In this document: positions 1 through 64,000 of the stretch, one piece after another
Layout of the letters: each line of letters begins with the position of its first letter
Position numbering within the stretch: the first letter of the stretch is position 1
NCBI RefSeq assembly: GCF_900101335.1
Contig: NZ_FNKA01000002.1
Span: 310,001 to 374,000 of the forward strand
Origin: Quadrisphaera sp. DSM 44207
Lineage (GTDB): Bacteria > Actinomycetota > Actinomycetes > Actinomycetales > Quadrisphaeraceae
Reading direction: 5' to 3'
Length of the DNA stretch: 64,000 nt
Notes under the pieces: model-generated
Seen by the model: only the letters and a program-made list of their open reading frames with translations
Database searches by the model: none
Told to the model about the DNA's origin: nothing
Position numbers and translations under genes: made by a program

Positions 1-465
1 CCCACGGTCCTCGACGTCCTGGCGAACGCGGCCGTGTACTACGGGGCGGTGCGGGTCCTCGTCGAGGACGGCCCGCCGCTGCCGCAGGTGCTCCCCGCGC
101 AGGCGGCGCTGGCGGGCCTGCAGGACTGCGCCCGCGACGGGCTGGCAGCGCGCGTGACCTGGCCCGGACGCGACGGGCGGGCGAAGGAGCAGCCGGTGGA
201 CCGGTTGCTGCTGGAGCGGGTGATCCCGATGGCCGCCGACGGCCTGGCCCGCTACGGGGTGCCCCGCGAGGCGATCGACCGCTACCTGGACGTCGCGCAG
301 GCGCGCGCCGCGAGCGGGATGACCGGCGCGGTCTGGCAGGTGCGCACCGTGCGGGCCCTGCAGGAGCGGGGCGCGGACCGGGTGGCCGCGCTGCGCGGGA
401 TGCTCGCCCGCTACGTGGAGGGCATGCACGCCAACGAGCCGGTGCACACCTGGCCGCTGCCCTGA
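1..465 (+). CDS. Glutamate-cysteine ligase family (GCS2-like) protein, C-terminal part
   Basis: Only the last 154 codons are present; the frame is open to the left edge, so the start lies outside the window. The visible part ends with a conserved block: a Gly-Ala-x-Trp-Gln motif (GAVWQ) followed by a helical segment and the terminal MHANEPVHTWP signature. I associate that ending with actinobacterial GCS2-type carboxylate-amine ligases, which join glutamate to an amine in an ATP-dependent reaction. The catalytic core is not visible, so substrate cannot be judged. A GTG at position 34 is in frame but sits inside the conserved part and is not the true start. The stop is at 463-465, and no terminator hairpin was obvious after it. 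Confidence 0.6.
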   Translation, partial: PTVLDVLANAAVYYGAVRVLVEDGPPLPQVLPAQAALAGLQDCARDGLAARVTWPGRDGRAKEQPVDRLLLERVIPMAADGLARYGVPREAIDRYLDVAQARAASGMTGAVWQVRTVRALQERGADRVAALRGMLARYVEGMHANEPVHTWPLP

Positions 466-618
466 GCCGGTCCCCTCAGGAGGAACGCGCCGCGAGGGCG
501 GCGGTCAGGCGGCGCGGGTGGCAGGAGTTCGGGCAGCCCGGCCAGCTCGACGGTGCGGGTGGTGGCGGCGGTCCTCGGCACGGCGGGCACGCGACGGGGC
601 GCGCCGCTGGACATCCGG

Positions 619-648
619 GCATCGCATCGTAATGCTGTAATCATCACG
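619..648 (+). promoter_or_regulatory. AT-rich promoter/operator patch before the Gly-rich protein gene
   Basis: In an otherwise GC-saturated spacer this stretch carries CATCG twice and two TAAT boxes at 630-633 and 638-641, 8 bp apart (GTAATGCTGTAATCATC). TAATCAT could be a -10 element for the gene starting at 686. The spaced TAAT direct repeats also look like a ribbon-helix-helix operator. The downstream protein has an RHH-like C-terminus, so autoregulation is a possible inference. Confidence 0.35.
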
Positions 649-685
649 CTGGGCGGCGTGGGGACGACCGAGGGGGACCACGACG

Positions 686-1504
686 ATGATGATCAGGACG
701 GGCCCGGGCGGCCGGCACGGGCACGGACCCGGCGGGCCGGGCGGGCCGGGCGGACGAGGAGGACGCGGCGGACCGGGGGGACCCGGTGGGCCGGGAGGAG
801 TCGGGGGAGCGGGGCGCGGTGGGCGCGAGGGAGCGCCGCCGCCCGTGCACGACCTGCGCGCCTGGCTCACCGGCCGCCTGCCCGAGGGCTGGTTCACCGG
901 TCCGGTGCAGCTGACCGTGGACCGCGACGAGGTCACGGTCGTCGGTCCCCTGGACGCCCCCGCACCGCCGGTCGCCGCAGACCACGGCGTCGGTCACGAG
1001 GCCGGTCACGAGGCCGGCGGTGGGAGCGGCGGTGGTGGGCAGGAGGAGCTGGAGCGGGCGGCCGCGGCCGGCCGCATCGCGCGCTTTCGGGAGGAGACCC
1101 GCGACGAGCGGATCCGCATCGCCCGCGAGGTCGAGGAGCGCTGGGGCCGCACCGTGGCCTGGGGCGCCCGGGTGGGGCAGCACGAGCAGGTGTTCACCCG
1201 CGCCTCGGTGCCGGCGATGACGCGCCTGCGCCAGCCCGAGCGGATCGTGCTGGACACCCTCGTCGACGCCGGCGTCGCCCGCTCGCGCAGCGAGGCCCTC
1301 GCCTGGTGCGTGCGCCTGGTCGGCGAGCACACCGAGACCTGGCTGGCGGACCTGCGCCGGGCGCTGGCCGCCGTCGAGCAGCTGCGCGACGCCGGACCCG
1401 GCGCCGGACCCGGCGCTCCTCCCAGCGACTCCTCGGGCGGCGGGCCGGGCAGCGAGCAGGCCGGCGAGCCGGGCGGCGGGCGGCCCAGCGCCGCGGACGG
1501 GTGA
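686..1504 (+). CDS. Conserved actinobacterial protein of unknown function, Gly-rich N-terminus
   Basis: A 272-residue protein. Residues 1-50 are almost entirely Gly/Pro/Arg low complexity. From about residue 55 there is a compact region (DLRAWLTGRLPEGWF), then a variable Gly-rich linker. A conserved C-terminal block starts at about residue 130, with FREETRDERIRIA, then LDTLVDAGVARSRSEALAW. The last motif resembles the Ser-Arg-Ser-Glu-Ala-Leu helix of ribbon-helix-helix DNA-binding domains, so a nucleic-acid role is possible but unproven. I recognise the C-terminal block as widespread in Actinobacteria without a known function. ATG-ATG at 686-691 is preceded by AGGGGG at 671-676. The gene sits 107 bp before pyc on the same strand. 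Confidence 0.75.
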   Translation: MMIRTGPGGRHGHGPGGPGGPGGRGGRGGPGGPGGPGGVGGAGRGGREGAPPPVHDLRAWLTGRLPEGWFTGPVQLTVDRDEVTVVGPLDAPAPPVAADHGVGHEAGHEAGGGSGGGGQEELERAAAAGRIARFREETRDERIRIAREVEERWGRTVAWGARVGQHEQVFTRASVPAMTRLRQPERIVLDTLVDAGVARSRSEALAWCVRLVGEHTETWLADLRRALAAVEQLRDAGPGAGPGAPPSDSSGGGPGSEQAGEPGGGRPSAADG

Positions 1505-1611
1505 GGACGCACCGCGCCCACCCGCGGGCGCGGGCCGGCAGGTAGCCTCCGCGACGGTCGCCGACCCGGCCGACCCCGCCGACCGAGCAGCCGGCACAGC
1601 AGGAGGCCCCC

Positions 1612-4600
1612 GTGTTCCGCAAGGTCCTGGTCGCCAACCGCGGCGAGATCGCCGTCCGCGCCTTCCGGGCGGCCTACGAGCTCGGCGCCCGCACCGTGGC
1701 CGTCTACCCCCACGAGGACCGCAACGCCACCCACCGGATCAAGGCCGACGAGGCGTACCGGATCGGGCGGGTGGGGCACCCGGTGCGCGCCTACCTCGAT
1801 GTGGAGGAGGTCGTGCGCGTCGCCCGGGAGGCCGGCGCGGACGCCGTCTACCCCGGCTACGGCTTCCTGTCGGAGAACCCGCGGCTGGCCGAGGCGTGCG
1901 CGGCCGCCGGCATCACCTTCGTCGGCCCTCCACCGCACGTGCTGGAGCTGGCCGGCAACAAGGTCCGCGCGCTCGCGGCCGCCCGCGAGGCCGGCATCCC
2001 CGTCCTGCGCTCCTCCGCGCCGTCCGCGCACGTGCCGACCCTGGTCGCCGCCGCCGCCGACGTCGGCTTCCCGGTCTTCGTCAAGGCCGTCGCCGGCGGC
2101 GGCGGGCGCGGCATGCGCCGCGTCGACGACGAGGCCGCCCTGCCCGAGGCCCTGGCCACGGCCATGCGCGAGGCCGAGGGCGCCTTCGGGGACCCCACCG
2201 TCTTCCTCGAGCAGGCCGTCCAGCGGCCCCGGCACGTGGAGGTGCAGGTCCTCGCCGACGCAGGCGGGCAGGTGGTGCACCTGTACGAGCGGGACTGCTC
2301 GGTGCAGCGGCGCCACCAGAAGGTCATCGAGATCGCCCCGGCCCCGAACCTGGACCCGGCGCTGCGCGAGGCGCTGTGCGCCGACGCCGTCGCCTTCGCC
2401 CGCGCCGTCGGCTACGTCAACGCCGGCACCGTGGAGTTCCTCGTCGAGACCACCGGCGAGCGCGCGGGCCAGCACGTGTTCATCGAGATGAACCCGCGCA
2501 TCCAGGTGGAGCACACCGTCACCGAGGAGGTCACCGACGTCGACCTCGTCCAGGCGCAGCTGCGCATCGCCTCCGGGGAGGGCCTGACCGACCTGGGCCT
2601 GGCCCAGGAGAGCATCCGCGTCAACGGCGCCGCCCTGCAGTGCCGCATCACCACCGAGGACCCCGCCAACGGCTTCCGCCCCGACACCGGGCGCATCACC
2701 GCCTACCGCTCCGTCGGCGGCGCCGGGGTGCGCCTGGACGGCGGCACGGTCGAGGTCGGCGCCGAGATCAGCGCCCACTTCGACTCCATGCTCGTCAAGC
2801 TCACCTGCCGCGGCCGCGACTTCCCCACCGCCGTGCGCCGCTCGCGCCGGTCCCTGGCGGAGTTCCGCATCCGCGGGGTGAGCACCAACATCTCCTTCCT
2901 GCAGGCCGTCCTCGACGACCCGGACTTCATCACCGGGAACCTGTCGACCTCCTTCATCGAGGAGCGCCCGCAGCTGCTGTCCGCCCGCGCCCCGGCCGAC
3001 CGCGGCACCAAGCTGCTGACCTGGCTGGCCGACGTCACCGTCAACAAGCCCCACGGGGAGGCGCCGACCGCGCTGGCCCCGGCGACGAAGCTGCCCGACG
3101 TCGACCTCGAGGCCCCCGCTCCCGCCGGGTCCCGCCAGCGCCTGGCCGACCTCGGCCCCGAGGCCTTCGCCGCCGCCCTGCGCGAGCAGGTGCCGGTGGC
3201 CGTGACCGAGACCACCTTCCGCGACGCCCACCAGTCCCTGCTGGCCACCCGGGTACGCACCCGCGACCTGCTCGCCGTCGCCCCGCACCTGGCGCGCACC
3301 GTTCCCCAGCTGCTGTCGGTGGAGTGCTGGGGCGGGGCCACCTACGACGTCGCGCTGCGCTTCCTCGGGGAGGACCCCTGGGAGCGCCTGGCCGCCCTGC
3401 GCGAGGCGATGCCCAACCTGGCCCTGCAGATGCTGCTGCGCGGGCGCAACACCGTCGGGTACACCCCCTACCCCACCCGGGTGACGTCCGCGTTCGTGGC
3501 CGAGGCCGCCGCCACCGGCGTCGACGTCTTCCGCATCTTCGACGCCCTCAACGACGTCGAGCAGATGCGCCCGGCCATCGACGCCGTGCGCGAGACCGGC
3601 ACCGCGCTCGCGGAGGTCGCGCTGTGCTACACCGGGGACCTGTCCGACCCTGGTGAGGCGCTGTACACCCTGGACTACTACCTGCGCCTGGCCGAGCAGA
3701 TCACCGCCGCCGGCGCCCACGTGATCGCGATCAAGGACATGGCGGGGCTGCTGCGCCCGCCCGCGGCCCGCCGCCTCGTCGCCGCGCTGCGCGAGCGCTT
3801 CGAGGCCCCGGTGCACCTGCACACCCACGACACCGCCGGCGGGCAGATGGCCACGCTGATGGCGGCCGTCGACGCCGGGGTGGACGCCGTCGACGTCGCC
3901 AGCGCCCCGATGGCCGGCACCACCAGCCAGCCGCCGGCCTCGGCGCTGGTGGCCGCGCTGCGCCACACCGAGCGCGACACCGGCCTGGACCTGCGCGCGG
4001 TGATGGACCTGGAGCCGTACTGGGAGGCGGTGCGCCGCCTGTACGCCCCGTTCGAGTCCGGCATCCCCGCCCCCACCGGGCGCGTGTACGACCACGAGAT
4101 CCCCGGCGGGCAGCTGTCGAACCTGCGCCAGCAGGCGATCGCGCTGGGCGTGGGGGAGAAGTTCGAGCAGGTGGAGGCGATGTACGCCGCCGCCGACCGC
4201 ATCCTCGGGCGCCTGGTGAAGGTCACGCCGTCCTCGAAGGTCGTCGGCGACCTCGCGCTGCACCTGGTGGCGGTGGGCGCGGACCCGGCGGCGTTCGCGG
4301 CAGCCCCGCAGGAGTACGACGTGCCGGACTCCGTCATCGGCTTCCTCTCCGGAGAGCTGGGGGACCCCCCGGGCGGGTGGCCGGAGCCGTTCCGCACCGA
4401 GGCGCTGTCGGGACGGCGCGCCCCGGAGCGCACCACCGCGCTGGCCGCCGGGGACGACGCGCTGCTGGCGCAGGCGGGCCGGGTGCGCCGCGACGCGCTG
4501 AACCGGCTGCTCTTCCCCTCTCCCACCGCGGAGCTGGCGCGGGTGCGCGAGGCGCACGGGGACGTCTCGGTGCTCGACACCCGCGACTACCTGTACGGGC

Positions 4601-5013
4601 TGCGCCGGGGCCAGGAGCACTCGATCCCCCTGGACCGCGGCGTGAACCTGATCGCCGGCCTGGAAGCCGTCGGGGACGCCGACGAGCGCGGCATGCGCAC
4701 GGTGATGGCGACCCTGAACGGGCAGCTGCGCCCGGTGCAGGTGCGCGACCGCTCCCTGCAGGTCGACGTCAAGGCCGCGCAGAAGGCGGACCCGTCCGTG
4801 CCGGGCCAGGTGGCCGCTCCCTTCGCCGGGGTGGTGACCCCGGCCGTCGCCGAGGGCGACGCCGTCGCCGCGGGGCAGACGGTCGCGACGATCGAGGCGA
4901 TGAAGATGGAGGCGGCGGTGACCACGCCGGTGGCCGGCACGGTCGCGCGCCTGGCGGTCGGGTCGGTGCAGCAGGTCGAGGGCGGGGACCTGCTCCTCGT
5001 CGTCGAGGGGTAG
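1612..5013 (+). CDS. pyc: Pyruvate carboxylase
   Basis: This biotin-dependent anaplerotic enzyme makes oxaloacetate from pyruvate, bicarbonate and ATP. At 1133 residues it has the full length of a single-chain type. The biotin carboxylase domain is residues 1-450, beginning FRKVLVANRGEIA and containing the ATP-grasp Gly-rich loop near 155-165. The carboxyltransferase barrel is about 530-800, with TTFRDAHQS at its start, the carboxybiotin-accepting lysine in AIKDMAG (about 708) and the metal ligands HLHTHD (about 735). The C-terminal biotinyl domain carries EAMKM with Lys1098 as the biotinylation site. The GTG start follows AGGAGG by 6 bp. It appears monocistronic; the next gene is on the opposite strand. 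Confidence 0.97.
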   Translation: MFRKVLVANRGEIAVRAFRAAYELGARTVAVYPHEDRNATHRIKADEAYRIGRVGHPVRAYLDVEEVVRVAREAGADAVYPGYGFLSENPRLAEACAAAGITFVGPPPHVLELAGNKVRALAAAREAGIPVLRSSAPSAHVPTLVAAAADVGFPVFVKAVAGGGGRGMRRVDDEAALPEALATAMREAEGAFGDPTVFLEQAVQRPRHVEVQVLADAGGQVVHLYERDCSVQRRHQKVIEIAPAPNLDPALREALCADAVAFARAVGYVNAGTVEFLVETTGERAGQHVFIEMNPRIQVEHTVTEEVTDVDLVQAQLRIASGEGLTDLGLAQESIRVNGAALQCRITTEDPANGFRPDTGRITAYRSVGGAGVRLDGGTVEVGAEISAHFDSMLVKLTCRGRDFPTAVRRSRRSLAEFRIRGVSTNISFLQAVLDDPDFITGNLSTSFIEERPQLLSARAPADRGTKLLTWLADVTVNKPHGEAPTALAPATKLPDVDLEAPAPAGSRQRLADLGPEAFAAALREQVPVAVTETTFRDAHQSLLATRVRTRDLLAVAPHLARTVPQLLSVECWGGATYDVALRFLGEDPWERLAALREAMPNLALQMLLRGRNTVGYTPYPTRVTSAFVAEAAATGVDVFRIFDALNDVEQMRPAIDAVRETGTALAEVALCYTGDLSDPGEALYTLDYYLRLAEQITAAGAHVIAIKDMAGLLRPPAARRLVAALRERFEAPVHLHTHDTAGGQMATLMAAVDAGVDAVDVASAPMAGTTSQPPASALVAALRHTERDTGLDLRAVMDLEPYWEAVRRLYAPFESGIPAPTGRVYDHEIPGGQLSNLRQQAIALGVGEKFEQVEAMYAAADRILGRLVKVTPSSKVVGDLALHLVAVGADPAAFAAAPQEYDVPDSVIGFLSGELGDPPGGWPEPFRTEALSGRRAPERTTALAAGDDALLAQAGRVRRDALNRLLFPSPTAELARVREAHGDVSVLDTRDYLYGLRRGQEHSIPLDRGVNLIAGLEAVGDADERGMRTVMATLNGQLRPVQVRDRSLQVDVKAAQKADPSVPGQVAAPFAGVVTPAVAEGDAVAAGQTVATIEAMKMEAAVTTPVAGTVARLAVGSVQQVEGGDLLLVVEG

Positions 5014-5040
5014 GCCTCCGCTCCCGGGCTCAGGTCGCGC

Positions 5041-5792
5041 TCAGGCCTGCTCGGGGCCGGGGCAGAGGGCCGGGGTGAGGTTCCAGTGCTCGATGCCGGG
5101 CACGCCGTGCTCCGCGCCGAGCACGCCGACGGACCCGGCGCCCAGGGGCAGGCGGGCGGCGTCCTGCGGGGGCAGGTCCAGCCAGGTGGCGGCGAGCACG
5201 CGCAGCGCGTGCCCGTGGCCGACGAGGACGACGTCGCCGTCGGCGAGGTGGGCGCGACGCCGTCGCGGAAGGCGCGCCAGTCGTCCCCGCTCTCGGCGCG
5301 GATCTCGTCGCTGGTGCGCCCCTCGTACGCGCCGTAGTCCCACTCGACCAGGTCCGGGTCGAGCAGGTCCGGGTCGAGCGCGCCGTCGGCGCCGGGGGTG
5401 AGCAGCCCGGCGAGCTCGGCGGTCAGCCGCGCCCGCTGCAGGGGAGAGGTGCGCACCACGGCGGGGGCGCGTCCGCGCAACAGCGTGCGCAGCAGCGCGG
5501 GCAGGGCCGCGGCCTGGGCCTGGCCGGTCTGATCGAGGGGGACGTCGCTGAGGCCGGTGTGGCGCCCGGTGGCGGACCAGGCGGTGCGACCGTGGCGCAC
5601 GAGCACCACCCTGCCCTCCTGCCTGCCCTCCTGCCTGCCCTCCTGCCTGCCCTCCTGCCTGCCCTCCTGCCTGCCCTCCTGCCTGCCCTCCTGCCTGCCC
5701 TCCTGCCTGCCCTGCTGGGGGTGCGCGCTCGGTGGCTGCTCGGCCGGTGGTCGTGCGCTGCTCGCGTCGGGAGAGGTGGCGTCGGGAGTCAC
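5041..5792 (-). pseudogene. Histidine phosphatase (phosphoglycerate-mutase-like) with frameshift/deletion
   Basis: The N-terminal half reads VVLVRHGRTAWSATGRHTG (the RHG phosphohistidine motif) through WRAFRDGV. The C-terminal half (DGDVVLVGHGHALRVLA, with the second catalytic His, through GIEHWNL) lies in a different minus-strand frame. The switch falls at about 5235-5260. In typical homologs about 20 residues (a GGES-type motif and a helix) separate these blocks, and here they are missing, so a deletion of roughly 60 bp that is not a multiple of three is likely. A GTG at 5790-5792 is a plausible start. It puts eight GRQE repeats before the RHG motif. Either a true pseudogene or an assembly error; both halves are otherwise intact. 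Confidence 0.7.
5611..5706 (-). repeat. 12-bp in-frame tandem repeat, 8 perfect copies (GRQE)n
   Basis: The plus-strand unit CTGCCCTCCTGC is repeated eight times without a mismatch, followed by a degenerate ninth copy. On the minus strand it encodes (GRQE)8 immediately before the RHG motif of the histidine phosphatase remnant. Perfect identity indicates recent slippage. It looks like a Kozlov-type coding minisatellite rather than a CRISPR, because there are no spacers. Confidence 0.95.
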
Positions 5793-5820
5793 CGCGGGAA
5801 GGCTAGGCGCGCTCCGTACG

Positions 5821-6204
5821 ATGCGCAGCCGTGGGGGCGCGGTGACCGGCTGGCTGGCGTGGACCACGGGGCTGCTCGCCGCCGGTGTGGGGCTGCTCGC
5901 GCTGGTGGCCACCGTGCGCGGGCGGCGCATCGACGACGTGCAGCTGCTCTCCTCGGCGCTGCTGGAGGTGGCGCTGATCGCGCAGGGCGTGGTGGGCGCG
6001 GTGCTGCTGGCGCGCGGGCAGCGGGAGGTGGACCCGCTGCTGTTCGGGGGGTACCTGGCGACCTCGGTGGTGCTGATGCCGGTGGGCGTGCTGTGGGCGC
6101 TGGGGGAGCGCACCCGGTGGGGCACCGGCGTGCTCGCCGTGGCGGCGCTGGCGACGGCGGTGCTGGTGGTGCGTCTGGTGCAGGTCTGGAGCGCGGGTGC
6201 CTGA
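5821..6204 (+). CDS. Small integral membrane protein, four predicted TM helices
   Basis: A 127-residue hydrophobic protein with segments at about 10-30 (WLAWTTGLLAAGVGLLAL), 42-63, 73-92 and 98-118, and short charged loops between them. I recognise no enzyme motif. Its last 8 bp overlap the next gene, which also encodes a membrane protein, so the two are translationally coupled and probably form a heteromeric membrane unit. No clear RBS precedes ATG 5821; a TACGAT hexamer overlaps it, and an in-frame GTG at 5842 is an alternative start. It is divergent from the broken phosphatase, with 28 bp between starts. Confidence 0.65.
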   Translation: MRSRGGAVTGWLAWTTGLLAAGVGLLALVATVRGRRIDDVQLLSSALLEVALIAQGVVGAVLLARGQREVDPLLFGGYLATSVVLMPVGVLWALGERTRWGTGVLAVAALATAVLVVRLVQVWSAGA

Positions 6205-6694
6205 GCCGTACCCCGAACCGACGCGAGAGCCGGTGCGTGGGTCGGCCCCGGCGTCCGGCTCGGCCCCGGCGTCCGGGTCGCGCGGCGTCCGCGCGCTGCG
6301 GCACGGGCCCGGGCGGGTGCTGATCGCGGTGTACGCCGTCTTCGCGGTCTCGGCCAGCGCCCGGGCGGGGGTGCAGCTGGTCGAGCACCTCGCGCGGGCG
6401 CCGCTGGCGTACGCGCTCTCCGCGGTGGCGGCGCTGGTGTACGTGGTGGCCACGGTGGCCCTCGCCCGCGCCACGCCGGCCTCCCGCCGGGTGGCGCTGG
6501 TCGCGGTGGGCGTGGAGCTGGTCGGGGTGCTCGGCGTGGGTGCCTGGAGCGTGGTGGACCCGGCCTCCTTCCCCGACGCGACGGTGTGGTCGGGCTTCGG
6601 CAGCGGGTACGGCTACGTGCCGCTGGTGCTGCCGGTGCTCGGCCTGCTCTGGCTGCGGGCCGCGGACGGGCAGGGACGGGCTCAGCCGAAGTAG
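6197..6694 (+). CDS. Integral membrane protein, partner of the preceding gene
   Basis: A 165-residue protein. The first 35 residues are Pro/Ser/Ala-rich and contain an exact 18-bp duplication (SAPASG twice). About four hydrophobic segments follow, starting near residue 40 (VLIAVYAVFAVSASA). The loop with DPASFPDATVWSGFGSGYGYVPLVLP resembles conserved actinobacterial proteins that occur in such pairs. Function is unknown. GTG 6197 overlaps the upstream stop by 8 bp, and the 3' end overlaps the convergent SDR gene by 13 bp. Confidence 0.65.
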   Translation: MPEPYPEPTREPVRGSAPASGSAPASGSRGVRALRHGPGRVLIAVYAVFAVSASARAGVQLVEHLARAPLAYALSAVAALVYVVATVALARATPASRRVALVAVGVELVGVLGVGAWSVVDPASFPDATVWSGFGSGYGYVPLVLPVLGLLWLRAADGQGRAQPK

Positions 6695-7563
6695 TGGCCG
6701 GCGTCCAGGTCCTGCAGGAGCCCGGGCTGCACCGGCCTCCACCCGAGCAGCTCGCGGGTGAGGGCGCTGGAGGCGGGCTGGTCGACGCGCAGCAGCGCTC
6801 CCAGGAAGCCGAACTGCTCGGCCGGGACGGGCGCCGTCGGCAGGTGCAGGTGGCGGCCGATCACGGCGGCGATGTCGCGGACCGCGACGGCCTCGTCGGC
6901 GACCGCGTGCAGCACCGATCCCGCGGGGGCCGCTTCGGCCGCGAGGCGGAACAGGCGCGCGGCGTCCAGGACGTGCACCGCGGGCCAGCGGGCGGACCCG
7001 TCGCCGACGCAGCCGGCGACGCCCTGCTCGCGGGCGATGGCGATCAGGCGGGGGAGGAACCCGGAGGCGTCGCCGTCGCCGTGCACCGAGCGGGGCAGGC
7101 GCACCACGCTGGAGCGGACGCCGCGCGCTGCCGTGGCCCGCGCGGCCCGGGCGGTGGCGATGCGGGCCGCGGCAGGGCCGCCGGTGGCGGGCTCGTCGTG
7201 CTCGGTCGCCGCACGCCCGGGCACCGCGGGGGTTCCGGACGCGATGACCAGGGCCCTGCCGGTGCCCTCGAGCGCGGCCCCCAGCGCCTGCACGACGCGC
7301 GCGTCGGCGCGCACCGAGGCCTCGAACCGACTGAAGTCGTGGTCAAACGCGAGGTGGACGACCGCGTCGGTGCTCCTCGCCCCGGTGCGCAGGACGTCCA
7401 GGTCCTCCAGGTCCCCGCGCAGGACCTCGGCGCCGGCGGCGGCGATCGTGGCGGCCGAGGCGTCGGAGCGGGCGAGCCCGAGCACCGAGTGACCCGCGCC
7501 GAGGAGCTCGGGGACGACGGCGGAGCCGATCCACCCGGACGCGCCCGTGACGAAGACCTGCAT
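6682..7563 (-). CDS. NAD(P)-dependent SDR/epimerase-like oxidoreductase
   Basis: A 293-residue atypical or extended short-chain dehydrogenase. It starts MQVFVTGASGWIG, the Rossmann TGxxGxxG loop at residues 6-13, and later has VVHLAFDHDF and SSVVRLPRSVHGDGD. The C-terminal VGDGSARWPAVHVLDAARL is typical of the actinobacterial NmrA/epimerase-like group. A clear catalytic YxxxK is not visible where expected, so catalysis may differ or be lost. The start at 7563 was chosen over an upstream in-frame ATG because AGGAG lies 7 bp before it. It is divergent from a TetR regulator, which probably controls it. Confidence 0.85.
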   Translation of the reverse strand: MQVFVTGASGWIGSAVVPELLGAGHSVLGLARSDASAATIAAAGAEVLRGDLEDLDVLRTGARSTDAVVHLAFDHDFSRFEASVRADARVVQALGAALEGTGRALVIASGTPAVPGRAATEHDEPATGGPAAARIATARAARATAARGVRSSVVRLPRSVHGDGDASGFLPRLIAIAREQGVAGCVGDGSARWPAVHVLDAARLFRLAAEAAPAGSVLHAVADEAVAVRDIAAVIGRHLHLPTAPVPAEQFGFLGALLRVDQPASSALTRELLGWRPVQPGLLQDLDAGHYFG

Positions 7564-7578
7564 GACCGCTCCTTCGCT

Positions 7579-7601
7579 CGCTCGCCCGAGACGGGCGAGC
7601 G
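7579..7601. promoter_or_regulatory. 10-bp perfect inverted repeat in the SDR/TetR divergent region
   Basis: The arms CGCTCGCCCG and CGGGCGAGCG are separated by AGA and lie 16 bp upstream of the SDR start. It could be the TetR operator or an mRNA hairpin in the SDR leader. TetR proteins normally bind dyads of this size, and the regulator is encoded divergently, which favours the operator reading. Confidence 0.45.
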
Positions 7602-7620
7602 GATCCATGAGATCGACGGT

Positions 7621-7664
7621 GTGACGAGACCGGCGAGGTGACGAGACCGACGATGTGACGAGAC
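7621..7664. repeat. Three GTGACGAGAC direct repeats at 17-bp spacing
   Basis: GTGACGAGAC occurs exactly at 7621, 7638 and 7655, so the period is 17 bp (1.6 helical turns). The array lies in the 171-bp SDR/TetR intergenic region. It may be an additional regulator-binding array or a residual tandem duplication; the constant spacing favours binding. Confidence 0.6.
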
Positions 7665-7734
7665 TGAGTGCCGTGACCGTACCAGTTGACGGGACTCGAT
7701 GCCATCACTCGGGGCGCTCGCGTAGGATGGCGCG

Positions 7735-8328
7735 GTGGGCCGGTGGGATCCGAACGCGCGCGAGCGCCTCGAGAGCGCGGCCCTGGCCCTGTTCGTCGAG
7801 CAGGGGTACGAGGAGACGACCATCGCCCAGATCGCGGACCGCGCCGGGCTGACCCGCAGCACCTTCTTCCGCCACTTCGCGGACAAGCGCGAGGTCGTCT
7901 TCGGCGGGCAGGACGTGCTCGCCGACCTCCTCGCCGGCGCCGTGCGCGATGCTCCTGCCTCGGCGAGGACGATCGAGTGCCTGGCGGCGGCGCTGGACAC
8001 CGCCGCTCTCGCCTTCACCCCCGAGCGGCACGCGCTCGCCCGCCAGCGCCGGTCGGTGGTCGCGGCCACCAGCGAGCTGCAGGAGCGGGAGCTGCTCAAG
8101 CTCGCCCGGCTGTCCTCGGCGGTCGCGGACGCGCTGCGCGCCCGCGGAGCGGAGGAGATGAGCGCGCGCCTGGGCGCCGAGCTCGGCGTCCTCGCCGTCA
8201 CCACCGCCTTCGCGCGCTGGGCGGCCGCCGAGGACGCCCCGCCCTTCGCCGAGATCGCGCACGCGACCCTGCACGACCTGCGCGTGCGCGCCGCAGCCCT
8301 CGGCGCACCGGCCGACGTCGGAGCCTGA
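7735..8328 (+). CDS. TetR-family transcriptional regulator
   Basis: A 197-residue regulator. The N-terminal helix-turn-helix (residues about 8-52) reads RERLESAALALFVEQGYEETT, IAQIADRAGLTRSTFFRHF and DKREVVF, the classic TetR signature. The C-terminal ligand-binding region is all-helical and has no recognisable ligand motif. The GTG start is 6 bp after TAGGAT (7723-7728) with no SD, which suggests a leaderless mRNA. Divergence from the SDR gene, and the dyad and direct repeats between them, make that gene the likely target. Confidence 0.93.
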   Translation: MGRWDPNARERLESAALALFVEQGYEETTIAQIADRAGLTRSTFFRHFADKREVVFGGQDVLADLLAGAVRDAPASARTIECLAAALDTAALAFTPERHALARQRRSVVAATSELQERELLKLARLSSAVADALRARGAEEMSARLGAELGVLAVTTAFARWAAAEDAPPFAEIAHATLHDLRVRAAALGAPADVGA

Positions 8329-8641
8329 CGCTCCGTCCGGGAAGCGCACCGGGCGTCCTGCGACCGGCTCCGCGCTGTACTGATAACGGAACCGTGCACC
8401 AGAAAACCTCCACCTGGGGGTGTCAGAGAACAGCACCGACGGCCGGGGACCTATCCGAGACGCGTGCTTTCCGGTGCGAGGGAGGTGCAGAGAAGACGTC
8501 GCGGTCCGAAGGGACGAGCGCGCGGGCTGGAGAGGCGGTGAGGAAGCGGCGACGACCTGCGAGGGGAAGGAGCGGGCCGGGGTGCTCGGACGGTCGTCAG
8601 AGCTGGCGTCGTCAGAGCTGGCGTCGTCAGAGCTGGCGTCG
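8329..8641. other. Convergent intergenic region with 11-bp element and tandem repeats
   Basis: This 313-bp stretch lies between the TetR gene and the recombinase gene that ends at 8642. It contains one TGATAACGGAA element at 8381-8391 and most of the 15-bp tandem repeat. An 87-codon plus-strand reading frame starts at GTG 8396 just after the element and ends at 8657. It is Arg/Ser-rich, ends in repeated RRQSW, and resembles no family I know, so I do not call it a gene. Confidence 0.5.
8381..8391 (-). repeat. Copy 1 of the intergenic element TTCCGTTATCA
   Basis: It reads TGATAACGGAA on the plus strand, 53 bp downstream of the TetR stop codon. It is followed by CCGTGC, matching the wider consensus TGATAACGGAASC. 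It is in the same orientation as copy 2 and opposite to copy 3. Confidence 0.85.
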
Positions 8642-8653
8642 TCAGAGCTGGCG
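8594..8653 (-). repeat. 15-bp tandem repeat, 4 copies, covering the recombinase stop codon
   Basis: The unit TCGTCAGAGCTGGCG is repeated four times exactly. The first copy met on the coding (minus) strand contains the last codons and TGA stop of the recombinase gene (Arg-Gln-Leu-stop). The array therefore starts precisely where the recombinase is truncated. Confidence 0.95.
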
Positions 8654-9712
8654 GTAGCGGGCGTAGGAGCGGACCTCGTGGGTGCTCAGCCCGTGCAGCT
8701 GCGGCGCTCGGGGGTCCAGGGCGACCAGGGTGGTGGTGAAGGCCAGGCGCAGGCCGCGGGCGCTCAGGGGCAGGCCGGCGGGGCGCAGCGCGCCGGTGCG
8801 GTGGTCGGTAGAGGGGCGCACGCGCACCCACAGGGCGCTGGGCTCGCCGCCGCGCAGCGAGCTCAGGACGGTCTGGCGGGCGTCGAGCCAGGCGGTCACG
8901 GCGCGCTGGGCGGGGGAGGGCAGGGCCCAGGAGCCGCTCTGCTCGGGCACGTCGATGCTCAGGCGGCCTGCGGCGACGGCGGTGACGGGCACGGCGGCCA
9001 GGACGTCCTCGCGGGAGCCGGACAGGGCCAGCAGGTGCACGTGGGCGCAGAAGCGGCTCCACACGGCCGGCAGGACGCCGGAGGGCAGCGCGTCGGGGTC
9101 GGCCAGGGACAGCAGCTGGCGCACGCGAGGGGAGTCGGCCAGCGCGGGCCCGATCGGGGTGCCGAGCTTCAGGACCGGGCGCAGCGCCTCGAGGGTGCCG
9201 GGGGCGGCGCCGGCGTGCTGCTCGGCGTAGGCGGCCAGGGCGCGCACCGCGGAGGCGCGGGCGCGCAGCCCGGGCAGGGAGGCCGGACGCGGCCCTGAGC
9301 CGGCCGAGGCGAGCCAGTCGGCGACGAGGTCGGGGTCCAGGACGCTGCGCTCGGCCCTGCGCCCGGCCCTGCGCCAGGCCTCGTGCCCGGGGCCGCTGCG
9401 GGGTGCGCCCTGGGAGCCCTGGGCGTCGTGGCCGATGTCCTGGCCGATGTCCTGGCCGGTGTCCTGGCCGATGTCCTGGCCGGTGTCCTGGCCGGTGTCC
9501 TGGGGCTGGTCGGTGCCGGCCAGCGGTCCGGGCGCCGGGAGGAGGCCGGGCAGCTCGGGCAGCTCGGGGTCGTCCTCGCCGTGCGCGTCGAGCTCCTGGT
9601 GGTCCAGCAGCTCGCGCAGGGCCCAGGAGCGCTGGCGGCGGGTGGAGTCGGGGCCGCCGATCAAGGAGGCCAGGTACCGCTCGACCAGGGCTGCATCACC
9701 GGGCACGCTCAT
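8642..9712 (-). CDS. Tyrosine recombinase-like protein, C-terminally truncated
   Basis: A 356-residue protein. The N-terminal part (VERYLASLIGGPDSTRRQR) resembles the SAM-like core-binding domain of phage-type integrases. A 12-bp repeat then encodes a DTGQ/DIGQ linker, followed by a catalytic-domain-like region. LLALSGSREDVLAAVPVTAV aligns with the GLRxxEL box that holds the first catalytic Arg, and LSTHEVRSYARY aligns with the HxxR box. The chain ends right after HxxR, so the usual GH box and nucleophilic Tyr are absent. Family assignment rests on pattern alignment only. ATG 9712 was chosen because it lies 8 bp from a TTATCA hexamer; an earlier in-frame start at 9790 is less likely. Confidence 0.6.
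   Translation of the reverse strand: MSVPGDAALVERYLASLIGGPDSTRRQRSWALRELLDHQELDAHGEDDPELPELPGLLPAPGPLAGTDQPQDTGQDTGQDIGQDTGQDIGQDIGHDAQGSQGAPRSGPGHEAWRRAGRRAERSVLDPDLVADWLASAGSGPRPASLPGLRARASAVRALAAYAEQHAGAAPGTLEALRPVLKLGTPIGPALADSPRVRQLLSLADPDALPSGVLPAVWSRFCAHVHLLALSGSREDVLAAVPVTAVAAGRLSIDVPEQSGSWALPSPAQRAVTAWLDARQTVLSSLRGGEPSALWVRVRPSTDHRTGALRPAGLPLSARGLRLAFTTTLVALDPRAPQLHGLSTHEVRSYARYRQL
9428..9499 (-). repeat. 12-bp in-frame tandem repeat (D[TI]GQ) in the recombinase linker
   Basis: Six units of CTGGCC[G/A]..TGTC type (CTGGCCGATGTC or CTGGCCGGTGTC) encode alternating DTGQ and DIGQ. The units differ at one base only. The repeat lengthens the hinge between the two recombinase domains. Confidence 0.9.
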
Positions 9713-9719
9713 CCCCTCA

Positions 9720-9730
9720 TGATAACGGAA
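9720..9730 (-). repeat. Copy 2 of TTCCGTTATCA, 7 bp upstream of the recombinase start
   Basis: On the minus strand the order is TTCCGTTATCA, then TGAGGGG, then ATG of the recombinase. TTATCA could be its -10 hexamer in a leaderless arrangement, or the site could be the recombinase's own target. Confidence 0.85.
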
Positions 9731-9863
9731 CCATGCTGTCCAACATTTGCTCACCCCGCTCGTGCTCCCCCCACTACCACCGCCACCCACCTGGCGACGT
9801 CGATGATGGATGTAGCGCCGCGCGGGTCCTTTTGGTGGGACCGTCTGGGGAGGATCACCATGC

Positions 9864-9874
9864 TTCCGTTATCA
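9864..9874 (+). repeat. Copy 3 of TTCCGTTATCA
   Basis: This plus-strand copy is inverted relative to copies 1 and 2. Copies 1 and 3 together bracket the recombinase region (8381-9874) like short terminal inverted repeats. I see no flanking target duplication. Confidence 0.85.
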
Positions 9875-10140
9875 GTTGGGGGGTCGTGGTGGAAGGACGT
9901 CTCAGAGGTCGACCTCGAGGTGGGGGAGGAGCACGGCGCAGCCCTGCCGCGGCGGCCTGCAGACGTGCGCCAGGCGGTGTCACACCTGCGCCAGCCGACC
10001 CGCACAGCCCGCCGCGGGGGTAGCGCCCGCGCAGCGCGCGTGGTGGCGTGATCCCCACCGGTCAGGCGCACCGCCCACGACGCCGCCCGCCGCGCGGCCC
10101 GTTGGCACAGGCCCCGCGGCGGTCCTCAGCGCCCGCGACG

Positions 10141-10181
10141 CCGCACCACGCCGAGAACGACCCGCACCACGCCGAGAACGA
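10141..10181. repeat. 20-bp direct repeat upstream of the P450 gene
   Basis: The 20-bp unit beginning CCGCACCACG and ending CCGAGAACGA occurs at 10141-10160 and again, identical, at 10162-10181. It lies 48 bp before the P450 start and could be a paired operator or a simple duplication. Confidence 0.8.
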
Positions 10182-10228
10182 GCCGTACGAGCAGGGCCCG
10201 CAGGGCGCAGCCGACAGGGGAGAAGCAC

Positions 10229-11554
10229 GTGACCAACACCAGCGAGGACGTCCGAGGCACCCAGCCCGAGCACGCTGCGAGCAGCAGCGGCGAGGGCGGC
10301 GAGGAGGTCTCGGGCATCGACGCCGGCGAGCTGTTCACCCCCGCCTTCACCGCCGACCCGTACCCGACCTGGGCGCGGGTGCGCGAGTCCACGCCGGTGT
10401 GCCCGGTGCGCTCCCCGCGCTTCGACTCCTTCTTCATCACCCGCTACGACGACGCCAAGGCCGCGCTCTCCGACGCCCGCCTGAGCAAGGACCTGTACGG
10501 GCCGCGCCAGGACTACCTGAAGTTCTTCGGGCCCAACTCCGCGCTGCTGAACCAGAACATGCTCAACTCCGACCCGCCCGAGCACACCCGCCTGCGCCGC
10601 CTGGTCACCCAGGCGTTCACCCCCCGCCGGGTGGAGGCGCTGCGCCCGAAGGTCGAGCGCGTCGTCGACGACCTCATCGACGCCTTCGCGCCCACCGGGC
10701 GCGCGGAGCTGATGGAGGACTTCGCCTTCCCCCTGCCGGTGACCGTGATCAGCGACCTGCTCGGGGTGCCCGAGCAGGACCGCACGCACTTCTTCGAGGT
10801 CACCCACATCATCCGCAGCCGCGGCGGCGCCGGGCGCGGCACCGAGGAGGACCGCCTCGCCGTGCAGAACGCCCAGCAGCAGCTGGCGGACTACCTCTCG
10901 GACCTGATCGCCCGCAAGCGGGAGCAGCCGCAGGACGACCTGCTCACCGCCCTGATCGCCGCCCGCGACGAGCAGGCGCGCCTGTCCGAGCGGGAGCTGG
11001 TCTCCACCGCCTTCCTGCTGCTGTTCGCCGGGCACCAGACCACCTCGGACTTCCTCGGCAACGCCGTGGTGGCGCTGCTGACCAACCCCGAGCAGCTGGC
11101 GCTGCTGAAGGCCTCCCCGCAGCTGCTGCCGGCCGCGGTGGAGGAGCTGCTGCGCTTCGACGGCTCGGTGCCCATCGCCAGCCCCCGCATCGCCACCGAG
11201 GACGTGGAGTACGGGGGAGTGCACATCCCCGCCGGCTCCATCGTCACCGTGGCCATCAACGCGGCCAACCACGACCCGGCGCACGCGCAGGACCCCGACG
11301 TGCTGCGCCTGGACCGCGAGGACACCTCCCACATCGCTTTCGGGCACGGCATCCACTTCTGCCTGGGCATCTCCCTGGCCCGCATGGAGATCCAGGTGGC
11401 TCTGGCCGGGCTGCTGCGCCGCCTGCCCGACCTGGCCCTGGCCGTGCCCGCCGAGCAGGTGCGCCGCCTGCCCGGGGCCTCCCCGTTCCGGGGGCTGCTG
11501 GAGCTGCCGCTGCGCTTCACCCCGGTGCCCGTCGGCGCCGCAGCCAGCGCCTGA
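10229..11554 (+). CDS. Cytochrome P450 monooxygenase
   Basis: A 441-residue soluble bacterial class P450, of the CYP107/CYP105 type that oxidises natural-product scaffolds using ferredoxin electrons. Visible signatures are the I-helix FAGHQTT (about 266), the ExxR motif in EELLR (about 306) and the heme loop FGHGIHFCLG with Cys378 as proximal ligand. The C-helix sequence DPPEHTRLRRL is also present. GTG 10229 follows AGGGGAG. The N-terminal 35 residues are a Ser/Glu/Gly-rich extension. No ferredoxin or reductase gene is adjacent. The gene 56 bp downstream encodes a polyketide-cyclase-like protein, so both probably act on an aromatic polyketide-like substrate. Confidence 0.96.
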   Translation: MTNTSEDVRGTQPEHAASSSGEGGEEVSGIDAGELFTPAFTADPYPTWARVRESTPVCPVRSPRFDSFFITRYDDAKAALSDARLSKDLYGPRQDYLKFFGPNSALLNQNMLNSDPPEHTRLRRLVTQAFTPRRVEALRPKVERVVDDLIDAFAPTGRAELMEDFAFPLPVTVISDLLGVPEQDRTHFFEVTHIIRSRGGAGRGTEEDRLAVQNAQQQLADYLSDLIARKREQPQDDLLTALIAARDEQARLSERELVSTAFLLLFAGHQTTSDFLGNAVVALLTNPEQLALLKASPQLLPAAVEELLRFDGSVPIASPRIATEDVEYGGVHIPAGSIVTVAINAANHDPAHAQDPDVLRLDREDTSHIAFGHGIHFCLGISLARMEIQVALAGLLRRLPDLALAVPAEQVRRLPGASPFRGLLELPLRFTPVPVGAAASA

Positions 11555-11610
11555 GAGCCCACCCCGCACCGACCGCACCGACCGCACCGATCCCACCCAC
11601 AGGAGCAGTC

Positions 11611-12339
11611 ATGGTCTTCCGTCCGTTCCGGAACGTGATCGTCTGCCGCATGGTCCCCGGCAGCGAGGACGAGGTCGGGCCCGTCTTCGCCCACTACGAC
11701 CCGCTCACCCGCCCGCAGGACCTCGGGGTCATCGGGCGGATCCTGCTCTCCCACCACGACCTGTACCTGCACGTGATCGAGCGCAAGGAGGACCCGGCGG
11801 TCTCGGGTCAGCGTCGCGGGCTGCCCGCCTTCCAGGACATCGCCGAGCAGATCGCCCCGTACGTGACGCCGTACCCGAGCTACTGGCAGAACCCCTCGCA
11901 CTCGGTGGCCAAGCCGTTCTACTCCTGGGTCCCCGAGGGGGAGGTCTCACCCGACCGGGAGCTGACCGTGATCGTGCAGCGGATGAAGCCCGGCGCCGAG
12001 GACGACGTCGCCCGCGTCTTCGCCGACTCCGACGCCGGAGGGCTGCCCACCGAGACCGGGGTGACCGGGCGCTGGCTGTACTCGATGGAGGACGTCTTCG
12101 TGCACCTGCTGGAGCAGGACAAGGAGAAGGCCGCGGCCGTGCGGGCCAACCACGAGTCGCACCGGCCGGCGTTCGCCAAGATCATGCACGACCTGGCTCC
12201 CTACCTCAGCCCCTACCGCCCGGAGACCTGGCAGAGCCCGAGGGACTCGGTGGCCACGCCGTTCTACCGCTGGCAGGCCGAGGACTGGAACCCCGAGGAC
12301 GACGCATCCAGGACCGACGCGGCGACGACCACGGCCTGA
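11611..12339 (+). CDS. Tandem-duplicated TcmI-family polyketide cyclase-like protein
   Basis: A 242-residue protein with two homologous halves. Residues 1-112 run from FRNVIVCRMVPGSEDEV through HDLYLHVIE to VAKPFYSW. Residues 118-225 run from LTVIVQRMKPGAEDDV through EDVFVHLLE to VATPFYRW. Each half has the TcmI ferredoxin-like dimeric alpha-beta barrel pattern, including the SxAxxFYxW ending, so one chain could form the usual dimer. Known TcmI proteins fold and cyclise type II polyketides. No ketosynthase or ACP is nearby, so the substrate is unknown. ATG 11611 follows AGGAG. The intergenic gap with the P450 contains three CCGCACCGA repeats. Confidence 0.85.
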   Translation: MVFRPFRNVIVCRMVPGSEDEVGPVFAHYDPLTRPQDLGVIGRILLSHHDLYLHVIERKEDPAVSGQRRGLPAFQDIAEQIAPYVTPYPSYWQNPSHSVAKPFYSWVPEGEVSPDRELTVIVQRMKPGAEDDVARVFADSDAGGLPTETGVTGRWLYSMEDVFVHLLEQDKEKAAAVRANHESHRPAFAKIMHDLAPYLSPYRPETWQSPRDSVATPFYRWQAEDWNPEDDASRTDAATTTA

Positions 12340-12424
12340 CGCCTGACGCCCGGGGGCACGCCTTTCGGGCACGGCCTCGGGCTCCAGGCACGGCTTTCGG
12401 CACTCCAGCACGACCACGGCGCTG

Positions 12425-12469
12425 GCACGGCGCTGGTGGAGTCCGCGGCGGACTCCACCAGCGCCGTGC
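12425..12469 (+). terminator. 22-bp perfect stem terminator after the P450-cyclase pair
   Basis: The arms 12425-12446 and 12448-12469 are perfectly complementary (GCACGGCGCTGGTGGAG... against its inverse). No T-run follows, as is common for actinobacterial hairpin terminators. Confidence 0.85.
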
Positions 12470-13158
12470 TGCCTCATCCACGCGCCCTGCAGGGGAGCGG
12501 GCGCCGCACCGGGTGTGCAGCGCGGTCCGCGAAGGGCCCAGCCACCCCCGTAATGACATAACGTCGATTATCGGCGGTTGCGCTGGGGCGCCGCGGAGCC
12601 GGGACGACGTCCGCCAGCGCCGCTCCAGGTACCACCGGGTCCAGCAGCCGGCTCCGGCTCCCACCCTCGCACACGGACCACCCGCGCACCGCAGTGCGCC
12701 ACCGCAGTGCGTCACCGCCCGGCAGCGGCTGCAGCCCGCGAGACCCGTCAGCCGTGAGGCCGCCCTCGACGCTGCACGACGGCGAGGACCATGCGCCCGT
12801 GGGCGGTCGTCCGCACCACGACGAGCCGGGTGTCTCCCCGCGGCTCACCCCGTTCTCGACCCGCACCGCCGGCGCGCGAGGGCCCGCTCGGCAGTCACGC
12901 GAGCGTCCGGGACGACCTGCGGTCACCCCGAGCCGGACGGCGTTCGTCGGCTGCCGCACTCCCCCGACGCCACCCATCCATGATCACCACGCCGCCGTGT
13001 CGTCGCGGCACTCCCCTTCCCTGAAGCGATGCCGCAGCACGTCGCATCGAGGGAGGACTTCCCTCGCGCCCCCTCACCGCCATGCGCAAGGCTCCCTCGG
13101 CGTTCCACCGAGGTCGGGGACCGGCCGGAGCTCCCCCAACGAGGACGCGGGTGCACGA

Positions 13159-13194
13159 CGAGCGGGCAGTGGCCCGGAGGCCACCGCCCGCTCG
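13159..13194 (-). terminator. Hairpin downstream of the cold-shock gene
   Basis: A 16-bp stem, CGAGCGGGCAGTGGCC against GGCCACCGCCCGCTCG with one G-U-type mismatch and a CGGA loop. It lies 50 bp past the stop of the minus-strand cold-shock gene. Confidence 0.7.
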
Positions 13195-13207
13195 GGGAGG
13201 CTGAGGC

Positions 13208-13240
13208 GCTGAGGACGCGGGCGCGTCCCTGGTCCTCAGC
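13208..13240 (-). terminator. Hairpin immediately after the cold-shock stop codon
   Basis: The 9-bp arms GCTGAGGAC and GTCCTCAGC enclose a 15-nt GC-rich loop, starting 4 bp beyond the stop. It probably acts with the larger hairpin at 13159-13194 or protects the mRNA 3' end. Confidence 0.55.
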
Positions 13241-13244
13241 GGTG

Positions 13245-14144
13245 TCAGAGGGGGTCGACGGTGTCCGCCTGGGGACCCTTCTGGCCGGCGCTGGAGGTGA
13301 ACTCCACCCGCTGGCCCTCCTCCAGCGAGCGGTACCCGCCCCGGTCGTTGATGGCGGAGTAGTGCACGAACACGTCGGGGCTGCCGTCGTCGGGCTCGAT
13401 GAACCCGAACCCCTTCTCCGCGTTGAACCACTTCACCGTGCCCGAGCCGGCCGCACCGCCACCGCCACCGCCGCCACCGCCACGGGGACGGTCGTAGCCG
13501 CGGTCGTCCCCGCCGCGGTCGTAGCCACCGCGCTCGTGGCCACCGCGACCACCGCGGTCGTCGTGGCCGCGCGCCGGGGCTCCGCCGGAGACCTCCACCC
13601 GGTCCGCCTGCGGGCCCTTCTGGCCGGCGCTGGAGGTGAACTCCACCCGCTGGCCCTCCTCCAGGCTGCGGTAGCCACCACCGCCGGCGATCGCCGAGTA
13701 GTGCACGAACACGTCGGGGCTGCCGTCGTCGGGCTCGATGAACCCGAACCCCTTCTCCGCGTTGAACCACTTCACCGTGCCCGAACCGGCCGCACCGCCA
13801 CCGCCACCGCCGCCACCGCCACCGCCACGGGGACGGTCGTAGCCGCGGTCGTCCCCGCCGCGGTCGTAGCCCCGGTCGTAGCCGCGGTCCCCACCGCGGT
13901 CGAACCCGCCGCGGCCGGCGGGGCGCTGGGGAGCACCGCCGACGGTCTCGACGTGGTCGGCCTGCAGCCCCCGCTGCCCCTGGCTGGCCTGGTACTCCAC
14001 CCGCTGACCCTCGTCCAGGCTGCGGAACCCGCCCGTGTCAGCGATGGCCGAGAAGTGGACGAAGACGTCCTGCCCCCCGTCGTCGGGCTCGATGAACCCG
14101 AACCCCTTCTCCGCGTTGAACCACTTCACCGTGCCCTGAGGCAT
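13245..14144 (-). CDS. Triple cold-shock-domain protein with RGG/Gly-rich linkers
   Basis: A 299-residue protein, while bacterial Csps are usually about 67-70 residues. Three complete cold-shock domains are visible at about 1-67, 121-186 and 233-298. Each starts [19 protein letters not shown] (RNP1) and has DVFVHxSAI (RNP2). Domains 2 and 3 are nearly identical and differ clearly from domain 1, so the last duplication is recent. The linkers (about 50 residues each) are rich in RGG, GYDR, GDDR and poly-Gly, resembling eukaryotic RGG RNA-binding tails. Likely role: multivalent RNA/ssDNA binding or RNA chaperone. ATG 14144 has AGGAGCAGAAGG just upstream. The 157-bp spacer before it could hold a structured leader. 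Confidence 0.92.
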
Positions 14145-14301
14145 CCTTCTGCTCCTGCATCCACGACTGCTCGCAACGACTGCTCGAACGGGCGGCGCCA
14201 CGTCCCGGCCGCGGCGTCCTGCCGGCGGCCGACGACCAGTGTCCTCCTCCTGCGGGGCCGGCGTCGCCACCCGCACCTGCAGTACCCGCTCGGAGGAGCC
14301 C

Positions 14302-15138
14302 TCACGCGGGCTCGTCCCCGACGCCGCTCCCCTCGCTCCGGTCGGTCCGGTCGGTCCAGTCGCGGTAGACGTGCTCGCGCAGCTGCGCGAGGTAGGGGAA
14401 GCGGTCGCGGACCGCGGCGACCTCCTGCCCGCTGACGTCCGCCACGAGCAGCTCCTCGCCGTGCCCGGCCCTGGCCAGGGCTGAACCGTCCGGCCCCAGC
14501 GCGACGCTGCCGCCGCAGAAGAGCAGCCCGTCGGCGCGCAGGCCGGCGGCGTGGTTGGCGTACAGCAGCGCCATCCCGTTCTCCAGCGCCCGGGCGGGCA
14601 GCAGCACCTGCGCGACCGCCGGCTCCTCGATCGCGGTCGGCACGCACAGGACGTCGACGCCGGCCAGCCCGGCGGCCCGGGCGGTCTCGGGGAACTCCAC
14701 GTCGAAGCAGACCGCCACGCCCACCCGCAGCCCGCCGAGGCGCACGACCAGGGGCGCCGCGGCGCCGGGCGCGAACGCCCCCCGCTCCCCCGGCCCCCAC
14801 AGGTGCACCTTGCGGTAGCGCCCGAGCAGGCGCCCTGACCCGTCGCACACCGCCGCCGTGATCGCTCCGTCCCACGGCTCGGACCACACCTGGGCGACCC
14901 CGGTGCGGGCGGCGGTGGCGCGCACGGCGGCCTCCACGTGCTCCCCGCCCGCGCCGGCGTCCATCGCGTACCCGGTGGCGAACAGCTCCGGGGAGACCAG
15001 CACCTGCGCTCCCCGCTGCGCGGCCGCGGCGGCCGCGGCGTCCAGCCGCTGCAGGTTCGCCTCCACCTGCCCGGGTGCGCCCGCGGCCTGCCAGAGCGCC
15101 ACCCGCAGGCGGGCGGCGGGGTCCGGCGGCGCGAGCAC
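14302..15138 (-). CDS. Carbon-nitrogen hydrolase (nitrilase superfamily)
   Basis: A 278-residue amidase-type hydrolase acting on non-peptide C-N bonds. The catalytic triad is in order: Glu51 in [10 protein letters not shown], Lys110 in RYRKVHLW and Cys144 in [12 protein letters not shown] final conserved block ([16 protein letters not shown]) supports the family. GTG 15138 was chosen because it lies 10 bp after the MerR stop; longer frames would run through the MerR gene. Co-transcription with merR is likely. The C-terminus is followed closely by the cold-shock gene's leader. Substrate is unknown; omega-amidase or N-carbamoyl amide hydrolysis are possibilities. Confidence 0.9.
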
Positions 15139-15148
15139 GGCGCCGATC

Positions 15149-15556
15149 CTAGGAAGCGCCAGCCGTCGGCGCGGGGCAGCCCTGCTCCACGGGGCAGGGC
15201 TGCGCTGTGCCGCCGCCGGTGCCACCGGCGGCGGCGATCACGGCGTCGAGGCGGTCGCGGGTGGCGGCCAGGTCGTGCACCTGCGCGTCGATGCGCTCGC
15301 GCTCCGCCGCCAGGCGCTGCAGCATCTGCGGGGTGGCCGCACCGGTGTGCACGCACGGCAGCAGCCCCGCGAGGACCCGACTGCTCAGCCCCGCCCCGTA
15401 CAGGGCCTGGATCCAGCGCACCCGGTCCACGGCGTCCTGGGGATAGCGGCGCTGTCCGCCCGCGCTGCGCTCGGAGGCGAGCAGGCCCTGCTCCTCGTAG
15501 TACCGCAGCGCCCGGGGACTGACTCCCGCCGCCGCCGCGACCTCGCCGATGCGCAC
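15149..15556 (-). CDS. MerR-family transcriptional regulator
   Basis: A 135-residue regulator. The winged HTH is [39 protein letters not shown] dimerisation helix follows (about 80-112), and the tail holds two cysteines (CPVEQGC, spaced by six residues) that could bind a metal or sense redox state. The gene is divergent from an SDR reductase, and the shared spacer holds a promoter with an over-long spacer and a dyad, the arrangement MerR proteins untwist. The regulated target is therefore likely the SDR and the operon merR-nitrilase itself. Confidence 0.93.
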
Positions 15557-15612
15557 CGCGCCCTCCCCGCACCCGATCGGACCCGATCGAACCCGTCCGC
15601 CGCAGGTCCGCT

Positions 15613-15645
15613 CTTGACCTTCACGTCAACGTCAAGTCTTAGCGT
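15613..15645 (+). promoter_or_regulatory. MerR-type promoter/operator of the SDR gene
   Basis: TTGACC at 15614-15619 and TAGCGT at 15640-15645 are separated by 20 bp, longer than the usual 17. A dyad occupies the spacer region (CTTGAC... ...GTCAAG, 15613-15636, with an inner ACGT core). This is the hallmark of promoters activated by DNA distortion by MerR proteins, and merR is divergent. Confidence 0.75.
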
Positions 15646-15711
15646 AGCGGATGCCCCGGCCTCCCGAGCCCGCCCCGCGGCTCACCGGCCCCCTCCCAGA
15701 GGAGCACTCCC

Positions 15712-16455
15712 ATGGACATCGCAGGCTCGATCGCCCTGGTCACCGGCGCCAACCGCGGCATCGGCCGCCACGTCGCCACCCAGCTGCTCGCCCGGGGCGC
15801 GGCGACGGTCTACGCCACCGCCCGCAACCCCGACGCCGTGGACGTCCCCGGGGCGCGGGTGCTCGCCCTCGACATCACCGACCCCGCCTCCGTGGCCGCC
15901 GCCGCGCAGGCGGCGGGCGACGTGACCCTGCTGGTCAACAACGCCGGGATCTCCACCTACACCGACCTGGTCTCCGGCGACCTGGAGAAGATCCGCCTGG
16001 AGGTGGAGACCCACGTCTTCGGCACCCTGGCCGTGGTGCGCGCCTTCGCTCCCGTCCTGGCCGCCACCGGCGGCGGAGCGGGCGGCGGAGCGATCCTCAA
16101 CGTCCTCTCGGCCCTGTCCTGGACCTCCTACCAGGGCGCCACCGCCTACGCCGCGGCCAAGGCCGCCGAGTGGTCCCTGACCAACGGCATCCGCCTGGAG
16201 CTGGCCGGCCAGCGGACCCTGGTCACCGGCCTGCACACCGGCAGCGTGGACACGGACATGATGGCCGGCTGGGACGTGCCCAAGAACGACCCCGCCGACG
16301 TCGTGCGCGCCGCCCTGGACGGCATCGAGGCCGACGCGCTGGAGGTGCTCGTCGACGACGCCAGCCGGCAGGCCAAGGCCGCACTGGGTCTGGACCCCAG
16401 CGCCGTCTACCCCCAGGCCACCCCGGCGGCGTGGACCGGCACGGCGGCCGGGTGA
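15712..16455 (+). CDS. Classical short-chain dehydrogenase/reductase
   Basis: A 247-residue classical SDR. The cofactor loop TGANRGIG is at 11-18, NNAG at about 80, and the catalytic Ser-Tyr-Lys set is in SALSWTSYQGATAYAAAK (Tyr146, Lys150). The C-terminal extension VYPQATPAAWTG is seen in a subgroup of actinobacterial SDRs. AGAGGAG precedes ATG 15712. It is probably induced through the divergent MerR regulator, pointing to detoxification of a reactive carbonyl or similar compound, which is inference. It is followed by a bidirectional terminator. Confidence 0.93.
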   Translation: MDIAGSIALVTGANRGIGRHVATQLLARGAATVYATARNPDAVDVPGARVLALDITDPASVAAAAQAAGDVTLLVNNAGISTYTDLVSGDLEKIRLEVETHVFGTLAVVRAFAPVLAATGGGAGGGAILNVLSALSWTSYQGATAYAAAKAAEWSLTNGIRLELAGQRTLVTGLHTGSVDTDMMAGWDVPKNDPADVVRAALDGIEADALEVLVDDASRQAKAALGLDPSAVYPQATPAAWTGTAAG

Positions 16456-16472
16456 GCCGGTAGCCCCCGTCG

Positions 16473-16533
16473 CAGCGGCGTTGACCCGGTGGTGCTGAGC
16501 CCTCGGCTCAGCACCACCGGGTCAACGCCGCTG
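16473..16533. terminator. 29-bp perfect stem, bidirectional terminator
   Basis: The arms 16473-16501 and 16505-16533 are perfectly complementary with a 3-nt loop (CTC). It sits between the convergent SDR (+) and DUF5872 (-) genes, so it can stop transcription from both sides. Confidence 0.92.
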
Positions 16534-16535
16534 GT

Positions 16536-16991
16536 TCAGGACTGCTCGTGCGGGGAGGAGCGGGCCTCGCGGCTGGCCTGCGCCGCGGCCGGGGGGTTGG
16601 GCACGAACTGCTCTCCGTGCTCGCTGCCGGCGCGCTTGGTGGCCTCGGCCTCGGCCTTCTCCTCCTCCGAGAGGGCCTCCCACGCCGCCTTGGGCAGGTA
16701 GCGGTGGGTGGCTCCGCCGCCCTCGCCCTCCTGCCCGGTGCGGGCGCGCGAGGAGCCGTCGGCGGTCTGCCACTCCTCCTCGGTCCACTCGCTCAGGTGC
16801 TGCTGGGTGGCGTCCTTCTCCCCTCGGTAGCCGCCGCCGGCGGCCTCGTACTCGTGCGCCAGCAGCTGCGCCTTGCGCGCTGACCACTGCCCGGGGCGCC
16901 CGCCGCGGTCCCCGGCCTGGATCTCCTCCTTCAGGCGGGCCCGCAGCGCGGGGTCGGTGTACTTCTCCTCCGGGCGGCGGCTCCCTGGCAT
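16536..16991 (-). CDS. DUF5872-domain protein
   Basis: A 151-residue, very hydrophilic protein. The block KYTDPALRARLKEEI, QAGDRGGRPGQWSARKAQLLAHEY, then LSEWTEEEWQT and TRRYLPK-like ATHRYLPKAAWEALSEEEKAEA matches the DUF5872 family. Function is unknown. No membrane segment or signal peptide is seen. The start at 16991 is 6 bp from TAGCGT (minus strand, 16998-17003) without an SD, suggesting a leaderless transcript. It is divergent from the GDPD gene. Confidence 0.85.
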   Translation of the reverse strand: MPGSRRPEEKYTDPALRARLKEEIQAGDRGGRPGQWSARKAQLLAHEYEAAGGGYRGEKDATQQHLSEWTEEEWQTADGSSRARTGQEGEGGGATHRYLPKAAWEALSEEEKAEAEATKRAGSEHGEQFVPNPPAAAQASREARSSPHEQS

Positions 16992-17052
16992 GCGGGCACG
17001 CTAGGCGGCTGCGCTGCGGGGCGCCAGGGCGCGGTGCGCCACACTGCGCGGC

Positions 17053-17835
17053 GTGAGCTTCCTGGACGCCGCCGCCCCGGTGGCCCTGGCCCACCGCGGC
17101 TTCTCCCCCGAGCGCCTGGAGAACTCCATGGCCGCGTTCGCGGCCGCGGTCGACCTCGGCTTCACGTACCTGGAGACGGACGTGCGGGCCACCGCCGACG
17201 GCGCGCTGGTCACCTTCCACGACGCCACGCTGCAGCGCGCCACCGACGGGATCGGCGCCATCGCCGACCTGCCGTGGTCCACCGTCGCCCGCGCCCGCAT
17301 CGCCGGGGTGCAGCCGGTGCCCCGCCTGGAGGAGGTGCTGACCGCGTGGCCGCACGTGCGGTTGAACATCGACGTCAAGCACCCGGCCGCCGTCGCCCCG
17401 CTCGTGGACCTGCTGGCCTCCTCCCCCGGCGCGAGTGAGCGGGTGTGCGTGGCCTCCTTCTCCGAGCGGCGCCGCCGGGCGGTGCTCGCGGGGCTGCGGG
17501 CGCGCGGGGTGCGGTCGGTGACCAGCTCCGCCGCCCGCGCCGGCGTCGTGCGCTTCCTGGTCGCCGCCCGCGCCGGAGCGCGCGGCGCGGTGCTGCGCCG
17601 GGCGGTCGGCGCCGACTGCCTGCAGGTGCCCGAGCGCTCCGGGCGGGTGCGCGTGGTCACCCCCGCGCTGCTGGCCGCCGCCGCCTCGGCGCGCCTGCCC
17701 GTGCACGTGTGGACCGTGGACGACCCTGGCGACATGCACCGCCTCCTCGACCTCGGCGTGGACGGGCTGGTCACCGACCGCGCCGACCTGCTGCGCGACG
17801 TCCTGGTCCAGCGCGGCCAGTGGCGGGCGCGGTGA
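17053..17835 (+). CDS. Glycerophosphodiester phosphodiesterase
   Basis: A 260-residue GDPD-family enzyme, which hydrolyses glycerophosphodiesters to glycerol-3-phosphate and an alcohol. The first motif ALAHRGFSPERLENSM carries the catalytic His14, TYLETDVR carries the metal-binding Glu-x-Asp, and TFHDATLQRATDG the second His. The end, VHVWTVDDPGDMHRLLDLGVDGLVTDRADLL, is typical. There is no signal peptide, so it should be cytoplasmic. The GTG of the following MFS gene overlaps its stop (GTGA), so the two are translationally coupled. Confidence 0.95.
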   Translation: MSFLDAAAPVALAHRGFSPERLENSMAAFAAAVDLGFTYLETDVRATADGALVTFHDATLQRATDGIGAIADLPWSTVARARIAGVQPVPRLEEVLTAWPHVRLNIDVKHPAAVAPLVDLLASSPGASERVCVASFSERRRRAVLAGLRARGVRSVTSSAARAGVVRFLVAARAGARGAVLRRAVGADCLQVPERSGRVRVVTPALLAAAASARLPVHVWTVDDPGDMHRLLDLGVDGLVTDRADLLRDVLVQRGQWRAR

Positions 17836-19286
17836 GCGCTCCCGCGCTGCGCACCCGCGAGGCCGCCCGCCGTCGCCAGCAGCGGGCCTGGTACGTCTAC
17901 GACTGGGCGAACTCCGGGTACGTGACCACCACCGCCACCGTGCTGTTCACCCCCTACCTGACGGCCGTCGCCGAGCAGGCGGCCTGCCCCGGCGGGGCCG
18001 GCGAGGTGGACGGGGTCTGCCGCACGCCGCTGTCGGTGCTCGGCCTGCCCGTCGCGCCCGGGTCCCTGGCCCTGTACGTCGTCACCGCCGCGACGCTGCT
18101 GTCCGCGGTGCTGCTGCCCGTGGTCGGGGCGCTCGCGGACCGCTCCCCCGCCCCGCGGCGCCTGCTGGGGCGCTTCGCGTGGACCGGCGCGACCGCGGCT
18201 GCGGCGATGGTCCTCGTCGCCGACGGCGCCTGGCAGCTGGGCGCCGTCCTGCAGCTGGTGGCCACCGTGGGCCTGACCTCCTCCCTCGTCGTCTACGACG
18301 CGCTGCTGGTGCAGGTGGCCGGCCCGGACGAGCGCGACCGGGTCTCCAGCCGCGGGTGGGCGCTGGGGTACGCCGGCGGCGGGCTGCTGCTGGCCCTGGA
18401 CCTGGCGCTGGTGCTCGGCCACGACGCGCTGGGGCTGAGCGAGGCGCAGGCGGTGCGCGCCAGCCTGCTCACGGCCGGGCTCTGGTGGGCGGTCTTCACG
18501 ATCGTGCCCTACCGGGGGCTGCGCGGCCTCGACGCGCGCGGCCCGGCGATCCGGCGCGCCCCGCAGGACGTGCAGGACGGGCGGGACGTAGCCGACGTGG
18601 CCGGTGCTGTGGGCGCGGCGGGCGCGTCGCGCGGGCGCGCGGTCGCGCGGGCCTTCGTCCAGCTGGGCGTCACCCTGCGCCACGCGCGGGCCTATCCGCA
18701 GACGCTGCTGTTCCTCGTGGCGTACCTGTTCTTCAACGACGGGGTGCAGACGGTCATCGGCACCGCCAGCCTGTACGGGCAGGCCGAGCTGGGGTTCCGC
18801 TCCTCGGACCTGATCATCGCGATCCTGCTGGTGCAGTTCGTCGCGCTCGGCGGCGCGCTGCTGTTCGGGCGCATCGCCGGGCGCGCCGGCGCCCGGCGCA
18901 CGGTGCTCGGCGGCCTGGTGGTGTGGCTGCTCGTCGTCGTCGCCGGCTTCGCGCTGCCCGCCGGGCGCTTCGGCCCGTTCCTGCTGCTGGCCGCCGGGAT
19001 CGGGCTGGTGCTCGGCGGCACGCAAGCGCTGTCCCGGTCCCTGTACAGCCAGCTCGTCCCGCGCGGGCAGGAGGCGGAGTACTTCAGCCTCTACCAGGCC
19101 GCCGAGCGGGGCACCAGCTGGCTGGGGACCTTCGTCTTCGGTCTCGTCTTCCAGCTCGCGGGCTCCTACCGGCCGGCGATCCTGTCGCTGGTGGTCTTCT
19201 TCCTCGTCGGCGGCGTGCTGCTGTGGCGCGTGGACGTGCGCCGGGGCGTCGCGGACGCCGGCAACCCCCAGCCGACGCTCGTCTGA
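17832..19286 (+). CDS. MFS transporter, UMF1/Atg22-like family
   Basis: A 484-residue protein with about 12 hydrophobic helices. The N-terminal RQQRAWYVYDWANSGYVTTTATVLFTPYL and the later FFNDGVQTVIGTASLY and GGTQALSRSLYSQLVP motifs are diagnostic of the UMF1 (vacuole-effluxer Atg22-like) group. A central hydrophilic loop (about 235-280) separates the two six-helix halves. Coupling with GDPD suggests a role with the phosphodiester or its products, such as glycerol-phosphate or polyol transport; this is inference from context. GTG 17832 overlaps the GDPD stop by 4 bp. Confidence 0.9.
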   Translation: MSAPALRTREAARRRQQRAWYVYDWANSGYVTTTATVLFTPYLTAVAEQAACPGGAGEVDGVCRTPLSVLGLPVAPGSLALYVVTAATLLSAVLLPVVGALADRSPAPRRLLGRFAWTGATAAAAMVLVADGAWQLGAVLQLVATVGLTSSLVVYDALLVQVAGPDERDRVSSRGWALGYAGGGLLLALDLALVLGHDALGLSEAQAVRASLLTAGLWWAVFTIVPYRGLRGLDARGPAIRRAPQDVQDGRDVADVAGAVGAAGASRGRAVARAFVQLGVTLRHARAYPQTLLFLVAYLFFNDGVQTVIGTASLYGQAELGFRSSDLIIAILLVQFVALGGALLFGRIAGRAGARRTVLGGLVVWLLVVVAGFALPAGRFGPFLLLAAGIGLVLGGTQALSRSLYSQLVPRGQEAEYFSLYQAAERGTSWLGTFVFGLVFQLAGSYRPAILSLVVFFLVGGVLLWRVDVRRGVADAGNPQPTLV

Positions 19287-19385
19287 CCCCTCCCGCGCCG
19301 CCGCCGCGCCTCGCGCGCTGCGCTGCCCAGTGCGCAGGGTGTAGCGCACATCACACTGCGCCACTACGACGGTGCGCGCCGCCGC

Positions 19386-19411
19386 GGAACACCGCAGGCC
19401 CGCCGTCCGTT
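19386..19411 (+). promoter_or_regulatory. SigR-type (thiol-oxidative stress) promoter of rbpA
   Basis: GGAAC at 19386-19390 and GTT at 19409-19411 are separated by exactly 18 bp, matching the GGAAT-N18-GTT consensus of Streptomyces sigma-R promoters. It lies 102 bp before rbpA. rbpA is a known sigma-R regulon member in Streptomyces coelicolor, which supports the assignment. Confidence 0.65.
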
Positions 19412-19513
19412 GAACCCATAGCGCGCGACGGACCTGCCCGGTGACCCCCCGGAGCGGACGCCGCGCAGACCTCGCCGCGCCAGCCCGCGGCATCCCGACT
19501 GCCGGAGGACACC

Positions 19514-19864
19514 ATGAGCGACCGGAGCCTGCGTGGAACCCGCCTCGGCGGATCGAGCATGGAGAGCGAGGAGGGCGTCGAGCTCGCCCCCCGCCAGCTG
19601 GCCGTCTACGACTGCCCCGCCGGGCACGTGACGAAGCTGCCGTTCTCCGTCGAGGCCGAGGTCCCGGCGGTGTGGGAGTGCCAGTGCGGCGCCGAGGCGG
19701 TGCTGCGCGACGGCGAGGTGCCGCAGGCCAAGGCGGTCAAGCCGGCCCGCACCCACTGGGACATGCTCCTCGAGCGCCGCTCCGTGGACGACCTCGAGGT
19801 GCTGCTGCAGGAGCGGCTGGCCAAGCTGCGCAACGGCACCCTGCACCAGCGGCGCAGCGCCTAG
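19514..19864 (+). CDS. rbpA: RNA polymerase-binding protein RbpA
   Basis: A 116-residue actinobacterial transcription factor that binds the beta subunit and group I/II sigma factors, stabilises open complexes and modulates rifampicin response. Family blocks are visible: the N-terminal tail SDRSLRGTRLGGSSMESEEGVE, the core VYDCPAGHVTKLPF with the VWECQCG turn, the basic linker AKPARTHWDMLLERR (here VKPARTHWDML) and the C-terminal sigma-interaction helix DDLEVLLQERLAKLR. GGAGGA precedes the ATG. Upstream is a sigma-R-like promoter; downstream is a terminator. Confidence 0.97.
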   Translation: MSDRSLRGTRLGGSSMESEEGVELAPRQLAVYDCPAGHVTKLPFSVEAEVPAVWECQCGAEAVLRDGEVPQAKAVKPARTHWDMLLERRSVDDLEVLLQERLAKLRNGTLHQRRSA

Positions 19865-19948
19865 CGCCGCCGCTGCGGCGCGGCGCGGGCCCCCCACCGC
19901 GCTGCGCCCCCGGGTCGACGGACCTCCACCCCGCGGGTCCTCCCCGGC

Positions 19949-19983
19949 CGGACCGGCCGCACCCATCCGGTGCGGCCGGTCCG
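19949..19983 (+). terminator. rbpA terminator
   Basis: The 15-bp perfect arms CGGACCGGCCGCACC and GGTGCGGCCGGTCCG with a CATCC loop are followed by TTGTCTT. It lies 85 bp after rbpA and may also serve the convergent ppm operon. Confidence 0.85.
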
Positions 19984-20048
19984 TTGTCTTCGCACCCGCC
20001 GACACCCGCCGGCACCCGCCGGCACCGGCGCGGACCGGCGCGGGCGCC

Positions 20049-20846
20049 TCAGCGCCGCCCGGTCGGTTCCGGACGCCGATCACGCCGGGGCCGCGGGGTG
20101 CGGCGGGTGCCGCCCAGCGCCGCGCGCACGGCGTCGGCCCGGTGCGCCAGGCCCCACGCGGTGGTGCGCCACAGGGCCTCGGCGACGATGGCGCGGCTCA
20201 TCTTGCTGCGCCCGTGCGCGCGCTCGACGAACGTGATCGGCACCTCCACCACCCGCAGCCCCGCCCGCACGGCGCGCCAGGCGACGTCGAGCTGGAAGCA
20301 GTAGCCGTGGGAGTGCACCGAGGCCAGGTCCAGGCGGCGCAGCGCGTCGGCGCGCAGCGCGCGGAAACCACCGGTGGCGTCCGCCAGCGGCAGGCCGAGC
20401 AGCACCCGCGCGTACGCGTTGCCGCCGCGGCTGAGCAGCAGGCGGCGCCGGGGCCAGTCCACCACGCGGCCGCCGGGCACCCAGCGCGAGCCCAGGACGA
20501 CGTCCGCGCCCGGCCCGGCCTGCAGCGCGGCCAGCAGCACCGGCAGCTGCTCCGGCTGGTGGGAGCCGTCGGCGTCCATCTCCACCAGCACGTCGTAGCC
20601 GCGCGCCAGCCCCCAGGTGAAACCCGCGACGTACGCGGCGCCCAGGCCCTGCTTGGCGGTGCGGTGCAGCACGTGCACGCCGCGGTCGCGGGCGGCGACG
20701 GCGTCCGCGACCGCGCCCGTGCCGTCCGGGCTGCCGTCGTCGACGACGAGGACGTCGGCGTCCGGCACCGCGGCGCGCACCCGCGCCAGCGTGCCCGGCA
20801 GGCTCTCCCGCTCCTGGTAGGTGGGGGTGACCACGAGCACCCTCAC
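20049..20846 (-). CDS. ppm1: Polyprenol-monophosphomannose synthase
   Basis: A 265-residue GT2 glycosyltransferase that transfers mannose from GDP-mannose to polyprenyl phosphate, supplying the donor for lipoglycans and protein O-mannosylation. Motifs: VVTPTYQERESL at the start, VVDDGSPDGTG, the DxD-type EMDADGSHQPEQ, GGNAYARVLLGLPLADATGGFRA and ITFVERAHGRSKMS. It lacks the membrane anchor found in some homologs. It starts 10 bp after the lnt stop; in M. tuberculosis these two activities are fused in one protein, so their neighbourhood here is the unfused form. Confidence 0.94.
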   Translation of the reverse strand: MRVLVVTPTYQERESLPGTLARVRAAVPDADVLVVDDGSPDGTGAVADAVAARDRGVHVLHRTAKQGLGAAYVAGFTWGLARGYDVLVEMDADGSHQPEQLPVLLAALQAGPGADVVLGSRWVPGGRVVDWPRRRLLLSRGGNAYARVLLGLPLADATGGFRALRADALRRLDLASVHSHGYCFQLDVAWRAVRAGLRVVEVPITFVERAHGRSKMSRAIVAEALWRTTAWGLAHRADAVRAALGGTRRTPRPRRDRRPEPTGRR

Positions 20847-20856
20847 CCGAGCGCCC

Positions 20857-22533
20857 TCACGCGCGCGCCCGGCGTCCCGCCAGGGCGCCGGCCAGCACCG
20901 CGCCCGCGCCCAGCACGACCAGCACGCCCTCGACGGGCACCCCCGCCCGGCGCAGCCGGTCCGCCACCGTCGAGGACGTGCGCAGCGGCAGCTGCTCCTG
21001 CAGCAGCGCCGGCTCGAACAGCGCGGTGCGCTGCAGCGCGGTGCCGTCCGGGGTGATCAGGGAGCTGACCCCGACGGTGGAGGCGTGCACCACCGCCCGC
21101 CCGTGCTCCACGGCCCGCAGCCGCGACATGGCCAGCTGCTGCACGCTCTCGTCGGTGTACCCGAAGGTGGCGTTGTTCGTCTGCACCACCAGCAGCTGCG
21201 CCCCGGCGTCGACCGCGTCGGCCGCCAGGTCGTCGGCGACGACCTCGAAGCAGATCAGCACCCCCAGGCGCGCCCCGGCGGCGTCCACCACGCCGACCTG
21301 CGTGCCGGCGTCGAAGTCCACCGGCCGCAGGTCCACCGCCGAGGTGATCGCACGGAAGAGGGCCCGGTGCGGGATGTACTCGGCGAACGGCGCCACGTCG
21401 CGCTTGTCGTAGGCCGCCACCGGCCCGACACCGGCCTGCCACAGCAGGGACGTGTTCGTCAGCCGCACGCCGTCCGGCTCGCCCGGGTCCTCCGAGCGCA
21501 GCACGGCGCCCAGCAGCAGCGGGGCCCCCGCGGCCGCGGCGGCCCGCTCGACCTGCGCGGCGGCGTCGGCGTTGCGCAGCGGGTCGATGTCGCTGGCGTT
21601 CTCCGGCCACACCACCAGGGCCGGCGCCGCCCGCTGCCCGGCCGCCACCTCCTCGGCCAGGCGCAGAGTGCCGTCCACGTGGTTGTCCAGCACGGCGCGC
21701 CGCTGGGCGTTGAAGTCCAGCCCCGCGCGCGGCACGTCGCCCTGGACGGCGGCCACCTCCAGCGACCCGGCCTGCGCGGCCGTCGGCGCGGGCACCAGGA
21801 GCCCGGCGCCCACCGCCGCGACCGCGCCGGCGGCCAGCGCGGCCGCGGACCGCGCCCGTCGCCGGTGCAGCGCGATCACCGCGTGCGCTCCCAGCGCGCC
21901 CGCCGCGGCCACGGCGGCGGAGACCAGCGGCGCGCCGCCGAGGGCGGCCAGCCCCAGCGTCGGGGCGTCGGCCTGGGAGAAGGCGATCCGGGTCCACCCG
22001 AAGCCGCCGAAGGGAAAGCGGGCCTGCAGCGCCTCCACGCCCGCCCACACCGCCCCGACCGCCAGGGACCGCACCAGCGGCCCTCCCGGAGCGCGCAGCA
22101 CCACCGCCGCCAGCGCCGCGACCAGCGCCGAGAACAGCGCCTCCGCCGCCGACAGCGGCAGCCACGCCACCGGGCCGATGTACACCCCGGCCCAGGACAG
22201 CAGCGGCACGCACAGCGCCAGGCCGAAGACGAACCCCACCAGCGCCGCCGGCAGGACGCGCCGCCCGGCCACGGCCAGCACCAGCGCCGCCACGCCTGCC
22301 GGCGCCAGCGGCCAGGCCCCGGTGCCCGGGAAGGCGCAGAACGCCGCCAGGCCCCCGGCGGCGGCGAGCGGCAGCGCGGCCGCCAGGGGCAGCGCCGCAG
22401 CCGGGGCCCGACCGCCCTGCGGCGCTCGCGCCGCTGCCGGCCGCCCGGCCGCTCGCCCGGCCGCTCGCCCTACCGGTCGCGCTGCCGGTCGACCCGCCCG
22501 TGCCGGTCGCGGGCGGGCGGTGCTCGTGCTCAC
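20857..22533 (-). CDS. lnt: Apolipoprotein N-acyltransferase
   Basis: A 558-residue membrane enzyme that adds the third acyl chain to bacterial lipoproteins. The N-terminus is an Ala/Arg/Gly repeat-rich tail (about 1-45). Next come about seven TM helices (45-235) and the nitrilase-like domain facing outside, with catalytic Glu in VVWPENASD, Lys in YDKRDVAPFAEYIP and Cys in VLICFEVV. The last hydrophobic helix is near 530-548. GTG 22533 overlaps the stop of the amidohydrolase gene (GTGA), so this is the middle gene of an operon amidohydrolase-lnt-ppm1. Likely clients here are the FKBP lipoprotein and DppA. Confidence 0.95.
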   Translation of the reverse strand: MSTSTARPRPARAGRPAARPVGRAAGRAAGRPAAARAPQGGRAPAAALPLAAALPLAAAGGLAAFCAFPGTGAWPLAPAGVAALVLAVAGRRVLPAALVGFVFGLALCVPLLSWAGVYIGPVAWLPLSAAEALFSALVAALAAVVLRAPGGPLVRSLAVGAVWAGVEALQARFPFGGFGWTRIAFSQADAPTLGLAALGGAPLVSAAVAAAGALGAHAVIALHRRRARSAAALAAGAVAAVGAGLLVPAPTAAQAGSLEVAAVQGDVPRAGLDFNAQRRAVLDNHVDGTLRLAEEVAAGQRAAPALVVWPENASDIDPLRNADAAAQVERAAAAAGAPLLLGAVLRSEDPGEPDGVRLTNTSLLWQAGVGPVAAYDKRDVAPFAEYIPHRALFRAITSAVDLRPVDFDAGTQVGVVDAAGARLGVLICFEVVADDLAADAVDAGAQLLVVQTNNATFGYTDESVQQLAMSRLRAVEHGRAVVHASTVGVSSLITPDGTALQRTALFEPALLQEQLPLRTSSTVADRLRRAGVPVEGVLVVLGAGAVLAGALAGRRARA

Positions 22534-24254
22534 GAGCGGAGCGTACGTCGCCGCGAGGACACCCAGCCGTCGACGTCGTGGGCGAGCCGCCCCTCGACGG
22601 CCGTGCGCAGGCACCGCGGCGCCGGCGTGCCCGGCGTCAGGTCCGGCAGGCCGGGAGTGCCCGAGCGCGCGTCCGTGCTCCACGCCGCGAACCGGTCGTC
22701 GGGGGCTTGGACGAGCAGGTCGGCGGCCTCCCACACCGCGTACGTGGCCGGGGCGCCGGGCACGAGCACGCCGAGCCCGTCGCGGCGCGCCGCGCGCCAG
22801 CCGCCGCGCGTGTGCGCCAGGAACGCCGCCCGCGCGGAGATCCGGTGCTCGCGCGCGGTGGTGAAGGCCGCCGCCCGCACCGCCTCCCACGGCGCGAAGG
22901 GCGTCACCGGGCAGTCCGAGCCGAGCGCGAGGGGCACCCCGGCCGCCGCGAGCGGACCGAAGGGGTTCAGCGCGCCCGCCCGCTGCGGGCCCAGGCGCGC
23001 CGCGTACATCCCGGCCGGCCCGCCCCACCGCGCGTCGAAGGCCGGCTGCACGCTCGCGGTCAGGCCCAGGCGGGCCAGCCGGGCCGGGCCGTCGGCGTCG
23101 AGGGCCTCCACGTGCTCGAGGCGGTGGCGCGCCGCACCCACCGCCACCGGCCCCAGGACCTGCACGGCGGCCTCGACGCCGTCGAGGACCTCGGCGACCG
23201 CGGCGTCCCCGATCACGTGGAAGCCGGCCTGCAGACCCGCCCGCGTGCAGGCGACGACGTGGTCGCGCACCCGCTCGGCGTCCAGGTACAGGTGCCCGCG
23301 GTGATCGACGGGCAGGCCCGCGGCGCTCGCGTCGGCGTACGGGTCGCGCAGCGCCGCGGTGCGCGAGCCCAGCGCGCCGTCGACGACGAGGTCCCCGCCC
23401 AGGCCCAGCAGCGGCGCGCCGTCGGGCAGGCCCAGGCCGGCGACGATCGCGCGGGCGTGCTCCTCGTCGCCGGCCAGCTCCCCCCACAGCGCCAGGACGC
23501 GCGGCAGTCCCCGCTCCCCCGCTCCCCCGCCCGCTCCCCCGCCGGCTCCCCCGCCGTCGACGAGGGCGAGGAGGGCGGCGAGGTCCTCGGGAGAGCCGAC
23601 GTGGGGGGCGGCGCACTCGTGGACGCCGCCGATGCCGGCCGCCGCGGCCGCGGACAGCGCGGCCGTCTGCAGCCGGCGGCGGCGGGCGGGGTCCACGCGG
23701 CGGGTCGCGTCGCGGGCGGCGTGGTGGGCGTCGCGCTCGACGCGCCCGTCCGACGTCCAGCCGGGCAGCCCCGCCAGGCCCGCCTTCCGCACGAGGGCCG
23801 AGGAGACCACGGCGGAGTGCACGTCGGCGCGCGAGAGGTACACCGGCGCGCCGGCGGCGGCGCGGTCCAGCTCCGCCGCCGTCGGCGGGCGCCGCTCGGG
23901 CCAGCGGTCCTCGTCCCAGCCGTGACCGAGCACCGGCTCCCCCGGGTGCGCGGCCGCGGCCGCCGCTACGGCGTCCAGCGCGGCCGCCAGGCCGCCGGCA
24001 CCCGACAGGTCCACCCCCGCCAGGGCCAGGCCGGTCTCGGTGACGTGCACGTGCGCGTCGACGAACGCCGGGGTGACCAGGGCGCCGTCGAGGTCGACGA
24101 CCTCGTCCACCGCGCCCGCCTGCGCGGAGGCCGCCTCGTCCGAGCCGACCCACGCCACGGTGGCGCCGTCCACGAGCATGGCCGTGGCGAAGGGGTCGGC
24201 GGGGCTGTAGACGCTGCCGCCGCGGTAGAGCACCCGGCCCGGGGAGGACGTCAC
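22530..24254 (-). CDS. Amidohydrolase, YtcJ-like
   Basis: A 574-residue metal-dependent hydrolase of the amidohydrolase-3 group. VTPAFVDAHVHV carries the first metal-binding His-x-His, followed by GHGWDEDRWPERRPPT, VHECAAPH, FHVIGDAAVAEVLDG, RLEHVEALD and LGSDCPVTP with the metal-binding Asp. An acidic Gly-rich insertion (GGGAGGGAGGGAGERG) near 265 comes from a short repeat. GTG 24254 lies 6 bp from CACACT with no SD (leaderless-like). The substrate is unknown; the YtcJ group includes formamide-type and N-substituted amide hydrolases. First gene of the operon with lnt and ppm1. Confidence 0.92.
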   Translation of the reverse strand: MTSSPGRVLYRGGSVYSPADPFATAMLVDGATVAWVGSDEAASAQAGAVDEVVDLDGALVTPAFVDAHVHVTETGLALAGVDLSGAGGLAAALDAVAAAAAAHPGEPVLGHGWDEDRWPERRPPTAAELDRAAAGAPVYLSRADVHSAVVSSALVRKAGLAGLPGWTSDGRVERDAHHAARDATRRVDPARRRRLQTAALSAAAAAGIGGVHECAAPHVGSPEDLAALLALVDGGGAGGGAGGGAGERGLPRVLALWGELAGDEEHARAIVAGLGLPDGAPLLGLGGDLVVDGALGSRTAALRDPYADASAAGLPVDHRGHLYLDAERVRDHVVACTRAGLQAGFHVIGDAAVAEVLDGVEAAVQVLGPVAVGAARHRLEHVEALDADGPARLARLGLTASVQPAFDARWGGPAGMYAARLGPQRAGALNPFGPLAAAGVPLALGSDCPVTPFAPWEAVRAAAFTTAREHRISARAAFLAHTRGGWRAARRDGLGVLVPGAPATYAVWEAADLLVQAPDDRFAAWSTDARSGTPGLPDLTPGTPAPRCLRTAVEGRLAHDVDGWVSSRRRTLRS

Positions 24255-24274
24255 GGCCCCAGTGTGCCGGGCGC

Positions 24275-24474
24275 TCAGGCGCTCGCGCCCAGCGCCGCGG
24301 CGAGCTGCAGGTGCGGCGCGGCCCCTGCGTGGCGGCTGCGCCGCTGCAGCACCCGCCCGAGCAGCAGGTGCGCGCAGCCCTCGTCCGGGCGGTCGGCGAC
24401 CAACTCGCGCGGCAGCGCCTCGGCGCGGCCCCCAGGTCGGCGAGCGGGCCGGTGCGCACGAGTTCCTCCTCCAC
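24275..24474 (-). pseudogene. Small TPR-like protein gene with single-base frameshift
   Basis: One minus-strand frame starts MEEELVRTGPLADLG at 24474. The other ends ALPRELVADRPDEGCAHLL LGRVLQRRSRHAGAAPH, a tetratricopeptide-like repeat typical of short actinobacterial TPR proteins. The two join perfectly if one base is added in the C-run at 24429-24433, giving DLGGRAEALPREL. It is either a sequencing error in a homopolymer or a true frameshift. The intact product would be about 66 residues. Confidence 0.5.
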
Positions 24475-24584
24475 CCCGCCCGGCCCCGGCGCGGGGGCCC
24501 CCTGCAGGACCGGCCGGGGCGACGCCCCGGACCCGACGGGTCTTCCCCGGCCGCACGGCGCCGGGTGGCTGGCAGGATCCGCGC

Positions 24585-25538
24585 GTGCTCACTCCTCCTG
24601 GACGCCTGGTGCTGCTGGACGCCGCGACGCTGTACTTCCGGGCCTTCCACGCCCTGCCCTCGACCATCACCGCCCCCGACGGCACGCCCGTGGGCGCCGT
24701 GCGCGGCTTCCTCGACATGGTCGCCGTCCTCGTCGACCGGCTGCGTCCGGGCCAGCTGGTCGCCGGTTGGGACGAGGACTGGCGGCCCGCGTGGCGCGTG
24801 GAGCTGATCCCCTCCTACAAGGCCCACCGCGTGGCCGCCGACGGCGCCGAGGAGGTGCCCGAGGCGCTGGGCCCGCAGGTCGAGCTCATCGCGCAGGTGC
24901 TGGCCGCGCTCGGCGTCCCCCGCGTCGGCGCGCCCGGGTGCGAGGCCGACGACGTCCTCGGCGTGCTCGCCACCCGCGCCGCGGCGACCGGCACCGGCGC
25001 GGACGTCGTCTCCGGCGACCGCGACCTGCTCCAGCTCGTCGACGACGCCGCGGCCGGCGGCGCCGGGATCCGCGTGGTGTACATCGGCCGCGGGGTGCGC
25101 GACGCCGAGGTCGTCGACGCCGCCGCGCTGGCCGCCCGCTACGGCCTGGACCCCGCCCGGGCCGGCGACGCCTACGCCGACCTCGCCGTGCTGCGCGGGG
25201 ACCCCAGCGACGGCCTGCCCGGCGTCGCCGGCATCGGCGAGAAGACCGCGGCCGCTCTCCTCGCCCGCTACGGCGACCTGCCCGCCCTGCTCTGCGCCGT
25301 CGACCGCGGCGACCCGGCGCTCAGCCCGACCCAGCGCCGCCACCTGCTCGACGCCCGCGACTACCTCACCGCCGCTCCCCGCGTCGTCCGGGTGCTGCGC
25401 GAGGCCGACGTCCCCGCCCTGCCGCCGGCCCCGCCGTCCCTGCGCGGCGCGGTGGACGACGCCGCGCTGGACGCGCTGGCGCAGCGCTGGGGCCTGCGCT
25501 CCTCCGTCGACCGGGTCCTCGCCGTGTTGGCCGGGTGA
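24585..25538 (+). CDS. 5'-3' exonuclease (PolA N-terminal / FEN-like)
   Basis: A 317-residue stand-alone flap/5'-3' nuclease without a polymerase domain. LVLLDAATLYFRAFHALP opens the PIN-like domain, VAGWDEDWRPAWRVELIPSYKAHR holds metal-ligand Asp and basic residues, GCEADDVLGVLA and VVSGDRDLLQLV give the acidic cluster, and LRGDPSDGLPGVAGIGEKTAAALL is the helix-hairpin-helix DNA-binding motif. Such enzymes remove RNA primers or flaps alongside Pol I. GTG 24585 lies 6 bp from CAGGAT (24573-24578), a leaderless arrangement. Confidence 0.94.
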   Translation: MLTPPGRLVLLDAATLYFRAFHALPSTITAPDGTPVGAVRGFLDMVAVLVDRLRPGQLVAGWDEDWRPAWRVELIPSYKAHRVAADGAEEVPEALGPQVELIAQVLAALGVPRVGAPGCEADDVLGVLATRAAATGTGADVVSGDRDLLQLVDDAAAGGAGIRVVYIGRGVRDAEVVDAAALAARYGLDPARAGDAYADLAVLRGDPSDGLPGVAGIGEKTAAALLARYGDLPALLCAVDRGDPALSPTQRRHLLDARDYLTAAPRVVRVLREADVPALPPAPPSLRGAVDDAALDALAQRWGLRSSVDRVLAVLAG

Positions 25539-25583
25539 GCTTTCTGTGGGTTTTGGACCCTCGTCAATGGTGTACTTTGCACG

Positions 25584-25594
25584 CTTCCGTTATC
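25584..25594 (+). repeat. Copy 4 of TTCCGTTATCA
   Basis: Located 45 bp after the exonuclease stop codon. The element is itself enclosed by a 6-bp inverted repeat, TGCACG on the left and CGTGCA on the right. Confidence 0.85.
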
Positions 25595-25687
25595 ATCGTG
25601 CATCAGCCGTGGCGCGCGTCCCTGGCTCAGTGCGGCTGAGCGCCGGTGCTTGCCGCTGACCACCGCGTGCGGCTCCCGGTCCCCCGG

Positions 25688-25884
25688 GGGTCGCGGGTGG
25701 GTGGAGGCCGCGCCCGCTCGGCGCCCTGCCGCCCGTGGGGCCACGACCGGAGGTCTGGGAACGGAGGGCCGTGGACCGCATTTGTGCGCCCACATGCGGT
25801 CTCAGGGGGCTGCGAAGAACATGTGGGCGCACAAATGCGCACGAGGCCGAGTCGGTGGGCGCGGCCTCCACCCACCCGCGACCC
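25688..25884. repeat. Large nested inverted repeat (28-bp and 20-bp perfect arms)
   Basis: Outer arms 25688-25715 and 25857-25884 are perfect inverses over 28 bp (left arm begins GGGTCGCGGGTGGGTGGAGG). Inner arms 25777-25796 and 25820-25839 are perfect inverses over 20 bp (left arm CGCATTTGTGCGCCCACATG). The inner loop is 23 nt. The asymmetric bulge between outer and inner stems is 61 nt on the left and 17 nt on the right. It could fold as a long RNA hairpin or cruciform. Confidence 0.9.
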
Positions 25885-25958
25885 GGAGTGCAAGGTTCGC
25901 CGCGTCAGTGACCTCGGGTCGCGACAGCTCCCTACCGCTCATGATCGTTACTGCGTGA

Positions 25959-25969
25959 TTCCGTTATCA
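25959..25969 (+). repeat. Copy 5 of TTCCGTTATCA
   Basis: In the same orientation as copy 4. Here the element overlaps a short dyad, CGTGAT-TCCGTT-ATCACG. It lies 104 bp before the ICL-like gene. Confidence 0.85.
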
Positions 25970-26073
25970 CGATGGATCCAAGCAGCTCGCTCCCCCGCGC
26001 TCGGCCGGCGGCGGGCCGTCCTGGGCGGACTCGCGCCCGAGCACCGCCCGGGCGGGGCCGTTAGCGTCGGCGC

Positions 26074-26850
26074 ATGACCCTTCCCGACCCCGACAAGGCC
26101 GCCGAGCTGCTGCGGCTGCACACCGACCCCGAGCCGCTCGTCCTGGTCAACGTCTGGGACGTCGTCAGCGCGCGAGTCGTCGCCGACCAGCCCGGCTGCC
26201 GGGCACTGGCCACGGCCGGGCACTCCATCGCCTCCTCGTTCGGCTTCCCCGACGGGCAGGTCCCCCTCGACGCGATGATCGACGTGGTCGGGCGGATCGC
26301 CGCCGCCGTGGACCTGCCCGTCTCCGCCGACCTGGACGACGGCCGCGAGGACCCGGGTGAGACCACCCGCCGCGCGATCGGCGCCGGCGCCGTGGGCGCC
26401 AACGTCGAGGACCGCATGCGCCCCCTGCCCGAGGCCGTGGCCCGGGTGGAGGCGGTCGTGCGCGCCGGGGAGGCCGAAGGCGTCCCGTTCGTCCTCAACG
26501 CCCGCACCGACGCCTTCCTGCGCGCCGGCGAGCGCGACCGCGAGGAGGTCCTCGCCGACGCCGTCGAGCGCGGGCGGGCCTTCCTCGACGCCGGCGCCGC
26601 GTGCGTCTTCGTCCCCGGCCTGCTCGACGAGGCCACCGTCGGCCGCCTCGTCGAGGGCATCGGCGAGCGCAGGGTCAGCGTCATCGCCGTGCCGGGCTCC
26701 CCCGCCGTCGCGCGGCTGGCCGAGCTCGGGGTCGCCCGGATCTCCTACGGCCCGTGGACCCAGCGCGTCGCCCTGACCGCCCTGGCGCAGACCGCCGCCG
26801 ACCTGCTGCGCGGCGGCGCGCTGCCGGAGGGCACCCGCCCCCTCGACTGA
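26074..26850 (+). CDS. Isocitrate lyase / PEP mutase family protein
   Basis: A 258-residue (alpha/beta)8 enzyme of the ICL/PEPM superfamily, whose members cleave or form C-C or P-C bonds next to a carboxylate. Visible motifs: LVNVWDVVSARVV, ALATAGHSIASSFGFPDG, VSADLDDGREDP (metal-binding acidic residues), VGANVEDRM and FVLNARTDAFL. The KKCGHLGGK lyase loop of true isocitrate lyase is absent, so methylisocitrate-lyase-like or oxaloacetate-hydrolase-like chemistry is possible, not isocitrate cleavage. ATG 26074 lies 6 bp from TAGCGT (leaderless). Confidence 0.9.
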   Translation: MTLPDPDKAAELLRLHTDPEPLVLVNVWDVVSARVVADQPGCRALATAGHSIASSFGFPDGQVPLDAMIDVVGRIAAAVDLPVSADLDDGREDPGETTRRAIGAGAVGANVEDRMRPLPEAVARVEAVVRAGEAEGVPFVLNARTDAFLRAGERDREEVLADAVERGRAFLDAGAACVFVPGLLDEATVGRLVEGIGERRVSVIAVPGSPAVARLAELGVARISYGPWTQRVALTALAQTAADLLRGGALPEGTRPLD

Positions 26851-26863
26851 CGTCCGTCTCGTG

Positions 26864-26908
26864 CGGGAGCTGCTCCGGGGCCCGCTCCTGGTTCCGGGCG
26901 AGCTCCCG
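26864..26908. terminator. Possible bidirectional terminator between ICL-like gene and helY
   Basis: The 8-bp arms CGGGAGCT and AGCTCCCG enclose a GC-rich 29-nt interior in the convergent spacer. The stem is modest and no T-run follows. Confidence 0.35.
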
Positions 26909-26994
26909 TCATCACCGCACCCCCGCTCGCGGACGACGAGCACGGACGATGAGCACCGGCGACGCACGAGGACGGCGCGGGCCGAGCGGCGGGG

Positions 26995-29943
26995 TCAGGC
27001 GGCGCCGCGGGAGCCGACGGAGTAGGCGACGACGCCGCGGTCGACCAGCCCCGCGGCGCGGCGGGCGGTGCGCGCCAGGCGCTCGTCACCGGAGGCGGAG
27101 GCGACGCCGACGACCTGGTCGAGCAGGTCCAGCAGCTGCCGGCACCAGCGCACGAAGTCCCCCGCGGCCAGGCCCTCGGGGCCGGCGTCCAGGACGTCCT
27201 GCAGCTCCTGCCCGCGCGCCCACCGGTGCACGGGCCAGACCAGGCCGAGGTCCGGCTCCCCGGTGGGGGGCAGCTGGTGGGCCTCCTCCCCGTCGGTCAG
27301 CTGCGACCAGACGGCCACCGTGCGCTGCAGCGCGGCCCCGACCTCGGGGCCGCCGGGCATCCGGGCGTGCGGGGGCCCCTCCTCGCGGCGGGCCTCGTAG
27401 ACCACGGAGGACAGGACGGCGGCCAGGCCGGCGGCGTCGAGGTCGTCCCAGGTGCCCTCGTCCAGGCACTGCGCGACGAGCAGGTCCTTCTCCGCGTACA
27501 CGCGGCGCAGCCGCTCCCCCGCCGCGGTGACCTCCAGCTCCCCCCCGCGGGCCAGCGGGCGGGGGTCGGCGGCCTCGCCGGGGCGGTGCTGCGGGTCCGC
27601 GGGCGCGAGGTAGCCGAGCTCGACGAGCAGGTCGCACACCCGGTCGAAGGTGCGGGCGATGCTGCCGGTGCGCCCCTCGATGCGCGCGAGCAGCCCGCGG
27701 GTCTCCTTCTCCAGGCGCGACCACCGCTCCGCCCAGCGGGCGTGGTCGTCGCGCTCGGGGCAGCCGTGGCACGGGTGCTGGCGCAGGCTGCGCCGCAGCG
27801 CGGTCAGCTCGTCCACCCGGGGCCCGGCACCCCCGTCCGCGCCGCCGCCGGTGCCGGCGTCGCCGGTGGCGGCGCGGACGGCGGCGGCGCGCCCGCGCCG
27901 ACGCTCCGGCGGGCCCTGCCCGAGGGCGCCCTCGGCCAGGGAGGTGCGCAGCGAGGAGGCCAGGTCGCGGCGCGAGGCGGGGTTGCGCGGGTCGAAGGAG
28001 GAGGGCACGCGCACGCGGGCGACGGGCTCGACGGCCGTGGGGACGTCGCTGACGGTGATGCGGCGCACCTGCTTGTCGGCGGTCAGCACCGTCGGGCGCG
28101 GGCCCTCCAGGCCGGCGGCCAGACCGGGGTCGAGGACGACGGCGAAGCCGGCGCGGCGCCCGGCCGGCACCCGGATCACGTCGCCGACCCTCAGGGCCTC
28201 CAGCGAGGCGACGGCGTCGGAGCGGCGCCGGCGCGCGGCCGAGCGGTTCGCGTCCTTCTCCAGCTCGCCGATGCGCCGGCGGATCGCGGCGTACTCGGAG
28301 AAGTCCCCCAGGTGGCAGCGCATCGCCTCGGCGTAGCCGGCGAGCGCCTCCTCCTGCTTGCGGGCCTGGCGGGCCAGGCCCACGACGCCGCGGTCGGCCT
28401 GGAACTGGGCGAAGGAGGTCTCCAGCACCTCGCGGGCGCGCGAGCGCCCGACCTGGGCCACGAGGTTGACGGCCATGTTGTAGGTGGGCCGGAAGCTCGA
28501 GCGCAGCGGGTAGGTGCGGGTGGAGGCCAGGCCGGCGACGGCCTCGGCGTCCAGGCCCGGGGACCACAGCACGACGGCGTGGCCCTCGACGTCGATGCCG
28601 CGGCGCCCGGCGCGGCCGGTCAGCTGCGTGTACTCCCCGGGCGTGATGTCGACGTGGGACTCGCCGTTGAACTTCACGAGCTTCTCGAGGACGACGGAGC
28701 GGGCGGGCATGTTGATGCCCAGCGCGAGGGTCTCGGTGGCGAAGACGGCCTTGACCAGGCCCCGGGAGAACAGCTCCTCGACGACCTCCTTGAACGTCGG
28801 CAGCAGCCCGGCGTGGTGGGCGGCGACGCCGCGGGAGAGGCCGTCCACCCACTCCCAGTAGCCGAGGACCTGCAGGTCGGCGTCGGGGATGTCGGCGCAG
28901 CGGTCCTCGACGAGGGCGCGGATCTCCAGGCGCTCGGACTCCGTGGTCAGGCGCAGCCCCCAGGCGACGCACTGGCGCACCGCGGCGTCGCAGCCGGCGC
29001 GGGAGAACACGAACGTGATCACCGGGAGCAGGCCGGCGTCGTCGAGGCGCTCGAGGACCTGGGCGCGCGAGGGCCCGCTGGACCCCGAGCGCCCGGGGGG
29101 CCGCTTGGCCCCGCGCACCGGGCGGCGGCCGGTGGAGCCGCGCGCGGCCCACTTGTCGCGGTGCACGTCCTCGCGCGCGAGGCGCACCAGCTCGGGGTTG
29201 ACCTTCAGGCCGGAGACGAGCTCGGGCGCGGTGCCGGCGTCGGCCTCGACGGCGAGGCCGGAGTCGTCGGTGAACAGGTCCATCAGGCGGGTGCCGACCA
29301 TCACGTGCTGCCACAGCGGCACGGGGCGGTGCTCGGAGACGACGACCTCGGTCTGCCCGCGCACGGTGGCCAGCCACGCGCCGAACTCCTCCGCGTTGCT
29401 CACGGTCGCGGACAGGGAGGTGATGAGCACGTCGTCGGGCAGGTGGATGATCACCTCCTCCCACACGGCGCCGCGGAAGCGGTCGGCGAGGTAGTGCACC
29501 TCGTCCATGACGACGTGGCCCAGGCCCACCAGCGCCGGGGAGTCCGCGTAGAGCATGTTGCGCAGCACCTCGGTGGTCATCACCACCACCGGGGCGTCGC
29601 CGTTGACGGCGGTGTCCCCGGTGAGCAGGCCCACCCGCTCCGGCCCGAAGCGGGCGGACAGCTCCGCGTGCTTCTGGTTGCTCAGCGCCTTGATCGGGGT
29701 GGTGTAGAACGCCTTGCGCCCCGCGGCCAGGGCCAGGTGGACGGCGAACTCCCCCACCACGGTCTTGCCCGCCCCGGTGGGGGCGGCGACCAGGACGCCG
29801 CGCCCGGCCTCGAGGGCCTCGCAGGCCTGCACCTGGAAGGGGTCCAGGTCGAAGCCGAGGTCGCGGCGGAAGCGGGTCAGCTGCGACCGCTCCTCGCCGG
29901 CTCGACGGCGGGAGGCGGCGTACCGCTCAGCGGGCGAGGCCAT
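26995..29943 (-). CDS. helY: Ski2-like DEAD/DEAH-box RNA helicase HelY
   Basis: A 982-residue ATP-dependent helicase. Motif I is APTGAGKT, motif Ia TTPIKALSNQKH, motif II DEVH, motif III SLSAT, and motif VI QLTGRAGRRG; the Ski2/Mtr4-type C-terminal extension follows. An insertion with Lys/Arg-rich sequence (about 270-295) separates the RecA-like lobes. CRQHPCHGCPERDDHARW-like residues (HPCHGCPERDDHARW) form the conserved Cys/His motif of HelY. Proposed role: RNA processing or turnover. Start 29943 is 6 bp from TACGCT without an SD, and an earlier ATG seven codons upstream is less likely. Neighbours tatA/tatC are the standard actinobacterial synteny. Confidence 0.95.
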   Translation of the reverse strand: MASPAERYAASRRRAGEERSQLTRFRRDLGFDLDPFQVQACEALEAGRGVLVAAPTGAGKTVVGEFAVHLALAAGRKAFYTTPIKALSNQKHAELSARFGPERVGLLTGDTAVNGDAPVVVMTTEVLRNMLYADSPALVGLGHVVMDEVHYLADRFRGAVWEEVIIHLPDDVLITSLSATVSNAEEFGAWLATVRGQTEVVVSEHRPVPLWQHVMVGTRLMDLFTDDSGLAVEADAGTAPELVSGLKVNPELVRLAREDVHRDKWAARGSTGRRPVRGAKRPPGRSGSSGPSRAQVLERLDDAGLLPVITFVFSRAGCDAAVRQCVAWGLRLTTESERLEIRALVEDRCADIPDADLQVLGYWEWVDGLSRGVAAHHAGLLPTFKEVVEELFSRGLVKAVFATETLALGINMPARSVVLEKLVKFNGESHVDITPGEYTQLTGRAGRRGIDVEGHAVVLWSPGLDAEAVAGLASTRTYPLRSSFRPTYNMAVNLVAQVGRSRAREVLETSFAQFQADRGVVGLARQARKQEEALAGYAEAMRCHLGDFSEYAAIRRRIGELEKDANRSAARRRRSDAVASLEALRVGDVIRVPAGRRAGFAVVLDPGLAAGLEGPRPTVLTADKQVRRITVSDVPTAVEPVARVRVPSSFDPRNPASRRDLASSLRTSLAEGALGQGPPERRRGRAAAVRAATGDAGTGGGADGGAGPRVDELTALRRSLRQHPCHGCPERDDHARWAERWSRLEKETRGLLARIEGRTGSIARTFDRVCDLLVELGYLAPADPQHRPGEAADPRPLARGGELEVTAAGERLRRVYAEKDLLVAQCLDEGTWDDLDAAGLAAVLSSVVYEARREEGPPHARMPGGPEVGAALQRTVAVWSQLTDGEEAHQLPPTGEPDLGLVWPVHRWARGQELQDVLDAGPEGLAAGDFVRWCRQLLDLLDQVVGVASASGDERLARTARRAAGLVDRGVVAYSVGSRGAA

Positions 29944-30018
29944 GCCTCGAGCGTAGGTCAGCACCGCGAGCGGGGCCCCGCCAGGCGGGGGTGCTCCCGG
30001 CGCGGCCCCAGCGGCGCC

Positions 30019-30831
30019 TCACAGGGGGCTGGCGGTGTCGTCGTCCACGGCGCCCCACCGCCCGGAGCGGCGGGCGCGGCGGCGGTCGTTGAGCAGGCAC
30101 ACCCCGATCGCGAGCGCGAACAGCGCGAGCATGGGAACGGCGAGCACCAGCATCGCCGTCACGTCCGGGGTGGGCGTGGCGATGGCGGCGAAGGTGAAGC
30201 AGACCACCGTCACCCAGCGCCACGCGCCGAGGACCCCGCGCCCGGACAGCAGGCCGGCGAGGTTGAGGGCCACGAGGACGACGGGCAGCAGGAACGCGAG
30301 CCCGAAGGCGAGGATGGTGCGCATCAGGAAGCCCAGGTAGTCCTGGGCGGCGATGATGTTGGACCCGTCCTCGGGCGTGAAGCTGGTGAAGAACGCCACC
30401 GCGTTGGGGATGAACAGGCTCGCCAGGTACGCGCCGGAGAGGAACAGCGGCACCGCGGTGGCGACGAAGCCGAGCGCGTAGCGGCGCTCGCGGCGGGTCA
30501 GGCCCGGGGTGATGAACGCCCACAGCTGGTAGATCCACACCGGGCTGGAGACGAGCACGCCGATCCAGACGGACATCTTCAGCCGCAGGTCGAAGGCCGT
30601 CGCCACCGCACCGAAGTTGATCGTGATGTCCTGGCCCCGCTCGCGCAGCTCCTCGATCGGGGCGGTCAGGTGGTCGAAGACGGGGTCGTAGAGGAACCAC
30701 CCGGCGACCGCCCCGAGCAGCAGCGCCAGGCCGGCGCGGACGACGCGCCTGCGCAGCTCGGCCAGGTGCTCGCGCAGCGGCATGCGCCCTTCCGGGTCCT
30801 TGCGCCGTCGCGAGGGCGTCGCGGTCGCCAC
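30019..30831 (-). CDS. tatC: Sec-independent protein translocase TatC
   Basis: A 270-residue core of the twin-arginine translocase, which binds the signal peptides of folded exported proteins. PEGRMPLREHLAELRRRV is the conserved cytoplasmic N-terminus; six TM helices follow, with the periplasmic FTSFTPEDGSN loop and the GFLMRTILAFGLAFLLPV helix. I chose GTG 30831 because homologs carry the basic RRRKDPEGR stretch before MPLREH; ATG 30783 is the alternative start. It lies 47 bp after tatA. Confidence 0.95.
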   Translation of the reverse strand: MATATPSRRRKDPEGRMPLREHLAELRRRVVRAGLALLLGAVAGWFLYDPVFDHLTAPIEELRERGQDITINFGAVATAFDLRLKMSVWIGVLVSSPVWIYQLWAFITPGLTRRERRYALGFVATAVPLFLSGAYLASLFIPNAVAFFTSFTPEDGSNIIAAQDYLGFLMRTILAFGLAFLLPVVLVALNLAGLLSGRGVLGAWRWVTVVCFTFAAIATPTPDVTAMLVLAVPMLALFALAIGVCLLNDRRRARRSGRWGAVDDDTASPL

Positions 30832-30878
30832 CTCAGGTGCCGGGTGCCGAGCGGGGGGCGGGGCGTCGCCGCGGCGGC

Positions 30879-31277
30879 TCAGGCGCCGGAGCGCTGGTCG
30901 CGACGCTGCTGACCGGCGCGGTCGCGCACGGGGCCCGTCACGGGGTCCGTCACGGGGTCCGTCACGGGGTCGACGACCTGCTCGGTCACCCGCTCGGTGA
31001 TCCGCTCGGTGCGCCCGTCGGCGCCCACCACGCGACCCTCCAGCGGCTGCGCAGCGCCGACGGTGCCGGCGGCGGTGGTGGTGGTGGTGGCGACGCCGGC
31101 GGTGCCGGGCTCCGGTGCCCGACCGTCCTCCTTGAGCTCCTTGACCTCGGACTTGAAGATCCGCATCGAGCGGCCCAGGCTGCGCGCGGCGTCCGGCAGC
31201 CGCTTCGCGCCGAAGACGACGACGACGAGGAGCACCAGGACGAGGAGCAGGAGCGGGTTGTCGAGCAGGTTGCGCAT
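30879..31277 (-). CDS. tatA: Sec-independent protein translocase TatA
   Basis: A 132-residue pore-forming Tat subunit. [20 protein letters not shown] is the single N-terminal TM helix. [27 protein letters not shown] is the hinge and amphipathic helix. The C-tail is variable and contains a 12-bp repeat encoding DPVT. The start at 31277 (MRNLL) fits the family better than the upstream ATG ten codons earlier. Operon with tatC. Confidence 0.95.
30927..30974 (-). repeat. 12-bp in-frame repeat (DPVT)n in the TatA tail
   Basis: Units of CACGGGGTCCGT or CACGGGGCCCGT are repeated about four times, the last one degenerate, encoding [15 protein letters not shown] near the C-terminus of TatA. Confidence 0.85.
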
Positions 31278-31392
31278 CGCGGCCTCCACCGGTCGGGTCG
31301 CGCCCATCGTAGGCGCGGGACCCCAGCGGCGGCTGCACTCCCGGCGAGGAAGGCGCCGCGGCGGCCAGGGATGCAGGGCCAGCGGCGCGCGG

Positions 31393-31605
31393 TCAGCGGC
31401 GCGCAGGCCGCAGGACCGTGGGCGTGGGCGGGGTCGGCGGTGGCAGCTGCTCGACCCGGGCGGCCACCTCGCCCACCCGCTCGCCGGCGCGGGCCAGCTC
31501 CCGGGCCACCGCGATCCCCCGGCGCACCACGCCCACCGCGAGCGCGCCCAGCACGGCGACGGCGCCGAGCACGAGACCGGTCCACAGCAGCACCCACCCG
31601 AGCAC
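31393..31605 (-). CDS. Small single-TM protein, unknown function
   Basis: A 70-residue protein. A hydrophobic segment at about 3-27 ([20 protein letters not shown]) is followed by a helical Arg/Glu/Ala stretch ([27 protein letters not shown]) and a Pro/Thr-rich tail. It resembles short proteins often found between tatA and pafC-linked genes, with no assigned function. GTG 31605 is 6 bp from TAGCCT (minus strand, 31612-31617), a leaderless arrangement that supports it being real. Confidence 0.6.
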
Positions 31606-31685
31606 CCGCGCAGGCTAGCCGCCGCGGACGCGGCAGCCGCCGCCGCCGCCGGGGACGGCGGGGACGGCGAGGCCGGCGGGAGGGG

Positions 31686-32033
31686 TCAGGCGAGGTGGCG
31701 CGGGCGCAGGACGGCGTCGGCGGCGGCCGCGGCGACGGCGTCCGTGCGCTCCAGCCACAGCGCGAAGTCGAGGACCTCGTCCCAGCCGACGACCGGGCCC
31801 AGCTTCTCCTCGAGCACCTCGGCGGGCACGACCCACGTCTCGGCGGGCACGCCGCCGGTGGTCAGCAGGCGCACGACCTCCTCGCTGGCGTGCTTGCGGA
31901 CCTCGTCGGTGCACGCGGGGCAGGCGAAGGCGTAGAAGGACCACGCCTGCACGGTGCACACGACCAGGCGGACCTGCGGCGGCGTCAGCTCCACGTCGCC
32001 GCACGTGGGGCACGAGGCCTTGATCGTGGTCAT
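31686..32033 (-). CDS. Conserved zinc-ribbon-like protein, unknown function
   Basis: A 115-residue protein. Two Cys pairs, CPTCG near residue 8 and CPAC near residue 38, form a likely zinc ribbon. A helical C-terminus (WDEVLDFALWLERTDAVAAAAAD) follows. Between the pairs is VRLVVCTVQAWSFYAFACP. I recognise this arrangement from actinobacterial proteins near pafBC; no function is known. The minus-strand upstream sequence has GGTAAGGGATG, a weak SD. Confidence 0.65.
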   Translation of the reverse strand: MTTIKASCPTCGDVELTPPQVRLVVCTVQAWSFYAFACPACTDEVRKHASEEVVRLLTTGGVPAETWVVPAEVLEEKLGPVVGWDEVLDFALWLERTDAVAAAAADAVLRPRHLA

Positions 32034-32138
32034 CCCTTACCTCCGCTGGAGCGGGGTCCCCGTCCGTGGGGACCGACTGCTCCTGCTTCGGCGGCGCCGC
32101 GGACGACCTTGAGCGCCGTCCCCTCCGCCGTGCCGGAC

Positions 32139-33251
32139 TCACCCGCTCGCCGCGCCCGTCCCGCCGGCCCCGCCGCCGTCAGGGCCGCCGTCAGGGCCGT
32201 CGTCAGGGCCGTCGTCAGGGCCGTCGCCGTAGGCGGCCAGGGCCGCGGCGGCGGCCCCGCGCACGGCGTCCGCCAGCTCCGGCGGGTGCAGGACGGCCGC
32301 GGACCCGCCGAGCTCGAGCAGCAGCCGGCGCAGCCACCGGGTGTCGGCGGTGCGCAGCCGCACCCGCAGCCCCCCGCCGGGGCGCTCCTCGCCGCCCTCG
32401 ACCCGGTAGTAGTCCGCCACCCAGCGCGCCCCCGGAGCGAGGTCGAGGGTGACGAGCAGGTCCTCCTGCGACGGCTGGAACAGCCCGTCGTCCAGGTCGC
32501 GGGCCACGGCCTCCGGGGGCGGGGTGCCGTCGGCGTCCAGGACGGCGGCCTCCAGCACCCGGTCCAGGCGGAAGATGCGCACGCCGCCGGAGCGGTGGTC
32601 CCAGCCCTCCAGGTACCAGCGCCCGTCGGCGGTGAGCAGCCGCATCGGGTCCACGTCGCGCTCGGTGGCCTCGTCGCGCGAGGGCACCAGGTAGCGCAGG
32701 TGCAGGCGGCGGCGCTCGCGCAGCGCGGTGCGCGCCGTGGCCAGCGCCCGCTCGGCGCGCCCCGCGTCGGCGTCCGCGCCCGGGCGCGCGACCGGGCCCG
32801 CGTCCGGGCGCAGGTCCACGCTGATCGCCGAGGCCGCCGCCGCAGCCTCCCCCGCCGCGCTGGACAGCTTCGCCAGGGCGCCGTCGAGGGCCTCGCGGTC
32901 CCCCGCGCCGGGCACCTCCAGCAGCGTGCGCAGCCCCACGAGCAGCGCGAGCGCCTCGTCCAGGCCCAGGCGCAGCGGCCGGGCGATCGCGTCGGCGTTG
33001 CCGAGGTAGACCTTCCCCGACTCCCAGTCGGCCTCGATCAGGTCGTCAGGCATGTGCCCCGGGGTGCCGCACACGAACAGCAGCTCCAGGTCGCGCACCA
33101 GCTGCGCCTCGGAGATGGCGAAGTGGCGGGCGGCCTCGGCCAGCGGCACCCCCTGGTGCTCGAGCAGCCACGGGACCATCGCCAGCAGCCGGGAGAGGCG
33201 GTCGGCCGCCGAGGGCGGCTGCGGAGCGCGCTGCGCGGGGCCGCTGCTCAT
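32139..33251 (-). CDS. pafC: WYL-domain transcription regulator PafC
   Basis: A 370-residue partner of PafB in the PafBC heterodimer that activates the LexA-independent DNA-damage response of Actinobacteria. The N-terminal winged helix (SRLLAMVPWLLEHQGVPLAEAARHF) is followed by the WYL domain (RRLHLRYLVPSRDEATERDVDPMRL, then GRWYLEGWDHRSGGVRIFRLDR) and the WCX C-terminal domain. The last 25 residues are a 12-bp-repeat-encoded DDGP/DGGP tail absent from most homologs. ATG 33251 overlaps the pafB stop by 4 bp, so the two are translationally coupled. Confidence 0.95.
   Translation of the reverse strand: MSSGPAQRAPQPPSAADRLSRLLAMVPWLLEHQGVPLAEAARHFAISEAQLVRDLELLFVCGTPGHMPDDLIEADWESGKVYLGNADAIARPLRLGLDEALALLVGLRTLLEVPGAGDREALDGALAKLSSAAGEAAAAASAISVDLRPDAGPVARPGADADAGRAERALATARTALRERRRLHLRYLVPSRDEATERDVDPMRLLTADGRWYLEGWDHRSGGVRIFRLDRVLEAAVLDADGTPPPEAVARDLDDGLFQPSQEDLLVTLDLAPGARWVADYYRVEGGEERPGGGLRVRLRTADTRWLRRLLLELGGSAAVLHPPELADAVRGAAAAALAAYGDGPDDGPDDGPDGGPDGGGAGGTGAASG
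32178..32225 (-). repeat. 12-bp in-frame repeat in the PafC tail
   Basis: Four units of GTCAGGGCCGTC (one variant GTCAGGGCCGCC) encode DDGP/DGGP near the PafC C-terminus. Confidence 0.9.
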
Positions 33252-34219
33252 GACGCCTCCGCCGACGCCTGCTGGGCCGCCAGCGCCCCGCGCAGCCGGC
33301 GCAGCACCGCCTCCTGCAGGTCCTGCGGCTCCAGCACCACGGCGTCCGCCCCGGCGGAGGCGACCTGGCCGGCGAGCTCCTCGACGTCCCGGAAGGCCAC
33401 GGCGACCTCCTCGGCCTCGGTCGGGGCCCCGGCGCGCAGGCGCAGCGCCAGCGCCCGGCCCGGTCGCAGCCGCAGCCGGGCGGTGCGCTCGGGCGCGGCG
33501 GGGTCCAGGCGCGAGACCAGGGCGCGCCCGTCGACGTCCGGGGGCACCTCGTAGGAGCCGGACGGGCCGGTGCGGGTGACCGCCCCCTCGATGCGGCTGA
33601 GCCGGAAGACGCGCACGTCGTCGCGGTCCAGGTCGTGGCCGACGAGGTACCAGCGCCCGTGCCAGGAGGTCATCTGCCACGGCTGCACCCGGCGGCGCGC
33701 GAGCTCCCCGGTGCGCGCGGTGCGGTAGCGGAACGCCACCGGCGCGCGGTCGCGGGCCGCGGCGTACAGGGGCTGGAACGCCGGCTCGGTGGTGCGCACC
33801 CGCGGCTCCAGGCCGACGAGGGACTCCTCGTCCGGCTCCACGCCGAGCGCGCGCAGCTTGACCACCGCGCGCGCGGCCGGGCCCGCCAGGCTCGCCTGCT
33901 GCCACACCCGCGAGGCCAGGCCCAGGACGGCCAGCTCCGCCGGCGTGAACGAGACCTCCGGCAGCGCGTACGCCTCCCGGTCGATGCGGTAGCCCTGCTC
34001 GTCCTCGAACCACGCCGACCCGCCGCCGGTGACCAGCGGGACGCCGAGCTCGCGCAGCTCCTCCTTGTCGCGCTCGAACATCCGGTCGAACGCCTCGTCG
34101 GTGGCGCACTCGGCGTACTGGGGCACCGCGGCGCGCACCTGGTCCTTGGTCAGCCAGCTGCGCGTCGACAGCAGCGCGATCACCAGGTTCAGCAGGCGCT
34201 CGGTGCGACGGGCGGACAC
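33248..34219 (-). CDS. pafB: WYL-domain transcription regulator PafB
   Basis: A 323-residue protein with an N-terminal HTH (RTERLLNLVIALLSTRSWLTKDQVRAAV), then FERDKEELRELGVPL, a WYL domain (VAFRYRTARTGELARRRVQPWQMTSWHGRWYLVGHD) and a WCX domain. With PafC it binds promoters of DNA-repair genes and senses ssDNA. The GTG start is 7 bp from a minus-strand TAGCGT (34227-34232) without an SD. It is divergent from the DUF3866 gene with only 34 bp between starts, and separated from pafA by that gene and two FKBPs. Confidence 0.95.
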   Translation of the reverse strand: MSARRTERLLNLVIALLSTRSWLTKDQVRAAVPQYAECATDEAFDRMFERDKEELRELGVPLVTGGGSAWFEDEQGYRIDREAYALPEVSFTPAELAVLGLASRVWQQASLAGPAARAVVKLRALGVEPDEESLVGLEPRVRTTEPAFQPLYAAARDRAPVAFRYRTARTGELARRRVQPWQMTSWHGRWYLVGHDLDRDDVRVFRLSRIEGAVTRTGPSGSYEVPPDVDGRALVSRLDPAAPERTARLRLRPGRALALRLRAGAPTEAEEVAVAFRDVEELAGQVASAGADAVVLEPQDLQEAVLRRLRGALAAQQASAEAS

Positions 34220-34226
34220 CCCCGGA

Positions 34227-34245
34227 ACGCTACCCCCGGTAGCGT
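34227..34245. promoter_or_regulatory. Symmetrical divergent promoter of pafB and the DUF3866 gene
   Basis: ACGCTACC-CCC-GGTAGCGT is a perfect dyad whose two halves are the -10 boxes TAGCGT of pafB (minus) and DUF3866 (plus). Each box is 7-8 bp from its start codon and neither gene has an SD. The palindrome could also let one protein shut both promoters. Confidence 0.65.
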
Positions 34246-34253
34246 CCGGCGCC

Positions 34254-35507
34254 GTGAGCGATCAGCCAGGCCCGTGGACGGCGGACCGGACACCGGGCTG
34301 GACACCGGCCCGGACCGCGGCCCGGACACCGGACCCGACGCCGGCGTGGGGGACGCCGGCTCCCGCGTGGACCGAGGCCCCCGCCGGCCCGCCGCTGGTG
34401 CGGTGGCGGCGCGGGGTGGTCGAGGCGGTGCAGCGGGTGTGGCCCGGCGCCGTCGAGTGCACCGTGGAGGTGCCCGGGGAGGGGGTGCTGCCCGCCCTGG
34501 CGCACCCGCCGCTGGTCGGCGCGCCGCAGCCCGGCGACGCGGTGCTGCTGAACACCTCCGCCCTGCAGCGCGGGCTGGGCACCGGCGGGTACGCGCTCGT
34601 CGTGGCCCTGCCCGAGCGGCTGCCGCCCGACCCGCCGCAGGGCGCCGGGCACCTGGTCAAGGCCCGCTACACGCCGCTGCAGGCGATGGTGCTCGGGGTG
34701 GACGAGCAGGACTCCGCCCACCACGACGCGCTCGCGGACGCCGACGACCTCGCCGGCCTGCCGGTCGTGGTGGCCGACCTGCACTCCTCCCTGCCGGCCG
34801 TGCTCACCGGGGCCCGCACCGAGCGCGCCGCCCGCGGCCTGGGCGCACCGCGCGCGGTGTACGTGATGACCGACGGCGGGGCGCTGCCGGCGTGGTTCTC
34901 CCGCGCCGCCGCCGGGCTGCGCGCGGCCGGGTGGCTGGCCGGCGTGGTCACCGTCGGGCAGGCGTTCGGCGGGGACCTGGAGGCCGCGACCCTGCACACC
35001 GGCCTGCTCGCCGCCCGCGCCGTGCTCGGCGCCGACCTCGCCGTCGTCGCGCAGGGGCCCGGCAACCTGGGCACGGGCACCCGGTGGGGCTTCTCCGGCG
35101 TCGCGGCCGGGGAGGCCGTCAACGCCGCAGCCGTCCTCGGCGGGCGCCCGGTGGCGGCCCTGCGCGTCTCCGGCGCCGACGCCCGCCTGCGCCACCGCGG
35201 GATCTCCCACCACTCCCTGACCGCGTACGGGCGGGTGGCGCTGGCCCCCGCCGACGTCGTCGTGCCGCTCGGCCTGCCCGACGCCGCCCTGCAGGAGCTC
35301 GTGCTGCGCAGCGCGGCCGCCCTGGGCGCCCCGGCCGGGCGCCACCGCCTCGTCCCCGTGCAGACGTCCGGGCTGCTGCAGCCGCTGGCGGACGGGGAGC
35401 GCTCCAGCGGGGTGCGCCTGTCCACCATGGGCCGGGGCCTGGCGCAGGACCCCGCCGCCTTCCTCGCCGCCGCCGCGGCCGGCGCGCACGCGGCGTCCCT
35501 GCCCTGA
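34254..35507 (+). CDS. DUF3866 family protein
   Basis: A 417-residue protein. After a Pro/Thr-rich repeat-like N-terminus (WTPARTAARTPDPTPAWGTP, about 5-45) come the conserved blocks AVLLNTSALQRGLGTGGYALVVALP, GAGHLVKARYTPLQAMVLGVDEQDS, VVADLHSSLPAV, VYVMTDGGALPAWFS, VTVGQAFGGDLEAAT and VAQGPGNLGTGTRWGFSGV. These are characteristic of DUF3866, a family without known function. The GTG is 8 bp from TAGCGT (34240-34245), leaderless. Its location inside the pafA-pafBC block is conserved in many Actinobacteria, hinting at a link to DNA damage or pupylation, unproven. Confidence 0.9.
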   Translation: MSDQPGPWTADRTPGWTPARTAARTPDPTPAWGTPAPAWTEAPAGPPLVRWRRGVVEAVQRVWPGAVECTVEVPGEGVLPALAHPPLVGAPQPGDAVLLNTSALQRGLGTGGYALVVALPERLPPDPPQGAGHLVKARYTPLQAMVLGVDEQDSAHHDALADADDLAGLPVVVADLHSSLPAVLTGARTERAARGLGAPRAVYVMTDGGALPAWFSRAAAGLRAAGWLAGVVTVGQAFGGDLEAATLHTGLLAARAVLGADLAVVAQGPGNLGTGTRWGFSGVAAGEAVNAAAVLGGRPVAALRVSGADARLRHRGISHHSLTAYGRVALAPADVVVPLGLPDAALQELVLRSAAALGAPAGRHRLVPVQTSGLLQPLADGERSSGVRLSTMGRGLAQDPAAFLAAAAAGAHAASLP

Positions 35508-35569
35508 CCCGGCGGCCCGGCGATGGCGGGGGTGGGTGCGCGCCGGGGAAGGCGTCGCGCGCCGGCGCA

Positions 35570-35603
35570 CGAGAGGCCCTCTGCGTGCGCGGAGGGCCTC
35601 TCG
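35570..35603. terminator. Bidirectional terminator between DUF3866 and FKBP genes
   Basis: The 12-bp perfect arms CGAGAGGCCCTC and GAGGGCCTCTCG with a 10-nt loop lie in the convergent spacer. Confidence 0.85.
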
Positions 35604-35620
35604 CGGGCGACAGCGACGGG

Positions 35621-35998
35621 TCAGCGCACCCCGACGAGGTCGACGACGAAGATCAGGGTCTCGTCCGGGCCGATCGGGCCGCCCGCGCCGCGAGAGCCGT
35701 AGGCGAGGTGCGGCGGGATGACGAGGCGCCGGCGTCCGCCCACGCGCATGCCGGGAATGCCCTGGTCCCAGCCGGCGATGACCTGCCCGACCCCGACGCG
35801 GAAGTCCAGCGGCTGGCCCCGGTTCCAGGAGGCGTCGAACTCCTCCCCCGTCGACCACGCGACGCCGACGTAGTGGGCGCTGACGGTGGAACCGGACGTG
35901 GCCTCCGGGCCGTCGCCGACGACCTCGTCGCTCACCTGCAGCTCGGACGGCGGCTCGCCCTCGGGGAAGTCGATCTCGGGGCGCGCGGGCTCGCTCAT
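35621..35998 (-). CDS. FKBP-type peptidyl-prolyl isomerase, cytoplasmic
   Basis: A 125-residue single-domain FKBP. VSAHYVGVAWSTGEEFDASW, PLDFRVGVGQVIAGWDQGIPGMRVGGRRRLVIPPHLAYG and DETLIFVVDLVGV are the conserved strands and active-site loop (Trp in the pocket floor). There is no signal peptide. Catalyses proline cis-trans isomerisation. It lies 78 bp downstream of the FKBP lipoprotein in the same direction, a frequent pair next to pafA. Confidence 0.95.
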   Translation of the reverse strand: MSEPARPEIDFPEGEPPSELQVSDEVVGDGPEATSGSTVSAHYVGVAWSTGEEFDASWNRGQPLDFRVGVGQVIAGWDQGIPGMRVGGRRRLVIPPHLAYGSRGAGGPIGPDETLIFVVDLVGVR

Positions 35999-36076
35999 GC
36001 GGGTCCTCTCAACGGGCTCGGTGGCCGGGTCGGTGGCCGGGTCGGTGACTGGTCGGGCTGGTCGGGCTGGTGCGGG

Positions 36077-37009
36077 TCAGGCGGCGGCGAGGACGTCGAC
36101 GACGAAGACCAGGGTGTCGGTGCCGCTGATGCCGGCGTCCGGCGCCCCGGCCTCCCCGTACCCCTGCGCGGGCGGGATCACCAGGAGCACCTGGCTGCCG
36201 ACGGTCCTGCCGACCAGGCCGGTGTCCCAGCCGGGGATGACCTGCCCGGTGCCGATCTGGAACGGCACCGGCGCCCCGTTCTCCCACGAGGAGTCGAACA
36301 CCGACCCGTCGGCCCACTTCACGCCCGTGTAGTGCACGGTGACGGTCTGGCCGGACTGCACCTGCGGGCCCGTGCCGCGGATCAGCTCCTGGGCGACGAG
36401 CTCGCTCGGCGGCTGGGCGCCCTGCGGGATGGTGATCGTCGGGGCGCCGTCCTCGGCGAGGGTCACGCCCGGCAGGCCGGCCGGCGGGGTCACCGCCTCG
36501 CCGGCGGCGCGGGCGGGGCTCGCGGAGACGACGTCGATGACGAAGACCAGGGTGTCCTCGGCGCCGATGCCGGCCGCCTCCACCCCGCCCTGCGGGCCGT
36601 AGCCGTCCTGCGGGGCGATGGCGGCGAGCACGCGGCTGCCGACGGGCACGCCCTGCAGGGCCGTGGTGAAGCCGGGGATGACGCTGTCGTCGAGGGTGAA
36701 GGAGATAGGGGTGCCGGACCACTCCGAGGCGTCGAACTGCTCCCCGTCCGCGCCGTTGACGCCGACGTAGTCGACGCCGACGAGCTGGCCGGCCTCCACC
36801 GGCGGGCCCTCGCCGTCGCGCAGCACCTCGGTGGCCGTCTCCTCCACCGACAGCGGCGTCTCCTCGAGCACGACCTGCGGCGCCTCGCCCTCGCCGGCGT
36901 CGGAGACCTCCACCTGCTCCAGGACCTGCGCCGGGTCGGCGGGGTCCTCGGAGCCGCAGCCGGCGAGGACGAGGGGGACGGCGAGCAGGACGGGCAGGGA
37001 TCGACGCAC
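36077..37009 (-). CDS. Double-domain FKBP lipoprotein
   Basis: A 310-residue secreted PPIase. RRSLPVLLAVPLVLAGC is a lipoprotein signal with lipobox LAGC (Cys18). FKBP domain 1 (about 70-165) has GVDYVGVNGADGEQFDASEW, and domain 2 (about 210-308) has TVHYTGVKWADGSVFDSSWENG. Domain 2 is closer to canonical FKBPs (IPGWDTGLVGRTVGSQVLLVIPP), while domain 1 is more diverged (IPGFTTALQGVPVGSRVLAAI). It probably assists folding of exported proteins at the cell surface. The GTG is 6 bp from TAGGGT (minus), leaderless. Substrate of the prolipoprotein pathway ending at Lnt. Confidence 0.93.
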   Translation of the reverse strand: MRRSLPVLLAVPLVLAGCGSEDPADPAQVLEQVEVSDAGEGEAPQVVLEETPLSVEETATEVLRDGEGPPVEAGQLVGVDYVGVNGADGEQFDASEWSGTPISFTLDDSVIPGFTTALQGVPVGSRVLAAIAPQDGYGPQGGVEAAGIGAEDTLVFVIDVVSASPARAAGEAVTPPAGLPGVTLAEDGAPTITIPQGAQPPSELVAQELIRGTGPQVQSGQTVTVHYTGVKWADGSVFDSSWENGAPVPFQIGTGQVIPGWDTGLVGRTVGSQVLLVIPPAQGYGEAGAPDAGISGTDTLVFVVDVLAAA

Positions 37010-37116
37010 CCGAGGACCCTAGCCGCCGACCCTGGGCGCTCCCTGGGAGCCGACCGCGCCCCCGCACCGCCCGCCCGCTGCGCGACGTCCAGCGCCCGCG
37101 GCGCGAGGACGCGGGC

Positions 37117-38478
37117 TCACATGCTGGCGATCAGCCGGTCCACGCGGTCGTCGACGGAGCGGAAGGGGTCCTTGCACAGCACCGTGCGCTGGGACTGGTC
37201 GTTGAGCTTCAGGTGCACCCAGTCCACGGTGAAGTCGCGGCGGCGCTCCTGCGCGGCGCGCACGAAGTCCCCGCGCAGCTTCGCCCGCGTGCTCTGCGGC
37301 GGCACGGCGGTGGCCTCGAAGACCTCCACGTCGCTGGTCACGCGCTCGACCATGCCGCGCGCGGCGAGCAGGTTGTACAGGCCGCGCCGGCGCGAGACGT
37401 CGTGGTAGGCGAGGTCCAGGCGCGCCACGCGGGGGTCGGCGAGGGTCAGGCCGTGCCGGGCCTGGTACCGCTCGAGCAGCCGCAGCTTGATCACCCAGTC
37501 CAGCTCCCGCTCCACCAGCGCCAGGTCGCCCTCGCGGACGGCGCGCAGCCCGCGCTCCCACAGGTCCAGGACGCGCTTGTCGGTGGGGGTGCGCACGCCG
37601 GCCTCCTCGACGAAGGCCTTGGCCCGCTCGAGGTACTCCTCCTGCACGTCCAGCGCGCTGGCCTCGCGCCCGGAGACCAGGCGCAGCGGGCGGCGCCCGC
37701 TGGGGTCGTGGCTGACCTCCCGGATCGCGCGGATCGGGTTCTCCAGGCTCAGGTCGCGCAGGCCCACGCCCGCCTCGAGCATCCGCAGCACCAGGTCCAC
37801 CGCGCCGATCTTGAGCATGGTGGTGGTCTCGGACATGTTCGAGTCGCCGACGATCACGTGCAGGCGCCGGAAGCGCTCGGCGTCCGCGTGCGGCTCGTCG
37901 CGGGTGTTGATGATCGGGCGCGAGCGCGTCGTGGCGGAGGAGACGCCCTCCCAGATGTGGTCCGCGCGCTGGGAGAGGCAGTACACGGCCCCGCGCGGGG
38001 TCTGCAGCACCTTGCCGGCGCCGACGAGCACCTGGCGGGTGACGAGGAAGGGGATGAGCACGTCGGCCAGGCGGGAGAACTCCCCGGTGCGGGGCACGAG
38101 GTAGTTCTCGTGGCAGCCGTAGGAGTTGCCGGCGGAGTCGGTGTTGTTCTTGAACAGGAACACCTCCCCGGCGATGCCCTCCTCCGCCAGCCGCCGCTCG
38201 GCGTCGACCGTCAGGCCCTCGAGGATGCGCTCGCCGGCGCGGTCGTGGACGACGAGCTGGCGCACGTCGTCGCACTCGGGGGTGGCGTACTCGGGGTGGG
38301 AGCCGACGTCGAGGTACAGGCGCGCGCCGTTGCGCAGGAAGACGTTGCTCGAGCGCCCCCAGGACACGACCTTGCGGAACAGGTAGCGGGCCACCTCGTC
38401 CGCCGAGAGCCGGCGCTGCCCCTCGGAGGCGCAGGTGACCCCGTACTCGGTCTCGAGGCCGAGGATCCGGCGGTCCAT
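37117..38478 (-). CDS. pafA: Pup-protein ligase PafA
   Basis: A 453-residue enzyme that uses ATP to link the C-terminal Glu of Pup to substrate lysines. The glutamine-synthetase-like fold is marked by [95 protein letters not shown] and [14 protein letters not shown]. The length matches the family. ATG 38478 is 7 bp from TAGTGT (minus, 38486-38491). It is separated from prcA by a GNAT remnant, so it likely has its own promoter. Confidence 0.97.
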
Positions 38479-38488
38479 GCCGTCAACA

Positions 38489-38770
38489 CTACGTCGTGGC
38501 TGCGCGGCGGGGACGGGCCCCGGCGCACGGGCCCCTCGGGCCGGGCGGGTCGGGGCGGGTGCCTCCCGGCGCGCAGCCGCACCGGCGGTGCAGCGCGGGG
38601 TCCGCCGACGACGCCGCACCGGTGAACAGCTCCAGCCGCGCAGCCCCGGCCCCGCGCGCCGCGGCCCCGGCGGCGCCCAGCAGCGCCGCGCCCAGCCCGC
38701 GGCCCCGGGCGTCGGGGACCACCGCCAGGCGCCCCACGTGCCCCGTGCCGGCGTCCCGGCGCAGCCGCAC
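38489..38770 (-). pseudogene. GNAT acetyltransferase remnant
   Basis: About 93 codons resemble the C-terminal half of a GNAT enzyme: [22 protein letters not shown] is the acetyl-CoA-binding motif A, and [21 protein letters not shown] is motif B. The first three strands are missing because prcA occupies the upstream sequence, and after RRCG the sequence turns into low-complexity Arg/Pro. It is probably a decayed gene between prcA and pafA; a GTG at 38770 could start a short product. Confidence 0.6.
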
Positions 38771-38820
38771 CGCCGCCGGCGCGGTCGCGGACCCGGGCGG
38801 AGCGCCGGCGGAGCAGCCGG

Positions 38821-39621
38821 TCAGGGCGTGTGGGGCGGGACGTCGTCGGGCAGGCCGCTGTGCCCGCCCGGCGTGCCGGACCCCCCGCCCGGCGGGTGGC
38901 CGTCGCCGTCGGCCGGGGAGGTCACGGGCGTGCCGAGCAGCTGCGAGAGCGCAGCGGCGGGCACGCGGCGGAAGGAGCGCCGCGAGCGGTCGCGCTCGAG
39001 GACGGCGACCTCGAGGGCCTCCGGGCCGAGCTGGCGCGGGGCCCCGCCCGCGGCGTCCGGGGCCAGGCCGACGAGGGCCAGGCGCAGCGCGCCGGCGAGG
39101 TCCAGGCCCGGCTGCCACCGCGAGCGCAGCTCGGGCGCGACCTGCTCCGCCTGCCCGCCCATGACGACCACGCCCCGCTCGTCGGAGACGGAGCCGTCGT
39201 AGGTCAGCCGGTAGATCTGGTCGGTGCCCGGCGTCGGGCCCACCTCGGCGACGACGAGCTCGACCTCCAGGGGCTTGGACTCGGTGGTGAAGCTCGTGCC
39301 CAGGGTCTGCGCGTAGGCGTTGGCCAGGCCGCGCGCCGTGACGTCGGCGCGGTCGTAGGAGTAGCCGCGCAGGTCGGCGTAGCGCACGCCGGCCACGCGC
39401 AGGTTCTCGAACTCGTTGTACTTGCCGGCCGCGGCGAAGGCGATCCGGTCGTAGATCTCGCTGATCTTGTGCAGGGTGCGGGAGGGGTTCTCCGCGATGA
39501 AGGCGATGCCGCCCTCGTACTCGGTGACCACCACCGAGCGGCCGCGGGCGATGCCCTTGCGCGCGTAGTCCGCCTTGTCGCGGATGAGCTGCTCGGGCGA
39601 GACGTAGAAGGGCATGCTCAT
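38821..39621 (-). CDS. prcA: 20S proteasome alpha subunit PrcA
   Basis: A 266-residue alpha-type subunit forming the outer rings and gate of the proteasome. [30 protein letters not shown] is the gating N-terminus; [34 protein letters not shown] is the conserved core that binds the ATPase. It lacks a catalytic Thr, as expected. The C-terminus is extended by a Gly/Pro/Asp-rich tail (about 235-266). ATG 39621 overlaps the prcB stop (ATGA). Confidence 0.97.
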
Positions 39622-40439
39622 CGCCGGCGGCCCTCCTGCGCGCGGCTGCGGTCGGTGACGACCTGCTCGACGACCTCGGCCAGGGCCTCCTCGTCCTGGC
39701 GGGCGTACCCGTCGGCGCCGACCGTGGCCACCACGGGCCAGATCCGGCGCACGCGGTCCGGGCCGCCGGTGGCGGAGTCGTCGTCCGCGGCGTCGTAGAG
39801 CGCCTCGACGGCCACGCGCACGGCCTCCTCGCGGCTGAGCCCGGGGCGCCACAGCTTCTTCAGCGACCCGCGCGCGAAGACCGACCCGGAGCCGATGGTG
39901 GCGAACTCCCGCTCCTCCCGCCGGTCCCCGGCCACGTCGTAGCCGAATATCCTGCCCTCCTCGCGGTCGAAGTCGTAGCCGGCGAACAGCGGCACCACCG
40001 CCAGGCCCTGCATCGCCAGGCCCAGGCTGCCGCGGACCATCGCGGCCAGGCGGTTCGCCTTGCCGTCCACGCTCAGCACGGCGCCCTCGATCTTCTCGTA
40101 GTGCTCCAGCTCCACCTGGAACAGGCGCACCAGCTCGACGGCCAGGCCCGCGGTGCCGGCGATGCCGACGCAGGACCACCCGTCGGCGGGGAAGACCTTC
40201 TCGATGTCGCGGCTGGCGATCGTGCTGCCCGCCGTCGCGCGCCGGTCACCGGCCATCACCAGACCGCCCGGGTGGGTGAGAGCGACGATGGTCGTCCCGT
40301 GCGGCACCTCGAGGGCGGCGCCGGTGGGCAGCACCCGCCGCCCGGGCAGCAGCTCGGGGGCGTGGTCGCCGAGGAAGTCGGTGAAGGACGCCGAGCCGGG
40401 GCGTCGGAAGGCCGCCGGCAACCCGGGCGCGTCGGTCAC
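39618..40439 (-). CDS. prcB: 20S proteasome beta subunit PrcB
   Basis: A 273-residue catalytic subunit. The propeptide is residues 1-48, ending VPHG, and maturation would expose the nucleophile Thr49 ([21 protein letters not shown]). The core includes [22 protein letters not shown] and [19 protein letters not shown]. Degrades pupylated proteins delivered by Mpa. GTG 40439 overlaps the pup stop by 4 bp, and the 3' end overlaps prcA, so pup-prcB-prcA is one translationally coupled operon. Confidence 0.97.
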
Positions 40440-40633
40440 TGGCCGCCCTTCTGCGTGTACTGGCGCACGAACTGCTCCGCGTTGGACTCCAGCACGTCGT
40501 CGATCTCGTCGAGGAGGGCGTCGACGTCGTCCTCGCTCGTGCTCGAGGAGCTCGTCGGCAGCGGGGCCTCGTCGAGCTCCTCGACCTCGGAGCTGTCGCG
40601 CCGGGTGGGTCGCTGCTGTTCCTGGCCGGGCAT
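40436..40633 (-). CDS. pup: Prokaryotic ubiquitin-like protein Pup
   Basis: A 65-residue disordered tag. The acidic centre ([32 protein letters not shown] as a whole) ends in Gly-Gly-Gln. The terminal Gln must be deamidated to Glu by Dop before ligation by PafA. The C-terminal half contains the helix bound by the Mpa coiled coil. A Ser/Thr run (TSSSSTSED) sits in the middle. First gene of pup-prcB-prcA. An AGGGGGC-like SD lies before the start. Confidence 0.97.
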
Positions 40634-40727
40634 CGTGCCCCCTTCGGGTGGGGTTCCGGGCGGTTCTGAGGAGCAGCCCCGATCGTAGGCGAGGGCTCCG
40701 ACGCGCCGCGTGGCAGCATCGACGGCC

Positions 40728-41624
40728 GTGCCCGGTCCCGATCCCGCCCTCCCCCGCCCGGTCCCCGCGCCCGCACCGCCTCAGGACCCGCCCGCCGCGC
40801 TGGAGGGCCTGCTGGCCGCCCGGGAGGGCACCGGCAGCGGCTTCCCCGCCGCGCTGAGCGCGCACGCCCGGGCGCGCGGCGCGGACGGCGCGCTCGCCGA
40901 CGCGCGCGCCTGGGCGGCCTCCCCCGACCCCGCGGCGCGGCTGGTGGCCCTGGAGCTGCTCGGCGTCCTGACCGCACCGTGGTCCCCGCCCGCCCCCGCG
41001 CCGGTGCGCGCCGAGCTGCTGGCGGAGGCGCAGCGGGCCGCCGGGTCCGGCGAGGCGGACCTGCGCTGGGTGGCCGCCAAGGTCCTGCCCTCCGCCGGCG
41101 CGGGCGCCCTGCCGGCGCTGCTGCGCCTGGCCGCCGACCGCGAGCCCGACGTGCGCTGGCAGGTCGTCTCCTCCCTGCCGCTGCTCGCGGACGGGCCCGG
41201 CGCGGCGGGCGGGGAGGTCCTGCGGGCCCTGCTCGCGGCGGCCGAGGACCCGGACGCCGAGGTGCGCGACCAGGCCGTGTTCGGCCTCGCCGTGCAGCTG
41301 GAGGCCGACACCCCCGCCGTGCGGGGCGCGCTGCTGCGGGCGTTGCAGGACGCGCAGCGGCCCGACACCGCCGCGCAGGCCGCTCGCGGGCTCGCCGCGC
41401 GCGGTGAGCCGCGGGTCCTCCCGGCGCTGCTGCAGCACCTGGGCGCCGAGGACCCCGCCGACGTCGACGAGGGGTGGGTGGAGGCCGCCGCCGCGCTCGC
41501 GGACCCCCGCCTGCTGCCGGCGCTGCGGCGCCTGCGCGAGCACGACTGGGCGGACGACGAGACCCTGGCCGCGCTCCTGGACGGCGCGGTCGCGGCCTGC
41601 GAGCGCGGGCGCCGGGATGCCTGA
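40728..41624 (+). CDS. HEAT-repeat protein
   Basis: A 298-residue protein of helical repeats. Pairs such as [70 protein letters not shown] and [24 protein letters not shown] are HEAT/PBS-lyase-like repeats. These usually form a scaffold for protein binding; no catalytic motif is seen. GTG 40728 is preceded by CAGCAT (8 bp away); an earlier in-frame GTG at 40710 is possible. It is encoded on the opposite strand between dop and pup, an unusual insertion into the proteasome locus. Confidence 0.8.
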
Positions 41625-41700
41625 GGCCCACGACGCGCCGTCCGGGCACCTGAGGGGGTGAGTGGCGCGGCGGTCAGGCGCCGCGGTCAGGCGCGGCGGA

Positions 41701-43242
41701 TCAGGCGCCGCTGAGGGCGTCGACCAGGCTCGCGGCGTCCGGGCAGCGCTGCAGCAGCGCCTCGGTCGCCGCCCGCGTGCCGCGCAGCGGCTCGAGCATC
41801 GGCACCCGCTGCAGGGCCCCGCGGCCGGGCACGTCGAAGATCACCGAGTCCCAGCTGGCCGCCGCGACGTCCTTGCCGTAGCGGGCCAGGCACTGCCCGC
41901 GGAACCACGCGCGCGTGTCCTCCGGCGGCGCGCTCGTGGCCGCCTCGACGTCGTTCTCGTCCACCAGCCGCTCGACCGCGCCGCGCGCCCGCAGGCGGGA
42001 GTGCAGGCCCCGGGCGGGGTCGACGTCGGCGTACTGCAGGTCGATCAGCTCCAGGCGCGGGCTGCCCCACTCCAGGCCCTCGCGGTCGCGGAAGCCCTGC
42101 AGCAGGCGCAGCTTGGCGACCCAGTCCAGCCGGCCGGCGCAGCGCATCGGGTCGGCCTCCAGGTCCGTGAGCACCTGCTCCCACCGGCGCAGCACGTCAC
42201 GGGTCTGGGCGTCGGCGTCGTCCCCGTCTCGCTCGGCGACCAGCGCCGCCGCGGCCTCCAGGTAGCGCCACATCAGCTGGACGGCGGTCAGGCGGGAGCC
42301 GTCGGCCAGGCGCAGCAGCGCCGTCAGGGACGGGTCGTGGCTGACCGCGTGCAGGGAGGCCACCGGCGTCTCGAGGGCGACGTCCGGGGCCCGGCCGGCC
42401 TCGACGAGGTCGAGCACCAGGGCGGTGGTGCCCAGCTTGAGGTAGGTCGCGACCTCGCACAGGTTCGCGTCGCCGATGATCACGTGCAGGCGCCGGTAGC
42501 GGTCCGCGGTCGCGTGCGGCTCGTCGCGGGTGTTGATGATCGGGCGCTTGAGGGTGGTCTCCAGGCCCACCTCGGTCTCGACGTAGTCCGCGCGCTGGGA
42601 GAGCTGGAAACCGGCGACCTCCCCGCGCGGGCCGATGCCCACCCGCCCGGCGCCCGTGACGACCTGGCGCGCGACGAAGAAGGGCACCAGCGCCCGCACG
42701 ATGGCCGGGAAGGGCGTCGAGCGGGCCATGAGGTAGTTCTCGTGCGTGCCGTAGGAGGCGCCCTTGTTGTCCGTGTTGTTCTTGTACAGGCGCACCGGCC
42801 CCAGGCCCGGGGTCGCGGCGATGCGGGCGGCGGCCGTGGCCATCACCACCTCCCCGGCGCGGTCCCAGCGCACGGCGTCCAGCGGCGAGGTCACCTCCGG
42901 GCTGGAGTACTCCGGGTGGGCGTGGTCGACGTAGAGGCGGGCCCCGTTGGTGAGCACGACGTTGGCCGAGCCCGGGTCCTCCAGCTCGGCCCAGCTCTCC
43001 TCGCGCGCGGAGTCGGTCAGCTGGCTCGCGTGCGCGGCGGAGCGCGCGACCTCGAAGCCGCGCGCGTCGCGCAGGGGCGCCTCGTCCTCGTAGTCCCACC
43101 GGGGGCGGCCCCCGCGCGGGCCGAGCGGCGCGGCGTAGGCGGTGACCACCTGGCTCGAGAGCAGCACGGGGTCGGTCTCCGGGTGCCCCGGCGAGGAGAC
43201 CCCGTACTCGGTCTCGATGCCCATCACGCGGCGCACGCTCAT
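41701..43242 (-). CDS. dop: Pup deamidase/depupylase Dop
   Basis: A 513-residue PafA homolog. [30 protein letters not shown] opens the GS-like fold and includes the start of the Dop-specific segment ([22 protein letters not shown]). [47 protein letters not shown] and [31 protein letters not shown] follow. Converts the C-terminal Gln of Pup to Glu and removes Pup from conjugates. ATG 43242 is 8 bp from TAGGCT (minus). Divergent from the DUF3054 gene. Confidence 0.97.
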
Positions 43243-43250
43243 CGGGCTCC

Positions 43251-43268
43251 AGCCTAGGCGCCTACCGT
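43251..43268. promoter_or_regulatory. Compact divergent promoter of dop and the DUF3054 gene
   Basis: The -10-like boxes TAGGCT (minus, 43251-43256) and TACCGT (plus, 43263-43268) lie 6-8 bp from their start codons, with only 32 bp between the two coding regions. The -35 regions must fall within the opposite gene. Confidence 0.6.
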
Positions 43269-43274
43269 GGAGCG

Positions 43275-43706
43275 GTGACCGGCACCGCCCCTCCCACCCC
43301 GCGCCGCACCCTCCGAGGCGCGTCTCGCCGCGCCCTGCGCGGCACGGGCGTGCCCGCGCCCGCCGCGGCCGTCCTGGACGTCGCCGCGGTGCTGGCCTTC
43401 GTCCTGGTGGGACGCCGCTCCCACGCCGAGGGCCTCGACCTCGCCGGGACGCTGGGCACGGCGTGGCCGTTCCTCGCAGGGCTGGCCACCGGCTGGGTCG
43501 CGGCCCGCGGGTGGCGCGCGCCGTCCTCGCGCCGCACGGGCGCCGCGGTGTGGGCGGCCGCGGTCGCCGTCGGCGTGCTGCTGCGCGCGACGACCGGGGA
43601 CGGCGCCCCGGTGAGCTTCGTGGTCGTGACCGCGTTCGTGCTGGCTGCGCTGCTGCTGGGCTGGCGCGTGGTCGCCGCGCTGGTGGGCTGCTCCGGGCGC
43701 CGCTGA
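43275..43706 (+). CDS. DUF3054 membrane protein
   Basis: A 143-residue integral membrane protein with four hydrophobic segments. [42 protein letters not shown] as a block ([19 protein letters not shown]) is diagnostic of DUF3054. Function unknown. The first 25 residues are Arg/Pro-rich. GTG 43275 is 6 bp from TACCGT, leaderless. It is convergent with mpa across a terminator. Confidence 0.88.
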
Positions 43707-43741
43707 GCGTCTTCCTCACCTAGCTGGATGTCATGAGCAAG

Positions 43742-43752
43742 CTTCCGTTATC
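43742..43752 (+). repeat. Copy 6 of TTCCGTTATCA
   Basis: Located 35 bp after the DUF3054 stop. It is followed at 43775-43788 and 43818-43831 by near-perfect inverted 14-mers (CGAGATGTCACGAG against CTCGCGACACCTCG), then by the strong hairpin at 43902. Confidence 0.85.
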
Positions 43753-43901
43753 ACTGGAGGTTGCACGGCCGCCGCGAGATGTCACGAGGTGGGCCGTGGC
43801 GGCCGCCCGGACCCCGTCTCGCGACACCTCGTCGCTGGCGCGCGCGGGCCGCTCGGGCGCAGGTCCGAGGCCGACTGGGCGGCACCGCACCCGGATGCAG
43901 T

Positions 43902-43954
43902 GAGCACGGGGCGCCCCCGTGCCCATCTGATGGGCACGGGGGCGCCCCGTGCTC
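43902..43954. terminator. 24-bp perfect stem terminator after mpa
   Basis: The arms 43902-43925 and 43931-43954 are perfect inverses (GAGCACGGGGCGCCCCCGTG...) with a TCTGA loop. It lies 14 bp past the mpa stop and could also end any transcript entering from the left. Confidence 0.92.
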
Positions 43955-43968
43955 GGAGGGGCGGCGCC

Positions 43969-45732
43969 TCAGAGGTACTGGCCGGTGCCGTCCACGGTGT
44001 CGATCGCGCGACCGGGCTCGGAGCCGGACTTGCCCTGGATGATCGTGCGGATGTAGGTGATCCGCTCGCCCTTCTTGCCCGAGATGCGCGCCCAGTCGTC
44101 CGGGTTCGTCGTGTTGGGCAGGTCCTCGTTCTCCTTGAACTCGTCCACGCACGCCGCGAGCAGGTGCTCGATCCGGATGCCGCGCTGTCGCGTGGTCAGC
44201 AGGTCCTTGATCGCCATCTTCTTCGCGCGGTCGACGATGTTCTGGATCATCGCGCCGGAGTTGAAGTCCTTGAAGTACAGGACCTCCTTGTCGCCGTTGG
44301 CGTACGTGACCTCGAGGAACTGGTTCTCCGGGGTCTCCGCGTACATCCGCTCCACGGTGCGCTGGATCATCGCCGTGGCCGTCGCGGTCGGGGACCCGCC
44401 GTGCTCGGCGAGGTCGGAGGGGTGCAGCGGCAGGTCCGGGGTCAGGTACTTGGCGAACACGTCGCGCGCCGCCTCGGCGTCCGGGCGCTCGATCTTGATC
44501 TTCACGTCGAGGCGGCCGGGCCGCAGGATCGCCGGGTCGATCATGTCCTCGCGGTTCGAGGCGCCGATGACGATGACGTTGTCGAGGCGCTCGACGCCGT
44601 CGATCTCCGCGAGCAGCTGCGGCACGATCGTCGTCTCCACGTCCGAGGAGACCCCCGAGCCGCGGGTGCGGAACAGCGACTCCATCTCGTCGAAGAAGAC
44701 GACGACCGGCGTGCCCTCGCCCGCCTTCTCCCGCGCCCGGGCGAAGATCAGGCGGATGTGGCGCTCGGTCTCCCCGACGTACTTGTTCAGCAGCTCCGGG
44801 CCCTTGATGTTGAGGAAGTAGCTGCGCACCTCCGACAGGCCCTGCCGCTCGGCGGCCTGCGTGGCCAGGGAGCGCGCCACGGCCTTGGCGATGAGGGTCT
44901 TGCCGCACCCGGGAGGGCCGTAGAGCAGGATCCCCTTCGGCGCCTTCAGGCCGTGCTCGCGGTACAGGTCCGGGTGGGCGAACGGCAGCTCCACCGCGTC
45001 GCGGATGGCCTCGATCTGCGAGCCGAGGCCGCCGATGTCGGCGTACTCGATGTCGGGGACCTCCTCGAGCAGGAGCTCCTCGACCTCCGAGCGGGGCACG
45101 CGCTCGAACACGACGCTCGACCTCGGGTCGAGGTTGAGGGCATCGCCGACGCGAGGCGGGGCCTGCTGCAGCGGCGCGGCCAGGCGCACCACGCGCTCCT
45201 CGTCGGCGTGGGCCAGGACGAGCGCGCGGCCGTCCTCGAGCAGCTCCTTGAGGGTGACGACCTCGCCGATGCGGTCGTAGGTGCCCGCGGCGACGACGTT
45301 CATGGCCTCGTTGAGCAGCACCTCCTGCCCGTGCCCGAGCGCCTGCGCCGCCACGGCGGGGCTGACGGCGACCCGCACCTTGCGCCCGGCCTGGACGACG
45401 TCCGCGGTGCCGTCCTCGTGCAGGGACAGGAACGTCGCGTACCCGCTGGGCGGCTGCGCCAGGCGCTCGACCTCGGCCTTGAGCTCGACGAGGCGCTCGC
45501 GGGCCTCGGTCAGGGTGCGCACCAGCCGGTCGTTCTGCGCGGTGGACGCGGTGAGCTGGCGCTGCAGCTCGGCCACCTCGTCCTCCAGCGCGCGCAGCCG
45601 GTGCGGGGACGTCGCGAGCCGGCGGCGCAGGACGCTCAGCTCCTCCTGCATCGCCCGCTCCGAGCGGCCCGAGGGCTGCGGGCCGAGGTCGGCGGGTTGG
45701 TCGCGAGGGTGGTCGTGGGGGTGGTCGGTCAT
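43969..45732 (-). CDS. mpa: Proteasome-associated AAA ATPase Mpa/ARC
   Basis: A 587-residue ring ATPase that unfolds pupylated substrates. Order: N-terminal coiled coil (about 27-95, [20 protein letters not shown] then [15 protein letters not shown]) that binds Pup, double OB region (about 95-240), AAA domain with Walker A GPPGCGKT, Walker [13 protein letters not shown], and sensor [20 protein letters not shown]. The C-terminal tail ends GQYL, the activator motif that docks into the proteasome alpha ring. GGGAGGT precedes the ATG. It lies 52 bp downstream of trmI. Confidence 0.97.
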
Positions 45733-45784
45733 GGTGCACCTCCCGGTGGCCGCCGCGCGGGCGGCGTCGAGTCCGTGCTCGACC

Positions 45785-48086
<2,302 letters not shown>

Positions 48087-48118
48087 CCCGGCAGCCTACG
48101 GCCGCCCGCCGCCGCACC

Positions 48119-48222
48119 GGGGCCGCTCGGAGCCGGCTCGGGGCCGCTCGGAGCCGGCTCAGGGCCGGCTCGGGGCCCGCTCGGGGCCGGCTCGGGGCCC
48201 GCTCGGGCCCGTTCGGGGCCCG
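48119..48222. repeat. GC-rich imperfect tandem repeat (GGCTCGGGGCC-type)
   Basis: About ten 10-11-bp units of GGCTCGGGGCC / CCGCTCGGAGCC type lie between the M50 protease and the nuclease genes, and 21-bp higher-order copies can be seen. It is non-coding and ends about 30 bp before the nuclease's TACCGT box. Confidence 0.85.
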
Positions 48223-48266
48223 CGGGGGCTCCCGGACTGTCGGTCCCGACGCCTACCGTGGAGCCC

Positions 48267-49205
48267 ATGTCCTTCCCCGCCGCCGTCGCGACCCCCGCGG
48301 CGGCTCCTCCCGCGGCCGGCGCCGTCGGCACGGCCGCGCAGCCCTGCGCGGCGGAGGCCGGCGGCGTCGCGGGCCCGCAGGAGCAGCGGGCGGCCCGCCG
48401 CGCCGGCGCGCCCCGCTCCCTGTCGCCCTCGCGGGCCTCCGACTTCGTCCAGTGCCCGCTGCTGTACCGCTTCCGCGTCATCGACCGCCTGCCCGAGCCG
48501 CCGAGCCCGGCGGCGCTGCGCGGCACCGTGGTGCACGCGGTGCTCGAGCGCCTCTTCGACCTGCCCGCCGCCGAGCGCACCCCGCAGGCCGCGCGCTCGC
48601 TGCTGACCCCCTCGTGGGAGCACCTGCGCGAGCAGGACCCGGAGCTGGCGGCCCTGTTCGAGGACGACGAGGAGCAGCAGTGGCTGACCTCCGCGGCGGT
48701 CCTGCTCGACCGCTGGTTCGAGCTGGAGGACCCCACGCGCCTGGAGCCGGCCGAGCGGGAGCTGTTCGTCGAGGTCGACCTCGACTCGGGCCTGCGCCTG
48801 CGCGGCTACGTCGACCGGCTCGACGTCTCCCCCGCGGGCGACCTGCGGGTGGTCGACTACAAGACCGGCCGCTCCCCCAAGGAGGCGTTCGAGGCCAAGG
48901 CGCTGTTCCAGATGCGCTTCTACGCCCTGGTGCTGTGGCGCCTGCGCGGCGTCGTGCCCAGGGTGCTCCAGCTCGTGTACTTGGGCGACGGTCAGGTGCT
49001 GCGCTACTCTCCGCACGAAGATGAGTTGCGCGCGACAGAGCGCAAGCTCGAAGCTCTCTGGCGGGCGGTGCAGCGCGCTACCGAGACCGGGGACTGGCGC
49101 CCCCGGCGCAGCAGGCTGTGTGACTGGTGCGCCCACCAGTCCCTCTGCCCCCTCTTCGGCGGCACGCCACCGCCGCTGCCCGAGGGAGCCCGACCGCTCC
49201 TGTGA
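48267..49205 (+). CDS. RecB/AddB-like Fe-S cluster PD-(D/E)XK nuclease
   Basis: A 312-residue nuclease without helicase motifs. The catalytic core is LRLRGYVDRLDVSPAGDLRVVDYKTGRS (Asp in VDRLD, Asp and Lys in DYKTG). Four cysteines, one in FVQCPLLYRF and three in CDWCAHQSLC, form the iron-sulphur staple of AddB/Cas4-type nucleases. The family (Mtb Rv2119-like) is conserved in Actinobacteria, and its role in DNA repair is inferred. ATG 48267 is 7 bp from TACCGT, leaderless. The first 45 residues are Ala/Pro-rich. Confidence 0.93.
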   Translation: MSFPAAVATPAAAPPAAGAVGTAAQPCAAEAGGVAGPQEQRAARRAGAPRSLSPSRASDFVQCPLLYRFRVIDRLPEPPSPAALRGTVVHAVLERLFDLPAAERTPQAARSLLTPSWEHLREQDPELAALFEDDEEQQWLTSAAVLLDRWFELEDPTRLEPAERELFVEVDLDSGLRLRGYVDRLDVSPAGDLRVVDYKTGRSPKEAFEAKALFQMRFYALVLWRLRGVVPRVLQLVYLGDGQVLRYSPHEDELRATERKLEALWRAVQRATETGDWRPRRSRLCDWCAHQSLCPLFGGTPPPLPEGARPLL

Positions 49206-49247
49206 CGAGCGGGCCCCGGCTCCCGATGCCGATAGGTGCCCGTGCCC

Positions 49248-51089
49248 GTGACCAGCAGCGCCGCCCCGTCGCCCGCGGCGCGCCCGCGCCCCCGCGGCGG
49301 GCGGTGGAACCGCCCGCCGGCCATCAGCAGCCTGCCCGCGGCCTGGCGGCTGCTCGCCGCCCTGTACTCCGCGGTCGGCCTGCTGGTGCTCGCCACGACG
49401 CTGCTGCCGGCCGCCTCCGGCGCGCGCCTGTCCTGGGCGGTCCAGCTGCTCGACGGCGTGGCGGTCGCCGCGGCCGTCGTCATGGCGCTGCTCGCCCGGC
49501 GCCTGCCCCGGCGCCTGCTGAACCCGACGATCGCGTTCAGCACCGTCCTGATCACCGCGGCGGTGCTCGCCTCCGGCGGGGGCAGCACCGCCGTGGCGTA
49601 CGCCTGCGCCTACCTGGCGGGCCCGATCTTCTGCCGCTTCGTCGTCCAGGGCCGCGACGCGAACGTCCAGCTGGCCCTGACGGTCGTGCAGGGCGTGCTC
49701 GCCCTCTCCCTCGTCCCGGACGTCGGGTTCGGGGAGCAGGTGGTGCTGTGGGGCGTGCTGGTCATCCTGTGCGCGGCCGTGGACCGGCTCATCGGCGCCC
49801 TGGAGGAGGCCGAGTCCGACGCCCTGACCGGCCTGCCCAACCGCCGCGGCGTCGAGCGCGTGCTCCGCGAGGCGCTGGCGGCCGCGGGCCCGTCGGACAG
49901 CGTGGCCCTGGTCCTCCTCGAGCTGGACCACTTCCGCGCCGTCAACGAGAACCTCGGCCGCGGCGGCGGGGACCGCCTGCTCGTCGTGGCGGCCGAGACC
50001 TGGCGCCCGCTGGTGCCCGAGGGGCACGTGCTGGGCCGCTTCAGCGGCGACGGGTTCGCCGTCGTCATGCCCGGCGCCGGCGTCGCGGCGGGCACCGCGC
50101 TGGCCGAGCGCCTGCGCACCGCCCTGCCGCGCGAGTTCTCCTGCTCCGCCGGCTCCGTGGGGTGGGAGCCCGGGGAGTCCGCGTCCATGCTCGTCTCGCG
50201 CGCCGACGCCGCCGTGTACGCGGCCAAGCGGGAGGGGCGCGGGCGCACCCACCAGCACCCCGGCACGGGCAGCAGCGCGCGGGCGATCCGCGAGGCGGTC
50301 GGGCGCGGGGAGTTCGTCGTCCACCTGCAGCCGATCGCCGACCTGCGCGACGGGTCCGTCGCGGGCGCCGAGGCGCTCGTGCGCTGGCAGCACCCCGAGC
50401 GCGGCCTGCTGCCGCCCGCGGCCTTCGTGCCCGAGGCCGAGCGCACCGGCGCGATCGTCGAGCTCGGCGGGTGGGTGCTGCAGGAGGCGTGCCGGCAGGC
50501 GGCCACCTGGCCCGCGGTGCCCGGGCGGGGCCCGGCGTACCTGTCCGTGAACGCCTCCGGGCGCGAGCTGCAGCAGCCGGACTACTCGGCGCGGGTCGAG
50601 CGGGCCCTGCGCAGCAGCGGGCTGCCGCCCGGGCGGCTGCTGCTCGAGCTCGTCGAGAGCCACTACGACAACGCGTCGGTGCACCTGGGCGCCAACCTGC
50701 ACCACCTGCGCACGCTCGGGGTCACCACGGCCGTCGACGACTTCGGCGTCGGCTACTCCAGCCTCGACCGCCTGCGCCGCCTCGGCGTCGACGTGCTGAA
50801 GATCGACCGCTCCTTCGTCGCGGACATCACGTGCGCGGACCAGGAGGCGCCGCTCGTGCTCGCCATGGTGGCCATGGCCGACGCCCTCGGGCTGCGCGTC
50901 GTCGCCGAGGGCGTGGAGACCTTCGAGCAGGCGCGCTGGCTCGTGCGGCACGGGTGCTGCTATGGGCAGGGGGCGCTGCTGGGGGGCGCCGCGGCCGGGC
51001 AGCCGCCGACGGCCACGGGCGTCGTGGCCGGGCCGGTGCCGCCGCCGCGGGCGCGGGACCGCGGCTTCGGCACGGTCATCGGCCCCTGA
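49248..51089 (+). CDS. GGDEF/EAL c-di-GMP protein with degenerate GGDEF
   Basis: A 613-residue membrane protein. About five or six TM helices (about 30-180) are followed by a GGDEF domain and an EAL domain. The GGDEF site reads SGDGF, so cyclase activity is probably lost. The EAL domain keeps AEALVRWQ, LSVNASG, LLELVES, VDDFGVGYSSL, LKIDRSFV and VVAEGVE, so phosphodiesterase activity is likely. The C-terminus has a Pro/Arg-rich tail. GTG 49248 is 9 bp from TAGGTG; in-frame GTGs at 49236 and 49242 are alternatives. Confidence 0.93.
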   Translation: MTSSAAPSPAARPRPRGGRWNRPPAISSLPAAWRLLAALYSAVGLLVLATTLLPAASGARLSWAVQLLDGVAVAAAVVMALLARRLPRRLLNPTIAFSTVLITAAVLASGGGSTAVAYACAYLAGPIFCRFVVQGRDANVQLALTVVQGVLALSLVPDVGFGEQVVLWGVLVILCAAVDRLIGALEEAESDALTGLPNRRGVERVLREALAAAGPSDSVALVLLELDHFRAVNENLGRGGGDRLLVVAAETWRPLVPEGHVLGRFSGDGFAVVMPGAGVAAGTALAERLRTALPREFSCSAGSVGWEPGESASMLVSRADAAVYAAKREGRGRTHQHPGTGSSARAIREAVGRGEFVVHLQPIADLRDGSVAGAEALVRWQHPERGLLPPAAFVPEAERTGAIVELGGWVLQEACRQAATWPAVPGRGPAYLSVNASGRELQQPDYSARVERALRSSGLPPGRLLLELVESHYDNASVHLGANLHHLRTLGVTTAVDDFGVGYSSLDRLRRLGVDVLKIDRSFVADITCADQEAPLVLAMVAMADALGLRVVAEGVETFEQARWLVRHGCCYGQGALLGGAAAGQPPTATGVVAGPVPPPRARDRGFGTVIGP

Positions 51090-51261
51090 CGAGCGCCTGA
51101 CCGCACGCCGACCGCACGCCGTCCGGACGCCGACCGGACGCGGACGGCGACCTGTGAGACACCTGTGAGCATCGGTGGACGCGCTGTGAGCAGCCGGTTG
51201 GTGCCGCGGGCACCGGCTCTGGTAAGAAGCGCGGACGTCGATGACGGGAGGGTGCGCGCCC

Positions 51262-52368
51262 ATGGGCGCTGGATCGACCGACGGGCTCCTCGCGCAGCAG
51301 GTCCGCTGCACCGCCCGCCCGCCGAGGGGCGCGCGACCGGCCTCCGCCGGCGCCCCGGCGGCGCCGGCCTTCCCGGTGGAGCTGCTGGCCGAGCGCGTCG
51401 ACCCGGTCACCGGGGTGCGGGTGCGGCGGGTGGCCGTGGCCGACGAGAGCGACCTCTCCCCCAGCCGCGAGAGCACGCACGCGATGTTCGCCCTGCTCGA
51501 CGAGATGCTGCGGGCGCACCCGCAGTGGCGCGCCCCCTCGGTCGTGGACGGCGAGGTGGCCACCCACGGCAACCCGGCGGGCGAGTGGGTCTACGCCTCG
51601 GCCGCGATGCGCGAGTGGCGGCGCGAGCTGGTCCCGGGGGCCGTGGCCCTGTACCCGGTGCAGCGCCAGGCCTCCCACCTGCCCTCCGGCGCCCCCCTGG
51701 ACGCCACGGCGCGCCGGGTCTTCCTCGACAGCATCGACGGCATCGGCATCCGCTCGCGCGCGCGCATCATGAGCCAGGCGGTGCGCCGGGTCACCGAGGC
51801 GTCGTGGCGCTCCGGCGCGCCGGAGCCGGCGACCTGGGTGAGCCTCGCCTGCGGCGCCGCCGTGCCCGTCCTGGACGCCGTCGCGGCCCTGCGGGGCCCG
51901 CGGGTGCACCTGCAGCTGGTCGACCTCGACGCCTCCGCGCTCGCCTTCGCCGCCCGGCTGGCCGCCGAGCAGGGCCTGGTCGAGGGCGTCGACTACGCGC
52001 TGCACCGGCGCGACCTGGTGCGCACCGCGGTGGCCGGCTCCTCCCTCGTCGACGAGGTCGGCGAGGGCGCCGCCACGGTCGTGGAGGCGCTGGGGATCTT
52101 CGAGTACTTCACCGACGCCTCCTGCGTCCGGCTGCTGCGCAACGCCTACCGGATGCTGCGCCCCGGGGGCGCGCTCGTGGTGGGCAACATGCTCTCCGAC
52201 CGCCGCCAGCTGCACTTCAACCAGCGCGCCGCCGGCTGGCCCCGCCTGCACCCGCGCAGCGTCGACCAGCTCGTCGGCCTCGTGCGGCGGGCCGGGCTGC
52301 CGACCCGCCGCACGAGGGTCAGCATCCCCGAGGACGGCGTGTACGCCGTCCTCGAGGTCGACCGCTGA
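51262..52368 (+). CDS. SAM-dependent methyltransferase-like protein
   Basis: A 368-residue protein with a class I methyltransferase fold: WVSLACGAAVPVLDAVAAL is motif I, LQLVDLDASALAFAARLA is the acidic motif II, VVEALGIFEYF corresponds to motif IV, and AYRMLRPGGALVVGNML motif V. The N-terminal 150 residues (including VVDGEVATHGNPAGEWVYASAA) are not a domain I recognise. ATG 51262 was chosen because GGGAGGG lies 10 bp upstream; the in-frame ATG 51241 has no good SD. Substrate unknown. Confidence 0.8.
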   Translation: MGAGSTDGLLAQQVRCTARPPRGARPASAGAPAAPAFPVELLAERVDPVTGVRVRRVAVADESDLSPSRESTHAMFALLDEMLRAHPQWRAPSVVDGEVATHGNPAGEWVYASAAMREWRRELVPGAVALYPVQRQASHLPSGAPLDATARRVFLDSIDGIGIRSRARIMSQAVRRVTEASWRSGAPEPATWVSLACGAAVPVLDAVAALRGPRVHLQLVDLDASALAFAARLAAEQGLVEGVDYALHRRDLVRTAVAGSSLVDEVGEGAATVVEALGIFEYFTDASCVRLLRNAYRMLRPGGALVVGNMLSDRRQLHFNQRAAGWPRLHPRSVDQLVGLVRRAGLPTRRTRVSIPEDGVYAVLEVDR

Positions 52369-52390
52369 GCAGCGCCGCGCCTGGCGCCCC

Positions 52391-53466
<1,076 letters not shown>

Positions 53467-53470
<4 letters not shown>

Positions 53471-54573
53471 ACCGCGCGCCCCCTTCCCTGGTCGTGGCCC
53501 GGCTCGGGCACCGGGTGCACGCAGCGCATCTCGTGCCCCACCGCGCCGCCGTCCGCGCCGCCGTCCGCGCCGTCCGCGCCGCCGTCCGCGCCGCCGTCCG
53601 GGTCGGGCACGAGCGCCAGGTCCGCGCGCAGGCAGTCGGCGGCCGCCGCCGGGCAGCGGGGCGCGAAGGCGCACCCGTCCGCCCAGGCCAGCACGTCGCG
53701 CGGCGTGCCGGGGATCGGCCGCAGCGGCGCGTCGCGCGGCGCGTCCAGGCGCGGCACGGCGGCCAGCAGCCCGGCGGTGTAGCGGTGGCGCGGGTGCGCG
53801 AACAGCTCTCGCCGCCCGGCGCGCTCGACCACCCGCCCGGAGTACATCACCGTCACCGCGTCGCACAGGCCCGCGACGACGCCGAGGTCGTGCGTGATGA
53901 GCACCATGGCCGTGCCCTGCTCGACGACGAGCTCCTTGAGCAGCTCCAGCACCTGCGCCTGGATCGTCACGTCCAGGGCCGTGGTCGGCTCGTCGGCGAT
54001 GAGCAGGCGCGGGCTGCACGCCAGGGCGATGGCGATCATCACCCGCTGGCGCATGCCGCCGGAGAGCTGGTGGGGGAACTCGCGCACGCGCCGGCGCGGG
54101 TCGGGGATGCCGACGCGGGCGAGCAGCTCCACGGCCCGCTCCCGCGCCTGGGCGCGCGTGGCCGGGGTGTGCCGGCGCAGCACCTCGGTGATCTGCAGGC
54201 CGACCGGGACGACGGGGTTCAGCGACGTCATCGGGTCCTGGAAGACCATCGCCACGTCCCTGCCCCGCAGCTCGTCGAGCCGGCGCTGCGGCAGGGCGAG
54301 CAGGTCCCGCCCGTCCAGCAGGGCCTGCCCGGACACGCGCGCCGCCCGGCGCGGCAGCAGCCCCGTGACGGCCAGGGACGTCACGGACTTGCCGCTGCCG
54401 GACTCCCCCACCAGCCCCATCACCTCGCCCGGGCGGACGTCGAAGGAGACGCCGTCCACGGCGTGCACCGGGCGCCGGCCGCGGGCGGCGAAGACCACGC
54501 GCAGGTCGCGCACGCTCAGCAGGGGCGCCGCGCCGGAGCCGGCGGCCGCGCTCGCGGGAGCCGGCGCGCTCAT
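53467..54573 (-). CDS. dppD: Peptide ABC transporter ATP-binding protein (DppD-type)
   Basis: A 368-residue ATPase. Walker A GESGSGKS, signature [15 protein letters not shown], Walker [13 protein letters not shown]. The C-terminal [15 protein letters not shown] carries the family cysteines. Between them and the end is a repeat-encoded [18 protein letters not shown] stretch not found in usual DppD. It lies 19 bp after dppC. Confidence 0.94.
53545..53600 (-). repeat. 12-bp-type coding repeat (DGGA)n in DppD
   Basis: Units of GCCGCCGTCCGC and shorter GCCGTCCGC variants encode [18 protein letters not shown] near the DppD C-terminus. Confidence 0.85.
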
Positions 54574-54616
54574 CGCCGCCCCTCCGGGTCGCTCATCGCC
54601 GCCCCTTCGGGTCGAG
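54569..54616. repeat. 24-bp direct repeat at the dppC/dppD junction
   Basis: The unit GCTCATCGCCGCCCCT[C/T]CGGGTC occurs twice in a row with one mismatch. One copy spans the end of dppC (LDPKGRR-stop) and the other the start of dppD's leader. A second minus-strand ATG (SDPEGRR-stop) arises in the duplicated copy. It looks like a duplication across the intergenic gap. Confidence 0.8.
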
Positions 54617-55609
54617 CGCCTCGCGCAGGGACTCGCCCAGCAGCGTGAAGCCGAGCGCGGTCAGGGCGATGCAGGCGCCCGGCAGCAGCGCCAGGTGCGG
54701 GTCGGTGGCCAGCCGCGCCTGCGCCCGCACCAGCAGCCGGCCCCACTCGGCCACGGCGGGGTTCGCCTCGCCCAGCCCCAGGTACGACAGGGCCGCGACC
54801 TCGATGATGGCCGTGCCGAGCACGAGCGTCGCCTGCACGATCACCGGGCCCACCGAGTTGGGCAGCATGTGGTTCATCACCACCGTGCGCCGGCGCAGCC
54901 CCAGCGACGTCGCCGCGAGCACGTAGTCCGCGCCGCGCTGGGCGAGCAGGGAGCCGCGCAGCAGGCGCGCGAACACCGGCACCTGCGCGATGCCGATGGC
55001 GATCATCACCGAGAGCGCGCTCTGCCCGAGCACCGCGGCGATGCTCACCGCCAGCAGCAGGCTGGGAACGGCGAGCAGGATGTCGATGCCCCGCATGACC
55101 GCGGTGTCCACCCACCCGCCGGCGGCCCCGGCCGCCAGGCCGAGCGCCATCCCGACGACCAGGCCGAGCGCGGTGGAGACCACGCCGATGACGAGGGACT
55201 GGCGGGCGCCGAACACCAGCTGCGTGAGCAGGTCCACGCCGCTGGGGTCCAGGCCGAGGGGGAAGCGCTCGGACGGGCCGGGCACCGAGGACGGCGTCAC
55301 GCCGCTGTCCGGCAGGGGCCGCCCGGGCTCGTACCCGGCGACCAGCGGCGCGGCGAGCGCGACGGCGACGAACGCGACGACGAGGACGGCGCCGAGGAGC
55401 GCCAGCGGGTCGCGCCGCAGGCGCCGCAGCGCCCCGCGCAGCAGCGAGACGCCGGCCTCGTCCGGCACCGGCACCGCGCCGGCGGCCTCGAGCGCGGGCA
55501 CGCCGCCGGCCGGGGTCGGCGGCAGGGCCGCGCCCGGGGCCGGGCCGGCGGCCACGTGCGGACCACCGCCGGCCGCGGGGCGGGACGGCGGGCGGGAGGG
55601 AGTGCTCAC
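54593..55609 (-). CDS. dppC: Peptide ABC transporter permease (DppC-type)
   Basis: A 338-residue permease. A long Pro/Ala-rich cytoplasmic N-terminus (about 1-65) precedes six TM helices. The EAA loop reads YVLAATSLGLRRRTVVMNHMLPNSVGPVIV. HPLGLDPSGVDLLTQLVFGARQSL-type sequence (PLGLDPSGVDLL) is the periplasmic OPN-family motif. GTG 55609 overlaps the dppB stop by 4 bp. Confidence 0.94.
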   Translation of the reverse strand: MSTPSRPPSRPAAGGGPHVAAGPAPGAALPPTPAGGVPALEAAGAVPVPDEAGVSLLRGALRRLRRDPLALLGAVLVVAFVAVALAAPLVAGYEPGRPLPDSGVTPSSVPGPSERFPLGLDPSGVDLLTQLVFGARQSLVIGVVSTALGLVVGMALGLAAGAAGGWVDTAVMRGIDILLAVPSLLLAVSIAAVLGQSALSVMIAIGIAQVPVFARLLRGSLLAQRGADYVLAATSLGLRRRTVVMNHMLPNSVGPVIVQATLVLGTAIIEVAALSYLGLGEANPAVAEWGRLLVRAQARLATDPHLALLPGACIALTALGFTLLGESLREALDPKGRR

Positions 55610-56610
55610 GAGACCCTCACCCTCGGGTCGACGACGCCGTACAGCAGGTCCACGACGAGGTTGACCAGCGCGAAGACGACGGCGATGAACAGGATGTACC
55701 CCTGCAGGACGGCGTAGTCCAGCTGGCTGATCGCCTCGAACAGGTAGCTGCCGATGCCGTTGATGGCGAACACCGACTCGGTGAGCACGGCGCCGGAGAG
55801 CAGCAGCCCCGTCTGCAGGCCGATCGTGGTGATCACCGGCAGGAGGGCGTTGCGCAGCACGTGGCGCGTGCGCACCACCCGCGCCGCCAGACCCTTGGAC
55901 TGCGCGGTGCGCACGAAGTCCTCCCCGAGCACCTCGAGCACCGAGGCGCGCGTGATCCGCACGATGATCGCCAGCGGGATGGTGCCGAGCGCGATCCCGG
56001 GCAGCACCAGGTGCACCAGCGCGTCCCACGCGGCGTCCCACTCGGCGGTCAGCAGGCCGTCGAGGACGTAGAAGTCCGTCACGTGCGTGGCGTCGATGCG
56101 CACGCTCTGGCGCCCGTCGGTCGGCAGCCAGCCCAGCCACTGCGCGAAGACGAGCTTGAGCAGGTAGGCGAGGAAGAACACGGGGATCGTGACCCCGAGC
56201 AGCGAGCCGCCGACCGCCAGGCCGTCGAGCCACGTGCCGGCCCGGCGCGCCGCCAGGTAGCCCAGCGGCACGCCGAGGGCGACGGCGAAGAGCAGCGCCA
56301 CCACCGCCAGCTCGATCGTGGCGGGGAAGCGGCTGACGAAGCTCTCCACCACCGGCTCCCCGGTGTACCCGGAGGTGCCGAGGTCACCGGTGAGCACCTT
56401 GCGCACGTAGATGCCGAACTGCACCCACAGCGGCTCGTCGAAGCCGTACTGCTCGTTCACCTGCGCGATCCCGGCCTCGGTGGCGCGCTGGCCCAGCAGC
56501 GCCCGGGCGGGGTCCCCGGGCAGGGCCCGGGTCCACACGAAGAGCAGCACCACCAGGCCGGCCAGCACGGGCACCATCAGCAGCAGCCGGCGGACGACGA
56601 AGCGCAGCAC
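55606..56610 (-). CDS. dppB: Peptide ABC transporter permease (DppB-type)
   Basis: A 334-residue permease with six TM helices. The N-terminal signature VVRRLLLMVPVLAGLVVLLFVW is followed by LPGDPARALLG. The EAA loop is FVRTAQSKGLAARVVRTRHVLRNALLPVI. The usual order dppA-B-C-D-F on one strand indicates a single operon. It lies 50 bp after dppA. Confidence 0.95.
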   Translation of the reverse strand: MLRFVVRRLLLMVPVLAGLVVLLFVWTRALPGDPARALLGQRATEAGIAQVNEQYGFDEPLWVQFGIYVRKVLTGDLGTSGYTGEPVVESFVSRFPATIELAVVALLFAVALGVPLGYLAARRAGTWLDGLAVGGSLLGVTIPVFFLAYLLKLVFAQWLGWLPTDGRQSVRIDATHVTDFYVLDGLLTAEWDAAWDALVHLVLPGIALGTIPLAIIVRITRASVLEVLGEDFVRTAQSKGLAARVVRTRHVLRNALLPVITTIGLQTGLLLSGAVLTESVFAINGIGSYLFEAISQLDYAVLQGYILFIAVVFALVNLVVDLLYGVVDPRVRVS

Positions 56611-56660
56611 CGCTCACCTCCCCCGGGTGCGCGAGGCCCGGGGCCGGGAGGGCGCGGTGC

Positions 56661-58349
56661 TCACTCCTCGGCGAGGGTGATGGTGTTCCACACCTCGTCC
56701 TGCACCGGGCTGGGCTCGAAGCCCTGCACCCGCGGGGCGAAGGCCAGGGACGGCACCGGGTGCGCCAGCGGCACGCCCGGCACGCGCTCGGCGATCTGCT
56801 GGTTGATCGCCTGGTACGCCGGCTCCTGCTCCTCGACGGTCGGCAGGCCGCGCGCGGCGGTCAGGGCGTCGAACAGCTGCTGGTCCTCGAAGCCCCACTC
56901 CGGCGTGGCGGTGCCGAAGAACGTGCCCACGAAGTTGTCCGGGTCGTTGTAGTCGCCGGTCCAGCCGAGCAGGTGGATGCCGTGGTCCGGGGTGCCGTTG
57001 ATGCGGTCGAGGTAGTTCGTCCACTGGTCGGCGACCGGGTCCAGCGTGATGCCCACGGCCTGCAGCTGCCCCTGCAGGGCGATGAAGGTGTCCTCCGGGG
57101 TGGGCATGTACGGGCGGGAGACGTCGGTGGGGTAGTTGAACGTCAGCGTCAGGTCGCTCGCGCCGGCCTCGGCGAGCAGCTGGCGCGCCCGGTCGGGATC
57201 GTGCTCGTACGTCGTCACGTCCGGGTCGTAGCCGTTGACGAGGTCGGGCATGAACTGCGTCGCCGCCTCGGTGCCCTCCGGCAGCGACTGGCTGATGAGC
57301 GCGTCGCGGTCGACCGCGTGCGCGATCGCCTGGCGCACCCGCAGGTCCTGCAGCTCCGGGACGGCCTGGTTGAAGCCGAGGTAGAGGATGTTGAAGGCAG
57401 GGCGCTGGGCGATGGTGAACCCGCCGTCCTCCAGGCCGGCGAGGTCGCCGGGCGCCACGAGGTCGTAGCCGTCGATCTCCCCCGCCTGCAGCGCCTGCAG
57501 GCGGGCGTTGCCGTCGGGGATGACGCGGACGACGGCCTCGTCGACGCTCGCCGCCTCGCCCCAGTACTCCTCGTTGCGCTCGAGGACGACCTGCTGGCCG
57601 CGCTCCCAGCTGGCGAAGCGGAACGGGCCCGTGCCGGTCGGGTGCGCGGTGGCGTACTCGGAGAAGCGCGGGTCCTCCTCGCTGCCCTCGGTGCCGTCGG
57701 CGGCGTGCTGCTCCATGGCCGTGGGGCTCTGCATGGAGAACGCGGGCAGCGACAGGGCCTGGACGAACCCGGCGAAGGGCTGGGTGAGGGTGACGGTGGC
57801 CCGCAGCTCCTCGTCGGCGGTGCAGCCGCCGTAGACGCCGCCCTGCAGGCTCGGGTCCTCGCTGGTGGCGAAGCCGCGGAAGAGCTTGCCGTAGTAGTAC
57901 GACAGGTTCGGGCTCTGGTTGACCCCGGTCCACTGGTGCCAGCGGTCGAAGTTCGCGCAGACGGCCTCGGCGTCGAACGCGGTGCCGTCGTGGAAGGTCA
58001 CGCCGTCCTGCAGCGTGAAGGTGTGGGAGAGGCCGTCGTCGCTGCTCGTCCAGTCGGTGGCCAGCAGCGGCGCCGGGTCCGCGGTGCCGGGCACCGTGCC
58101 CACCAGGCCCTCGAAGATCTGGCGGGCCACGCGGAAGGTCTCCCCGTCGGAGGCGAACGCCGGGTCGAGCATGACCGGGTCCGAGGACGCGGCGAAGACG
58201 AACGCGCCGCCCCCGCCGCCCCCGCCGCCCTCCGCGCCGGCGGCGTCCCCGCCGGCGTCGCGCTCGCTGGCCACGCAGCCGCTCAGGGACGCCCCGAGCG
58301 CCAGGGCGCCCAGGACAGCCAGGGGACGTCGGAACCTCATCGGTCGCAT
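56661..58349 (-). CDS. dppA: Peptide-binding lipoprotein of the ABC importer (DppA-type)
   Basis: A 562-residue SBP family 5 protein. LAVLGALALGASLSGC is the lipoprotein signal with lipobox LSGC (Cys25). A poly-Gly run (GGGGGGGG, about 41-48) tethers the domain. The SBP5 motif FAASSDPVMLDPAFASDGETFRVARQIFEGL is clear. The rest is a two-lobed periplasmic-type domain, including HAVDRDALI. Start ATG 58349 with GAGAGG 5 bp upstream; ATG 58340 is in frame. Substrate cannot be told from sequence (di/oligopeptide or other). Confidence 0.94.
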   Translation of the reverse strand: MRPMRFRRPLAVLGALALGASLSGCVASERDAGGDAAGAEGGGGGGGGAFVFAASSDPVMLDPAFASDGETFRVARQIFEGLVGTVPGTADPAPLLATDWTSSDDGLSHTFTLQDGVTFHDGTAFDAEAVCANFDRWHQWTGVNQSPNLSYYYGKLFRGFATSEDPSLQGGVYGGCTADEELRATVTLTQPFAGFVQALSLPAFSMQSPTAMEQHAADGTEGSEEDPRFSEYATAHPTGTGPFRFASWERGQQVVLERNEEYWGEAASVDEAVVRVIPDGNARLQALQAGEIDGYDLVAPGDLAGLEDGGFTIAQRPAFNILYLGFNQAVPELQDLRVRQAIAHAVDRDALISQSLPEGTEAATQFMPDLVNGYDPDVTTYEHDPDRARQLLAEAGASDLTLTFNYPTDVSRPYMPTPEDTFIALQGQLQAVGITLDPVADQWTNYLDRINGTPDHGIHLLGWTGDYNDPDNFVGTFFGTATPEWGFEDQQLFDALTAARGLPTVEEQEPAYQAINQQIAERVPGVPLAHPVPSLAFAPRVQGFEPSPVQDEVWNTITLAEE

Positions 58350-58426
58350 GGGGGCCTCTCGAGCGCCGGACGGGTGTCGGTGCCGGCACGCTAGCGCTGC
58401 CGCGGGCCCGCCAGGACCCCGGCAGG

Positions 58427-59158
58427 TCACGATCCGGACACGCCGGCCGCGCCGCCCGCGCCGGTGAGCGCGTCCTCGGCGTCGCCGGCGGCCACCCGCG
58501 CCAGCCACGGCAGGTCCAGGCCCCGCAGGGTCGGCACGCGCACCAGGCCGGGGGCCGGGTCCAGGGGGACGACGTGCGGGACCCCGACGGTGGGCACGCC
58601 GGCCGCCAGCGCGCTGGCCACGCCGGTGCGCGAGTCCTCCAGGGCCACGCACGCGCCCGGGTCGACGCCGAGGGCGCGGGCGGCCTGCAGGTAGGGGTCC
58701 GGCGCCGGCTTGGGGCGGGCCGCGGTGTCGCCGGTGACCACGGCGGCGAAGGCGCCCTCCGGCGCGCGGCGGACGACCTCGTGCGCCAGGGAGGACCAGG
58801 ACATCGTCACCAGCGCGCAGGGCACGCCGCCCGCGAGCACCGCGGTCAGCAGCTCCAGCGCCCCGGGGCGCCACGAGACCCGCTCCCGCACGGCGGCGAG
58901 GACGCGCTCGGTCAGCCCCTGCACGATCTCCTCGGTGCCCAGGCGCACCCCGCCCTCGCGCTGCAGCACGCCGGCGGAGACCCGCAGGTCGCTGCCGACG
59001 AGGCTGCGGGCCAGCTCGAGCGACCAGGACCGCCCGTGCTCGCGGACCAGCGCGAACTCCGCCTCCACCCAGGACGGCTCGGTGTCGACGAGGGTGCCGT
59101 CCATGTCCCACAGGACGGCGGCGGGCGGGCCGGGCGGTGCGGCCGGGGTGCTGCTCAC
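58427..59158 (-). CDS. HAD-superfamily phosphatase
   Basis: A 243-residue HAD hydrolase with a helical cap. Motif I VLWDMDGTLVDTEPSW, motif II VTMSWSS (Thr/Ser), motif III with Lys in RPKPAPDPYL and motif IV VALEDSRTGVASALAAG. The cap-1 helical domain is about 25-95. It probably dephosphorylates a small sugar phosphate or nucleotide. GTG 59158 lies 9 bp from TACGCT (minus). 77 bp upstream of dppA. Confidence 0.92.
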   Translation of the reverse strand: MSSTPAAPPGPPAAVLWDMDGTLVDTEPSWVEAEFALVREHGRSWSLELARSLVGSDLRVSAGVLQREGGVRLGTEEIVQGLTERVLAAVRERVSWRPGALELLTAVLAGGVPCALVTMSWSSLAHEVVRRAPEGAFAAVVTGDTAARPKPAPDPYLQAARALGVDPGACVALEDSRTGVASALAAGVPTVGVPHVVPLDPAPGLVRVPTLRGLDLPWLARVAAGDAEDALTGAGGAAGVSGS

Positions 59159-59206
59159 GGTCCCGGGAGCGTACGTCCGCCGCCCCGCCCTGACCCGCTC
59201 CGGGCG

Positions 59207-61798
59207 CTACCCCGCGAGCGCCGCGGCCGGCGGGGTGCGCGCCGCGCGGCGTCCGGGCAGCACCGAGGCCAGCAGCCCGGCGGCCACCGCCACGGCGAGG
59301 ACGGCGCCCAGGTGCGCCCACGGGACGGCGAGCGCGGCGGGCCCGTCCCCGACGGCGTCGCCCAGGACCGCGGCCGTCCCCACCCAGCCGTACAGGGTGC
59401 CGAGGCCGACGCCGAGCAGCGCTCCGACGCCGGCGACGAGGGCCCCCTCCAGGGCGAGCATGCCGCGCAGCTGGCGGCGCGTGAGGCCCAGGGCGCGCAG
59501 CAGGGCCGACTCCCGGGTGCGCTCGAGCACCGACAGCGACAGCGTGTTGGCGACGCCGATCAGGGCGATGAGCACGGCCACCGCGAGCAGGGCCACGACG
59601 ACCAGCAGCATCGTGTCGATGACCTGCTCGAAGCCCGCCCGCTCCGCCGCCGAGCCCTCGACCAGCACCGCGGCGTCCGGAGCGCGGCTGACGGCGTCCT
59701 GGACGGCGTCCACGACCCGCACCGCGTCCGCGTCCGCGTCCAGGCGCAGCCACAGGCGGGTGGTGGGCGCCTGCGGGTCGAGCGCGGCCAGGTCCGCGGC
59801 GGTGGCGACGAGGCCGTCGCCGGGCAGCGGGGTCACCTGCGCTCGCAGGACGGTGCCGGGCGCGGTGCCCGCGGCGGCTCCGGCGCCCTGAGCGGTGGAG
59901 ATCGCCAGGTCCTGCCCGGAGGTGATGCCCAGGTCGGCGGCGAGGGCCTCGGGCACGACGACGACCCCGTCCGCCAGCGGCGCCAGGGCCGCCGGTGAGG
60001 CCACCACCGCGCGGGCAGCGGCGGGGTCGACGCCGCGCACGGGCAGGTCCGCGGCCTCGGCCCCGGCGCCGCCCGGCAGGACGACGTCGGCGCGCGCCTC
60101 CGCCAGGCCCACGGCGCGCTCCACGCCGTCCACCGCGCCGACGGCGCGCACCAGGGCCGCCTCCAGGGCGGTCGGCGGCGCGGCCGCCGAGCTGACCGAG
60201 ACGTCGACGGGCCACTGCTCGTCCAGCGCCTCGTCGAGGGTCGCCTGCGTGCTGGCGGCCCCCACCGCCATGCAGGAGACGAGGGTGACGCCGATCAGCA
60301 GCGCGCTGGTCGTCGTCGCCGTGCGCCGCGGGTCGCGCACGGCGTTGGCCGCGGCGACGCGGGCCGGCCCGCCGCCGACGAGCGCCGCGAGGCGGCCCAG
60401 GGCGCCGACGGCGCGCGGGACGACGAGCACCGCGCCGAGCAGGACCCCGGTGAAGGAGAGCATCCCCCCGCCCAGGGCCAGCAGCAGGCCCGCGCCCGAC
60501 CCGCCCGGGGACAGCGCCAGGCCGCCGCCCAGCAGCGCCGCGCCGCTCGCCACGAGCAGCGCGGCGCTCGCCGCGCGCCAGCGCGAGGCGCGCGTGCGCA
60601 GGTCGGGGGCCTGCGGCGGGCGCAGCGCGGCCAGCGGCGCCACCGCGGTGGCGGCCCGCGCCGGGGCCAGGGCCGCCAGGAGCGTCGCCAGGACCCCCAG
60701 GGCCACCGGCACGGCGACGCTGGTGGCGGTCACCTCCACCGAGCCGGGCACCGGCACGCTCGACTGAGCGCGCGAGAGCACCGCGGCGGCGGCGGCCGCC
60801 AGGCCCGTGCCGACGGCGACGCCGGCGGAGGAGGCGAGGAGCCCGGTGGCCAGGGCCTCGGCGAGCACGCCCGCGCGCACCTGCCTCCGGGTGGCGCCGA
60901 CGCAGCGCAGCAGCGCCAGCTGGCGGGTGCGCTGGGCCACGAGCACCGCGAGGGTGTTGGTGATGACGAGGCCGGCGACGAACAGCGCCAGGACGGCGAA
61001 GGCGAGGACGGCCCCGGTGAGCACGTCGGTGCCGCTGGTGAGGCTGTCGACGGCGACCCGGGCCTGCTCCTCCGCGGTGCGGGCCACGGCGCCGCGACCC
61101 TCCAGCGCGCCGGCGACCTGCGCGCGCAGCTCCTCGGGGCTGGTGCCCTCGGCGGCGACGGCGTGGACGGCCTCGTAGGGCGCGCCCGCCTCCCCCGTCG
61201 CGTCGCCGGCCCACGCGAGCACCTGCTCGGGCGCGGCGAGGGCCGGCGCGAGGCCGGAGGCCGGGCCGCCGGGCACGGCGAGCAGCCCCGTCACGACGGC
61301 CGGCTCGTCCCGGTGCACGACCGCGCCGCCGGCCGGGTCGACGTCGAAGGTGCGCACCAGCACGTCGTCCCCGACCCCGGCGCCCAGCCGCTCGGCGACG
61401 TCCGCGCCGAGCGCCAGGCCCCCCGGCCCCTCGGGCAGGGCGCCCTCGAGGACCTCGGAGGTGCGCAAGGCCGGCACGGACGGCACACCGGTGACGGAGG
61501 CGTACTGGGAGCGGCCGCCGGCGAGGAGCTCGACGTGGGTGCTGGCCCGCCCGTCGGCGCCCGCCGCGCCGGGCAGCGCCCGCACGGCGCTCACGGCGGC
61601 CTCGTCCAGCGGCTGCCCGGTCACGACGACGTCGGCGCCGGCGTAGCCGGCGGCCACGGACGCGGAGGCGGTGCGCTGCAGCAGCCCGCTGCCGAGCAGC
61701 ACGGCCGTGACGAAGGCCGTCCCGAGGACGATCGCGAGACCGGCGGCGAGCAGGCGGCCGCGGCTGCCGGCGCTCAGGCGCCACGTCGTGGTGAGCAT
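59207..61798 (-). CDS. MacB-like FtsX-domain ABC permease
   Basis: An 863-residue permease with two FtsX-type modules. TM 1 is at about 18-40, followed by a large extracytoplasmic domain (45-255), TMs near 265-370, an insertion with two more TMs (about 420-475), then a second extracytoplasmic domain (505-710) and the final TMs (about 730-855). NTLAVLVAQRTRQLALLRCVGATRRQV and NTLSLSVLERTRESALLRALGLTRRQL are the twin FtsX signatures. Such mechanotransmission-type transporters export lipids or antibiotics or regulate envelope proteins. The ATG overlaps the ATPase stop by 1 nt (TGATG). Confidence 0.94.
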   Translation of the reverse strand: MLTTTWRLSAGSRGRLLAAGLAIVLGTAFVTAVLLGSGLLQRTASASVAAGYAGADVVVTGQPLDEAAVSAVRALPGAAGADGRASTHVELLAGGRSQYASVTGVPSVPALRTSEVLEGALPEGPGGLALGADVAERLGAGVGDDVLVRTFDVDPAGGAVVHRDEPAVVTGLLAVPGGPASGLAPALAAPEQVLAWAGDATGEAGAPYEAVHAVAAEGTSPEELRAQVAGALEGRGAVARTAEEQARVAVDSLTSGTDVLTGAVLAFAVLALFVAGLVITNTLAVLVAQRTRQLALLRCVGATRRQVRAGVLAEALATGLLASSAGVAVGTGLAAAAAAVLSRAQSSVPVPGSVEVTATSVAVPVALGVLATLLAALAPARAATAVAPLAALRPPQAPDLRTRASRWRAASAALLVASGAALLGGGLALSPGGSGAGLLLALGGGMLSFTGVLLGAVLVVPRAVGALGRLAALVGGGPARVAAANAVRDPRRTATTTSALLIGVTLVSCMAVGAASTQATLDEALDEQWPVDVSVSSAAAPPTALEAALVRAVGAVDGVERAVGLAEARADVVLPGGAGAEAADLPVRGVDPAAARAVVASPAALAPLADGVVVVPEALAADLGITSGQDLAISTAQGAGAAAGTAPGTVLRAQVTPLPGDGLVATAADLAALDPQAPTTRLWLRLDADADAVRVVDAVQDAVSRAPDAAVLVEGSAAERAGFEQVIDTMLLVVVALLAVAVLIALIGVANTLSLSVLERTRESALLRALGLTRRQLRGMLALEGALVAGVGALLGVGLGTLYGWVGTAAVLGDAVGDGPAALAVPWAHLGAVLAVAVAAGLLASVLPGRRAARTPPAAALAG

Positions 61799-62661
61799 CA
61801 GGCCCCGCCCCCCGTCCCGGAGGGGGCCTCCAGGGCGCCCAGCGCCGAGAGCACCGACTCCGGGGTGGGCCGGTCGACCTCGCCGGCGAGGCGGCCGTCG
61901 GCGAGCAGCACCACGCGGTCCGCGTGCGCGGCGGCCACCGGGTCGTGGGTGACCATGACGACGGTCTGGCCCAGCTCGCGCACGCTGCGACGCAGGAGCG
62001 CCAGCACCTCCGCGCCCGAGCGGGAGTCCAGGTTCCCGGTCGGCTCGTCGGCGAAGACGACCTCCGGGCGGGTGATCAGGGCGCGGGCGATGGCGACGCG
62101 CTGCTGCTGCCCGCCGGAGAGCTCGCCGGGCCGGTGACCCATCCGCGCCTCGATGCCGAGGACGTCCACGAGCGCGGCCAGCCACTCCCGGTCGATGCGG
62201 GGACGGCGTCCGGCCAGCTCCAGCGGCAGCAGCACGTTCTGCTCCGCGGTCAGCATCGGCAGGAGGTTGAAGGACTGGAAGACGAAGCCCAGGCGCCGGC
62301 GGCGCAGCAGCGTCAGCGCGGTGTCGTCCAGCGCGGTCAGCTCGGTGTCCCCGAGGAAGACCCGCCCGCTGGTCGCCGCGTCCAGGCCGGCAAGGCAGTG
62401 CAGCAGGGTGGACTTCCCGGAGCCGGACGGACCCATGATCGCGGTCAAGCGCCCGCGGTCGAAGGCGACGTCCACGCCGCTGAGCGCCGCGACGGCGGCC
62501 TCGGCGCGCCCGTAGGTCTTGTGCAGGTCCGCGCACCGCACCGCGGCGCCGCCCCGGGGGACCGGCGGGGGGACCGGTGGGGGGACGCGCGAGGGGGTGG
62601 GCGCCGCGACGGCGCTGTCGGGACGGGCGGAGCGGGTCGCGTCGATCGGCATGCCGACCAT
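61798..62661 (-). CDS. ABC transporter ATP-binding protein (MacB/LolD-like)
   Basis: A 287-residue ATPase partnering the FtsX permease. Walker [11 protein letters not shown]-loop [10 protein letters not shown], signature [15 protein letters not shown], Walker [14 protein letters not shown]-loop VTHD. The N-terminus has a Pro-rich stretch ([10 protein letters not shown]) made by a short repeat. ATG 62661 or 62652 are both possible starts. It overlaps the permease start by one base, so it is one operon. Confidence 0.94.
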
Positions 62662-62823
62662 GCTGGGAGCCGGCGCGACGGAGGGCGTCGGAGCACGGGC
62701 TGATCCCGCCGTCCACCCCGGGGATGACGCGGCGCCCCCACCCCAGCACCCGGCCCCGCCCCCGGCCGCTGGTCCTAGGCTGGAGCGGGAGCGGTCCGCG
62801 GGGGCCGCCGAGGAGGGGATGGC

Positions 62824-63693
62824 GTGACCTCGAGCGATCCGTCGGGGCTGTCGGCACTGGACGGGCCGGTGGTGCTGGCCGCCTTCGAGGGCTGGAACGA
62901 CGCGGGCGAGGCGGCCAGCACGGCCGTGCAGCACCTGGAGGAGGTGTGGGGCGCCGAGCAGGTCGGCGAGCTCGACCCCGAGGACTACCACGACTTCCAG
63001 GTCAACCGGCCCCTGGTCAGCCTCGACGAGGACGGGCACCGGCGCATCAGCTGGCCCGTCACGCGCGTCAGCGTGGCCACCGCTCCCCGCTCCGGGCGCC
63101 GGGTGGTGCTCGTGCACGGCATCGAGCCGTCCATGCGCTGGCGCTCCTACACGCGCGAGCTGCTGGGGGTCGCGCGCGAGCACGGAGCGCGCACCGTCGT
63201 CACCCTCGGGGCGCTGCTGGCCGACGTCCCGCACACCCGCCCCATCCCGGTCTCCTCGACCACGGACGACGAGGACCTGCTGCGCCGCCTGTCCCTGGAG
63301 CGCTCCACCTACGAGGGGCCCACGGGCATCGTCGGCGTCCTCGCGGACGCGGCGGTCTCCAGCGGGCTGCCGTCGCTGTCCCTGTGGGCCGCGGTGCCGC
63401 ACTACGTGGGGCAGTCCCCCTCCCCCAAGGCCGTCCTGGCGCTGCTGGGCCGGGTCGAGGAGCTGCTCGGCGAGCCGGTGCCGCTCGGCGACCTCGTCGA
63501 CGACGCCCGGGCCTGGGAGCACGGCGTCGACGAGCTGGCCGGCGAGGACGCCGAGATCGGCGAGTACGTTCGCCAGCTGGAGGAGGCCAAGGACACCGCG
63601 GACCTGCCGGAGGCCTCCGGCGAGGCCATCGCGCGCGAGTTCGAGCGCTACCTGCGTCGCCGCCCCGAGGACGGACCGCCCTCCCGCGGGTGA
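62824..63693 (+). CDS. PAC2 family protein (proteasome assembly chaperone-like)
   Basis: A 289-residue protein. VVLAAFEGWNDAGEAASTAVQHLEE and YHDFQVNRPLVSLDEDGHRRISWP are conserved PAC2 blocks, followed by LVHGIEPSMRWRSYTRELL and GLPSLSLWAAVPHYVGQSPSPKAVLALL. The fold is shared with eukaryotic proteasome assembly chaperone 2 and archaeal PbaB. In Actinobacteria a link to the PrcAB proteasome is plausible but not shown here. GTG 62824 has GAGGAGGGG upstream. Convergent with mshC. Confidence 0.9.
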   Translation: MTSSDPSGLSALDGPVVLAAFEGWNDAGEAASTAVQHLEEVWGAEQVGELDPEDYHDFQVNRPLVSLDEDGHRRISWPVTRVSVATAPRSGRRVVLVHGIEPSMRWRSYTRELLGVAREHGARTVVTLGALLADVPHTRPIPVSSTTDDEDLLRRLSLERSTYEGPTGIVGVLADAAVSSGLPSLSLWAAVPHYVGQSPSPKAVLALLGRVEELLGEPVPLGDLVDDARAWEHGVDELAGEDAEIGEYVRQLEEAKDTADLPEASGEAIAREFERYLRRRPEDGPPSRG

Positions 63694-63814
63694 GCCGGCC
63701 GCTCCCTGCCCGCTGCACCTGCCCGCCCGCACGCGGGCGCTGTTCGCCGGCTCCGGCCTCAGCGCGGGCGCGGGCGCCGGTCGCGCCGCCGCGGCGCGTG
63801 CCGCCGCTGACCGC

Positions 63815-64000
63815 TCACAGGCGCACGCCGAGCAGGGCGTCCACCGCGCGCTCGACCAGCCCGGGCGCTCCCGCGGGCGGCGCGGCGGGCGGCGCGTCAC
63901 CCCGCCCGCCGGCCAGGCGCGCGTGCGCCCACGCGTCCACCACGGCCAGGGCCCCGGGCGCGTCCAGGTCCTCGGCCAGGCGCTCGCGCACCCCCGCCAG
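63815..64000 (-). CDS. mshC: Mycothiol ligase MshC, C-terminal part
   Basis: Only the last 61 codons are in the window; the gene continues beyond the right edge. The terminal sequence [21 protein letters not shown], then [16 protein letters not shown]-stop, matches the C-terminus of cysteine:glucosaminyl-inositol ligases. MshC joins cysteine to GlcN-Ins in mycothiol synthesis. A Gly/Ala/Pro-rich insertion ([15 protein letters not shown]) separates the two blocks. It is next to PAC2, as in many Actinobacteria. Confidence 0.85.

Follow-up and report, generated by a model that had tools for sequence, protein, structure and literature searches.

Bacterial cold-shock proteins (Csps) hold one cold-shock domain (CSD) as a rule, as stated in PMC7825780 and PMC4863620, whereas one open reading frame in the 64,000-nt stretch of Quadrisphaera sp. 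DSM 44207 analysed here (the window) encodes three such domains, or beads, joined by two long linkers. Is this three-bead protein a genuine gene product, what might it do, and how did two of its domains come to resemble each other so closely? The frame runs on the minus strand from an ATG start and its translation is a product of 299 residues, divided as follows:

13245..14144, minus strand: gene of the three-CSD protein, 299 codons plus stop (translation; three Pfam CSD matches)
13944..14144, minus strand: CSD 1, residues about 1-67 (Pfam; AlphaFold strands at 3-67; motifs KGFGFI and VFVHF)
13785..13943, minus strand: linker 1, residues about 68-120 (45% Gly, 17% Arg, four RGG, poly-Gly written in GGC/GGT codons)
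13587..13784, minus strand: CSD 2, residues about 121-186 (Pfam; AlphaFold; motifs KGFGFI and VFVHY)
13446..13586, minus strand: linker 2, residues about 187-233 (46% Gly, 17% Arg, five RGG)
13251..13445, minus strand: CSD 3, residues about 234-298 (Pfam; AlphaFold; motifs KGFGFI and VFVHY)

The first-pass annotation had read three CSDs in one chain from the letters of the sequence, and two kinds of evidence bore this out. Pfam PF00313 (CSD) matched three stretches of the 299-residue protein, for a total of 286.8 bits, and an AlphaFold2 model built from a seven-sequence alignment contained three five-stranded barrels, with pLDDT of about 60-90 in 10-residue blocks (mean pLDDT over the whole model 66.8, pTM 0.33). 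The best NCBIfam models for the whole protein were CspE and CspA. By sequence, each bead was the best-matching stretch for at least one solved Csp, and by structure the bead aligned by Foldseek matched CspA structures with a TM to target of 0.90-0.92; CspE and CspB were matched as well. The top-scoring Foldseek match was a three-CSD fragment of Drosophila Unr (CSD789), but its overall TM of just 0.19-0.25 limits the likeness to the fold of the bead. Every domain is a complete CSD and its RNP motifs are intact, as in the bacterial Csps CspA/CspE and B. subtilis CspB (PF00313), and since KGFGFI and VFVH[FY] are present in every one, all three look competent to bind, as far as motifs can tell. 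The protein as a whole, with three CSDs, two linkers and 299 residues, falls outside the classical single-domain Csp of one CSD, little else and about 67-70 residues.

The stop-free frame extends upstream to 791 codons, overlapping in another frame a hydrolase gene on the same strand. The start used here is supported by the MPQG beginning kept in relatives, namely in all six genomes of genus g4 of the same family, in Geodermatophilus obscurus and in Klenkia marina, and by AGGAG ahead of the start codon:

14145..14160, minus strand: likely ribosome-binding site, contains TGCAGGAGCA (upstream sequences compared by eye)

TGCAGGAGCA directly precedes the start codon here, in G. obscurus (L153) and in Klenkia (L034), and is absent from genus g4, whose genes have a conserved leader of their own, different in sequence, at that place. 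The shared TGCAGGAGCA could hint at transfer or common ancestry with Geodermatophilaceae. Neither a sigma-70-like promoter nor a terminator was called between 12900 and 14500, which is weak evidence in a 77% GC genome, and no Rfam element matched across the 64-kb window at gathering scores.

A carbon-nitrogen hydrolase gene lies 157 nt upstream on the same strand with a MerR regulator beyond it, and a P450 gene follows downstream on the opposite strand. Apart from the CSD frame and its antisense, none of the window ORFs in 7-21 kb was matched in 16 related loci (about 1.5-4 kb of flank on each side), so genomic context gives no support to any particular pathway. Farther off in the window, a 12-bp repeat, CCTGCCCTCCTG, occurs nine times in near-perfect form (98% matches) at positions 5610-5717. 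A DEAD/DSHCT helicase gene at 26995-29964, some 13 kb away from the three-CSD gene, is presumably Mtr4/Ski2-like, going by its domains, and the ORFs adjoining it we take to be TatC/TatA-like. Genes for a Pup-ligase family protein (41701-43242) and a proteasomal AAA ATPase (43969-45732) form the usual actinobacterial Pup-proteasome neighbourhood. The 3.2-Mb genome, in 4 contigs, carries three single-CSD genes besides the three-CSD gene; since these are retained, the array supplements the ordinary Csps.

A survey of CSD number per protein in related genomes, as the first-pass annotation had proposed, turned up three-, four- and five-CSD proteins. We define type A by an MPQG start, three full CSDs in one frame and, between these, two linkers rich in Arg/Gly and 33-58 residues long, a description that fits the proteins of this genome (G000), of 6/6 genus g4 genomes and of G. 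obscurus. The six g4 proteins are 71-73% identical to that of this genome. Among 13 genomes of the family, the three-CSD protein is present in seven, this genome and the six of g4. All four genomes of genus g3 carry a different, four-CSD array, its frame interrupted in G004, and both genomes of genus g2 (90% and 76% complete) have single-CSD genes only, from which we conclude that the three-CSD protein is probably dispensable within the family.

At the level of the order (297 genomes sampled), a profile search at E <= 1e-45, a cut-off blind to the four-CSD arrays of g3, found seven genomes, all in two of 95 genera (this one and g4). In a sample of the class (394 genomes of 138 genera), seven genomes from six genera matched the profile at E <= 1e-33. 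A direct look at seven genomes detected three-CSD frames in G323 and G372, outside the profile list; the class total of at least 9 is thus a lower bound, and the profile search underestimates. In the sampled family f47, 5/5 genomes had at least one multi-CSD frame. G372 holds both a three-CSD frame and a close-packed four-CSD frame (C253:107177-108097), so that at least two paralogous kinds of multi-CSD protein exist.

Five named genomes, a non-random sample picked from matches of the three-CSD protein search, were also tested. A single frame holds three CSDs in G. obscurus DSM 43162 and five in K. marina (L034, 3416-4771, a protein of 452 residues), while Kineococcus rubinsiae and two Blastococcus species gave single-CSD matches only. 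In K. marina, VRFFN replaces VKWFN in three of the five CSDs. Other actinomycetes encode three- or four-CSD proteins, and the multi-CSD loci of actinomycetes comprise L034, L131-L137, L153, L114-L117, L176 and L180. A distinct layout, type B (L114-L117, L135, L136 and G372), has four CSDs, the first three close-packed and the fourth behind a longer linker; its CSDs score lower, about 57-80 bits, apart from a partial match in G004 that scored 31. Among 72,556 plasmid records, two matched at E <= 1e-20, each over 22-23% of the query, the extent of one CSD. The earlier statement that bacterial Csps almost always hold one domain stands as a rule, but multi-CSD proteins occur in other genomes too.

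As cut for the composition analysis, the linkers measured 53 (linker 1) and 48 residues (linker 2). AlphaFold2 gave pLDDT under 50 to residues 72-116 and 188-229, and on this low-confidence prediction the two linkers are probably disordered; with nine RGG between them they make up a disordered RGG-rich region, disorder being judged solely by pLDDT. Each linker contains seven RG, and net charge is +2 in linker 1 and +1 in linker 2. RGG occurred nine times against a mean of 3.4 in shuffled sequences (P = 0.0007) and [YF]DR six times against 0.13, P values that overstate independence because the two linkers are in part copies of each other. Gly and Arg make up 45-46% and 17% of the linkers but 9.6% and 9.1% of 34 further ORFs of the window, taken from rough gene calls, the richest of which had 2 RGG per 50 residues. 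A GYDRG-like pattern was matched seven times in the whole genome, four times within the three-CSD gene; the other three matches are isolated and lie outside repeated RGG tracts. These results uphold the earlier description of the linkers as rich in RGG, GYDR and poly-Gly and its comparison with eukaryotic multivalent RNA-binding proteins.

Which of these properties do relatives share? Linkers of genus g4 differ in sequence, yet contain 24-43% Gly and 12-16% Arg and have net charges of +2 to +3; those of G. obscurus are RG/RD-rich, with net charges of +6 and +5. All 16 linkers of the eight type-A proteins are basic (+1 to +6) with 12-33% Arg, despite their diverged sequences, and the CSDs of all eight carry a net negative charge (-4 to -7). 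Tyr and Phe are missing from linker 2 throughout the six g4 genomes, so that, in spite of the six [YF]DR of the present protein, an aromatic-Arg sticker pattern is not conserved. The conserved feature is acidic beads on basic linkers; the tyrosines vary.

What could such a protein do? With moderate confidence, we propose a multivalent chaperone of single-stranded RNA, possibly also of ssDNA. CSDs recognise single-stranded RNA or DNA and are not strict about its sequence (PMC7825780), and RNA binding, chaperone activity and a role in stress would be expected here by analogy with the CSD family. The protein has three domains with intact RNP motifs, probable linker disorder and a three-bead layout kept among its relatives. 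Each of the three CSDs would hold a short unpaired stretch, and the two linkers, each some 50 residues long, flexible, rich in Gly and weakly basic, would let the beads bind one long RNA with avidity, or bridge two RNAs. Tethered in this way, the beads could hold an mRNA open and covered more effectively than one Csp on its own.

RNA-binding beads and Arg-rich disordered linkers are also the usual ingredients of condensates. The protein might accordingly be a scaffold whose RGG/GYDR linkers and three beads phase-separate with RNA, the resulting bodies storing or protecting mRNA in cold, drying or starvation, a reading that we regard as possible but unlikely, although condensates would be a reasonable complement to the chaperone activity proposed above. 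The excess of RGG and [YF]DR over same-composition shuffles agrees with it, as does the plant CSD protein AtGRP2, which forms droplets in vitro that are abolished on removal of arginines (PMC13261584). In the same study, however, the droplets were dispersed by RNA and deletion of the Gly-rich domain had little effect; droplets that need arginines and not the Gly-rich domain support a role of Arg, not of poly-Gly. Net linker charge is moreover just +2 and +1 here, and linker 2 is without Tyr/Phe throughout g4 (6/6 genomes), so that an Arg-Tyr mechanism like that of FUS is not conserved.

Less probable still is that three ordinary Csps merely share a chain, with linkers that are neutral filler generated by GGCGGT slippage in a 77% GC genome and that are perhaps cut to free the domains. 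This would account for the poly-Gly, which is mostly alternating GGC/GGT, and for linkers that differ by 6 nt, one GGCGGT unit, within the tract they share; a window GC of 0.769 and the variation of linker sequence and length between genera are also in keeping with it. Neutral filler would not, however, be expected to retain Arg enrichment and basic charge in 16/16 linkers of eight proteins despite differing sequences, nor an order of RGG and [YF]DR beyond what composition provides, nor a count of three beads in 8/8 proteins.

The domains of the putative multivalent chaperone are not equally related to each other. Unit 2 (linker 1 plus CSD 2) and unit 3 (linker 2 plus CSD 3) are identical at 300 of 333 ungapped columns (90%), with 33 mismatches and in-frame length differences (354 vs 339 nt), and the DNA of CSD 1 is 79-80% identical to that of CSDs 2 and 3. 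Domains 2 and 3 had been called nearly identical at the DNA level; this is apt for a 229-nt core of the repeat (92% identity) and too strong for the full 333 columns, where identity is a mosaic. A tract of about 170 nt contains one mismatch and one 6-nt indel (GGCGGT, one repeat unit), while windows outside it are 78-92% identical, and the longest identical run between the two copies of the tract is 89 nt (permutation P = 0.001). The copies, with coordinates derived by hand from the alignment, are:

13698..13871, minus strand: near-identical tract, copy 1, end of linker 1 and first half of CSD 2
13359..13526, minus strand: near-identical tract, copy 2, end of linker 2 and first half of CSD 3

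Units 90% identical are a typical place for an assembly to fail, but the worry that a single- or two-CSD gene had been wrongly duplicated, raised in the first-pass annotation, can be put aside as extremely improbable: relatives speak against it, the same layout with diverged domains being found in seven genomes of two genera and in G. obscurus DSM 43162, and the units differ by 33 mismatches and in their in-frame lengths (354 vs 339 nt) in a genome of 4 contigs.

Codon choice provided a further measure of this likeness. At sites where both domains have the same residue and a real choice of codon exists, domains 2 and 3 (D2 and D3) of this protein shared the codon in 23 of 31 cases; the codon usage of 13 window ORFs, which served as the standard for all genomes, predicts 15.3. 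Corresponding matches were 20/29 to 23/27 in the six g4 proteins and 23/29 in G. obscurus, where about half was expected; matches between D1 and D2 were also high (17/25) in two g4 genomes, G011 and G012. Codon bias as the sole source of the D2/D3 likeness was rejected on the figure of 23/31 against 15.3 and on a comparison of the single-CSD gene csp1 with D1-D3, which gave just 7/23, 11/22 and 9/23, at or below expectation. Same-position D2 codons matched between genera at 16/26 to 18/27 with g4 and at 18/25 with G. obscurus (0.62-0.72), values that overlap those within proteins and so argue against a simple story. Same-position D1 and D3 codons were near expectation between genera, at 10/25 to 14/26 with g4 and at 16/28 and 13/28 with G. 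obscurus.

A DNA tree was built from 18 domains of six of the eight type-A genomes, leaving out G010, G012 and the domains of types B and C. D2 and D3 of this genome emerged as sisters (99/99), the D2s and D3s of g4 grouped together (97/95), and monophyly of all D3s from this genome and g4 was rejected (AU P 0.0007). Domains of G. obscurus had no resolved placement, and 8 of the 15 inner branches were open. The grouping of D2 with D3 indicates that their homogenisation took place at least twice, in separate lineages; in G. obscurus only the codon match points that way. The distance between D2 and D3 here, about 0.13 per site, is similar to that of D1 between g4 species (about 0.14) and exceeds that of D3 between g4 species, so the last large event was probably not recent, although the central near-identical tract may be younger than the rest.

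Domain edges are shared as well: in the alignment, inspected by eye, ADTV lies near the end of both D3s and a VG-AP junction follows D1. Together with the mosaic identity, these edges make gene conversion in a long-established three-bead gene more likely than an independent D2-to-D3 duplication in each lineage, the alternative account. The likeness of domains 2 and 3 would then reflect conversion, or an older re-duplication, between repeat units at a constant count of three, which fits the sequences better than a growing array. Fresh expansion was rejected as the main reading, and the earlier suggestion that the array may still be expanding is not supported, given a count of three in 8/8 type-A proteins, the mosaic identity, the D2-D3 pairing repeated within g4 and a D2-D3 distance like that of D1 between g4 species.

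To place the proposed multivalent chaperone among known proteins, we compared its architecture with others built from CSDs. The arrays of K. marina and other actinomycetes are also tandem CSDs, mostly with Arg/Gly- or Arg/Asp-rich linkers; they differ in having three to five domains and, in type B, in close-packed CSDs 1-3 with a long linker before the last only. In a two-CSD frame from Rhodospirillaceae (L091), the domains are joined by about 40 residues that lack RGG. Several CSDs per chain are likewise found in UNR/CSDE1, but the overall TM to Drosophila Unr CSD789 is low (0.19-0.25), and Unr, whose CSDs pack against each other, is not known to have RGG/poly-Gly linkers. Caulobacter crescentus CspD, induced in stationary phase, also departs from the single-domain rule of bacterial Csps, with two CSDs where the present protein has three (PMC4830024). 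Eukaryotic AtGRP2 and dinoflagellate proteins combine a CSD with a Gly-rich region, as here (PMC13261584; PMC4863620); in these a single CSD is followed by a Gly-rich C-terminal part, with no repeat of the bead and, in AtGRP2, with zinc knuckles in addition. PMC4863620 also describes an atypical dinoflagellate protein in which three CSDs accompany an RRM. The CSD structure of AtGRP2 (8tg0) was among both the sequence and the Foldseek matches of our protein.

Among the papers listed by searches of the literature, mostly open-access, we noticed none on bacterial proteins of three to five CSDs or on Arg/Gly-linked bacterial CSDs. Sequence databases probably carry multi-CSD proteins under the name cold-shock protein. 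What appears new is three to five CSDs on Arg/Gly linkers in bacteria; two-CSD bacterial proteins and Gly-rich-tailed eukaryotic CSD proteins were known.

Taken together, these proteins contrast with the single-domain rule of the review literature, since bacterial proteins of three to five CSDs exist and are conserved in at least one genus. The broadest reading, tentative and in our view rather doubtful, is that proteins of 3-5 CSDs on disordered Arg/Gly linkers arose, partly independently, in several actinomycete lineages. They would be the bacterial equivalent of the Y-box/UNR mRNP proteins, packaging mRNA and condensing with RNA when cells face cold, drying or radiation, and their beads would have been homogenised in each lineage. 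The likeness of the repeat units also resembles concerted evolution within one gene. The finding opens the question whether bacteria assemble mRNP-like bodies from Csps, and the related organisms offer a natural series of bead numbers in which the effects of tethering and of disordered linkers on a well-understood RNA-binding domain may be tested.
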